Source: a virus. Taken from it: a stretch of DNA of 30,650 bases. How positions within the stretch are numbered: the first letter of the stretch is position 1; the number at the start of each line of letters is the position of its first letter. The notes under the pieces are model-generated. The model saw nothing but the letters and a program-made list of their open reading frames with translations. It searched no databases and was not told where the DNA came from. This document shows, in pieces, positions 1 to 30,650 of this stretch. The position numbers and the translations under genes were made by a program. The stretch lies in the IMG/VR virus record IMGVR_UViG_3300042860_001373, positions 1 to 30,650 of that record; one strand, given 5' to 3'.

Positions 1-14
1 TGGTTGGAGGGAAG

Positions 15-239
15 ATGAAACTGCGACCGATCAAATGGGTGCTGTCACCTACCGACGACCACATGCTTTCCATGGAATGCACCGACATTGAGATCGTCGA
101 TGAAGGCGGCGGTGAGTACGTCGAGGTAAGTCAATCTGCTGATGGCCATGGTAAAGTCAGCATTAACCCAGAGGAATGGCCGATGATGCGTAAAGCCATC
201 GACGACGCCATCAAGCAATGCAGGGATCTGAAACCATGA
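15..239 (+). CDS. Small hypothetical early protein, 74 aa
   Basis: I do not recognise this protein. It is acidic and soluble, with no membrane segment. Its C-terminal part (around PEEWPMMRKAIDDAI, residues 52-66) looks like an amphipathic helix. The ATG follows a good purine-rich GGAGGGAAG stretch, which is unusual here because most free-standing genes lack a Shine-Dalgarno motif. The stop codon overlaps the ATG of the next gene (ATGA). It opens the left-hand block of small early genes. It has no copy at the right end of the window, although the two genes after it do have relatives there. Confidence 0.6.
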   Translation: MKLRPIKWVLSPTDDHMLSMECTDIEIVDEGGGEYVEVSQSADGHGKVSINPEEWPMMRKAIDDAIKQCRDLKP

Positions 240-427
240 CCATCGAAGAAATGAGAACCATTGACGCAGTGAAGACCTACAAGGAACTGCAGGAGGCTAA
301 GGAGCGGATCGTACACCTGGAGGACCGCATCAACCGAGCGGCAACAGCGTTCTTCCGAGACGGCTCGGATGGACAGGTTGCATCTGGAATGCTGACGATA
401 TTAGAGGAGGAGAGAAACAAACCATGA
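236..427 (+). CDS. Small hypothetical protein, paralogue of the 27846 gene, 63 aa
   Basis: The protein begins MTIEEMRTIDAVKTYKEL, almost the same as the product of 27846-28022 (MTIEEMRTIDATKTYKEL). The two diverge after about residue 25. The start at 236 is preferred over an in-frame ATG at 218 because it overlaps the upstream stop as ATGA and matches the paralogue's start. The middle is charged and probably helical or coiled coil (KERIVHLEDRI). Function is unknown. The conserved head with a divergent tail points to recombination between related small cassettes. Confidence 0.65.
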   Translation: MTIEEMRTIDAVKTYKELQEAKERIVHLEDRINRAATAFFRDGSDGQVASGMLTILEEERNKP

Positions 428-615
428 TCACCAAACTACACGAACTACCGCCTGACCATCACCTGCGGAACACGGCCATCCAGCACATCGACGTGAGGAT
501 TAAGTGCCGGCACAGCGGGACCACCCGGGACCCGCGGACCTGGCGCATCAAGAACGACACCTACAACAGGCTGTGCGACACCTGGCACATCAACTTCGAC
601 TTTATCCTGCAATGA
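424..615 (+). CDS. Small hypothetical protein, left copy, 63 aa
   Basis: A basic, histidine-rich protein beginning MITKLHELPPDHHLRN. It has no recognised domain. A nearly identical gene lies at 30295-30486. Amino-acid differences cluster around residues 51-57 (CDTWHIN against SDTWQIN). The start overlaps the previous stop as ATGA and is preceded by a GGAGGAGAG purine run about 10 bases upstream. Preservation in both copies, with largely synonymous differences in the first half, supports a real coding gene. Confidence 0.7.
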   Translation: MITKLHELPPDHHLRNTAIQHIDVRIKCRHSGTTRDPRTWRIKNDTYNRLCDTWHINFDFILQ

Positions 616-761
616 AAACAGCTCAACAGATCCAACGGGAGGGCACCGGCCCTTACCACCTGACCAAGCGGGACGCCGGTGAGGCCTACCGGGCTGCCCG
701 TAAGATCAAGATCGAGTTCACCAGCTTCTTTACCAGGAAGCGTGGGAAAGGCTCCAAGTGA
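612..761 (+). CDS. Small basic protein, left copy, 49 aa
   Basis: The 49-residue product begins MKTAQQIQ and ends in a strongly basic tail (SFFTRKRGKGSK), so nucleic-acid binding is possible but not shown. I start it at 612, where ATGA overlaps the preceding stop. An upstream in-frame ATG at 504 would bury most of the neighbouring gene. The right-hand copy (30483-30632) differs at three residues. The sequence YHLTKRDAGEAYRAARKIK is identical in both. Confidence 0.7.
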   Translation: MKTAQQIQREGTGPYHLTKRDAGEAYRAARKIKIEFTSFFTRKRGKGSK

Positions 762-949
762 AAGACTTTGACGTAGCACGCACAATGATCGAATACGGCG
801 GGTCATTCGTTCGCAAGCTGGGCGCCGCGGCACTCGTGGCCGACCAGGACAACCTTTCAAAGATTAAGAGCACTTGGCCCGACTACTGGGCGCAGTACGA
901 CCGCATGGCAAAACAGATTTCGGAGGTCGAAAAACAGGCCTCCAAGTAG
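758..949 (+). CDS. Small hypothetical protein, 63 aa (GTG start)
   Basis: The gene starts with GTG in a GTGA overlap with the previous stop. The product (MKDFDVARTMIEYGG...) has a hydrophobic middle (KLGAAALVADQ) and a charged C-terminal helix rich in K and E. No family is recognised. The beginning of a second copy (KDFDVA) is the last thing in the window, at 30629-30650. It ends the left block of coupled small genes. A 29-base A/C-rich non-coding leader follows before the SSB-like gene. Confidence 0.6.
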   Translation: MKDFDVARTMIEYGGSFVRKLGAAALVADQDNLSKIKSTWPDYWAQYDRMAKQISEVEKQASK

Positions 950-978
950 ACAACAACAACACAAACACGAAGCAACAT

Positions 979-1719
979 ATGGCAATCACAGTATCAACGA
1001 AACCAAGCGGCGGCACCTTCACGCCGTGCCCCGAGTACACAGGCCGCGCGGTCTGTGTCGACATCACTCCGCTCAAGGCCTACGAGACCGAGTACGGCAC
1101 CAAGCAGAAGTTCAAGATCGCATTCGAGTTGGACATCCTGGACCAGTCACGCAACCCGGTGCAGCCCTGGGTGGTCATGACGGCGCCAATGACCGCCAGC
1201 CTGCACGAGAAGGCCGGCCTGACCAAGTTCCTCAAGGACTGGCACGGCCGAGCACTCACCCCCGAGGAGACCGTCAGCCTCAACCTCGACGGCCTGATCG
1301 GCAAACCGGCCACCGTGGTGATCGTCCACGAGCAGTCTCGGGACGGCACCAAGACGTTCAGCAACATCAAGCTGATCATGCCCCACAAGAGCGGGGAGGC
1401 CTTGAAGCCATCGGGCCTGTGGGTACGCCTGGAGGACAGGCCGCCTCGGGACGACGACAAAACCAAGATCGTGACGCCAGCCACTGCGGCGCCGGTTAAG
1501 ATTGCGGACATCAAGGTGCACGTCGGCAAGTTCAGGGGAGTCCCGCTTTCCGAGCTAACGCCTGACGCTGTGCGCGGCCTGGCCGAGCATTGGTTGCCCA
1601 AGGCTAAGGTGGCGCCCGGCAAGAGCCCGGAGGACATCGCCCTGATCGCCGCGGTTACAAAGCGCCTTGAGGAGATTGAGAAGGTCGAGGATCCCGACTT
1701 TTCAGATGTGCCATTCTAA
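979..1719 (+). CDS. Phage ssDNA-binding protein-like, 246 aa
   Basis: The C-terminus, DPDFSDVPF, closely resembles the acidic tip of bacterial SSB proteins (DDDIPF), which recruits replication partners. The N-terminal half (residues 1-145) is beta-rich, as expected for an OB-like single-strand-binding domain. Residues about 180-205 (VHVGKFRGVPLSEL) resemble the short C-terminal module seen in ExoX-type nucleases. ATG 979 is chosen because it begins a natural sequence (MAITVSTKPSG) after an A/C-rich leader. The upstream in-frame stretch overlaps the previous gene. It leads the replication cluster. It probably coats single strands for the exonuclease and helicase downstream. The family assignment rests on the tail and context. 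Confidence 0.6.
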   Translation: MAITVSTKPSGGTFTPCPEYTGRAVCVDITPLKAYETEYGTKQKFKIAFELDILDQSRNPVQPWVVMTAPMTASLHEKAGLTKFLKDWHGRALTPEETVSLNLDGLIGKPATVVIVHEQSRDGTKTFSNIKLIMPHKSGEALKPSGLWVRLEDRPPRDDDKTKIVTPATAAPVKIADIKVHVGKFRGVPLSELTPDAVRGLAEHWLPKAKVAPGKSPEDIALIAAVTKRLEEIEKVEDPDFSDVPF

Positions 1720-1722
1720 GCC

Positions 1723-2118
1723 ATGAAGACCCGCAAACCCACGATGAAGCTGACCCACATGGTGCCCGAGGTGGTGCAGCTCAGATCCGAAGGCTACACG
1801 CTGGAGGAGATCGGCAAACGGTTTAACCTGAGCCGCCAACGGATCAATCAGATCGAGCAGGCAGCACAGAAGCACGAGGAGATCCTGCGGGTGTGGGGAT
1901 TCCCGTTCTCGACCAGGACGTTCAACATCCTCGAAAGCCTAGCCATCAAGAGCCGGCAGGAGGCCTTGGACCTCTACAACCTAGGCCACCTGCAGCCGAG
2001 GTCGGTGCGTGGGTTCGGGTGGGTATCGTACCGCGAAATCTGCGAATGGCTGGGCGTGCCCACCGTAAGACAGCCATTGACCAAGACCGTCTGCCCTCAT
2101 TGCGGCAAACCGATCTAA
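1723..2118 (+). CDS. Sigma region 4-like HTH / RNAP alpha-CTD-like / zinc-knuckle fusion protein, 131 aa
   Basis: Three parts are visible. Residues 14-48 form a sigma-70 region-4.2-like helix-turn-helix (GYTLEEIGKRFNLSRQRINQ). Residues 60-112 resemble the RNA polymerase alpha C-terminal domain. R65 and N68 sit where E. coli alpha R265 and N268 contact UP-element DNA, and G99 and S102 match G296 and S299, while the lysines next to them are replaced by W and V. Residues 124-127 are a CPHC half-knuckle. The protein could bind promoter DNA and steer host polymerase toward phage promoters. It starts three bases after the SSB-like gene and is followed by a structured leader. The function is inferred from domain likeness. 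Confidence 0.65.
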   Translation: MKTRKPTMKLTHMVPEVVQLRSEGYTLEEIGKRFNLSRQRINQIEQAAQKHEEILRVWGFPFSTRTFNILESLAIKSRQEALDLYNLGHLQPRSVRGFGWVSYREICEWLGVPTVRQPLTKTVCPHCGKPI

Positions 2119-2125
2119 CAACTTT

Positions 2126-2146
2126 CCGGCAGCCTGTTGCTGCTGG
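2126..2146 (+). terminator. Hairpin after the sigma/alpha-CTD-like gene
   Basis: CCGGCAGC (2126-2133) pairs with GCTGCTGG (2139-2146) around a five-base CTGTT loop, with one G-T wobble. It begins eight bases after the stop codon. There is no T tract after it, so it may be an mRNA-stability or attenuation element rather than a classical terminator. Confidence 0.4.
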
Positions 2147-2158
2147 GACTCGTGGGTA

Positions 2159-2187
2159 ACCGGGGGCGCGCATCGGGACAAACGCGC
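2159..2187 (+). promoter_or_regulatory. GGGGGCGCG leader element, copy 1
   Basis: ACCGGGGGCGCG at 2159-2170 is repeated exactly at 25386-25397. In both places it is followed by a short spacer and AACGCGCAA, letting GCGCG pair with CGCGC. Both copies end about 20 bases upstream of a gene start and are followed by an A/C-rich tail with CTC. It is probably a shared 5' leader or operator. What binds it is unknown. Confidence 0.5.
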
Positions 2188-2209
2188 AACAATCTCAACC
2201 AATAGAACT

Positions 2210-2869
2210 ATGCCAGCCAATCCGACCATCATCTTCGATATCGAGACCGGGCCACTACCGATCGACCAGCTCAACATCCCTCCGTTCAACCCGGCCGACG
2301 TGAAGCTGGGCAACGTCAAGAACCCTGACCTAATCGCCGAGCGCATTCAGAAGGCCGAGGAGAACCACACCGCGGACTTCATCAAGAACGCAGCCTTGGA
2401 CGCTCTCTCGGGGCAGATCCTGTGCATCGGATACCGCATCGAGCACCAGGTGAGCGCGGTGCTGAAGAACGACGGCAACGAGGCCGCCATGCTCCGGGAA
2501 TGGTGGGAGCTGTTAAACTACTACGAGCGGCAGCCTAAACTCGTCGGATTCAACATTAAGGCCTTCGATCTACCATTCCTCATCAAGCGCTCCTGGAAGC
2601 ACCGCATCCTTCCTCCCTACTGGCTGCGGCAGGGACGCTACTGGAACGATCTGGTGATCGACCTGCGCGAGGTGTGGCAGCTCGGGGACTCCAGAGCCCA
2701 TGGCAGCCTCGGAGCCATCAGCAGGCACCTAGGCCTCGGGGAGAAGGCAGGCAACGGCGCCGACTTCGCGCTGCTGTGGAATACCGACCGCCAGGCAGCC
2801 ATCGACTACTGCCTGAGGGACGTGCAGTTAACCCAGCAGGTAGCGGATATTCTGATTCCGGCCTACTGA
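2210..2869 (+). CDS. PolB-type 3'-5' exonuclease (DEDD superfamily), 219 aa
   Basis: The three exonuclease motifs are present. Exo I is FDIET with D10 and E12. Exo II is GFNIKAFD with N115 and D120. Exo III is YCLRDV with Y200 and D204, the Y-x3-D form. This matches the family of stand-alone exonucleases related to the proofreading domain of family B polymerases. It would remove nucleotides from 3' ends during replication or recombination. No polymerase gene accompanies it in the window, so a host polymerase or a recombination role is likely. The ATG follows the repeated GGGGGCGCG leader and has no Shine-Dalgarno motif. Confidence 0.8.
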   Translation: MPANPTIIFDIETGPLPIDQLNIPPFNPADVKLGNVKNPDLIAERIQKAEENHTADFIKNAALDALSGQILCIGYRIEHQVSAVLKNDGNEAAMLREWWELLNYYERQPKLVGFNIKAFDLPFLIKRSWKHRILPPYWLRQGRYWNDLVIDLREVWQLGDSRAHGSLGAISRHLGLGEKAGNGADFALLWNTDRQAAIDYCLRDVQLTQQVADILIPAY

Positions 2870-3053
2870 GGGCTGGACAACGACCAGAACAGCAGATAGG
2901 GAGCAGCCCGTCGACGTTAGCCGTGAGAAGTGAGCGCCGACACCACAACCAGAACCCATGTTCAACCCAATTTTCCCCACCCTTTCCGTGTTACGTCGCG
3001 TTGGTTCTGCGCGAGTTCTCACCACGGTCTGGGTGGGGTTTTCCGTTTAAGAC
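2870..3053 (+). other. Intergenic region with long-range stem
   Basis: No gene is supported here. CCCCACCC (2975-2982) can pair with GGGTGGGG (3031-3038), which is followed by TTTTCC. The loop of about 48 bases is long. GGGCTG near 2870 can also pair with CAGCCC near 2905. The region may end the first replication transcript or start the next. I see no convincing promoter. Confidence 0.3.
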
Positions 3054-3266
3054 ATGAAACTTGAAATCCAAAGTCAGAACGACACCGAAGTGTACGCATC
3101 AGATGTTGGCTACGTCTGCATCTACCAGCCCGATCCTTGGGGAGATGATAGCTTGGTATTATTAGCCATCCACAACGTGGATATGGTTTGCCAAATGCTT
3201 CAGCAAGCAAAAGCGAAGGCGATTGAGAACAGGAACTCACATCTTGCTGCAAAGGCACATCAATGA
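3054..3266 (+). CDS. Hypothetical protein, 70 aa
   Basis: The product is not recognised. It has a beta-rich first half (VYASDVGYVCIYQPD) and a helical second half rich in A, K and Q. Base composition is lower in G+C than the flanking exonuclease and helicase genes. It overlaps the start of the replication initiator by four bases (ATGA), so the two are probably translated together. A role as an accessory replication protein is possible only from position. Confidence 0.5.
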   Translation: MKLEIQSQNDTEVYASDVGYVCIYQPDPWGDDSLVLLAIHNVDMVCQMLQQAKAKAIENRNSHLAAKAHQ

Positions 3267-4000
3267 GAATTCGATCAATCAAGCCCGAGTTTTGGGAGTC
3301 CGAAAGTCTAGGTAGAGTTTCAAGAGAGGCTCGACTGCTTTTCATAGGTCTCTTTTCATGCTGCGACGATGTCGGGAGGGCTCGCGCATCCTCGCGACTC
3401 CTCGCGAGCCGTCTTTTCCCTTACGACGAGGATGCTTTCAAGCGTCTTCCTGTGTGGATCTCAGAACTTGAGAAGCAAGGCTGCATCAGGCTCTATCAGG
3501 TCGACGGTGAATCCTACTTGGACATCCCAAAATGGCAAAATCACCAGAAAATCGACAAACCTTCAGCCTCTAAGCTCCCGTCATTCGACGATGTTCGAGA
3601 GGATTCGCGAGTATTCGAGAAAGATTGCCTTGGAACAGGGAACAGGGAAGAGGAACAGGGAGAGGTTTCAGAGACTGTCGTCGACGAGGTTTCGGTGAAA
3701 CCTCTGTGGGGTCTAAAGTTCGGCCTAACTCTACCCGAGAAGCTTCAGACCAACGAATGCCTTTTTGCCGTCGAGACCTGGCTGGCCTACAAGGCCGAGA
3801 GGAAGCAGGGATACAAACGAATCGGCCTTTCGGCTGCCCTTAACGCTTGGGCCAAAGAGTTTAACGCACAGACATTCCCGGATGCGGTGAATTATTCCAT
3901 GGCAAATAATTACCAAGGCATTTTCGCATCTAAAGCGCTTCTAACTTCTGGATCGCCCCAAGCCGGCACCTTCTCCACCAACATCGCCGACTACCAATGA
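3263..4000 (+). CDS. Phage replication initiator / helicase-loader-like protein, 245 aa
   Basis: The N-terminus (MRIRSIKPEFWESESL, then ARLLFIGLFSCCDDVGR and LFPYD) is the hallmark of a widespread family of phage replication proteins with an N-terminal winged-helix domain, often encoded just before a DnaB-type helicase or a DnaC-type loader. Residues about 115-140 are an acidic, low-complexity linker. The C-terminal half (residues 150-225) may be a DnaD/DnaT-like partner-binding domain. It overlaps the helicase gene by four bases. It probably recognises the origin and recruits the helicase encoded next. No separate loader is seen. Confidence 0.65.
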   Translation: MRIRSIKPEFWESESLGRVSREARLLFIGLFSCCDDVGRARASSRLLASRLFPYDEDAFKRLPVWISELEKQGCIRLYQVDGESYLDIPKWQNHQKIDKPSASKLPSFDDVREDSRVFEKDCLGTGNREEEQGEVSETVVDEVSVKPLWGLKFGLTLPEKLQTNECLFAVETWLAYKAERKQGYKRIGLSAALNAWAKEFNAQTFPDAVNYSMANNYQGIFASKALLTSGSPQAGTFSTNIADYQ

Positions 4001-5292
4001 GCGACCCCTATTTCGCCCAGGACGACGAGTTCGGCCTCATCGGCGCCTGCCTGTCCGGTGGATCGGATGTCTGTCACGAGGTGTTCGCCAAGATCCCTAC
4101 CGATGCCATCCAGAACGACAGCCTGAGGCAGATCTACGAGGTGACCAAGGGCCTCGTTGCCAAGAGCGATCCGGTCAACATGGCCACCGTGGTCAAAGAG
4201 TGGAAGCGCTCCATGGGCCAGACCCCAGTGCCTTTCGAGGCTCTGAACAAGGCCGACGAGCTATGCCCAAGCCCAGCGAACTACCCGGCATTCGCTCAGG
4301 CCGTCCTAGAGGCCCACCACAGACGCCAGCTCAGAACCGCTGGAGACCGTCTGATTCGTGAATCCGCTGTATCCACCCTATCCGTCGATCAAATCGTCTC
4401 TAATGCCGAAGCAGGGCTCACGGTTGAGGCATCCAAGGAGGAAGTCCAATCGTCCAAGTCGGTTGTCAGTCGTTTCATTGACTCGACCCAGGAACGATTC
4501 TCAAGGCAGGGCCAGCTTTCTGGTATCACCTCGGGCTTCCACAGGCTCGACCAAATGACCGATGGTTTTCAGTTCGGCGAGCTGGCCATCATTGCGGCCA
4601 GGCCAAGCATCGGTAAGACAGCCATTGCCATTGCCATTGCCAAGGCAGCCAGCATCGACTCAAGGATCCCGACCCTGTTTATCAGCCTGGAGATGTCCGA
4701 CGAGTCCATCGTGCGCCGGATGGTCTCATCTGTTGGCAGCATACCCATGCAGGACATCAAGACCGGCCAGCTCGATCAGGGAGGCATGAAGGCCATGTCC
4801 ACAGCCTCGGCCAAGATCGCAGGCAGCCCGATTCATTTCATCTCAGGATCCGGTGTGTCCAACATTGCCACTATCACCGCGGTGATCCGCAGGGCTGTAC
4901 GCAAATGGGGCGTGAAGCTGGTCCTGGTGGATTACCTCCAGAAGATCCATGGATCCAAAGCCGCAGAGAAAAAGACCTACGAGATCGCAGAAGTATCTGG
5001 CAGGCTCAAGGGCGTGGCCTCCGATACGAAGACAGCCGTGGTCGCATTAGCACAGCTCAATCGAGAGAACGAGAAAGACAAAGGCCGGGTGCCTCGCCTG
5101 ACTGACCTAGCGGACTCTGGGCAGATTGAGAGGGACGCTGATCTAGTCCTATTGCTCAACAGGGAGCGCAACCAGCCCCAGGGCGAAGCTGTGATTGCTA
5201 TCGCCAAACAACGAGACGGTGAGTGCGGCCTAGTGCCCCTTTGGTACGACGGCCAATACTGCCGCTTCTCCGACCCATCTCCCAGTTTCTAA
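3997..5292 (+). CDS. dnaB: Replicative DNA helicase, DnaB family, 431 aa
   Basis: Residues about 8-105 match the DnaB N-terminal helical domain. A hinge leads to the RecA-like ATPase domain, starting around LSGITSGFHRLDQMTDGF. The Walker A motif ARPSIGKTA lies near residues 199-207. FISLEMSD follows as in DnaB, then VLVDYLQKI (Walker B region) and VVALAQLNRE. Length is close to bacterial DnaB (about 450-470). It unwinds the replication fork 5'-3' as a hexamer. It is translationally coupled to the initiator upstream. Without a primase in the window, it probably recruits host primase. Confidence 0.92.
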   Translation: MSDPYFAQDDEFGLIGACLSGGSDVCHEVFAKIPTDAIQNDSLRQIYEVTKGLVAKSDPVNMATVVKEWKRSMGQTPVPFEALNKADELCPSPANYPAFAQAVLEAHHRRQLRTAGDRLIRESAVSTLSVDQIVSNAEAGLTVEASKEEVQSSKSVVSRFIDSTQERFSRQGQLSGITSGFHRLDQMTDGFQFGELAIIAARPSIGKTAIAIAIAKAASIDSRIPTLFISLEMSDESIVRRMVSSVGSIPMQDIKTGQLDQGGMKAMSTASAKIAGSPIHFISGSGVSNIATITAVIRRAVRKWGVKLVLVDYLQKIHGSKAAEKKTYEIAEVSGRLKGVASDTKTAVVALAQLNRENEKDKGRVPRLTDLADSGQIERDADLVLLLNRERNQPQGEAVIAIAKQRDGECGLVPLWYDGQYCRFSDPSPSF

Positions 5293-5298
5293 ATACCA

Positions 5299-5646
5299 AT
5301 GACCACACAATACAGCATCAGCCAGAACCAAGTGCTCCGTGAAGCGAAACACCTTGTGCGGTTCGCGATCAAACGAGGATGGATGGCCTACCCAAACGGT
5401 ACCCTGATGGACGCCGAGGGCGACCCTATCCCCAACCTAGAGCCAGAGGAAGAGACCAGCAGCCCGATCACACCAGAGTTGTGCAACAAAGCATTTGTTC
5501 TAAGAGACCGTGGTATCACGTTGGATAATATTGCAGCTATTTGTGGTGTTCCTCGTGGATCTATTGCTTACATAATATCGCGAGGGCATGAGGATTACCT
5601 CTTAAGGTTAAGAGTAGATCCCAATAGCACTAAGGAATCTCTTTAA
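5299..5646 (+). CDS. Small HTH protein, 115 aa
   Basis: Residues about 66-98 (LRDRGITLDNIAAICGVPRGSIAYIISRG) have the spacing of a helix-turn-helix. The first half is unrelated to anything I recognise. Base composition changes inside the gene: the HTH-encoding third from about 5500 is clearly A+T richer than the first part and than the helicase. This suggests a domain joined by recombination. The start follows the helicase stop by six bases. It may regulate the switch to packaging genes, but only position supports that. Confidence 0.5.
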   Translation: MTTQYSISQNQVLREAKHLVRFAIKRGWMAYPNGTLMDAEGDPIPNLEPEEETSSPITPELCNKAFVLRDRGITLDNIAAICGVPRGSIAYIISRGHEDYLLRLRVDPNSTKESL

Positions 5647-5715
5647 TAATACCCAGAAACAGGTGAACGCGAGACCCCTATCGTTGTGTGTGATCAAGCA
5701 CTAAAAACAATATCT

Positions 5716-5943
5716 ATGCAAAACAATCACATCCAATTTCTTGTGGATCAATACGGCCTGGCCAACGTGGCCTGGTTCATCCGGCTCATGAAACGCGGAA
5801 CTCCGCCCGAGCAATTGGCCGGCTATTGCGTGCCCAACCCACAAGACAGCAGGCGCGACGGTGTTTTCCGGGCCCTGCAGTACGCCGGCACCGTACCCGA
5901 CTCGATGCTGCCTCCTGACATCCAAAAGGCTTTGAAGCCATGA
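5716..5943 (+). CDS. Hypothetical protein, 75 aa
   Basis: The product (MQNNHIQFLVDQYGLANVAWFIRLMKRG...) is mostly helical and not recognised. An upstream GTG at 5686 is in frame, but the ATG at 5716 follows an A-rich leader (AAAAACAATATCT) of the style used elsewhere here. The last codons overlap the ATG of the small-terminase candidate, so the two are coupled. It could belong to the packaging complex. The sequence itself shows no motif. Confidence 0.5.
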   Translation: MQNNHIQFLVDQYGLANVAWFIRLMKRGTPPEQLAGYCVPNPQDSRRDGVFRALQYAGTVPDSMLPPDIQKALKP

Positions 5944-6572
5944 CCCAACGAGAATACGCCAAGCATGCCGGTGTTTCGCATGGCTACGTAACACAACTGG
6001 CTGCCAAGGGAATGCCGATGCATAGTCCCGAGGCCGCCGATGCCTGGCGAAAGAAAAACATCCGGGCCAAGTCCACGACGCAACACATACAATCGCCACC
6101 AATACCAGAAGCCCCCGCAATCGAACAGGAAGGCCCCTACAGGCCCGCAGAAGCAACGCAACCACTCAACACCGCAACGGCCGCTACCGACTCGCCAGAA
6201 GGCGCCTACGAGAGGCAGCGGCAAATCGAGCGTGCAGCCTATGATCTAGCCGTCGACGCCCTCCGGGGCGGTCGAGCCGATGCTGGCCGCCTGGTTGCCA
6301 TCCATGCCGCGGCAGCCAAGAACCTGACATCCGCCCGTGACGAGGTGATCGCCCAGGCCGAGAAGGAACGGCGCCTGGTCTCCGGCGACTGGGTACGCCG
6401 GGTGATGCAGGAGCACGACGGCGCCGTGGCCTCGCTGATCAAAGCCATGCCCAAGCAGCTTTCCGGCCGGATAGCACCGCATGACCCCGAGCACGCTGAG
6501 CGTGAATTGACCAGGTGGGTCCAGGAGGTCTGCCTCAAGACGCTACACAACACCGACCCATGGAAATCCTGA
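5940..6572 (+). CDS. terS: Terminase small subunit candidate, 210 aa
   Basis: The N-terminus (REYAKHAGVSHGYVTQLAAKGMP, about residues 4-26) is a winged-helix/HTH like that of the lambda Nu1 DNA-recognition domain. A Pro/Thr/Ala-rich linker covers about residues 45-80. The C-terminal half is helical and charged (residues 85-205), suited to oligomerisation. It sits upstream of a GpA-type large terminase, where the small subunit is expected. Its last codons (DPWKS) are written in the 16-bp repeat that also encodes the start of the large subunit. That indicates the two genes once overlapped directly. Confidence 0.6.
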   Translation: MTQREYAKHAGVSHGYVTQLAAKGMPMHSPEAADAWRKKNIRAKSTTQHIQSPPIPEAPAIEQEGPYRPAEATQPLNTATAATDSPEGAYERQRQIERAAYDLAVDALRGGRADAGRLVAIHAAAAKNLTSARDEVIAQAEKERRLVSGDWVRRVMQEHDGAVASLIKAMPKQLSGRIAPHDPEHAERELTRWVQEVCLKTLHNTDPWKS

Positions 6573-6573
6573 C
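6558..6573 (+). repeat. 16-bp direct repeat, left border of cargo gene
   Basis: CCATGGAAATCCTGAC occurs here, covering the end of the small terminase gene, and again at 7408-7423, covering the start of the large terminase gene. The bases on either side of the 16 differ. The repeat brackets the ATP-pyrophosphatase gene. Confidence 0.9.
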
Positions 6574-7392
6574 ATGAGAATCCTGAACCTAGGCGGAGGA
6601 GTTCAATCCACAACGCTCTACCTCATGGCCATCAAAGGCGAGATTACTCCAATTGATTGTGCCATCTTCGCTGACCTTGGCGAGGAGCCAAAATCAGTCT
6701 ACGCCCACATGGAGTGGTTGAAGAGTCTAGATGGCCCAACCATCCATGTCGTTTCTGCGGGAATCCTTGGAGAGGATCTAAAGCATGGCATGAATTCAAC
6801 TGGCCAGCGCCACGCTACAATTCCAGCGTTTACCGCTCAGAACGAAGGTGAGCCGCTGGGGATAATGCGAAGACAATGCACCAGCGAATACAAAATAAAA
6901 CCAATCGAACGCTTCATTCGACGCAATCTTCTAGGGCTTGAAAAAGGGCAGCGCATCAAAACCAAGTTGACCCAGCTTTTCGGAATAAGCCTCGATGAAG
7001 CAGGCCGAGCAACTCGCATCAAATCCAATAGTCCACACTGGTCTGAGCCTGAGTTCCCGCTTTGCGACAAGATGATGACCAGAGCGGATTGCGTGAAGTG
7101 GTTGGATGCTTACGGAATACCTCACAAGGTTCCTCGCTCCGCCTGCGTATTTTGCCCATACAAGTCAGACTATGAATGGCTCAAGCTCAGGGAATCAGAT
7201 CCAGATGGGTGGGTTAGAGCTGTTGAAATCGACGATGCGCTCCGAATCGAAGGTATGGTCATGAACAGGGGCTGCAACGATAAGCTCTATCTTCACAAGT
7301 CTTGCAGACCTCTAAATGATGTTCACCTAACCGACAACGAGCGCGGCCAATCAGCATTCAACTTTGAATGTGAAGGAGGGTGCGGTCTGTGA
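6574..7392 (+). CDS. PAPS reductase-like PP-loop ATP-pyrophosphatase, cargo gene, 272 aa
   Basis: The N-terminus MRILNLGGGVQSTTLYLMA carries a PP-loop variant (GGGVQST) used by adenylating enzymes of the PAPS reductase superfamily. DCAIFADLGEEP follows, as in many phage members. Candidate metal or redox cysteines are in RRQCTSEYK, SACVFCPYKSDYEW and the C-terminal CEGGC. Related enzymes work in sulfur transfer, phosphorothioation and base modification. The substrate here is unknown. G+C is lower than in the terminase genes (27 of 60 bases in the line at 6601). A 16-bp direct repeat borders it. It therefore looks like a moron inserted between the terminase genes, with a possible role in genome modification or anti-defence. 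Confidence 0.75.
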   Translation: MRILNLGGGVQSTTLYLMAIKGEITPIDCAIFADLGEEPKSVYAHMEWLKSLDGPTIHVVSAGILGEDLKHGMNSTGQRHATIPAFTAQNEGEPLGIMRRQCTSEYKIKPIERFIRRNLLGLEKGQRIKTKLTQLFGISLDEAGRATRIKSNSPHWSEPEFPLCDKMMTRADCVKWLDAYGIPHKVPRSACVFCPYKSDYEWLKLRESDPDGWVRAVEIDDALRIEGMVMNRGCNDKLYLHKSCRPLNDVHLTDNERGQSAFNFECEGGCGL

Positions 7393-7407
7393 ATGTATTA
7401 AGAGCAA

Positions 7408-7423
7408 CCATGGAAATCCTGAC
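7408..7423 (+). repeat. 16-bp direct repeat, right border of cargo gene
   Basis: This is the second copy of CCATGGAAATCCTGAC, 850 bases after the first. It contains the ATG chosen for the large terminase subunit. Removing one copy plus the cargo would restore a direct overlap of the two terminase genes. Confidence 0.9.
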
Positions 7424-9260
7424 TGACCTGCAGCGCTCCCTCCTGGACTACCGCCGAAGTCTCTACCGGCCCACTCCACAGCAGACGGTGGTCGAATGGT
7501 CCGAGGCATCACTTCGCCTAACCCAACGGCAGACCGAGCACCCTGGGCCGTTCTCCACCTCGGTCCGGCCCTACACCCGGGAGCCCATGGAGGCCTGGAA
7601 AGACCCGTCGGTCTCCGAGGTAACCCTGTGCTGGGGATCGCAGACCAGCAAAACGACCACCCTGATGGCCGGCCTGGCCTGGCTGATCGCCAACGAGCCG
7701 AGCCCGGCCCTGTGGCTGATGCCATCGGAGAATCTGGCCCGGTCGTTCTCGAAGTCCCGCTGGCTGCCCATGCTGGAGGACAGCCCGACCATGTTGGAAT
7801 GCTTCCCGGCCGAGGCTGACAAGATCACCAACCTTGAGCAGAACTTCACCCGGTCGACTCTGACTTTTGTCGGATCCAACAGCCCGGCCAACCTAGCCAG
7901 CCGACCGGTTCGAGTGCTGATCGCCGACGAGGTGGACAAATTCGCCGAGGCCACAGCCAAGGAGGCCGACGCCCTAGATCTGGCTGAACAGCGCCTCAAG
8001 AGCTTTTCAAGTAGCAAGGCCTTCATGACCAGCACGCCCACGGTGGTCGAAGGCCGGATCTGGCAGAGATTCCTTCGAGGCGACCAGCGGCGCTACTACC
8101 TGCCCTGCCCACACTGCCGGGAGCTGATCAAGCTCGAATGGCGCCAGGTGACCTGGGACGACGCCAAGACCGAGGACGGCAAGCACGACCTGGCCAAGAT
8201 CCGGGCCTCCGCGCACTACGTCTGCCAGCTCTGCCTCGGCAAGATCACCGACGCCCACAAAGTGGCAGCCCTCCGGCACGGCCAATGGCGCCCGGAGAAT
8301 CCCAACGCAATGCCTGGCGTGCGTTCCTACCACCTGTCGAGCCTCTACAGCCCCGACCGCAAGTGCACCTGGGGACACCTGGCCGTGGCCTTCATCGAGG
8401 CCAAGGCATCCATGGCCGGCCTGCAGGGCTTCATCAACGGCAACCTGGCCGAGCCCTGGGAGCAGCAGGACGTGCAGCAGGAACGCCCCGAGGCCTCGGC
8501 CGCGGTCACGATCACCGGAGGCCGCCGCTACCTGACGGCAGACGTCCAGGCCGTGGCGCCGTTCATCTGGTGGGTCTGCCGGGAATGGAAGGACGGCAAC
8601 TCCACCTTGGTGGCTGCCGGCCATGCCGATGACTTCGCCGCCCTTCGACGGGTGCAGGTGGCACTTGAGGTCCACGACATGGATGTGGGCATTGACTCAG
8701 GCTTCAACACCCAGACGGTCTACGATGCCTGCGGCAGTTATTCCTCAATCACATCCAACCCCATCAGCTACCCGTGCGGACTAAGGTTCCCACCGGAAGG
8801 CGGCCTCCGAAAGCCTGCCTTGGTCGGATGGCTGCCGCTCAAAGGCCGAGAGACTGGTGCCCGATTTACGACAAACTCTGGCGCCGTGCACCCGTTCGGC
8901 CTGTCGACGTCCTCCTCGATGCGCACCGACGTGGTGCAGCCCCTCCTGGTGTTCGACACCGAGCACCTGCGGGATATGCTGTCGAGGCTCCGGAAGGGCG
9001 ACATCGACCGAGAATGGGGTGTGCACCAGCAACCGCCCAACGTCCAGGCCGAAGGTGCCTATGTGGCGGATCCTGACCTTTACTGGCGTCACTTGGATTC
9101 ACACGTCCTTCGCCCACAGGCAAATCGTGCCGGCCGCATCAAACACGTCTGGGTAAAACGCAACCAAAAGTGGCCCGACCATCTGCATGACTGCGAGATC
9201 ATGCAGCTTGCCATGGTGATGCTCTGGAATGATCTTACGTCAAGTGATGTCCAGTCTTAG
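7410..9260 (+). CDS. terL: Terminase large subunit, GpA type, 616 aa
   Basis: The packaging ATPase has a GpA-style Walker A variant, CWGSQTSKTTT (about residues 74-84), and Walker B VLIADEVDKF (about 169-178). A zinc ribbon comes from CPHC near residue 232 and CQLC near 271. The C-terminal nuclease region starts around IDSGFNTQTVYDAC, where the Asp is probably catalytic. Length fits lambda GpA (641). It cuts and translocates DNA into the prohead. I prefer ATG 7410 over GTG 7380 because it lies in the repeated terS-terL junction. Starting earlier would overlap the cargo gene by 13 bases. GpA-type enzymes often act with lambda-like portals, as found here. Confidence 0.93.
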   Translation: MEILTDLQRSLLDYRRSLYRPTPQQTVVEWSEASLRLTQRQTEHPGPFSTSVRPYTREPMEAWKDPSVSEVTLCWGSQTSKTTTLMAGLAWLIANEPSPALWLMPSENLARSFSKSRWLPMLEDSPTMLECFPAEADKITNLEQNFTRSTLTFVGSNSPANLASRPVRVLIADEVDKFAEATAKEADALDLAEQRLKSFSSSKAFMTSTPTVVEGRIWQRFLRGDQRRYYLPCPHCRELIKLEWRQVTWDDAKTEDGKHDLAKIRASAHYVCQLCLGKITDAHKVAALRHGQWRPENPNAMPGVRSYHLSSLYSPDRKCTWGHLAVAFIEAKASMAGLQGFINGNLAEPWEQQDVQQERPEASAAVTITGGRRYLTADVQAVAPFIWWVCREWKDGNSTLVAAGHADDFAALRRVQVALEVHDMDVGIDSGFNTQTVYDACGSYSSITSNPISYPCGLRFPPEGGLRKPALVGWLPLKGRETGARFTTNSGAVHPFGLSTSSSMRTDVVQPLLVFDTEHLRDMLSRLRKGDIDREWGVHQQPPNVQAEGAYVADPDLYWRHLDSHVLRPQANRAGRIKHVWVKRNQKWPDHLHDCEIMQLAMVMLWNDLTSSDVQS

Positions 9261-9306
9261 CTAAGCCATTGAACAGGTGAAATAATGTGGGAGCCTCCAG
9301 CCCGAG

Positions 9307-9714
9307 GTGTTCACTTTCACGGTCGCAATCAAGCGTGCCTATCTTCGCAGTGTCTACAGCGCCCTCGGTGGCGCGACACTGCTGGCCGCCCTGACCTCAA
9401 AGGTCATTGCCGCGGCCTCGGTGATTGAATCCGGCCAGGTTGTTCGCTCGACATCTTCCTCGGATGTCTCAGTCGAATTCGCAGAGCCCGGCAAAGGCGC
9501 CCCCACCCCGTCCGAGATGGTCGAGATGTGGGAAAGCCTGATAGCCGACTACGAGCTGGCGGTCTATCTACTCGGCCAGGACGGCATCGCAGCGCCTACC
9601 GACACTCAGGTTTTCAACAAAATGATGGCTGTCGTCCTGGTCGCTGTGACCAGTTACGGCGGCGACTTCTCGAACTTCCGTCGAGAGGGCGCCATCAGAA
9701 CGGGGATGACCTAA
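9307..9714 (+). CDS. Head-tail connector candidate (gpW position), 135 aa
   Basis: The GTG start follows a leader containing AGGTGAAAT. The product begins with a helical, Ala-rich region (SALGGATLLAALTSKVIAAASV), followed by a polar segment rich in Ser and Val and a C-terminal helix. In lambda-like gene order, a small head-completion protein (gpW) lies between large terminase and portal, which is the only basis for this call. It is twice the length of lambda gpW. An ATG at 9284 lies in another frame, giving an improbable protein. Its stop shares a base with the portal ATG. Confidence 0.45.
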   Translation: MFTFTVAIKRAYLRSVYSALGGATLLAALTSKVIAAASVIESGQVVRSTSSSDVSVEFAEPGKGAPTPSEMVEMWESLIADYELAVYLLGQDGIAAPTDTQVFNKMMAVVLVAVTSYGGDFSNFRREGAIRTGMT

Positions 9715-11249
9715 TGGGATTCCTCGACAACATCCTGGCTAAGTTTCGGTCGGCCCCTGTCGACCGCTACGAGGGCGCGTCCAACTCGATCCGCCGCTCC
9801 TTCCTGGACACCAGCTACACCTCGGTGCGGTTCGACGTCACTGCCTCGACCCGGCAGCAGATCGTCAGAAAGAGCCGATTCTTCGAGCAGAACAACGCGG
9901 TGATGAACCGCCTGGGTGACCTGTTCGAGAACTACACGGTCGGCAGCAACTTCTCGGTGCAGCCGGCTTCCTCGAATCCCGACTGGAATCTCCGAGCGAA
10001 GAAATGGTGGGATACCTGGAGCCGTTATCCGGACATCGGCAGTCGGCAGTCTTTTGGCACTCTCATGAGCCTGGCCGCCCGTGGATGGTTCTACGATGGC
10101 GAATCTTTCCTTCTGCTGACCAAGGGAGACTCGGGCCGCCCCCGTCTTCAGCTCATCGAACCTCAACAGGTGGCCACACCCACCGGCCAGGATCAATCTC
10201 CGGATATCTTCGATGGAGTCCGGTTTGATACCAAAACAGGCCGCGCTCTTTCCTACTTTATTGGGCAGGAAACGAACCAAGGCCAACTCACCGAGATCCG
10301 GTCAATATCTTCCGACTCCATCGTCCACATCTACGAGGCCCAGCGTGCCGGCCAGCTCCGCGGCCTGCCATTCGTGGCGTGCGTCATTAACGACCTGCAC
10401 GACCTGGACGACCTTCAGAAGCTGGAAATGGAATCCTGCAAGCTCGCCTCCAGCGTGGCCCAGGTGATCAAGACCAGCTCCGGTGAGGTGCAGGCCAGCA
10501 GCCTCCGTTCTGGTGTGGTTGGAAGCCAGGGCACCGCCCAGACCTACTACGAGAACGTATTCGGCAGCACGGTCAAAGTGCTGAAATCCGGGGACGAGTT
10601 CGAGCAGTTCCAAGCCGACCGCCCCAACGTGAACATGAGGGAATACTGGCGAAGCCTGACCGAGAAGGTCTGTGCCGGCGTCGGCATCCCCTACGTCCTG
10701 GTGTTCCCGGAAGGGATGCAGGGCACGGTCTACCGCGGCGCCCTCGATATGTCGTCAGTGTGGTTCCGGAGCCGTCACCAGGTGATGGCCTCGGCCGCCC
10801 GTAGGATCTGGGAGTATGTGATGGAATACGCCATCCGTACCGATCCCACCCTGCGAGACTCACCCGACGACTGGTACGAGGTCGCTATCCAGGCTCCCCG
10901 GGCTCCCAACGTCGACGTGGGCCGCAACTCTGCTGCACAGCTCGCAGAACTCGGCGCTGGCGTCACAACCTACGACGAGATTTACGGCGCCCGAGGCATC
11001 GACTGGCGATCAGCCCTGGAGGCCAAGGCTCAGCAAGCCCGGTACATCCAAGACCTGGCCACTAAGTACGGCCTCGATGTCTCTGAGATCTCGACCGCCC
11101 AGAAGCAGCCTATTGCGCCCGAGCCAGCCGAGATGGCTACCGAGGCAGAGCCCTCTGGGACAATGCCCGAGGAGATCCCGGCCCAACCCATCCAAGAGGT
11201 GGTTGCTGTGGCTAAGAAACGGAAAACCAGATCCAAGAAAACAGAATGA
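9714..11249 (+). CDS. Portal protein, lambda gpB family, 511 aa
   Basis: The ATG lies in TAATG with the previous stop. Residues 80-500 show the lambda-type portal pattern: a conserved NRLGDLFENYTVG and WWDTWSRYPD region, then SYTSV-like beta segments, IVHIYEAQRAGQLRGLPF around residue 205, and the clip/stem region EYWRSLTEKVCAGVGIPY. The C-terminus ends in a basic tail (KKRKTRSKKTE) after a Pro/Glu-rich linker. The portal forms the dodecameric DNA gate at one capsid vertex, docking the terminase. The stop overlaps the protease-capsid fusion gene by four bases. Confidence 0.9.
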   Translation: MGFLDNILAKFRSAPVDRYEGASNSIRRSFLDTSYTSVRFDVTASTRQQIVRKSRFFEQNNAVMNRLGDLFENYTVGSNFSVQPASSNPDWNLRAKKWWDTWSRYPDIGSRQSFGTLMSLAARGWFYDGESFLLLTKGDSGRPRLQLIEPQQVATPTGQDQSPDIFDGVRFDTKTGRALSYFIGQETNQGQLTEIRSISSDSIVHIYEAQRAGQLRGLPFVACVINDLHDLDDLQKLEMESCKLASSVAQVIKTSSGEVQASSLRSGVVGSQGTAQTYYENVFGSTVKVLKSGDEFEQFQADRPNVNMREYWRSLTEKVCAGVGIPYVLVFPEGMQGTVYRGALDMSSVWFRSRHQVMASAARRIWEYVMEYAIRTDPTLRDSPDDWYEVAIQAPRAPNVDVGRNSAAQLAELGAGVTTYDEIYGARGIDWRSALEAKAQQARYIQDLATKYGLDVSEISTAQKQPIAPEPAEMATEAEPSGTMPEEIPAQPIQEVVAVAKKRKTRSKKTE

Positions 11250-13402
11250 CCAAGATCAACAACTGGCTTTCCTATCAACCCCGGGCCTCGGCCTCTGAGC
11301 CGGCCACCCTTCAGATCTTCGATCAGATCGGTGAAGACTGGTTTGGTGGATCCGGAATCTCGGCCAAGGCTTTCAGCCAGGCCCTGCAGGACGTCGGCCA
11401 AGGCCCCCTGGTGGTCGAAATCAACAGCCCTGGCGGCAACGTCTGGGACGGCCTTGCCATCTACAATATGCTGCGAGGCCGGCAGGCACCCGTCACCACC
11501 CGGGTGGTCGGCATCGCTGCCTCGATTGCCTCAATCATTGCCCTGGCCGGTGACACTGTTGAGATCGCCGATGCCGCCTTGTTCATGATTCACGACCCCT
11601 CCGGAATGGTGGCAGGCACCTCGGAGGAAATGAGGAAGATGGCCGATGCCTTGGATCAGCACGCCGAGGTGCTGGCTGGTATTTATTCGAAGGTTACCGG
11701 CCGCCCGACCTCTCAGATCCGGGCCGCAATGAAAGAGGAGACCTGGTTCACCGCCCAGGAGGCCATCCAGTTCGGCCTGGCCGACAAGATGACCGAGGAG
11801 CAGATGGCCATCGCCGCCTGCTGGCATCCTCGGGCTGTCACCAAGACCGCCCCCGAGACTGTCCGAAACAACCTCCGCCGCGGCCTGGAGCAGTACGCCG
11901 AAGGCCTCGCCGGTGATGGCCTTGAGAAGCAGACCGTCCTGGACGCCGAGGCCCTGGTGGCCGGTGAGGCGCCCACCGAGGACAAGATCCGCACAGCCAA
12001 CGCCTGGTGGGGACGCAACGAGCGCTTCCTCGAAGCCGAGCCCAACACACCGGCCGACGTGGCAGCCAACCTTTGGGGAGGCGCCGCAGGCCGTGATTGG
12101 TTCAAAGCGCTTTATGCCCAGCTCGAAATCGAGGAGGGCGAGACCCCGGATGAATCTCCGGACGACAAACTTTCGACCGGCAGCACCGACGCTGCCGCCG
12201 ATGGCGCGACAACCGCGCCGACATCACAGCAGACACCACACAACATGACTGAATCAAACACCGTGGTGGCGGCCGCTCCTAGTGCGCCGTCCGCCCTCGA
12301 CATCGACGCCATCGTGGCCAAGGCCGTTGCCGCCGCCATCAGCGCCAAGGCTATCACCGCCGCCCCTGCCCCCGAGCCTCTCCGGCCGGTGATCCAGAAC
12401 CTTGGCAACCCCCTCCTGGAGAAGCACAAGTCTCTCCGCGCCGGTGCCGAGCGCCAGCGCTTCCTGATCGAAAACCACAGCGAACTGCTCCGCCAGTCGG
12501 CGCTGATCGCTCCGCAGGCTTCAAACACCTTCGCCTCCGGCTTGGTTGTCGATTACCTCGCCGACGCCGTGATCACCGTGATCAGCGCCAAACTGGCCAT
12601 GATCAGCGGCTTTACCCGCAACGTCGGCCTGGATAACCTCCGCCCCCGTGCGACGGTGCAGGTCAAGAAGTTCACCACCGGCGACGCCGCGGTCGACAAC
12701 GCCACCAACTTCGAGGACAGCGCCGCCAACGGGTCCCAACTCGACGCCACCTCGGTGACGGTGAACCAGATCACCAAGACCTTCACGGTCACCCAGCAGG
12801 AGCTGAACCAGGGCTTCGCCCTCTCCGACCTGTCCCAGGGCTCCGCTGAGATCTTCGCCCTGGCCATCTCCAAGAAGGTGACCGCTGTCATGACCTCCGG
12901 CAACTACGGCGCCGGAACCACCATCGGCACGGCCGCCAACTTCGACAGCTCCGACCTCCCGGCGATCCTGGCCCTAGCCAAGAACTACCGCCAGAAGCTG
13001 CTGTTGCTCGACGGTGGCCACCTGGCTCGCCTGATGTTCTCCGGTCAGTTCACCGCTGCCGCTGGAACCAACCCGTTCCCTGACAGCCGATATGGCCCGT
13101 TGAACAACGGTTTCTTTGGCTTCAACAACATCCTGGAGCAGAACGACTGGACTGGAGCTATTGCGAACACCGCTGGTTTCGTCTGCGGCCAGGACGCCAT
13201 TGCGGTGGCCTCGGGCCTCCCGGTCGGCATGATCGCCGGTGAGTTCCTTGAGCAGCGCACGGTCGAGCTGTCCAACGGCCTCTCGGTCCTGCTGTCTGTC
13301 TGGTACAGCCGCGCTTCCCGCGCTCACATGGCGTCCTACGACATCATGTTCGGGGCCGCGGCCGCGGACACCACGCAGGCTGAAGTGCTGATCACCGCTT
13401 AA
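11246..13402 (+). CDS. ClpP-like prohead protease fused to major capsid protein, 718 aa
   Basis: Residues 1-185 are a ClpP (S14) protease. EINSPGGNVWDGLA precedes the nucleophile in GIAASIAS (S93), the His is in MIHDP (H116), and the third position is in MKEETWFTAQEA, where E165 occupies the place of Asp. Residues 190-330 are a charged, Pro/Ala/Thr-rich linker that may act as scaffold. From about 395 the chain is an HK97-fold major capsid protein (beta-rich TFTVTQQELNQGFALSD). Separate genes are usual in other phages. An in-frame ATG at 12245 (residue 334) has an A/C-rich leader like real starts in this phage and could yield a separate 385-residue capsid protein. Confidence 0.88.
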   Translation: MTKINNWLSYQPRASASEPATLQIFDQIGEDWFGGSGISAKAFSQALQDVGQGPLVVEINSPGGNVWDGLAIYNMLRGRQAPVTTRVVGIAASIASIIALAGDTVEIADAALFMIHDPSGMVAGTSEEMRKMADALDQHAEVLAGIYSKVTGRPTSQIRAAMKEETWFTAQEAIQFGLADKMTEEQMAIAACWHPRAVTKTAPETVRNNLRRGLEQYAEGLAGDGLEKQTVLDAEALVAGEAPTEDKIRTANAWWGRNERFLEAEPNTPADVAANLWGGAAGRDWFKALYAQLEIEEGETPDESPDDKLSTGSTDAAADGATTAPTSQQTPHNMTESNTVVAAAPSAPSALDIDAIVAKAVAAAISAKAITAAPAPEPLRPVIQNLGNPLLEKHKSLRAGAERQRFLIENHSELLRQSALIAPQASNTFASGLVVDYLADAVITVISAKLAMISGFTRNVGLDNLRPRATVQVKKFTTGDAAVDNATNFEDSAANGSQLDATSVTVNQITKTFTVTQQELNQGFALSDLSQGSAEIFALAISKKVTAVMTSGNYGAGTTIGTAANFDSSDLPAILALAKNYRQKLLLLDGGHLARLMFSGQFTAAAGTNPFPDSRYGPLNNGFFGFNNILEQNDWTGAIANTAGFVCGQDAIAVASGLPVGMIAGEFLEQRTVELSNGLSVLLSVWYSRASRAHMASYDIMFGAAAADTTQAEVLITA

Positions 13403-13413
13403 TCCTTAAGGAT

Positions 13414-13590
13414 ATGCGTATCGCAACCACCGTAGCAGTGGACAAGAACGGCAAAACCAAGCTCGTTTCTGGTCCCGAAGTCGACGCGACTCTCCAGCGC
13501 GACGGCTTCAACACCGCGACCGTTCCAGAAGGAGGCAAACTCATCCTGTGGATACAGGGAGCCCTGGCACCGAAAGTTCGAAAAGGTTAA
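13414..13590 (+). CDS. Small head-region protein, 58 aa
   Basis: The 58-residue product begins MRIATTVAVDKNGKTKLV and ends basic (APKVRKG). It starts 12 bases after the capsid gene, with AAGGAT just upstream of the ATG as a weak ribosome-binding site. A strong hairpin follows it at once. Position suggests a capsid-associated or decoration protein. No motif supports more. Confidence 0.6.
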   Translation: MRIATTVAVDKNGKTKLVSGPEVDATLQRDGFNTATVPEGGKLILWIQGALAPKVRKG

Positions 13591-13602
13591 CAAACCGAAA
13601 TT

Positions 13603-13635
13603 GGGGAGGCTGTTGGATACACTGACAGCCTCCCC
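13603..13635 (+). terminator. Strong 11-bp hairpin after the capsid gene
   Basis: GGGGAGGCTGT (13603-13613) pairs perfectly with ACAGCCTCCCC (13625-13635) around an 11-base loop. TCTAACCGAAAAACC follows, without a T run. This is the strongest perfect hairpin in the structural region. It may terminate part of the transcription or protect the capsid mRNA 3' end, giving high capsid expression. Confidence 0.6.
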
Positions 13636-13652
13636 TCTAACCGAAAAACCAA

Positions 13653-13916
13653 ATGGCCGTTCAAGCAGACATCTCGATGGAATACAGCATGGGGCGCCAA
13701 GGATTCTTCCCGGTGACCACCACGGCTGCCCAGACTGGCAACTTCTCGGCCGTGATTCCGGCTGAGCCGACCGTCTTCACCTCGATCACAGGCACCGGCA
13801 TCTCTGGGACTTGGACCGGCATCACCCTGCCGGCCGGCTTCCCGCTGGTCGGTAACATCACCGAGTTTCAACTAGCCTCTGGCAAGGCCGTGGCATTCCT
13901 GGCTCGCACCGCCTAA
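13653..13916 (+). CDS. Hypothetical structural protein, 87 aa
   Basis: A Gly/Thr-rich, beta-strand protein (ITGTGISGTWTGITLPAGFPL) with few charged residues, typical of virion proteins. It could be a head decoration protein from its place after the capsid gene. The ATG lies 17 bases after the strong hairpin, with an A-rich leader and no Shine-Dalgarno motif. It has no signal peptide or membrane segment. Confidence 0.55.
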   Translation: MAVQADISMEYSMGRQGFFPVTTTAAQTGNFSAVIPAEPTVFTSITGTGISGTWTGITLPAGFPLVGNITEFQLASGKAVAFLARTA

Positions 13917-13919
13917 CAC

Positions 13920-14156
13920 ATGAGACTTGGCATCGGCATTGGAACCAATCGAGCACCATCCGGCGAGGCCGGTGGTTTCGATATGCCGATCCTGCGGCGC
14001 GACATGCTCCAAGAGGACGAGTTCTTCGTCCTGCAGGAAGATGCCTCCGGCAAGATTGTTTTCTCGTTCGGCACTTACGACCGAATTGCTTTGGAAGATG
14101 GCACCGACCTTTTACTAACCGAAAACTCCGACAAGTTCATCCTTACCGTTTACTGA
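13920..14156 (+). CDS. Hypothetical structural protein with EDG/EN motif, 78 aa
   Basis: The C-terminal half contains short acidic-hydrophobic repeats (QEDEFFVLQED, then EDGTDLLLTENSDKFILT). The 16677 gene product carries a similar stretch (EDGYYLLQENTDRIALT). Such LL-EN-D-I-LT strands are frequent in phage virion proteins with a repeated beta motif. The function is not known. It lies between the capsid region and the fibre genes and starts 3 bases after the previous stop. Confidence 0.5.
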   Translation: MRLGIGIGTNRAPSGEAGGFDMPILRRDMLQEDEFFVLQEDASGKIVFSFGTYDRIALEDGTDLLLTENSDKFILTVY

Positions 14157-14157
14157 T

Positions 14158-14964
14158 ATGGCAGACTCTAAAATTACGGCCTTAGCGGCCATTTCAACAG
14201 TCGATCCAACGGCCGACCCGTTGGTTATCGTCGACGTCTCCGATACGTCAATGGCCGCCAGCGGCACGACCAAGAAGTCGACAATCAATCAACTCCTGGG
14301 TTCCGGCGGCACCGCCACCCTCGCCTCCGCCACCATCACCGGCGCGGCTACGGTGGGTACGACGCTGGGTGTGACGGGTGCTTCTACACTCGCTTCGGTA
14401 GGTGTTACTGGAGCAGCTACGGTTGGAACAACCCTTTTGGTTGGAACAAATGCGACTCTAACTAACGGCAACGTAATCCTCGGCACCTCCGGCAAAGGCA
14501 TCGACTTCTCCGCGACTGCCAACAGCAGCGGAACGATGACCTCGGAGTTGTTGAATGATTACGAGGAGGGGACTTGGACGCCTGTTGTAGCTGATGCTGC
14601 AACCGGAGGAAATGTTGGGACTTATGTTAATAATGGCTCAACATATACAAAAATCGGAAATCAGGTTACTGTTCAAACCTATATTAGTTCAATCAACACG
14701 ACAGGAATGACAGGTGCTAATACGTTAAGAATAAGGGGGCTTCCTTTTACTGCTGTCAGAGGTGGTAATGGAAACTTTTACACTTACAGAGTTGGTAGGA
14801 ATGCGTCCACAGTTAGTTCTTCTGCGCTACTTGCCACCGGTACTTCTAACGTTTCGTTTGCTCTCTATACCACAAACAGCGCAACTACTGACCTTAATAT
14901 ACTTGTATCAGATGTAGTTTCTGGAACATCTGAAATTATTCTAACTGTAACCTACTTCGCTTGA
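14158..14964 (+). CDS. Tail fibre-like protein with exchanged tip, 268 aa
   Basis: The N-terminal part (residues 1-45) may be an attachment domain. Residues about 50-105 are a Gly/Ala/Thr/Val repeat (GAATVGTTL twice, ATLASATITG), of the kind that forms beta-helical shafts. DYEEGTWTPVV near residue 135 is a common motif at the base of fibre tips. From about 14570 the coding sequence becomes A+T rich (19 of 60 bases are G+C in the line at 14641), unlike the shaft. The C-terminal, probably receptor-binding, domain therefore looks acquired by transfer. It is placed near the head genes, not with the tail tip. Confidence 0.65.
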   Translation: MADSKITALAAISTVDPTADPLVIVDVSDTSMAASGTTKKSTINQLLGSGGTATLASATITGAATVGTTLGVTGASTLASVGVTGAATVGTTLLVGTNATLTNGNVILGTSGKGIDFSATANSSGTMTSELLNDYEEGTWTPVVADAATGGNVGTYVNNGSTYTKIGNQVTVQTYISSINTTGMTGANTLRIRGLPFTAVRGGNGNFYTYRVGRNASTVSSSALLATGTSNVSFALYTTNSATTDLNILVSDVVSGTSEIILTVTYFA

Positions 14965-14968
14965 TCCT

Positions 14969-15220
14969 ATGCTAACAGAACGCACCATCTTCTCGCTCTG
15001 CGAGGTTCTTCCTAACGCGACGTTGCAAGTCCGTCTTGCGGACCAGATCGTCGATGGAGAAGCCGTTAAGGCTTCCACATTCCGCCGCTACTGTCTCGCT
15101 CCCGGCTCCGACCTTACGGGTCAGCCCAAGCAGGTTGTCGCGATTGCCAACGCTGTCTGGACTCCTGCCGCTGTCGCAGCCTACGCCGCCGCTCAAACCC
15201 CTAGCCCCACCATCCAATGA
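14969..15220 (+). CDS. Small structural protein, paralogue A, 83 aa
   Basis: The second half (GSDLTGQPKQVVAIANAVW and an Ala-rich C-terminus) is nearly the same as the next gene's product (GDDLTGQPTEVVNIANALW). The pair probably arose by tandem duplication. The N-terminus differs. The C-terminal Pro/Ala-rich tail is flexible. Its position after the fibre gene suggests a fibre accessory or attachment protein, but this is not demonstrated. Confidence 0.55.
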   Translation: MLTERTIFSLCEVLPNATLQVRLADQIVDGEAVKASTFRRYCLAPGSDLTGQPKQVVAIANAVWTPAAVAAYAAAQTPSPTIQ

Positions 15221-15480
15221 TCGTACCAGTCAATATCGTCGCAGTGCAGGTCAATCAGAACAACTCGCTGTTCGTTACGACCGGCGTTGATTACGACAGC
15301 GACGGCGCGGTTGTGGGTTCTGAGATTACCTCGCAGTACACGCTCAATCCCGGTGACGACCTTACTGGTCAGCCGACCGAGGTTGTGAATATCGCCAATG
15401 CGCTGTGGACTCCTGCGGTTGTGGAGGCTTATAAGCTGGCGAATCCTCCGGTGGTTGAAGCTGTGCCTTCGTTGGCGTAA
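15217..15480 (+). CDS. Small structural protein, paralogue B, 87 aa
   Basis: Starts in an ATGA overlap with paralogue A. The conserved segment DDLTGQPTEVVNIANALWTP is shared with it. The first half is beta-rich (IVAVQVNQNNSLFVTTGVDY). It may be a fibre-associated protein. No membrane or signal sequence is seen. The protein repeats are clear but the nucleotide sequences have drifted, so the duplication is old. Confidence 0.55.
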   Translation: MIVPVNIVAVQVNQNNSLFVTTGVDYDSDGAVVGSEITSQYTLNPGDDLTGQPTEVVNIANALWTPAVVEAYKLANPPVVEAVPSLA

Positions 15481-15522
15481 ATCCTAGAAGCACCAGCAAA
15501 AGACCAATCAAATCCCACGTAA

Positions 15523-15702
15523 ATGGACGCATCCAATCACGGCGGTGACACAAATCAGATGATCGCTTCCATGGGGGGAGCAGCAGCGGCCACCGCTGTT
15601 TCGTTTATCCCCTGGCTCACCGACATCGTTCGACTCGTCACCGCCGTGATTGGCTTACTGTGCGCCATCTACGGTGCATATCGCTTATTCCGATCCAAAT
15701 GA
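15523..15702 (+). CDS. Small membrane protein, holin candidate, 59 aa
   Basis: After a polar N-terminus (about 14 residues), residues 18-54 are hydrophobic and could form one or two membrane segments (AAAATAVSFIPW, then VRLVTAVIGLLCAIYGAY), ending in RLFRSK. This shape fits small holins. It overlaps the next membrane protein by four bases. It is preceded by a 42-base non-coding leader rich in A and C. With the next three genes it makes a probable lysis cassette, although the lysozyme-like gene is about 10 kb away. Confidence 0.55.
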   Translation: MDASNHGGDTNQMIASMGGAAAATAVSFIPWLTDIVRLVTAVIGLLCAIYGAYRLFRSK

Positions 15703-15881
15703 AAAACACCAAGACCACACTGGCCGGCATCGGTGCCATCCTGGTCGCTGTTGGCGGGGCCATGAAGGCCCTGTTCGACGGTGACCCGACCACCCATCTG
15801 GACATCACCACGACCATCGCCGCGGTGACCGCTGGCATCGGCCTCATCTGGGCCAAGGACGCCGAGAAGAAGGCCGAGTGA
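15699..15881 (+). CDS. Small membrane protein, holin or holin partner, 60 aa
   Basis: Two hydrophobic stretches (residues 7-24, GIGAILVAVGGAMKAL, and 37-51, TTIAAVTAGIGLIW) are separated by a polar turn (DGDPTTHLD). The C-terminus is charged (KDAEKKAE). Two short membrane helices with a charged tail suit a class II holin. The start at 15699 overlaps the previous stop as ATGA. An upstream in-frame start is less likely. Two adjacent membrane proteins could be a holin and antiholin pair. Confidence 0.6.
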   Translation: MKNTKTTLAGIGAILVAVGGAMKALFDGDPTTHLDITTTIAAVTAGIGLIWAKDAEKKAE

Positions 15882-16051
15882 ACTGGATCTACCAGATCCT
15901 GAAGGCCCTGCTCGACTGGTTCCGAGAAACACCACCCACCGATGTGCAACATGGCAAAGCTCCCGAGGCCCTCAAAAGCGATCTGGCTGATCGGATTGCT
16001 GACCTGCCTGGGCTGCCAGGTGACGAAGGTGGTCCTGGTCCCTTCCGGTGA
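15878..16051 (+). CDS. Small protein with amphipathic N-terminus, 57 aa
   Basis: GTG start in a GTGA overlap. The product begins MNWIYQILKALLDWFRETPP, an amphipathic or membrane-seeking helix, and ends in a Gly/Pro-rich tail (LPGLPGDEGGPG). The next gene begins inside it in another frame, a nesting seen for spanin pairs (Rz/Rz1). This protein lacks the long periplasmic coiled coil of a true inner spanin. Moderate evidence as a gene, weak as a spanin. Confidence 0.4.
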   Translation: MNWIYQILKALLDWFRETPPTDVQHGKAPEALKSDLADRIADLPGLPGDEGGPGPFR

Positions 16052-16172
16052 TCCGGTGATGCTGGCCAAGCCGGTCAAGGCCAGCGTTTACGGATTCGAC
16101 AAGGACAAGAAGCTGGTGGGGCCGTCCAAGGTGACGCTGCCTGCCGGCTGGTACGCACTACCGAAGAACTGA
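15951..16172 (+). CDS. Putative lipoprotein, outer spanin-like candidate, 73 aa
   Basis: Basic N-terminus (MAKLPRPSK), hydrophobic AIWLIGLLTCLGC, and a Cys at residue 22 preceded by Gly, close to a lipobox though position -3 is atypical. The rest is a small soluble domain ending in WYALPKN. It is nested by 101 bases in the preceding gene, out of frame. Together with the neighbouring membrane proteins it suggests an outer-membrane part of a lysis apparatus. ATG 15951 gives a better signal sequence than the in-frame ATG at 15942. Confidence 0.5.
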   Translation: MAKLPRPSKAIWLIGLLTCLGCQVTKVVLVPSGDPVMLAKPVKASVYGFDKDKKLVGPSKVTLPAGWYALPKN

Positions 16173-16173
16173 T

Positions 16174-16680
16174 ATGCCGCAGCAAATCATCAACATCGGA
16201 GCAATTGCCAACGACAACACCGGGGACACCCTCCGCGGCGCTGGGCAGAAGATAAACGACAACTTCACCGAGCTGTATACCGACATCTCGGCGCTCAACT
16301 CGGCGACTGCCTATGTGCCCACCCTGACCGATTCCGGTGGCGGCCGTACCTTTACAACGACGGTCAACACCGCCCGGTATACCGAGATCGGAAATCTCCG
16401 TTGGTTCACGGTCGATCTGACCGTCACAGCGGCATCTGGCACTGCCTCGGGTGAGCTTAGAGTCAGTCTGCCAGCTACCTCGACCTATTCCGGGTCGGTA
16501 GAGTTCTGGGCCGACAACCTCGATTCAGCGGCCAAGACCGACATCCAGGCCTATATCCCGACTGGCGCCAATTACGCACAGCTTACCCACTACGAAAACG
16601 GTGATGCCCTGCAACTGACGCCTCACGTCAGTTCAACCTCCCGGCTGATCGTTACCGGAATCTTCTTTACCGCACCGTGA
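16174..16680 (+). CDS. Tail fibre-like protein with NIGA-NDGTGDTL attachment domain, 168 aa
   Basis: The N-terminus INIGAIANDNTGDTLRGAG, then INDNFTELY, is a well-known head of phage fibre and baseplate-associated proteins, where it mediates trimerisation or attachment. The C-terminal domain (residues 50-168) is beta-rich and Thr/Ser-rich. It would be a second, shorter fibre or capsid-attached protein. It starts just after the lysis-like genes and overlaps the connector gene by four bases (GTGA). Confidence 0.6.
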   Translation: MPQQIINIGAIANDNTGDTLRGAGQKINDNFTELYTDISALNSATAYVPTLTDSGGGRTFTTTVNTARYTEIGNLRWFTVDLTVTAASGTASGELRVSLPATSTYSGSVEFWADNLDSAAKTDIQAYIPTGANYAQLTHYENGDALQLTPHVSSTSRLIVTGIFFTAP

Positions 16681-17132
16681 CCATCATCGGCTCCAGTCTC
16701 CAGCAGGGCATGACGGTGCTCCAGCAGATGCTGGGGGCGCCGATGTTCATCTGGGAAGGCTCGTCGATCCGGTGCATCCCGGCCATGGTCACCGATGCCA
16801 ACACGCCGGTGCCCGGTGGATTCCAGGACAACGTAGCATCCCGGATCCTGGTCAAGTTTTCCGACTGGAAGACCTGGGACAGCACCCTGGTCACGATGGA
16901 CACCACCCTTTACACCCTCGACCAGGGCACCGAGTTCTCCAGGCTGCTCAAGGAGGACGGCTACTATCTGCTGCAGGAGAATACCGACCGCATCGCCCTG
17001 ACCTTCTGCAAGCCCAGGCCGGTGGTCGGCCGGACCCTGGTCTACCAGGGACGCACCCTGCGGATCCTGTCGTGCCGGGTCGATGCCTCCGGCGCCTACT
17101 ACAGCCTCGAACTAGGAGCCAAGACCCGGTGA
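16677..17132 (+). CDS. Head-tail stopper / connector candidate, 151 aa
   Basis: GTG start in a GTGA overlap. It is a beta-rich protein with VVGRTLVYQGRTLRILSCRVD near the C-terminus. Residues about 85-110 carry EDGYYLLQENTDRIALT, a motif shared with the 13920 product. The site before a gp10-like protein, a tail terminator and the tube protein is where siphophages place the stopper. I see no family motif that fixes it. Confidence 0.5.
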   Translation: MTIIGSSLQQGMTVLQQMLGAPMFIWEGSSIRCIPAMVTDANTPVPGGFQDNVASRILVKFSDWKTWDSTLVTMDTTLYTLDQGTEFSRLLKEDGYYLLQENTDRIALTFCKPRPVVGRTLVYQGRTLRILSCRVDASGAYYSLELGAKTR

Positions 17133-17944
17133 GGCCTGTCGTTAACATGACGGTCGACAGCAGCAAGTTTGACGCTGCAATGAAGGCCTACCTGCTGCAG
17201 ACGAGCCGCGACCTTCACAAGGCGGTCAACAGCCGGTTCTTTTACCTGATGGTCCGGCTGTTCGTCCTGGTGCCGCCCAAGAGCCCGGGACAGGAACGGC
17301 GCCGGATCTCCGACTATCTGGGAGCACCTGCCGGAAACATTAACCGGAAGTCCAAGAAGACTGGTAAACGCATAGGAACCTCAAGAATACTGAGACGAGT
17401 TCATCTAATTGCCCAAGCAAAGGCCGCAAAAAACCCGACGCAGAACCTAAACGGAGGTCGTGGCCTTTATGGTAAAACCATGAAAGCTGTTGCCTCGGCG
17501 TTGATGAAGAAATCCATTGCATCAGTGGGTTACCTTAGGTCGGCCGTGGTGAAATCAATCAGGATTTACAACCGGGGATTCACCCAGTTTCAGAGTCCGA
17601 AATGGAAGCCTCTATCGAAGCCTGCAGGCTACAAAAAGCCCAAGAAGACCAACGCTGCCCTGGTCTCATTGGCCAACCAATACGGCCTGCCCGAGGAAAA
17701 CGTGGCTATACACCGAGGAACTGTTGCTCATGGTTTGCAGGCAGTTCCTGGATGGAATCCGCACGCATTCGTTTCCATGAGAACCGGCATCTCAGACAAC
17801 CAATACAACCGGGTATCTCAAATCTACAACACCGCTATGCAGAGAGCCATGGACGACGAGCTGGCCGAGCTGACCAACCACATGACCGAGGCCATGCTGC
17901 AAAACGGCAAGGTGCTGGAAGACAACGGAATCTCCATCAAATGA
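17129..17944 (+). CDS. Neck / tail completion protein, HK97 gp10-like position, 271 aa
   Basis: A basic protein with a helical N-terminus (FDAAMKAYLLQTSRDLHKAVN) and a Lys-rich middle. It continues to a C-terminal helix ending NGISIK. GTG 17129 overlaps the previous stop as GTGA, the joint used throughout this genome. ATG 17147 is an alternative. The N-terminal helix resembles HK97 gp10-type proteins that join head and tail, but the chain is longer than usual. The 17340-17580 stretch has somewhat lower G+C than the rest. Confidence 0.5.
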   Translation: MRPVVNMTVDSSKFDAAMKAYLLQTSRDLHKAVNSRFFYLMVRLFVLVPPKSPGQERRRISDYLGAPAGNINRKSKKTGKRIGTSRILRRVHLIAQAKAAKNPTQNLNGGRGLYGKTMKAVASALMKKSIASVGYLRSAVVKSIRIYNRGFTQFQSPKWKPLSKPAGYKKPKKTNAALVSLANQYGLPEENVAIHRGTVAHGLQAVPGWNPHAFVSMRTGISDNQYNRVSQIYNTAMQRAMDDELAELTNHMTEAMLQNGKVLEDNGISIK

Positions 17945-18423
17945 ACGCCGTCGCCCTAAGAGCAGAGAAGGCTGTGGCCGACTACCTGGCAGCCGCCGAC
18001 TGGTCGGCCTCCGGCGCCGGTACACCCACCTGCCTGACATCCTACAGCCGCGGCCTCTACGACGACCCGGACGAGCAGGACGTCATGCCCAACTTCCCGC
18101 GCCTGGTGGTCTCGACCAACTCCGCGCGGCCTGTCCAACGCACCGACCTGACTTGCGAGTTGGAGATCGCCGTCGAGTTGCAACTCTCGGCAGACGACAC
18201 CGACGAGGCCGATGTCCTGACCACCGTGCAGGTGCTCGACAATCGGATCCTGCCGCTCTTTGACGAGTCCGGCGCCTCTGCCCTGGACGCGCCATCAAAC
18301 GACGCCAGCGGCCCGTTTACGGCCCAGTTCGCCGCCCCTCTGGACTTTGGGGCATCCTCAATCTCTAATCGGTCCAGGACGTTCACCAGGACATTCACAC
18401 TCTACTGCAGCGCAACCATCTAA
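17941..18423 (+). CDS. Tail terminator-like protein, 160 aa
   Basis: The N-terminal helix (LRAEKAVADYLAAADW) followed by beta-strands with the pattern FPRLVVSTNSA and LTCELEIAVELQLS is typical of the lambda gpU/HK97 gp10-tail terminator class. The C-terminal strands RTFTRTFTLYCSA fit too. The position just upstream of the tube protein supports this. ATG 17941 overlaps the previous stop. It would cap the tail tube and set tail length with the tape measure. Confidence 0.55.
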   Translation: MNAVALRAEKAVADYLAAADWSASGAGTPTCLTSYSRGLYDDPDEQDVMPNFPRLVVSTNSARPVQRTDLTCELEIAVELQLSADDTDEADVLTTVQVLDNRILPLFDESGASALDAPSNDASGPFTAQFAAPLDFGASSISNRSRTFTRTFTLYCSATI

Positions 18424-18435
18424 CCTCAGACACCT

Positions 18436-18927
18436 ATGGCTAACGTACACGGAAATAAATATCTCTTTGGATCACCGGCGACCTTGGCAATGTACGACGC
18501 CGCTGGCGCCCTCATTGTCACCGGCTACATCTCGCCCGAGATCGAAAGCTACGACATCACCGGCGAATGCGACACCGAGGAGGTGCGAAATAACAACGGC
18601 GAGGTGGTCGGCCACATCACCTACAACAACCGGCTGACCCTGACCGTCAATTTCGTTCCTGTGGGAACCAATGCTACCGCGGCAACAGCCCTGAATGAGC
18701 GCCTCTATGGCTGCTCTCTGCCTCAAGGCAACGGCACCGTGGCGATCACTGGAGCTCCGGTTATCAATGTGGCCGGCTATGCCGACGCCATCAACACCGG
18801 CAGCGGTGGCCGTTGGATCTATGCTGGCGGTGGTTCGATCAAGACCACCCAGACCGGCAAAGCTACCGGCACGATCACTTTGAAGCGCTTCCCGGCGATC
18901 AGCGCTGGTGCGGCAACCAACCTGTGA
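18436..18927 (+). CDS. Major tail (tube) protein candidate, 163 aa
   Basis: A beta-rich protein with few charges. The strand pattern TYNNRLTLTVNFVPVG and TGKATGTITLKRFP is like small phage tail tube subunits. It comes between the terminator-like and chaperone-like genes, the expected position. The start has an A/C-rich leader (CAGACACCTATGG) and no Shine-Dalgarno motif, suggesting its own, strong initiation. The stop overlaps the next gene as GTGA. Confidence 0.55.
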   Translation: MANVHGNKYLFGSPATLAMYDAAGALIVTGYISPEIESYDITGECDTEEVRNNNGEVVGHITYNNRLTLTVNFVPVGTNATAATALNERLYGCSLPQGNGTVAITGAPVINVAGYADAINTGSGGRWIYAGGGSIKTTQTGKATGTITLKRFPAISAGAATNL

Positions 18928-19490
18928 CCGCCCTGGCCGACATCCTGAACGCTACCTCGAAGCCTTGTCCCATTGTGATGGGGCTTCGCCTGGTGCCTTT
19001 TAGTGTCGGCCATGCCCTGCTTTTGCATCGGATGGGGTCACCATTCGTATATGGTGGCAACGCATCGGCCCAGGATCTCGTCGAGGTGGCTATTGTCTGC
19101 AGCCAGCCTATCTATGAGTCGGTCAAAACCATGCGCTCCTGGTTGCGATGGTTGCCGCTGCGGATCATGCGCCAGAAGGTGAAACAGGCCGATCTCCTAA
19201 AGGAATCCAAAGCTGTGCAGAAATGGATTGAAGATCAATCAGACTGCCCCGAGGTGTTACGGTCTCCTGGATCTGGCCAGCGTTCAGCAACCATGCCTTG
19301 GCCGGAACGGATCCTAGTCGGTTTGGTCAACATAGGCTTCGACGAGACAACGGTGATCAATATGCCGGTGATTGATGCAGAAAGGCTGTTCCTAACGCAC
19401 GCCGAGATGAACGGCCAAGTCGAGCTCTGGAGCAATGAGCAGGATGCCCTCTGGCGCTACGCTCAGGAACAAAGCACAATCAGGAACTGA
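18924..19490 (+). CDS. Tail assembly chaperone candidate, 188 aa
   Basis: A helical protein located between the tube protein and the tape measure, the standard place for a chaperone that coats the tape measure. The GTG start at 18924 overlaps the tube gene stop. There is no obvious slippery site for a frameshifted longer form, and the following tape gene starts directly after the stop. Role is inferred from order. Confidence 0.45.
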   Translation: MTALADILNATSKPCPIVMGLRLVPFSVGHALLLHRMGSPFVYGGNASAQDLVEVAIVCSQPIYESVKTMRSWLRWLPLRIMRQKVKQADLLKESKAVQKWIEDQSDCPEVLRSPGSGQRSATMPWPERILVGLVNIGFDETTVINMPVIDAERLFLTHAEMNGQVELWSNEQDALWRYAQEQSTIRN

Positions 19491-19491
19491 A

Positions 19492-20487
19492 ATGGCCATC
19501 TTCTCACTTATTGCAAAGCTGGGCCTGGATGGCAGCTCATTCGAGGGCGGCCTCAAACGAGCCACCAGCCTGACCGACAAATTCCGGTCAAGTGTCGGTG
19601 CTCAACTGGGTGGCGCCCTATCGGTGGCTGCAATCGGGGCCTTTGCTTCCAAAGTGATTGAGACCGCCGATGCTATTGGAGACCTCTCTGAGCAGCTTAA
19701 CATCAGCACCGACGACGTGCAGCGCCTGCAGGTTCTGGCAGGCCAGACAGGTGTTTCCTTCGAGGCTATGGCCAAGTCGATCACCGCAGTCGGCCAGGAG
19801 CGCCTGAAGGCTATCGAGGAGGGCGGCAAAGCCCGGGAATACTTCCAGGCACTCGGCCTGTCTGTGGCCGAGCTGAACGACAAAAGCCTGTCCAACATCG
19901 AGCTGATTGAGCGGATGGGTCAAGCGCACCAAGACTCAGGAAAGAGCGCTCAGACGCAGGCCGCAATGATCGCCATCCTGGGTGAGAAGGCATTCAAGGC
20001 TGCAGGTGCTATGTCCAAGATAAAGGATCTTGGGCCAATCAATCTCATCACAAAAGAACAGATTGATGCAGTCGGAAAGATGGCCGACCGCATTGATGAA
20101 ATGAAGAGGCAGCTTCTTGTCTCAGCTATTCCAACGGTCGGCTTTTGGGCCGACGCAACCGAGAGGGCTGCAAAGGACACCGAAGACCTAAAAGACGGCA
20201 TGGAAGGCATTTTTCAGATGCTGATGGGTAAAGGATCTATTGTTAAGGCAGGCATACAAGAAGCCTTTGCGCCATCAACAGAGGCTGATCGCCGCTTTGA
20301 AGCTTTACCACTGGAACGTGGCGCAGTCGGTGTTATCAACTCTCGAGCCAAACGGGAGACCGCAATGTTCACCGAGCCAGCTGCCCCGGGCTGGGTCAAC
20401 ACCATGGTCGGTCAGATCAAGATGCAGACAAACGAGACCAGGGCGATTCGGGTAAACACAGGCAGAACAGCTCAGGCTGTCGAATAA
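19492..20487 (+). CDS. Tape measure protein, short, 331 aa
   Basis: Begins MAIFSLIAKLGLDGSSFEGGL, the typical opening of tape-measure proteins, then helical segments (FRSSVGAQLGGALSVAAIGAFASKV includes a hydrophobic stretch at about residues 39-55) and ELIERMGQAHQDSGKS. At about 0.15 nm per residue, 331 residues predict a tail near 50 nm, short for a siphophage. The gene ends in polar sequence. The tape controls tail length and enters the host during ejection. No peptidase domain is seen. Confidence 0.7.
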   Translation: MAIFSLIAKLGLDGSSFEGGLKRATSLTDKFRSSVGAQLGGALSVAAIGAFASKVIETADAIGDLSEQLNISTDDVQRLQVLAGQTGVSFEAMAKSITAVGQERLKAIEEGGKAREYFQALGLSVAELNDKSLSNIELIERMGQAHQDSGKSAQTQAAMIAILGEKAFKAAGAMSKIKDLGPINLITKEQIDAVGKMADRIDEMKRQLLVSAIPTVGFWADATERAAKDTEDLKDGMEGIFQMLMGKGSIVKAGIQEAFAPSTEADRRFEALPLERGAVGVINSRAKRETAMFTEPAAPGWVNTMVGQIKMQTNETRAIRVNTGRTAQAVE

Positions 20488-20488
20488 C

Positions 20489-21325
20489 ATGGCAACGATC
20501 CAAGGCATCCCAAATCCGACGGCCGGAGAATACATCGAGGTCAGCCGTGCCTACGATAACAACGGCAGCGGCCGGGTGATTCAGTTGGTCTTCCGGGGGG
20601 ACAAGAATACCCTCCGGATAGCCTCAGCCCAATGGGTGGCCCTGGGCGCCAAGTACAGCATCAGAGAAGACGGCCCCTATTCCGAAGCCACAGTCACCAT
20701 CGGTGGCAACTCATTCGATCCAGGCCTGCCGATTCAAGACCAGACCGCCCCAGAAGTGGGTGAGATCGCCGACATTCGCTATGAGTTCCGCACTGATTAC
20801 CTTGATGTGTCAGTGTTCGCTCTGCCGGCTGTCGACAAAGAAGCAAACTCGACTGGGAATCCGAATCTCTACAAGACAGTTATCGAGACGGCAGCAAAGA
20901 ATGGCGAGCTTCTGTCACAGAAAGAGACCAACCTTGGGAATGCGACTACTTTCCCGATGGCAAACAAAGTCTGGCAAATGCTTTACCGCGGCCAGGACAC
21001 TTTCCCAACGGCACGAGTCAGTTTGACCAGGATAGCAACCTTCAGCGGAAACTTGGGCCTTCCTCAGGTTCCAAATGGAATTCCGCCTGTCTATACGCCT
21101 GAATCATTTGCTACCAACTGGAACCTGCCATTCTCGGTGACTAGAATGCTTCCCAGGGTTCCAATAGACCCGATAACCGGGGCGGTCCTGGCTCCACAAG
21201 GCACTGTTTGGGGCTGGAAGCAGACCAATTATTCCACCAGTCTGATCACCAAGACTAACCAAGTGGAACAAATAATCGCTTGGACCTTTGCCCCTTACGA
21301 CACCCTGGTTTACCCATTCTTTTAA
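20489..21325 (+). CDS. Tail protein, distal-tail position, 278 aa
   Basis: Starts one base after the tape-measure stop. It is a beta-rich protein with motifs GSGRVIQLVFRGDKNTLRIA and FRTDYLDVSVFALPAVDKEA. The place after the tape measure is usual for a distal tail or hub protein. No family motif is visible. An A/C-rich leader precedes the following gene. Confidence 0.5.
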   Translation: MATIQGIPNPTAGEYIEVSRAYDNNGSGRVIQLVFRGDKNTLRIASAQWVALGAKYSIREDGPYSEATVTIGGNSFDPGLPIQDQTAPEVGEIADIRYEFRTDYLDVSVFALPAVDKEANSTGNPNLYKTVIETAAKNGELLSQKETNLGNATTFPMANKVWQMLYRGQDTFPTARVSLTRIATFSGNLGLPQVPNGIPPVYTPESFATNWNLPFSVTRMLPRVPIDPITGAVLAPQGTVWGWKQTNYSTSLITKTNQVEQIIAWTFAPYDTLVYPFF

Positions 21326-21344
21326 CCTCAACTAACACACCCCT

Positions 21345-21704
21345 ATGGCAGACGAAATTCAAATGACGGCCCGGCTGTACGCTTCCAAAAACGGAGCTTA
21401 CCTGCCCTCAGTAACCTACACCAAGAGTGCCACCATGGTCGGCACCGACATGGGCAGCCAGACCCAGGTGATCGGCCTGACTGTCGAGTCCCTCGATGTC
21501 CCGGTCGATGTGACCAGCCCCTACAAGCTGCTGATCAGCAACCTGGACAATACCAACTATGTCGAGATGGGCTTCGTCTCCGGCACCTACACCATGCGGA
21601 TCCCGGCCGGTGAGACCTTGCTGATCCCCTACGTCAGCGCCACCCTCTACCTGCTGGCTAACACCTCCGCGGTGACCATCCAGGCCACCTTCTGCGAAGT
21701 TTAA
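21345..21704 (+). CDS. Small tail protein, tandem paralogue 1, 119 aa
   Basis: The product begins MADEIQMTARLYASKNGA and ends AVTIQATFCEV. The neighbouring gene's product has the same architecture: MANEVEMSARLYASKGGA, then GTDMGQQTQVVG, then IPAGQFILIPW. Both are Thr/Val-rich beta proteins with no membrane segment. The pair is an evident tandem duplication in the tail-tip region. It may build a repeated ring or fibre anchor. The start has an A/C-rich leader (CACACCCCTATGG). Confidence 0.65.
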   Translation: MADEIQMTARLYASKNGAYLPSVTYTKSATMVGTDMGSQTQVIGLTVESLDVPVDVTSPYKLLISNLDNTNYVEMGFVSGTYTMRIPAGETLLIPYVSATLYLLANTSAVTIQATFCEV

Positions 21705-21716
21705 TCGACCAACCCT

Positions 21717-22073
21717 ATGGCAAACGAAGTCGAGATGAGCGCCCGGCTGTACGCCAGCAAGGGCGGCGCCGTGATCAATTCGCAGTCCTATAGCACGGTG
21801 GCCAACATGACCGGCACCGACATGGGCCAGCAGACCCAGGTGGTCGGCACGACCGACGAGGCCTTGGATCTGACCGCCGACCTGGCCACACCCTACCGTC
21901 TCCTCGTGGTCAATCTGGATCTGGTCAACCCGGTCTCTATCGGGCCTTCCTCGCCGTACTCATTCCAGATCCCGGCCGGGCAGTTCATCCTGATCCCCTG
22001 GGTCGACGCGACGATGTACGTCAAAGCCTCGAACAGCCCGGTCAAGATCTTCGCCCAGTTCTGCGAGATTTAA
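21717..22073 (+). CDS. Small tail protein, tandem paralogue 2, 118 aa
   Basis: Homologous along its full length to the preceding gene, with shared GTDMG, QTQV, IPAG and FCE positions and almost the same length. The leader (ACCAACCCTATGG) is similar in type. The conservation of structural positions with divergent filler suggests two subunits of a mixed assembly. The function is not known. Confidence 0.65.
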   Translation: MANEVEMSARLYASKGGAVINSQSYSTVANMTGTDMGQQTQVVGTTDEALDLTADLATPYRLLVVNLDLVNPVSIGPSSPYSFQIPAGQFILIPWVDATMYVKASNSPVKIFAQFCEI

Positions 22074-22076
22074 ACT

Positions 22077-22286
22077 ATGCCAATTCAACTGCCATCTAAG
22101 CTGTCGGAGCGCGGCCTGAAGACAGACCATGCCCGGGCCATCAATCAATTGATCGAGGCCGTGCGCCGGGTCCAGCTCGTCGCCGGGCCTGGCCAACGGG
22201 TCGAGCAGAATGCCAATGGAACGACGCTGAAGACCGCGGTGGGCTCGACCACGGTGCAGACGGCTGAAGAGTCCTGGTTCTACTGA
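22077..22286 (+). CDS. Small helical protein, 69 aa
   Basis: The short product begins MPIQLPSKLSERGLKTDHA. Its middle is helical and basic (INQLIEAVRRVQLVAGPGQRVEQN), followed by a Thr-rich C-terminus. It starts four bases after paralogue 2 with no Shine-Dalgarno motif and is followed two bases later by the large tail gene. It could be a chaperone or trimerisation partner for that gene product, by position only. Confidence 0.5.
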   Translation: MPIQLPSKLSERGLKTDHARAINQLIEAVRRVQLVAGPGQRVEQNANGTTLKTAVGSTTVQTAEESWFY

Positions 22287-22288
22287 TC

Positions 22289-24979
22289 ATGCCATACGCC
22301 CTTGGCAGGCTCGACAAGATGTTCACGGCCGCAAACCTGAACAACCTTTACAGCCGATTCGATAAGAAGTGCCAGGCAGCGCTGAACGGCATGGGGCCGC
22401 TGTGGGCGAGTTCCCGGTTCTCGCCCTTTGCCCAATGGTCGGCGCCATTCCCGTATGGTGTGTGGTACGTCTACCGGAACGACCCGGAGACCGCCCTTAG
22501 GCTCAAGGACGATGGCGCCGTACCCAGCCCGAGCATTCCTGGCATTGGTTACTATCGCGACGAGCACAACCAGGTGGCCACGCGGATCGAGCTGTCCAAG
22601 CTGGAGAACAAGCACCTCGATGTGACTGGCGGCCAGGTCTACGTCGATCACCACAGCACCGTGGGAGATCCGTTCACCTGCGACATCGGCAAGATTCACT
22701 TCAGCTTCGAGCTGTTGCGCCGTGAGGTGGCCGGCATCGAGTACGATGTGCACCTCGGCTGGGATCCTGAGGTCGGATCTGGGCTCACGTCCTATGTGCG
22801 CGGCAGCCTCGGGCCTTCCGACCCCACCCTGCCTCCTGGACGGATCCACAAGCACAGGCTGGCGGTGGCCGAGATTGCCATCGAGGGCCTGACCGACTTC
22901 CGGATCCTGAACACCTACCAGCGTTACGACTGCTGGCGTGTCCACAACTGCGGGACCTCTACCGTGCAAGTGCTGCTGCAGTTGCCCGATGGCAGCGCTG
23001 ACAGGCAGTTCGTTGGTCCTGGAGCCGTCAGAGCATTCCGACGCCGCCAGGATGGCACCTGGGCTACGCGCTGGCCTAACGGTGGGTTTTGCTACCATTT
23101 CTTCCCGTACTTCCCGGGCGACGTGCCGTATTTCGCGGAGGGGCCACCGAGCTGGCAGGGCGCCAACACGTCGGCCTTCCTGGCCTTGGAACGGTCGGCC
23201 CAGGCCAACAACGTGGCCAACCCGTTCATCATGTTCGACTGGATGCACACCATGGATGCCCAGATCGACCCGGAGGTGCACCATGACATCCGGCAGGTCT
23301 ATCCCGGCACCTATGCCGACCCAGGGGACTTCCGGCAGCAACTCGGTGACTTGGTGTTCACCTGGGGACGTGCCCGGGTGCGCTATTATTTCGGATCCAG
23401 CGGTGAGGTCTCCGAGGAACGACTGGTCAATTTCCCGGGTGTTGGAAGCCTGGTGCAGCGCCTGGAAGGCCTTGGGATCACTGTGGTGCAGAATGCCACC
23501 AGCATTGAGCTGACCAGCGACCGCGGCCTGATCGAGATCAGCCCGGTCGATTGCAACATCTTCTGCGATTCAACGGCACCCAGGTGGCAGATCAGCAGCA
23601 CACCGCTTACCATCTCGACGGTTTATCCTCAGGGATTCTGGTCTGCCGGTAACGAGGCCACGATCTTCGACAAGGCCATCGACATCCGGCGCCGGCTGGC
23701 GGTTGAGGAGGGATTCCTCAACGATTACGATGATGTCCACGACATCACCGAGGACCGGGTCGGCCTACTCAGGCTGACACCTCAAGGACTGGTCTGCAGC
23801 GTCGGAAACCCGATTGGCATCGACGGAAACCTTCTGATCGACTACGAGGCCTATGCCACCTCAGGTGAGCTCTACGTCAGGAACCATGAGCCTGGTTTCG
23901 GTGTGGGCGCCTGGCAGAACTTCTACTTTTCCTCAAGCGACAAGACGGTGCTGATCGGGCCTTCACGGGTAAACAATGTCACCGGCCAATGGTTCTACCT
24001 GTTCCCGACCAAGATCGGCAACAATGTGGCGACCTCCAGTCTGTTCTACCAGGGCTCGATCAACGCTGCCTTCATCCCACCAGGAGGCCCTTGGGGATTC
24101 TCATCTGGCAACTACGACAACGAGCTGATGCGAGCCCAGTTCGGTAACCCTGACCAGCTTGCGACCGCTGGATTCGAGGCCGACTTCTGGGTCAACAAAT
24201 GGGGCGGCCCCAACGGCGTCGATGCCTCGGTGCGAATCCCAGGCAGCCCAAATAAAACACCTAAGTTCGCACAAGGGCCGACTGGTCTATTCCAGGCAGG
24301 GATCGACGACATCTTCAAAGATCGAGAGGGATCTCGTTTTGCATCGACGGTGCCGCTGCAGACCTCGAACACGGTGGCCACCTACCAAGACAGGCTGACC
24401 TCGATCAAGTTCGACAATGGAGGCCACATTGACGATGTGTTCGACATTCCATACCGGCCCCTACTGACACTCAACAGCGGCCCCGGCAGCGGCCCATTCT
24501 TCCACAAGATCCCCAAGAGCGCCTGGCTCTGGGACCTGATGCAGTGGCGCGTCGACTCCTGGACCCGCTCAGACTGCCTCTGCACCATGGACAAGGCCCC
24601 GGGGCTTCCTGCCTTCTTTGGCACCGGTTACGAGCCCGACTTCGACGAGGACGCCTGGTATCTCGACCAGGCCGGCTACGATCTCCTGACCGGCTACGGT
24701 GTGCAGTGTTTTGCCAGCCAGGACAGTTTCGGCACCGACTACTGGTTCGTCCCGCCGCAGAACCTGCAGACCTGGTGCCGTAAGTTTGGCTTCACCTCGG
24801 GCAACTGGCAGACCGAGAACGGTCAGCCGACAGAGTTTCCTGCGGTCCTGGCCACCCGGGTGAAGCCCTACCGCAGCTACTCCGAACGCGAGACTCAGGT
24901 GATCGCCAGTTACTTCGACGCCACCACCAACGATCAGAAGTACCTGACCTTGAGTTTGGTGGATCTGAAGGGAATTTGA
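22289..24979 (+). CDS. Large tail-tip / receptor-binding candidate, 896 aa
   Basis: The longest protein in the window and last of the structural cluster. It is rich in aromatic residues (many W, Y and F) and Gly/Pro loops, without a signal peptide or coiled coil. I recognise no catalytic or fibre motif. Regions such as YHFFPYFPGDVPYFAEG and GYYRDEHNQVATRIEL look like globular beta domains. Its size and position after the distal-tail genes suggest the central tail tip, a tail-associated enzyme or the adhesin. The stop lies within the first of three TTTGACCCC boxes. Confidence is high for coding, low for role. Confidence 0.85.
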   Translation: MPYALGRLDKMFTAANLNNLYSRFDKKCQAALNGMGPLWASSRFSPFAQWSAPFPYGVWYVYRNDPETALRLKDDGAVPSPSIPGIGYYRDEHNQVATRIELSKLENKHLDVTGGQVYVDHHSTVGDPFTCDIGKIHFSFELLRREVAGIEYDVHLGWDPEVGSGLTSYVRGSLGPSDPTLPPGRIHKHRLAVAEIAIEGLTDFRILNTYQRYDCWRVHNCGTSTVQVLLQLPDGSADRQFVGPGAVRAFRRRQDGTWATRWPNGGFCYHFFPYFPGDVPYFAEGPPSWQGANTSAFLALERSAQANNVANPFIMFDWMHTMDAQIDPEVHHDIRQVYPGTYADPGDFRQQLGDLVFTWGRARVRYYFGSSGEVSEERLVNFPGVGSLVQRLEGLGITVVQNATSIELTSDRGLIEISPVDCNIFCDSTAPRWQISSTPLTISTVYPQGFWSAGNEATIFDKAIDIRRRLAVEEGFLNDYDDVHDITEDRVGLLRLTPQGLVCSVGNPIGIDGNLLIDYEAYATSGELYVRNHEPGFGVGAWQNFYFSSSDKTVLIGPSRVNNVTGQWFYLFPTKIGNNVATSSLFYQGSINAAFIPPGGPWGFSSGNYDNELMRAQFGNPDQLATAGFEADFWVNKWGGPNGVDASVRIPGSPNKTPKFAQGPTGLFQAGIDDIFKDREGSRFASTVPLQTSNTVATYQDRLTSIKFDNGGHIDDVFDIPYRPLLTLNSGPGSGPFFHKIPKSAWLWDLMQWRVDSWTRSDCLCTMDKAPGLPAFFGTGYEPDFDEDAWYLDQAGYDLLTGYGVQCFASQDSFGTDYWFVPPQNLQTWCRKFGFTSGNWQTENGQPTEFPAVLATRVKPYRSYSERETQVIASYFDATTNDQKYLTLSLVDLKGI

Positions 24980-25007
24980 CCCCTGTTTGACCCCCGTTTG
25001 ACCCGCA
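24975..25007 (+). promoter_or_regulatory. Three TTTGACCC boxes at exact 11-bp spacing
   Basis: TTTGACCC begins at 24975, 24986 and 24997. The first overlaps the stop codon of the large tail gene. One helical turn between boxes places them on the same DNA face, as for cooperative operators or iterons. TTGACC is also -35-like, but no -10 box lies at 16-18 bases. Confidence 0.5.
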
Positions 25008-25030
25008 TAAACATTGTGTTTTCTTCAAAA

Positions 25031-25058
25031 TCTACAGAAAAACAGTTTTCTCTGTAGA
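25031..25058 (+). promoter_or_regulatory. Inverted repeat in the late/early junction
   Basis: TCTACAGA (25031-25038) mirrors TCTGTAGA (25051-25058), with AAAA/TTTT extending the stem past one unpaired C to a three-base loop. It lies between the end of the structural genes and the next leader, just after the three 11-bp boxes. It could be an operator or a terminator, but no T tract follows the stem. Confidence 0.5.
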
Positions 25059-25124
25059 CGGAAGGCAGCGAATGGGGCATCTTGATCACGTCGAAAGCAA
25101 CACCACAGCAAACCAAAGCAAAAC

Positions 25125-25352
25125 ATGAGCAACATCACCATCAAGTTCGAGAATGTGCCCACCATCGAAGAACACAAAGCAATTGATGCTCTTCGCTTGG
25201 CCGGCAACAACCTGACCCGCAACGAGGCCGCCTCTGTTCTTCGTGATATGGTCAAGGCCGCTTACGTTCACATCGGTGGCGGCCACATCGCCCTTTGCCG
25301 CGGCTGGAATCGAGTGGCCCTTGTGACCAGCACACACCCCGACTGGAACTGA
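25125..25352 (+). CDS. Hypothetical protein, 75 aa
   Basis: Not recognised. The chain has a helical N-terminal half (TIEEHKAIDALRLAGNNLTR) and a short C-terminal beta part with VHIGGGHIALCRGWNRVALV. It may be a small nucleic-acid-binding protein. The leader AACCAAAGCAAAACA just before the ATG is repeated exactly upstream of the 25912 gene, which suggests shared translational control. It is the first gene after the 11-bp boxes and inverted repeat. Confidence 0.55.
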   Translation: MSNITIKFENVPTIEEHKAIDALRLAGNNLTRNEAASVLRDMVKAAYVHIGGGHIALCRGWNRVALVTSTHPDWN

Positions 25353-25365
25353 TTACCTTACGCCC

Positions 25366-25411
25366 GGATGGGGCGAATACCATCCACCGGGGGCGCGACC
25401 GGCCAACGCGC
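25366..25411 (+). promoter_or_regulatory. Double-hairpin leader with GGGGGCGCG element, copy 2
   Basis: GGATGG (25366-25371) pairs with CCATCC (25380-25385) around an 8-base loop. ACCGGGGGCGCG (25386-25397) follows, whose GCGCG can pair with CGCGC at 25407-25411. The second part repeats the leader at 2159-2187. The region leads the lysozyme-like gene. Confidence 0.5.
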
Positions 25412-25428
25412 AAACAACTCTCCAAACC

Positions 25429-25761
25429 ATGACCACTCTCTCCAACCTCATCAGCGCCCTGATCATCGTGGAGTCCTCCGGGAACGATCAGGCCATCGGC
25501 GACAACGGACGCGCCCTAGGGCCCCTGCAGATCCACCGCGGGGTGGTGCAGGACGTGAACCGGATTACCGGGAGCAACTACCGATGGGAATCAATGACCA
25601 ACCGAGCGCAGGCACGGGCAGTGTGCGAGGCCTACCTGCAACACTACGGCCGCGGCAAGACCACCGAGCAGCAGGCCCGGATCTGGAACGGAGGTCCCAC
25701 CGGTGACCGGAAGCCTGTGACACTTGCCTACTGGCGCCGCGTGCAGAAGGCGATTAAATGA
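25429..25761 (+). CDS. Small lysozyme / lytic transglycosylase-like endolysin, 110 aa
   Basis: The first 40 residues give the classic active-site pattern of SLT and goose-type lysozymes: ALIIVESSGND with candidate catalytic E15, then GDNGRALGPLQIHRG. The C-terminal part contains YLQHYGRGKTTEQQARIWNGG, which fits the same fold. It is short for a transglycosylase and has no signal peptide or binding domain, so it would need a holin to leave the cytoplasm. Candidate holins lie at 15523-15881. The ATG is 17 bases after the GGGGGCGCG leader. Confidence 0.75.
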   Translation: MTTLSNLISALIIVESSGNDQAIGDNGRALGPLQIHRGVVQDVNRITGSNYRWESMTNRAQARAVCEAYLQHYGRGKTTEQQARIWNGGPTGDRKPVTLAYWRRVQKAIK

Positions 25762-25876
25762 TTTTCTCACGGCACGGCTCGGCCCGGTAGGGCGCGGTAC
25801 GGCTTGGCCCGGCGGGGCAAGGCACGGCAGGGCTAGGCAAAACGCCTACCGGTGGGCGGTATCACCGGACACTTTC
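25761..25876 (+). repeat. GGCNN array plus hairpin, unit 1
   Basis: After the lysozyme stop comes ATTTTCTCAC, then fourteen pentamers GGCNN (two read GGTNN) from 25771 to 25840 in exact 5-base register. A hairpin follows: CCGGTG (25849-25854), loop GGCGGTAT, CACCGG (25863-25868). An ACACTTTC box ends the unit. GG every five bases also fits a two-tier G-quadruplex pattern (GG with three-base loops). Confidence 0.85.
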
Positions 25877-25911
25877 GTCAGTAACAACCAAGGCAACCAA
25901 AGCAAAACAAC

Positions 25912-26487
25912 ATGAAGCAAATCAAAGTCAAACTCACCGGGCTGCGGCCCCTCATCATGCACAACGGCGACATGGTGGATCACAAGAACCCATACGTCAT
26001 GGCGATCAAACGCATCACAGCCAAAGGAAGCAAAAACATGACTCCAAGCGATCACGACGAGCGCGACCGTCTGGAGTGGGAGGCCGGCCTTTACTGGTCC
26101 GAGGCTGAAGGCGGTCTGGTGCTGCCGTGCGACAACATCGAGAAATGTCTCAAGGACGGCGCCAAGAAGGCTCGCCTTGGTAAGAAGTTCGACGCCGCCG
26201 TCCTTTTGTCTGAGGCCGAGGCTGTGATTCATCACAGGAGAATCGGCCAGACCAAAGAGCAGATCTACTCCGACCCAGCCTTTACACTCCGGAAGCGAGT
26301 TGACCTCGGGATCATTCGAGTCAGGCCCATGGTTCCTTCTGGCTGGTGGACGACCTGCACCATTGAGTTCGATGAATCGGTTGTCTCGAAGGAGCAAGTG
26401 ATCGACGCAACACGCGAGGCTGGCGGATTGGTCGGCCTGGGCGACTGGCGACCGAAGTTCGGCCGGTTCACCGTCGAGGTGGTTTGA
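25912..26487 (+). CDS. RAMP-like glycine-loop protein of unknown function, 191 aa
   Basis: The N-terminus (MKQIKVKLTGLRPLIMHNGD) is a beta-strand plus a helix starting region. The C-terminal GLVGLGDWRPKFGRFTVEVV has a glycine-rich loop like that of ferredoxin-fold RAMP RNA-binding proteins. I believe similar sequences (GIGDWRP, GRF) are widespread phage proteins without assigned function. Residues 34-60 are charged. It is flanked by four GGCNN/hairpin units, one upstream and three downstream, suggesting it binds or depends on them. The leader AACCAAAGCAAAACA is shared with 25125. Catalytic residues are not evident. The RAMP assignment is an inference. Confidence 0.55.
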   Translation: MKQIKVKLTGLRPLIMHNGDMVDHKNPYVMAIKRITAKGSKNMTPSDHDERDRLEWEAGLYWSEAEGGLVLPCDNIEKCLKDGAKKARLGKKFDAAVLLSEAEAVIHHRRIGQTKEQIYSDPAFTLRKRVDLGIIRVRPMVPSGWWTTCTIEFDESVVSKEQVIDATREAGGLVGLGDWRPKFGRFTVEVV

Positions 26488-26571
26488 ATTTCTCGAGGTT
26501 GGGCACGGCAAGCCGGGGCATGGCCTGGCGAGGCGTGGCATAGCAACACGCGACCCGGCGCGGTATCCGGG
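26488..26571 (+). repeat. GGCNN array plus hairpin, unit 2
   Basis: Begins AATTTCTC directly after the stop codon. About ten pentamers follow in 5-base register from 26497 to 26544, mostly GGCNN with one GCC and a last AGC. The hairpin is CCCGG (26554-26558), loop CGCGGTAT, CCGGG (26567-26571). The loop again contains CGGTA. Confidence 0.85.
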
Positions 26572-26665
26572 ACAATTTCTCGCGGCGTGTCCAGGCATGG
26601 GCATCGGCCGGGCTGGGCCGGGCACGGCTCGGCAGGGCAATACGTCACTGGGTACGGTAACCCAG
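26572..26665 (+). repeat. GGCNN array plus hairpin, unit 3
   Basis: Opens with ACAATTTCTC. GGC recurs at 26584, 26594, 26600, then every five bases from 26606 to 26636. The early part has slipped register by one base twice. The hairpin is CTGGG (26648-26652), loop TACGGTAA, CCCAG (26661-26665). One further T-A pair can close the loop. Confidence 0.85.
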
Positions 26666-26777
26666 ACAATTTTCTCAAGGCGTGGCATGGCCCGGTCCGG
26701 CTGGGCAAGGCTTGGTGCGGCGGGGCTAGGCGGGGCGCGGCAACAACGCTTTCCGGTGTGCGGTAACACCGGGCAAC
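26666..26777 (+). repeat. GGCNN array plus hairpin, unit 4
   Basis: Opens with ACAATTTTCTC. Thirteen pentamers (eleven GGC, two GGT) run in exact register from 26679 to 26741. The hairpin is CCGGTG (26753-26758), loop TGCGGTAA, CACCGG (26767-26772). GCAACTTTC follows, ten bases before the next gene's ATG. Confidence 0.85.
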
Positions 26778-26786
26778 TTTCAGCAA

Positions 26787-27263
26787 ATGGAAACACAAGA
26801 CATGATCAACGAAGAAGAAGTCCGGCGCCTTCCGCTCTGGAAGGACTGGATCGACCGCAACGAGCACCGGCTGGCCTACGGCCTGACCGTGACCATCGAG
26901 GAGATGGAGACAGCCCTGGAGGAGAAGGCCAACTCCATGGCCTTCCAGATGGCTGTGCACAACATCCGGGTGCTGCTGCGGCAGCGTGGCATGAACTTCA
27001 GCCAGCGGGGCCTCCGCGGGGCCGGCTTCCAGATCCTGCCGCCCAACACCAACGCCGACGAAATGGAGCACCTGAACCGGGTGGCCTTGAACAGCCTCAA
27101 GGCCTCGGTGATTCTGGGCACCAAGACTAATCTCAACCTACTCTCCGACTGCGAGCGCAAACGGCACGAGGCGGTCACCGAGAAGATGGCGCACAGGCTG
27201 GCCCTCCTGGGACGGTCGAACGCTGGCCTCGGCCAGGAGATCGCAAAGCAGATTACCCAATGA
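26787..27263 (+). CDS. Hypothetical helical protein, 158 aa
   Basis: Not recognised. A largely helical chain (VTIEEMETALEEKANSMAF, then LNRVALNSLKASVILG) with a short charged start. It is downstream of the third GGCNN/hairpin unit in a row, with no Shine-Dalgarno motif (TTTCAGCAAATGG). It overlaps the next small gene as ATGA and so begins the continuous chain of coupled genes that runs to the end. A recombination or DNA-binding role is possible because a RuvC-like gene is close. Confidence 0.55.
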   Translation: METQDMINEEEVRRLPLWKDWIDRNEHRLAYGLTVTIEEMETALEEKANSMAFQMAVHNIRVLLRQRGMNFSQRGLRGAGFQILPPNTNADEMEHLNRVALNSLKASVILGTKTNLNLLSDCERKRHEAVTEKMAHRLALLGRSNAGLGQEIAKQITQ

Positions 27264-27397
27264 TCAAACCTAAAACCATCAACGTGACACCAACCACCCA
27301 TCAAAAACTGCGAGCCTACTGCCTTGCCAACGGTCTTAAGATCCAGGCGTTGGCCGACCATGTGATCCTGTCCTGGCTAAGAAAGGCTGCCAAGTGA
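27260..27397 (+). CDS. Small RHH-like protein, 45 aa
   Basis: The sequence INVTPTTHQKLRAYCLANG then IQALADHVILSWL has the strand-helix-helix layout of ribbon-helix-helix DNA-binding proteins, with a polar strand at residues 6-11. At 45 residues it is close to the minimum for this fold. It overlaps both neighbours by four bases. It might regulate the coupled small-gene operon that follows. The family call is moderately supported. Confidence 0.6.
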   Translation: MIKPKTINVTPTTHQKLRAYCLANGLKIQALADHVILSWLRKAAK

Positions 27398-27849
27398 CCC
27401 GCATACTCGCAATCGACCCGGGAGCATCGGGCGGCCTGGCCTACCTCGGGCCATCTGGGATCGTCCTGAACTCAATGCCGGAGACCGACCAGGACATCAG
27501 CATCCTGGTGAGCGACAGGCTGGCGATCTCGGATGTCTGCTACATCGAGAAGGTCGGAGGCTATGTGGGCGGCAAGGGCGCCCCGGGCAGCTCGATGTTC
27601 AACTTCGGCTACAACGTCGGATTCCTGCACGGCCTGATCGCAGCGTCCAATACCCGGGTGATCGAGGTACCGCCGCAGCGCTGGCAGAAGACGATTGGGG
27701 CCGGCACCAAGGCGACGCATGGGACGAAGTGGAAGAGCCATCTCAAGGGCATTGCCCAGCAGCGCCAGCCCCGCCAAGTGATCACGCTGAAGACCGCGGA
27801 CGCTGTGCTGATCCTGGAGCACGCAATGATCTCGGAGGGGCTCAAATGA
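27394..27849 (+). CDS. RuvC-like Holliday junction resolvase, 151 aa
   Basis: RNase H-like fold signature: LAIDPGASGGLAYL with D8, CYIEKVGG with E52, VPPQRWQK in the middle, and TADAVLILEHA with D136 as the last acidic residue. The length matches phage RuvC-type resolvases. It would cleave four-way junctions in replicative intermediates before packaging. The GTG start overlaps the RHH-like gene as GTGA, and the stop overlaps the next gene. Confidence 0.82.
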   Translation: MTRILAIDPGASGGLAYLGPSGIVLNSMPETDQDISILVSDRLAISDVCYIEKVGGYVGGKGAPGSSMFNFGYNVGFLHGLIAASNTRVIEVPPQRWQKTIGAGTKATHGTKWKSHLKGIAQQRQPRQVITLKTADAVLILEHAMISEGLK

Positions 27850-28022
27850 CCATCGAAGAAATGAGAACCATCGACGCCACCAAAACGTACAAGGAGCTGG
27901 AGGATGCCAGGGAGCAGATCAAACGGTTGGAAACCGCTGGGGATATTCTGTGCGCCGCTGCCGCCTTCATGGGCTGGCATGATGAGATTGAGAAATGGAA
28001 CAAAGCGAAAGGAACCAAATGA
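27846..28022 (+). CDS. Small protein, paralogue of the 236 gene, 58 aa
   Basis: Begins MTIEEMRTIDATKTYKEL, nearly as in the 236-427 gene, and then diverges (DILCAAAAFMGWHDEI). A coiled-coil-like stretch REQIKRLE is also similar to a piece of the left-hand relative. It starts with ATGA at the RuvC-like stop. The shared head suggests both were built from the same parental cassette. Confidence 0.65.
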   Translation: MTIEEMRTIDATKTYKELEDAREQIKRLETAGDILCAAAAFMGWHDEIEKWNKAKGTK

Positions 28023-28207
28023 GCGGAATGAAAATCAGCTCGTTTATCAACGAGCCATGGCAGGTAGTCGGTTTGGATGCGATGAAACGAGGCCAGGATA
28101 TCTGCGATCGGAATGGAATGGCCAATCCAGAGGGATACATGGCGATGTGCGTCGGCCTGTGCGACATCATCCGCGAAATCAAAGAGGAAAAGAAGGAGGC
28201 CAAATGA
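28019..28207 (+). CDS. Small hypothetical protein, 62 aa
   Basis: MSGMKISSFINEPWQVVGLDAM... with a helical and Cys-containing C-terminal region (MCVGLCDIIREIKEEKKEAK). Start 28019 forms ATGA with the previous stop. An upstream in-frame ATG at 27995 would overlap more. Function unknown. Confidence 0.6.
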   Translation: MSGMKISSFINEPWQVVGLDAMKRGQDICDRNGMANPEGYMAMCVGLCDIIREIKEEKKEAK

Positions 28208-28404
28208 GCGAGCAAAACAAATCAGAGACTGTGCGACTTACATTTAAGGGATTGCTGTCCATCTACCTGCAAGATGAAAAAACGGTGATGGAAATCTACA
28301 ACGCAACCGAGCTGTGCTGCCGCAGGAACAATTGGGGCATCGCAATCGACGAGAGCAACCGGCTTGACTTCGTTCCGATGGTGAAGGTGGAGGAAACGGA
28401 ATGA
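28204..28404 (+). CDS. Small hypothetical protein, 66 aa
   Basis: The product begins MSEQNKSETVRLTFKGLLSI and contains a possible helical pair (DEKTVMEIYNATELCC). The start at 28204 is preferred, giving ATGA with the previous stop. Function unknown. It sits in the chain of coupled genes. Confidence 0.6.
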   Translation: MSEQNKSETVRLTFKGLLSIYLQDEKTVMEIYNATELCCRRNNWGIAIDESNRLDFVPMVKVEETE

Positions 28405-28802
28405 GCGACACCCTAATATCAGACTCAACACCGCACAACGTAGCCGAGTTGGGCATGCTGTGCAGGAGTCTCGAACGCGAACTAACCGCGTCTAACGAAC
28501 TCATCGTGCGGCTTCAAGCAGTCACCAACGACCCTCACGCGCTCTGGGTCAACTGGTTGCGTGGAACCGTCTCGCTTCCTGCTGGCATCGGGGATGTCCG
28601 GCAATATCAGGACCGCATCAAGCGGCTGGAGGAGGAGCTGGAGCGGACCAAGCAGGATCGGAACGCGATTGCGAAGAAAACCCGCGAGCCGCTGCTGTTG
28701 AAGCTCGATCATGCCGCCGAGCGCATCAAGCGGCTGGAGTCAGAGAACGACGCTCTCCGCGCCGATCTGCTGCTGTGGGAGAATGGAGGGCCGTTGCCAT
28801 GA
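28401..28802 (+). CDS. Coiled-coil protein, 133 aa
   Basis: Strong heptad-like helix at residues about 70-125 (YQDRIKRLEEELERTKQD, then AAERIKRLESENDALRADL). The head, MLCRSLERELTASNE, is similar to a stretch of the 29513 product (SLCRQLERELNEASE). It is probably a homo-oligomer. Function unknown. Confidence 0.65.
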   Translation: MSDTLISDSTPHNVAELGMLCRSLERELTASNELIVRLQAVTNDPHALWVNWLRGTVSLPAGIGDVRQYQDRIKRLEEELERTKQDRNAIAKKTREPLLLKLDHAAERIKRLESENDALRADLLLWENGGPLP

Positions 28803-28987
28803 GAGACTTAGATTTCCCATATGCGCTGATGTTTGGACTGATAATTGGATCAATCATCTTGGGTGGATTCATCGGAGGTGAGGCACAAAGAGACGTACAA
28901 CAGCGTGAAGCAGTCGCTGCTGGCCATGCGGAATGGGTGGCCGATCAAAGCGGAAAGCCGCAGTTCAAATGGAAGGAGTGCAAATGA
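28799..28987 (+). CDS. Small membrane protein, 62 aa
   Basis: Residues 9-28 (LMFGLIIGSIILGGFIGGEA) form one membrane helix, followed by a polar C-terminus (HAEWVADQSGKPQFKW). The start at 28799 forms ATGA with the previous stop. This layout is common in phage early membrane proteins that may modify the host envelope or exclude other phages, but that role is only a possibility. Confidence 0.6.
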   Translation: MRDLDFPYALMFGLIIGSIILGGFIGGEAQRDVQQREAVAAGHAEWVADQSGKPQFKWKECK

Positions 28988-29232
28988 GCGACTACACAAT
29001 ACCAACGTCGAATACGGTGACTACAATCGACCCACAGGCCACAAAGATCCGCGAGCTGCAATCCGATGTGAACGAGCTGAAGGAGCTGGTCGAGTACCTG
29101 CAAGATCGGATCAAGCTGATGAAGAGTACTGGCGATGAGCTGATTGAATGGCTGAAGGACGGAACTATTTCCGACTCAAACTATCGGTTGCTGGCCAATG
29201 CATGGCAGCGAGCAAAAGAGAACAAGCGGTGA
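28984..29232 (+). CDS. Small coiled-coil protein, 82 aa
   Basis: The middle (IRELQSDVNELKELVEYLQD, residues 22-41) is a clear coiled coil. A Trp-containing helix follows (ELIEWLKDG). The ATG at 28984 overlaps the previous stop, preceded by AAGGAGTGCAA, a good Shine-Dalgarno sequence. Function unknown. Confidence 0.6.
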   Translation: MSDYTIPTSNTVTTIDPQATKIRELQSDVNELKELVEYLQDRIKLMKSTGDELIEWLKDGTISDSNYRLLANAWQRAKENKR

Positions 29233-29516
29233 ACCCTCAATACGAAGCGCACGCACGCTTATGCAAATCCATCGGAGCAATGGCGAAGGAGAACGAAGAT
29301 CTTAAGCAGCACGTCACCGCACTCGAAAACCGTCTCCGCGCTCTGTGGGACAAGCTAGAAGGTGAGAGGAAGTATTACATGGAGCATCTCCAGTTGAATG
29401 AAGAACTAGTTTCCGAAATTGAGCTGGAGAACGAACGGTTGAAAGAGCAGAACAAACGGCAAAATGAAGCGATTGATTCGCTTCGTGAAATGTACGCAAA
29501 GGATGGAAAGCTATGA
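29229..29516 (+). CDS. Small coiled-coil protein, 95 aa (GTG start)
   Basis: The GTGA overlap at 29229 sets the start. The product has long helical segments (ENEDLKQHVTALENRLRALW and ELENERLKEQNKRQNEAID), so it is probably a coiled-coil oligomer. An earlier in-frame ATG lies inside the preceding gene. Function unknown. Confidence 0.6.
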   Translation: MNPQYEAHARLCKSIGAMAKENEDLKQHVTALENRLRALWDKLEGERKYYMEHLQLNEELVSEIELENERLKEQNKRQNEAIDSLREMYAKDGKL

Positions 29517-29773
29517 GTGAAACACCTAGGACTGATAAAAACCGTTTCCATTCTGACATTGGAGGGTGGGTCTGTTACTCATCATTATGCCGCCAGCTAG
29601 AACGAGAACTCAATGAAGCCAGCGAGAGGATCAAGCGAACCGAGTCATTCATCAACCGATTCCTAGATCCTGAGGACTTGGGCTACGTCGTGAACAACTA
29701 CGTCCGAGATGATGCGCGTGAGGCTCTCGGGCGTGAACGAGTGGAGTCTAAAAACAGAAAGGAGAAGCCATGA
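29513..29773 (+). CDS. Small hypothetical protein, 86 aa
   Basis: The opening MSETPRTDKN with SLCRQLERELNEASERIKR is of a type I recall among phage early proteins. A similar CR-x-LEREL segment is in the 28401 product, suggesting a common origin. The C-terminus is basic. It starts with ATGA. Function unknown. Confidence 0.6.
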   Translation: MSETPRTDKNRFHSDIGGWVCYSSLCRQLERELNEASERIKRTESFINRFLDPEDLGYVVNNYVRDDAREALGRERVESKNRKEKP

Positions 29774-29898
29774 AACTCAGAGAATTTATTGAATTTGTTA
29801 AAGAGGAGATTGATTTCCACAAGCGACACCCAGAACTGTTGATTGCACTTCTGATTGCAGGTTCGACTTATTTCATATTCAAGGAGTTGAATCGGTGA
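29770..29898 (+). CDS. Small membrane protein, 42 aa
   Basis: MKLREFIEFVKEEIDF is an amphipathic helix. LLIALLIAGSTYFIF (residues 23-37) is one membrane-spanning segment. The tail is FKELNR. The start overlaps the previous stop as ATGA, with GGAGAAGCC upstream. The region is A+T richer than its neighbours. Function unknown. Confidence 0.6.
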   Translation: MKLREFIEFVKEEIDFHKRHPELLIALLIAGSTYFIFKELNR

Positions 29899-30098
29899 AA
29901 CGCTACACCCACATCGTGTTGCGACGAATGCCTCCACTGAATGGATTCAGCATCAAGACTCCAGAAGGCAATTTCCTAAGCGACATACGTCCACGGGGCA
30001 TTGTGATGGAACTCAATCGTCTCAACGACCACATCAAAGAACTCGAAGCCAAAGTGGATGAACTCCATGACTTGGAGAAATGGCTAGAGGGACGATGA
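29895..30098 (+). CDS. Small hypothetical protein, 67 aa (GTG start)
   Basis: Starts GTGA with the previous stop. The first half has a beta-like HIVLRRMPPLNGFSIKTP. The second half is a coiled helix (LNDHIKELEAKVDELHDLEK). Function unknown. Confidence 0.6.
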   Translation: MKRYTHIVLRRMPPLNGFSIKTPEGNFLSDIRPRGIVMELNRLNDHIKELEAKVDELHDLEKWLEGR

Positions 30099-30298
30099 AC
30101 GTAGCATTTATTTACCGACACACCATGGCCGGCGAAGTTCTGATTGTGGATATGGAACGAGCGAAGCAACTGGACGCAGCAAGGGGACATTGGCAACTCA
30201 TCCACTCGGTCAATGCGGTAGAGACTCTCGCATTTATTGTATCCCTAACGCCAAAGCAGAGAAACAAATACATCAAACAACTGACGGAGCAACCATGA
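30095..30298 (+). CDS. Small hypothetical protein, 67 aa
   Basis: The start at 30095 overlaps the previous stop as ATGA. Sequence begins MNVAFIYRHTMAGEVLIVD and contains a C-terminal helix (KQRNKYIKQLTEQP). Function unknown. It is joined to the duplicated module by ATGA. Confidence 0.6.
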   Translation: MNVAFIYRHTMAGEVLIVDMERAKQLDAARGHWQLIHSVNAVETLAFIVSLTPKQRNKYIKQLTEQP

Positions 30299-30486
30299 TC
30301 ACTAAACTCCACGAACTACCGCCCGACCATCACCTGCGGAACACGGCCATCCAGCACATCGACGTGAGGATTAAGTGCCGGCACAGCGGGACAACCCGGG
30401 ACCCGCGGACCTGGCGCATCAAGAACGACACATACAACCGTTTATCAGACACCTGGCAGATCAACTTCGACTTTATACTGCAATGA
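30295..30486 (+). CDS. Small hypothetical protein, right copy, 63 aa
   Basis: Same length and nearly the same sequence as the 424-615 product. Changes are in the C-terminal part (YNRLSDTWQINF against YNRLCDTWHINF). The start overlaps the preceding stop as ATGA. Function unknown. Confidence 0.7.
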   Translation: MITKLHELPPDHHLRNTAIQHIDVRIKCRHSGTTRDPRTWRIKNDTYNRLSDTWQINFDFILQ

Positions 30487-30632
30487 AATCAGCTCAACAG
30501 ATCCAACAGGAGGGCACGGGCCTTTACCACCTGACCAAGCGGGACGCCGGTGAGGCCTACCGGGCTGCCCGTAAGATCAAGATCGAGTTCACCAGCTTCT
30601 TTACCAGGAAGCGTGGGAAAGGCTCCAAGTGA
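30483..30632 (+). CDS. Small basic protein, right copy, 49 aa
   Basis: MKSAQQIQQEGTGLYHL against MKTAQQIQREGTGPYHL in the left copy; the remainder is identical, including the basic tail TRKRGKGSK. It starts as ATGA at the previous stop. Function unknown. Confidence 0.7.
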   Translation: MKSAQQIQQEGTGLYHLTKRDAGEAYRAARKIKIEFTSFFTRKRGKGSK

Positions 30633-30650
30633 AAGACTTTGACGTAGCAC
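30629..30650 (+). CDS. Partial 5' end, second copy of the 758 gene
   Basis: GTG start in a GTGA overlap, encoding M-K-D-F-D-V-A as in the 758-949 gene. The window stops after seven codons and one base. Confidence 0.6.

Follow-up and report, generated by a model that had tools for sequence, protein, structure and literature searches.

A probable VIPR locus with four arrays of GGY/NN pentamers in an uncultivated tailed phage

The stretch of viral DNA analyzed here (the window, 30,650 nucleotides; IMG/VR record IMGVR_UViG_3300042860_001373, positions 1 to 30,650) contains four arrays of GGCNN pentamers on its plus strand, in a strict five-base register, which raises the question of what kind of element keeps one triplet fixed while the next two bases change. 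The original prediction, made from the letters alone, proposed two-tier G-quadruplexes, or the alignment of GGC on one helical face, and knew of no named element with this pattern. This last point is out of date, given that exactly this pattern is found in the vrRNAs of VIPR, a CRISPR-like weapon of phages against rival phages, which was described in 2026 (PMC13142463). According to this preprint, the vrRNAs consist of 9-16 YNNGG repeats and a conserved tail, Vipr is a RAMP protein of about 20 kDa, and in the phage SUSP1 a single vrRNA precedes the protein genes and three follow them. The locus in the window, carried by an uncultivated tailed phage, is almost certainly VIPR, most similar to the type II system of SUSP1, with the arrays representing four vrRNAs. 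VIPR is already known, and the window contains another member of this system, not a new element.

The phage setting, which had been predicted, was confirmed by the presence of genes for terminase, portal, tape measure, DnaB, and a replication initiator in the window, and the matches of the terminase in the Verrucomicrobiota are only 29-39% identical. A phosphoadenosine phosphosulfate reductase-like gene (6574-7392) is located between the genes of the small and large terminase subunits.

Arrays, tails, and neighboring genes

The strict register, with GGC fixed and NN variable, was borne out by the array scan, in which the (GGCNN)x5 pattern occurs 9 times in the window, against 0 expected from 100 dinucleotide shuffles, so that the arrays are far beyond chance; no GGCNN array was found on the minus strand of the window. 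The predicted counts of 14, about 10, about 9, and 13 units stood for array 1 (14 units, 25771-25840) and array 4 (13 units, 26679-26743), both in exact register, and for array 2, where the strict scan gives 8 good units out of 9 (26497-26541), and 10-11 are reached when the degenerate units flanking the strict part on both sides are counted. Array 3 has 7 perfect units (26606-26640), with a slipped part 5' of these. In this 5' part of vrRNA3 (26581-26605), the register slips (GGCATGGGCATCGGC), and the guide may be decayed or shortened, judging by these slips. A search for CRISPR-type direct repeats with unique spacers in 25700-26850 found no such repeat family, and the Rfam search returned no family at the gathering score.

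The arrays do not lie in one non-coding stretch (25761-26777), as had been assumed, because a gene of 191 amino acids separates array 1 from arrays 2-4 (Table 1). Its product matches the solved chain of the PDB entry 36pp (“SUSP1 Vipr protein”) at an E-value of 4.4e-26 along its whole length, over 190 residues, and is 32% identical to the SUSP1 Vipr. The AF2 model of this protein has a pLDDT of 90, and its best structural matches are RAMP subunits of the Csm3/Cas7 type (Z about 10.7), while the glycine-rich loop at the C-terminus is nearly invariant among the relatives. This gene is vipr, and encodes a RAMP protein. The iterated profile of the 158-amino acid product encoded downstream from the arrays converges on the SUSP1 vap1 (8.6e-24), and the vap1 homologue adjoins vipr in 59 loci, always on the same strand. 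No Cas family was recovered by Pfam and PHROGs in the flanking genes searched, or by PADLOC in Vipr and the vap gene.

Table 1. Features of the probable VIPR locus in the window.
Feature	Position	Strand	Description
vrRNA1 guide array	25768-25840	+	14 GGY units; upstream of vipr, as in SUSP1
vrRNA1 NN order			AC AC TC CC AG GC AC TT CC GG AA AC AG TA; AA next to the tail
vrRNA1 3' tail, class A	25841-25871	+	Tail comparison, covariation
vrRNA1 tail pseudoknot	CGC (25843-25845)/GCG (25856-25858)	+	Predicted
vrRNA1 tail hairpin	25849-25855/25862-25868	+	Predicted
vipr gene	25912-26487	+	191-aa RAMP protein, phrog_4652, C-terminal G-loop GLGDWRPKFGRF
vrRNA2 guide array	26494-26546	+	About 10-11 units, two degenerate (GCC, AGC)
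vrRNA2 3' tail, class B	26547-26574	+	Tail comparison
vrRNA3 guide array	26581-26640	+	7 perfect units; slips in 5' part
vrRNA3 3' tail, class C	26641-26668	+	Tail comparison
vrRNA4 guide array	26676-26743	+	13 GGY units; NN run common to L250, L265, L270
vrRNA4 NN order			AA GT AT CC CC TG AA TT GC GG TA GG GC; AA next to the tail
vrRNA4 3' tail, class D	26745-26775	+	Tail comparison
vap1 homologue	26787-27263	+	158 aa; predicted DNA-binding accessory protein; iterated profile search

A hairpin with a CGGTA loop is found 3' of all four arrays, as predicted, followed by ACAATTTTCTC or a similar linker, and the tail classes (A-D in the window) go with the position in the locus. The hairpin, for which a covariation check had been proposed, does covary in the related sequences: it forms in all 17 distinct tails, and its loop is able to pair with a 5' CGN in 17 of the 17, with none broken, through CGC with GCG in nine tails and CGT with ACG in eight. 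The tail is thus predicted, through this covariation, to be a clade-specific structure formed by a hairpin and a pseudoknot.

Tails of a different, tRNA-like type are found 3' of the arrays at L009:3712, at 4314 and 4486 in L026 (minus strand), and at L111:1400, 1539, and 1673. A T-arm (GGTTCGAnTCC or GGTTCGACCCC) is present in these tails, enclosed by an acceptor-like stem in L009 and L026, and only one of them, in L111, is called as a whole tRNA; they may be vrRNA ends generated by enzymes of tRNA processing.

Distribution, guide variation, and alternative readings

At least 120 stretches were recovered when viral contigs were scanned for (GGCNN)7, with the DNA pattern as the sole criterion, and relatives of Vipr were sought in these with an iterated profile started from the 191-amino acid protein of the window and the SUSP1 Vipr. 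A relative is encoded in 83 of the 120 viral stretches listed, with 365 of the 375 arrays on the vipr strand, a median of 350 bases away, in comparison with only one of 32 viral stretches that were not picked for arrays, and two of 120 bacterial stretches picked by (GGCNN)8. Close relatives of the Vipr of the window are present in 39 further viral loci. In L014 (6310-7000), arrays of 57 and 82 units lie back to back, far above the described 9-16, and may be staggered, overlapping vrRNAs. GGY/NN arrays are also found in L133, a contig of a Chthoniobacterales genome (3300-3420), in which no relative of the Vipr of the window was found.

The recurrence of GG every five bases across 60-70 bases could be taken to indicate two-tier G-quadruplexes, or some other DNA structure acting in cis, for example, on transcription or replication. 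A quadruplex needs GG only, yet the third base is also held, as a pyrimidine (3989 GGC and 369 GGT versus 56 GGA and 11 GGG in the arrays of the listed viral stretches, where all 16 dinucleotides are represented at NN). The arrays also co-occur with a RAMP gene and follow its strand, and each of them ends in a specific covarying tail, neither of which is required by a quadruplex, and this reading is, therefore, very unlikely. The proposed position of GGC on one helical face accounts for neither the tail nor the link with the RAMP protein.

The VIPR reading is consistent with the way in which the arrays vary among related phages, where the register and GGC are kept, in contrast with the random register and loss of GGC by which the original prediction could have failed. 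In eleven loci with Vipr sequences that are 94-100% identical, in which the arrays were compared in register from the tail, identity is 0.80-0.96 at GG, 0.70-0.92 at Y, and 0.86-1.0 in the tails, versus 0.24-0.36 at NN, where 0.25 is expected by chance. The NN positions are hypervariable, while GG and the tails are held. A degenerate pentanucleotide microsatellite without function, as some bare-pattern bacterial matches in G+C-rich actinobacteria without Vipr might suggest, is extremely improbable, given that slippage would make NN alike in these near-identical loci, and that arrays are present also in phage DNA of 39% G+C.

Some NN runs are shared between guides. Among 82 distinct guides, in-phase NN runs of at least five are common to 28 guide pairs, versus none after shuffling, while single-base runs are not clearly in excess in either of the other phases. 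One sharing group includes class D, B, and E tails, with the guides covering shifted segments of a single composite sequence. The vrRNA4 of the window, in turn, shares an NN run with a class D guide of L250, and this run is found also in class A guides of L265 and L270, where the Vipr is 72% identical and the set of GGY variants differs. This in-phase sharing is consistent with guides that recognize one protein-coding target and skip its wobble bases, as reported for SUSP1 in the preprint (PMC13142463), and part of it could be due to copied cassettes.

It is possible, and proposed here tentatively, that in this clade the tails specific to each position stay fixed while the guide parts between them are exchanged as cassettes, and that vrRNAs belonging to separate cassettes (tail classes B, D, and E, or A and D) converge on identical target sites in a common codon phase. 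Downstream of vipr in four loci (L262, L266, L272, and L287), an 18-unit guide with a class D tail has been retained with a few NN changes, unlike the fast turnover of the guides elsewhere.

The sharing of NN runs also bears on the reading of the arrays as mRNA sites for a TRAP-like ring protein, which would attenuate the neighboring genes in cis, with NN as a mere spacer. TRAP binds (G/U)AGNN sites, in which the triplets are two bases apart, and reads the triplets while ignoring the spacers. The triplets of the window have the same five-base spacing in RNA, and the arrays adjoin genes on the same strand. The adjacent protein is unrelated to TRAP, however, being a RAMP protein that matches the SUSP1 Vipr, and a mere spacer would not be expected to show NN runs in common, far more often than by chance, among guides from different cassettes, which leaves this reading highly doubtful.

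Search for targets

Targets were sought under the one-base skip rule. No match was obtained in IMG/VR for the exact 9-NN pattern of guide 1, 4, or 2, while the 8-NN patterns had 5, 14, and 13 matches, respectively, and most of the matches of guides 1 and 4 end at the core when extended. The best candidate for guide 4, six contigs with 10 consecutive NN in one family of phage proteins of 160-190 amino acids, is not claimed as a target, as it represents about two independent variants, with a chance of approximately 4% by a rough estimate. A 9-NN pattern of guide 2 that includes the neighboring TG had no match either. Against 1.58 Mb of viral DNA, the guides of the window, together with those of 31 related loci, performed no better than shuffled guides, and guides 1 and 4 had no match, at up to three mismatches, in 388 Verrucomicrobiota genomes and the contigs of 26 relatives. 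No target of vrRNA1, 2, or 4 was established in the viral contigs and the relatives' contigs, which does not weigh heavily against targeting, because the collections lack most of the phages of this host.

Known systems and the proposed mechanism

The locus shares with the SUSP1 VIPR (KT454805) the RAMP protein, the GGY/NN vrRNAs, a structured tail, and the vap1 homologue, as well as the arrangement, in which vipr is preceded by one array and followed by three. Arrays 1 and 4 (13-14 units) and array 2 (about 10-11) fall within the 9-16 repeats of VIPR, while array 3 has 7 perfect units. The tails differ in both sequence and geometry, with the pseudoknot partner located 5' of the hairpin in the window, whereas a downstream UGAGAC appears, from a reading of the sequence, to be able to pair with the loop in SUSP1. 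The dominant triplet is GGC in the window and GGT in SUSP1, and the vap gene follows vrRNA2-4 in the window, but comes directly after vipr in SUSP1. In relation to the main text of the VIPR preprint (PMC13142463), this clade, the covarying tail, the vap gene located after the arrays, and the in-phase sharing of guides across cassettes are new.

Vipr resembles the class 1 CRISPR-Cas effectors (Csm3/Cas7) in its RAMP fold and C-terminal glycine-rich loop, and the two systems also have in common the repeated subunits on a guide RNA. Unlike class 1 CRISPR-Cas, no Cas operon was seen among the genes searched, and there is no repeat-spacer array, while the VIPR guide is interrupted every five bases, and sequence identity with Csm3/Cas7 is only ~10-15%.

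By analogy with the experiments on SUSP1, four vrRNAs of roughly 75-105 nt would be transcribed from the plus strand, each formed by a GGY/NN pentamer array with a pseudoknotted tail on its 3' side. Copies of Vipr would align on the GGY motifs of the vrRNA to assemble a ribonucleoprotein, which would be capped by the tail, and NN would base-pair to double-stranded DNA, where one target base would be skipped per unit. This binding would repress the transcription of the genes of competing phages or satellites, presumably assisted by the Vap1 homologue.

The window thus provides a complete VIPR locus, in all probability, in an uncultivated phage that is far from the phages of E. coli. About 30 loci have a related Vipr and different guides, and can be used for the study of the targets, the gain of guides, and the tail structure that Vipr needs. 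If the tentative proposal of cassette turnover and convergence is true, recombination or repeated selection would renew the guide repertoire in the absence of a Cas1-like acquisition enzyme.

Follow-up and report, generated by a model that had tools for sequence, protein, structure and literature searches.

Each of the four hairpins found in the window very probably forms the 3′ tail of a VIPR guide RNA (vrRNA) of an uncultivated tailed phage, working by the mechanism proposed below. The window, that is, the whole stretch of DNA analysed, corresponds to a complete IMG/VR virus record (30,650 bases), in which genes for a terminase, a head protease, a DnaB-like helicase and a Holliday junction resolvase were also found, and no close DNA relative of it appeared in the phage collection searched. 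VIPR was described in a 2026 preprint (PMC13142463) as a phage-borne CRISPR-related system consisting of a small RAMP protein of about 20 kD (Vipr), an accessory gene (vap) and vrRNAs, in which 9–16 GGY/NN repeats are followed by an invariable structured 3′ tail. For the type II system of the Escherichia phage SUSP1 (record KT454805.2), one vrRNA was reported on the upstream side of the protein genes and three on the downstream side, together with an RNA–protein complex, a one-base skip between the NN dinucleotides at the targets and repression (PMC13142463). The window carries a complete VIPR locus of another phage lineage, in which vipr and vap are accompanied by four vrRNAs, and two of these have imperfect arrays. 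The initial annotation had left the identity of the element open, and the gene at 25912–26487, lying within the span that it reported, explains the element.

To begin with, all four hairpins described in that annotation were found as written, on the + strand: CCGGTG-GGCGGTAT-CACCGG (25849–25868), CCCGG-CGCGGTAT-CCGGG (26554–26571), CTGGG-TACGGTAA-CCCAG (26648–26665) and (T)CCGGTG-TGCGGTAA-CACCGG(G) (26752–26773). The window contained 23 NNCGGTAW strings, 9 of them on the + strand and the other 14 on the − strand, and only four were enclosed by a stem of at least 5 pairs, these being the four hairpins, compared with 0.14 such hairpins in first-order Markov shuffles of the window (maximum of 2 in 200 shuffles). 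The common loop of eight bases that had been proposed was retained for copy 2, while in copies 1, 3 and 4 the outer loop bases are able to pair (G-U, U-A and U-A, respectively), which would leave an open loop of six bases. Moreover, each of the four hairpins lay directly 3′ of a GG[C/T]NN array, as had been stated, with 14, 10, 7 and 13 units before hairpins 1 to 4 under tolerant parsing. The 9–16 YNNGG repeats of VIPR were thus clear in vrRNA1 (14) and vrRNA4 (13), with 10 imperfect units in vrRNA2 and an array of 7 in vrRNA3, below that range; imperfect units were contained in arrays 2 and 3. Neither the window nor 14 array loci yielded an Rfam family at gathering thresholds.

The gene order observed was vrRNA1-vipr-vrRNA2-4-vap, with all elements on the + strand. 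The first guide RNA, vrRNA1 (25771–25871), comprised an array of 14 GGYNN units (25771–25840), the last NN of which (AA) counts as tail, and a tail at 25841–25868 plus ACA. Within tail 1 (25843–25868), the linker segment S1a (CGC, 25843–25845) preceded the stem (25849–25854/25863–25868), whose loop contained S1b (GCG, 25856–25858) and GTAT (25859–25862). Between hairpins 1 and 2, vipr (25912–26487) encoded a protein of 191 aa, and it was followed by vrRNA2 (26497–26574), with an imperfect array of 10 units by tolerant parsing (26497–26546), S1a CGC (26549–26551), a stem at 26554–26558/26567–26571 and S1b GCG (26560–26562). In vrRNA3 (26606–26668), seven in-frame units (26606–26640), with the array upstream of them broken by an indel, preceded S1a CGT (26643–26645), the stem (26648–26652/26661–26665) and S1b ACG (26654–26656). 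Finally, vrRNA4 (26679–26776) had 13 units (26679–26743), S1a CGC (26747–26749), a stem at 26752–26758/26767–26773 and S1b GCG (26760–26762), and vap (26787–27263), encoding an accessory protein of 158 aa, was located 3′ of hairpin 4. The arrays of vrRNA2 (26497–26546) and vrRNA3 (26606–26640) look partly decayed, with imperfect GGY units and an indel, and both tails are intact. Furthermore, many relatives (L124–L160) carried a fifth vrRNA about 100 bases upstream of slot 1 (slot 0, loop ACGGCA), which was absent from the window.

The product of vipr was assigned by its match to PHROG 4652, its homology to the SUSP1 protein and its predicted structure. It showed 32% identity to SUSP1 Vipr over the full length (E 6e−34 in a single comparison), and the SUSP1 homologue likewise sits between GGY arrays. 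Relatives were present in 131 phage records, all of them below 60% identity, and no Pfam or PADLOC family was found for the protein. In the AlphaFold (AF2) model (pLDDT 81.3), all 50 PDB matches listed by Foldseek were Csm3/Cas7-type RAMP structures (best E 1.8e−5), and the VIA comparison gave Z values of up to 9.2 with an rmsd of 3.0–3.4 over 128–142 residues. The model matches and the SUSP1 homology thus agree with a RAMP of about 20 kD with a single RRM core, in which the invariant motif GxGDWRPKFGR would be the G-loop, with low pLDDT at positions 175–179.

A vap homologue was present in 50 of the 51 loci examined, the remaining one being truncated by the end of its contig, and the SUSP1 gene beside vipr was matched at E 5.5e−5 by a vap profile built without annotated phages, so that the vap accessory gene of VIPR is also found here. 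The AF2 model of the protein (pLDDT 85.3) predicted a winged-helix-like fold with C-terminal helices, whose PDB matches were weak (best E 0.053, none with E≤0.001). A tblastn search with the 158-aa protein gave no phage match, and the Pfam and PADLOC rows obtained for it were disregarded as weak (E 0.0047–0.11).

The association between arrays and Vipr was also observed beyond this locus. At least 120 viral stretches matched the pattern GGCNN x7, and a Vipr relative was encoded in 83 of the 120 stretches chosen by the array pattern alone, in contrast to none of 52 control viral stretches; these 120 were the matches listed rather than a random sample, and include contigs recurring in other analyses. 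Iteration of the Vipr profile, in which hits from these stretches were added to it, raised the count to 83 from the 80 obtained in the first round. In 81 of the 83 cases the nearest array was on the strand of the gene, at a median distance of 25 bases. With a longer pattern, only 5 out of 120 stretches of bacterial genomes among the matches listed encoded Vipr, and the array pattern alone reflects mostly chance or other repeats in bacteria. Bacterial relatives of Vipr in stretches selected by GGCNN arrays were those of Dokdonella fugitiva (L246), an FCB group MAG (L269), an Alphaproteobacteria MAG with two copies (L217), a Fibrobacteres MAG (L169) and a Bradyrhizobiaceae MAG (L243).

The stems of the tails were subsequently compared between the window and its relatives, in which the tail of each slot was nearly constant and the array ahead of it differed. 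On 20 distinct tails, stem pairing reached 91.4% of 116 cells, compared with 57.5% in shuffles, changes on both sides were found at all six stem pairs, and the covariation score was 0.726, whereas shuffles gave 0.183 and slid partners no more than 0.290; four misaligned rows (two of L150 and two of L151, one gap) were retained in this count, which lowers the pairing. A functional RNA with compensated stems, as had been proposed from the four copies, was therefore borne out by this covariation, and the alternative of a DNA cruciform offered with it is unnecessary as an explanation. Stem changes breaking the pairing, named in advance as evidence to the contrary, were rare, with one mismatch in L161 and a G-U wobble (CTGGG/CTCAG) that many relatives have in slot 3. 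The conserved CGGTA loop was confirmed in the four window copies but was not fully conserved in the relatives, where RCGGCA, ACGAAAC, ACGGAAC and GCGGTAA were also found.

In general form, the tail consisted of a linker ACGY and a hairpin with a loop starting with RCG, the latter being complementary to the linker CGY in 32 out of 33 distinct tails, with the remaining one having its linker cut by the parser. The variable linker-loop pair was C-G in 97 tail matches and T-A in 49 (some tails counted twice), with no C-A or T-G, and it switched both from slot to slot and from L150 to L151. The other two of the three pairs were constant, so that the support for the pseudoknot comes from a single varying pair. 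These pairs were counted by script, as the MAFFT columns were shifted by unequal linker lengths. In a first script the stem was imposed and the loop sequence left free, and in a second one CG was set in the linker and the loop and the paired position was left free; chance hairpins in arrays and genes were set aside by eye (besides one obvious array hairpin of the C/G class, 26 matches in the eight remaining classes, of which 10 were G/G). No hairpin was found at 17 of the 143 array ends, which by eye were coding or unrelated sequences (9), breaks inside arrays (7) and one tail located slightly further on (L126). The resulting layout, with three linker bases, 1–4 nt, a stem of 5–7 pairs, 0–1 nt, RCG, about 4 nt and the closing stem strand, is that of a classical H-type pseudoknot. 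Judging from the covariation, the linker CGY and the loop RCG would thus be able to form a compact H-type pseudoknot, as would S1a and S1b in tail 1. The invariable structured 3′ tail of VIPR was therefore present. Nevertheless, single-strand folding of the whole vrRNA1 did not favour the tail hairpin, and whole vrRNAs without protein did not always keep the tail, so that Vipr or co-transcriptional folding would be needed to hold it.

The hairpins could also be read as transcription terminators or processing sites between genes, with the arrays as incidental leaders, since they are intergenic and a T-rich stretch (such as TTTTCTC) comes after the ACA or GCA 3′ of each of them. However, the T-run does not lie directly at the stem, three tails occur in tandem without an intervening gene, the tail is always 3′ of a GGY array, and loci bearing such arrays encode Vipr, all of which makes this explanation unlikely. 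A terminator or processing role may exist in addition to the role as a tail.

Other tails were seen in more distant Vipr relatives (L153–L159, L452, L458, L460 and L462), of the forms AACAC...hairpin...AAGATTT or ACACAC...hairpin...GTGTG, with many compensated stem changes. Moreover, a tRNA T-arm-like motif (GNTTCGANTC) in an acceptor-like stem was detected within 100 nt 3′ of 7 out of 433 GGYNN arrays, whereas the background rate would give about 0.8. Such sites were located in Mycobacterium phage LittleE (L285:2175–2420 and 3765–3890), in Gordonia phage Trine (L287:3128–3247), at L007:3722–3830, and, on the minus strand, at L024:4314 and 4486 (numbered from the 5′ end of that strand). The folds of these sites were not significantly better than those of shuffles, and they may be tRNA-like vrRNA tails. 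No report of tRNA-like or linker-loop pseudoknot vrRNA tails was found in a literature search or in the main text of PMC13142463.

Variable guides were observed ahead of the constant tails. The GGY framework was kept and the NN positions were hypervariable, as in VIPR, with an entropy of 3.9 of 4 bits in 87 distinct 9-unit arrays. Among 21 close array pairs, which are not independent, 43 of 57 changes fell at NN (23 expected), the pyrimidine accounting for 10 and GG for 4. In phages whose vipr DNA was 95–96% identical to that of the window, the guides were mostly unrelated; two close-kin guides were found, which over nine units differed from those of the window by two NN bases (L124, slot 1) and by three (L125, slot 4). 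In addition, 20 of the 87 distinct arrays were common to several loci, and related arrays appeared on different tails (slot 3 of L132 and slot 2 of L139; slot 0 of L132 and slot 2 of L138), so that guide and tail can be reassorted.

A five-base period with three fixed bases, in an array upstream of a gene, would also be expected of leader-RNA sites bound by a ring protein like TRAP, which binds triplets spaced every five bases, regulating the downstream gene. This is hardly conceivable here, as the neighbouring protein is a RAMP and the NN positions are near-random and change more than GGY, for which regulation in cis has no need. Similarly, the exchange of arrays between phages and slots might suggest that the hairpins are cruciform DNA sites driving the recombination or diversification of the arrays, the model being the hairpin beside the target of a diversity-generating retroelement. 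However, homologous recombination through the GGC framework accounts for such exchange, the array length varies and the linker-loop covariation fits an RNA fold, which makes a cruciform site very improbable.

The VIPR assignment, instead, agrees with most features of the SUSP1 locus, which shares with the window a full-length Vipr homologue, a vap homologue and GGY/NN arrays on both sides of the genes. In contrast, vap directly follows vipr in SUSP1 and the arrays flank the pair, the arrays are GGT-rich there and GGC-rich here, and the SUSP1 loop GGTAG could, by eye, pair with a downstream CTACC, while the loop can pair with the upstream linker here. The architecture and vap resemble those of SUSP1 (type II), the comparison of type covering these two features. 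With class 1 CRISPR-Cas systems and their Csm3/Cas7 backbone subunits, the locus shares the RAMP fold and a variable guide followed by a constant handle, but it differs in its single small RAMP and in guide information held in dinucleotides (PMC13142463). Moreover, the identical repeats with spacers that characterize class 1 systems were not found, as no repeat-spacer array was present in the window and repeat searches of the region returned degenerate pentamer arrays only.

Candidate targets were sought for the guides. Local scans with 68, 347 and 79 guides and skips of 0–3 showed no excess over shuffled guides. Against the viral collection, 8-unit cores matched 6 and 5 stretches for vrRNA1 (two cores) and 3 for vrRNA4, none of which extended, the remaining units matching at no more than 5 of 10 or 4 of 12 bases. 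The positive control, SUSP1 vrRNA1, matched 43 stretches, none extending, a failure that makes these null results uninformative. No site within 3 mismatches turned up when 30 related phage contigs were scanned over their whole records, which makes it improbable that the guides are directed at relatives of this lineage; given the control, nothing more can be concluded.

In the mechanism proposed, a full vrRNA of about 95–100 nt would consist of the GGYNN array, whose NN dinucleotides would be the guide, followed by the linker and the hairpin, with the pseudoknot between linker CGY and loop RCG capping the guide. Most likely, the array would be coated by Vipr with one subunit per GGY, and the tail would be the handle recognised by Vipr. 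The dinucleotides would then read the double-stranded DNA of a competitor, skipping one base between them, and the complex would silence that DNA with the assistance of vap. For this phage, the analysis itself establishes the anatomy, the homology, the fold, the covariation of the stems and the hypervariability of the guides. The RNA–protein complex, the skip rule and the repression are carried over by analogy from SUSP1 (PMC13142463), and the pseudoknot, the recognition of the tail by Vipr and the function of the system in this phage are inferred.

VIPR itself is already known (PMC13142463), and the parts worth following are the tail pseudoknot and the natural series of guides. In about 30 related phage contigs, the same VIPR locus appears with constant tails and changing guides, which makes it testable which tail features are needed for recognition and how guides are renewed without known adaptation genes. 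Moreover, the link between GGCNN and Vipr provides a one-line pattern for locating VIPR loci in raw viral sequence. More speculatively, the tail might be an exchangeable structural module, with an H-type pseudoknot in this clade and apparently a tRNA-like acceptor/T-arm in some actinophages, so that different folds would have the same capping role. In addition, the NN guides would be rewritten between near-identical phages without known adaptation genes, which points to a fast renewal of the guides. If this tentative proposal were true, both layers would be so far unreported for VIPR, and guide renewal, by mutation together with the exchange of arrays along their GGY framework, would be a precursor of spacer acquisition.
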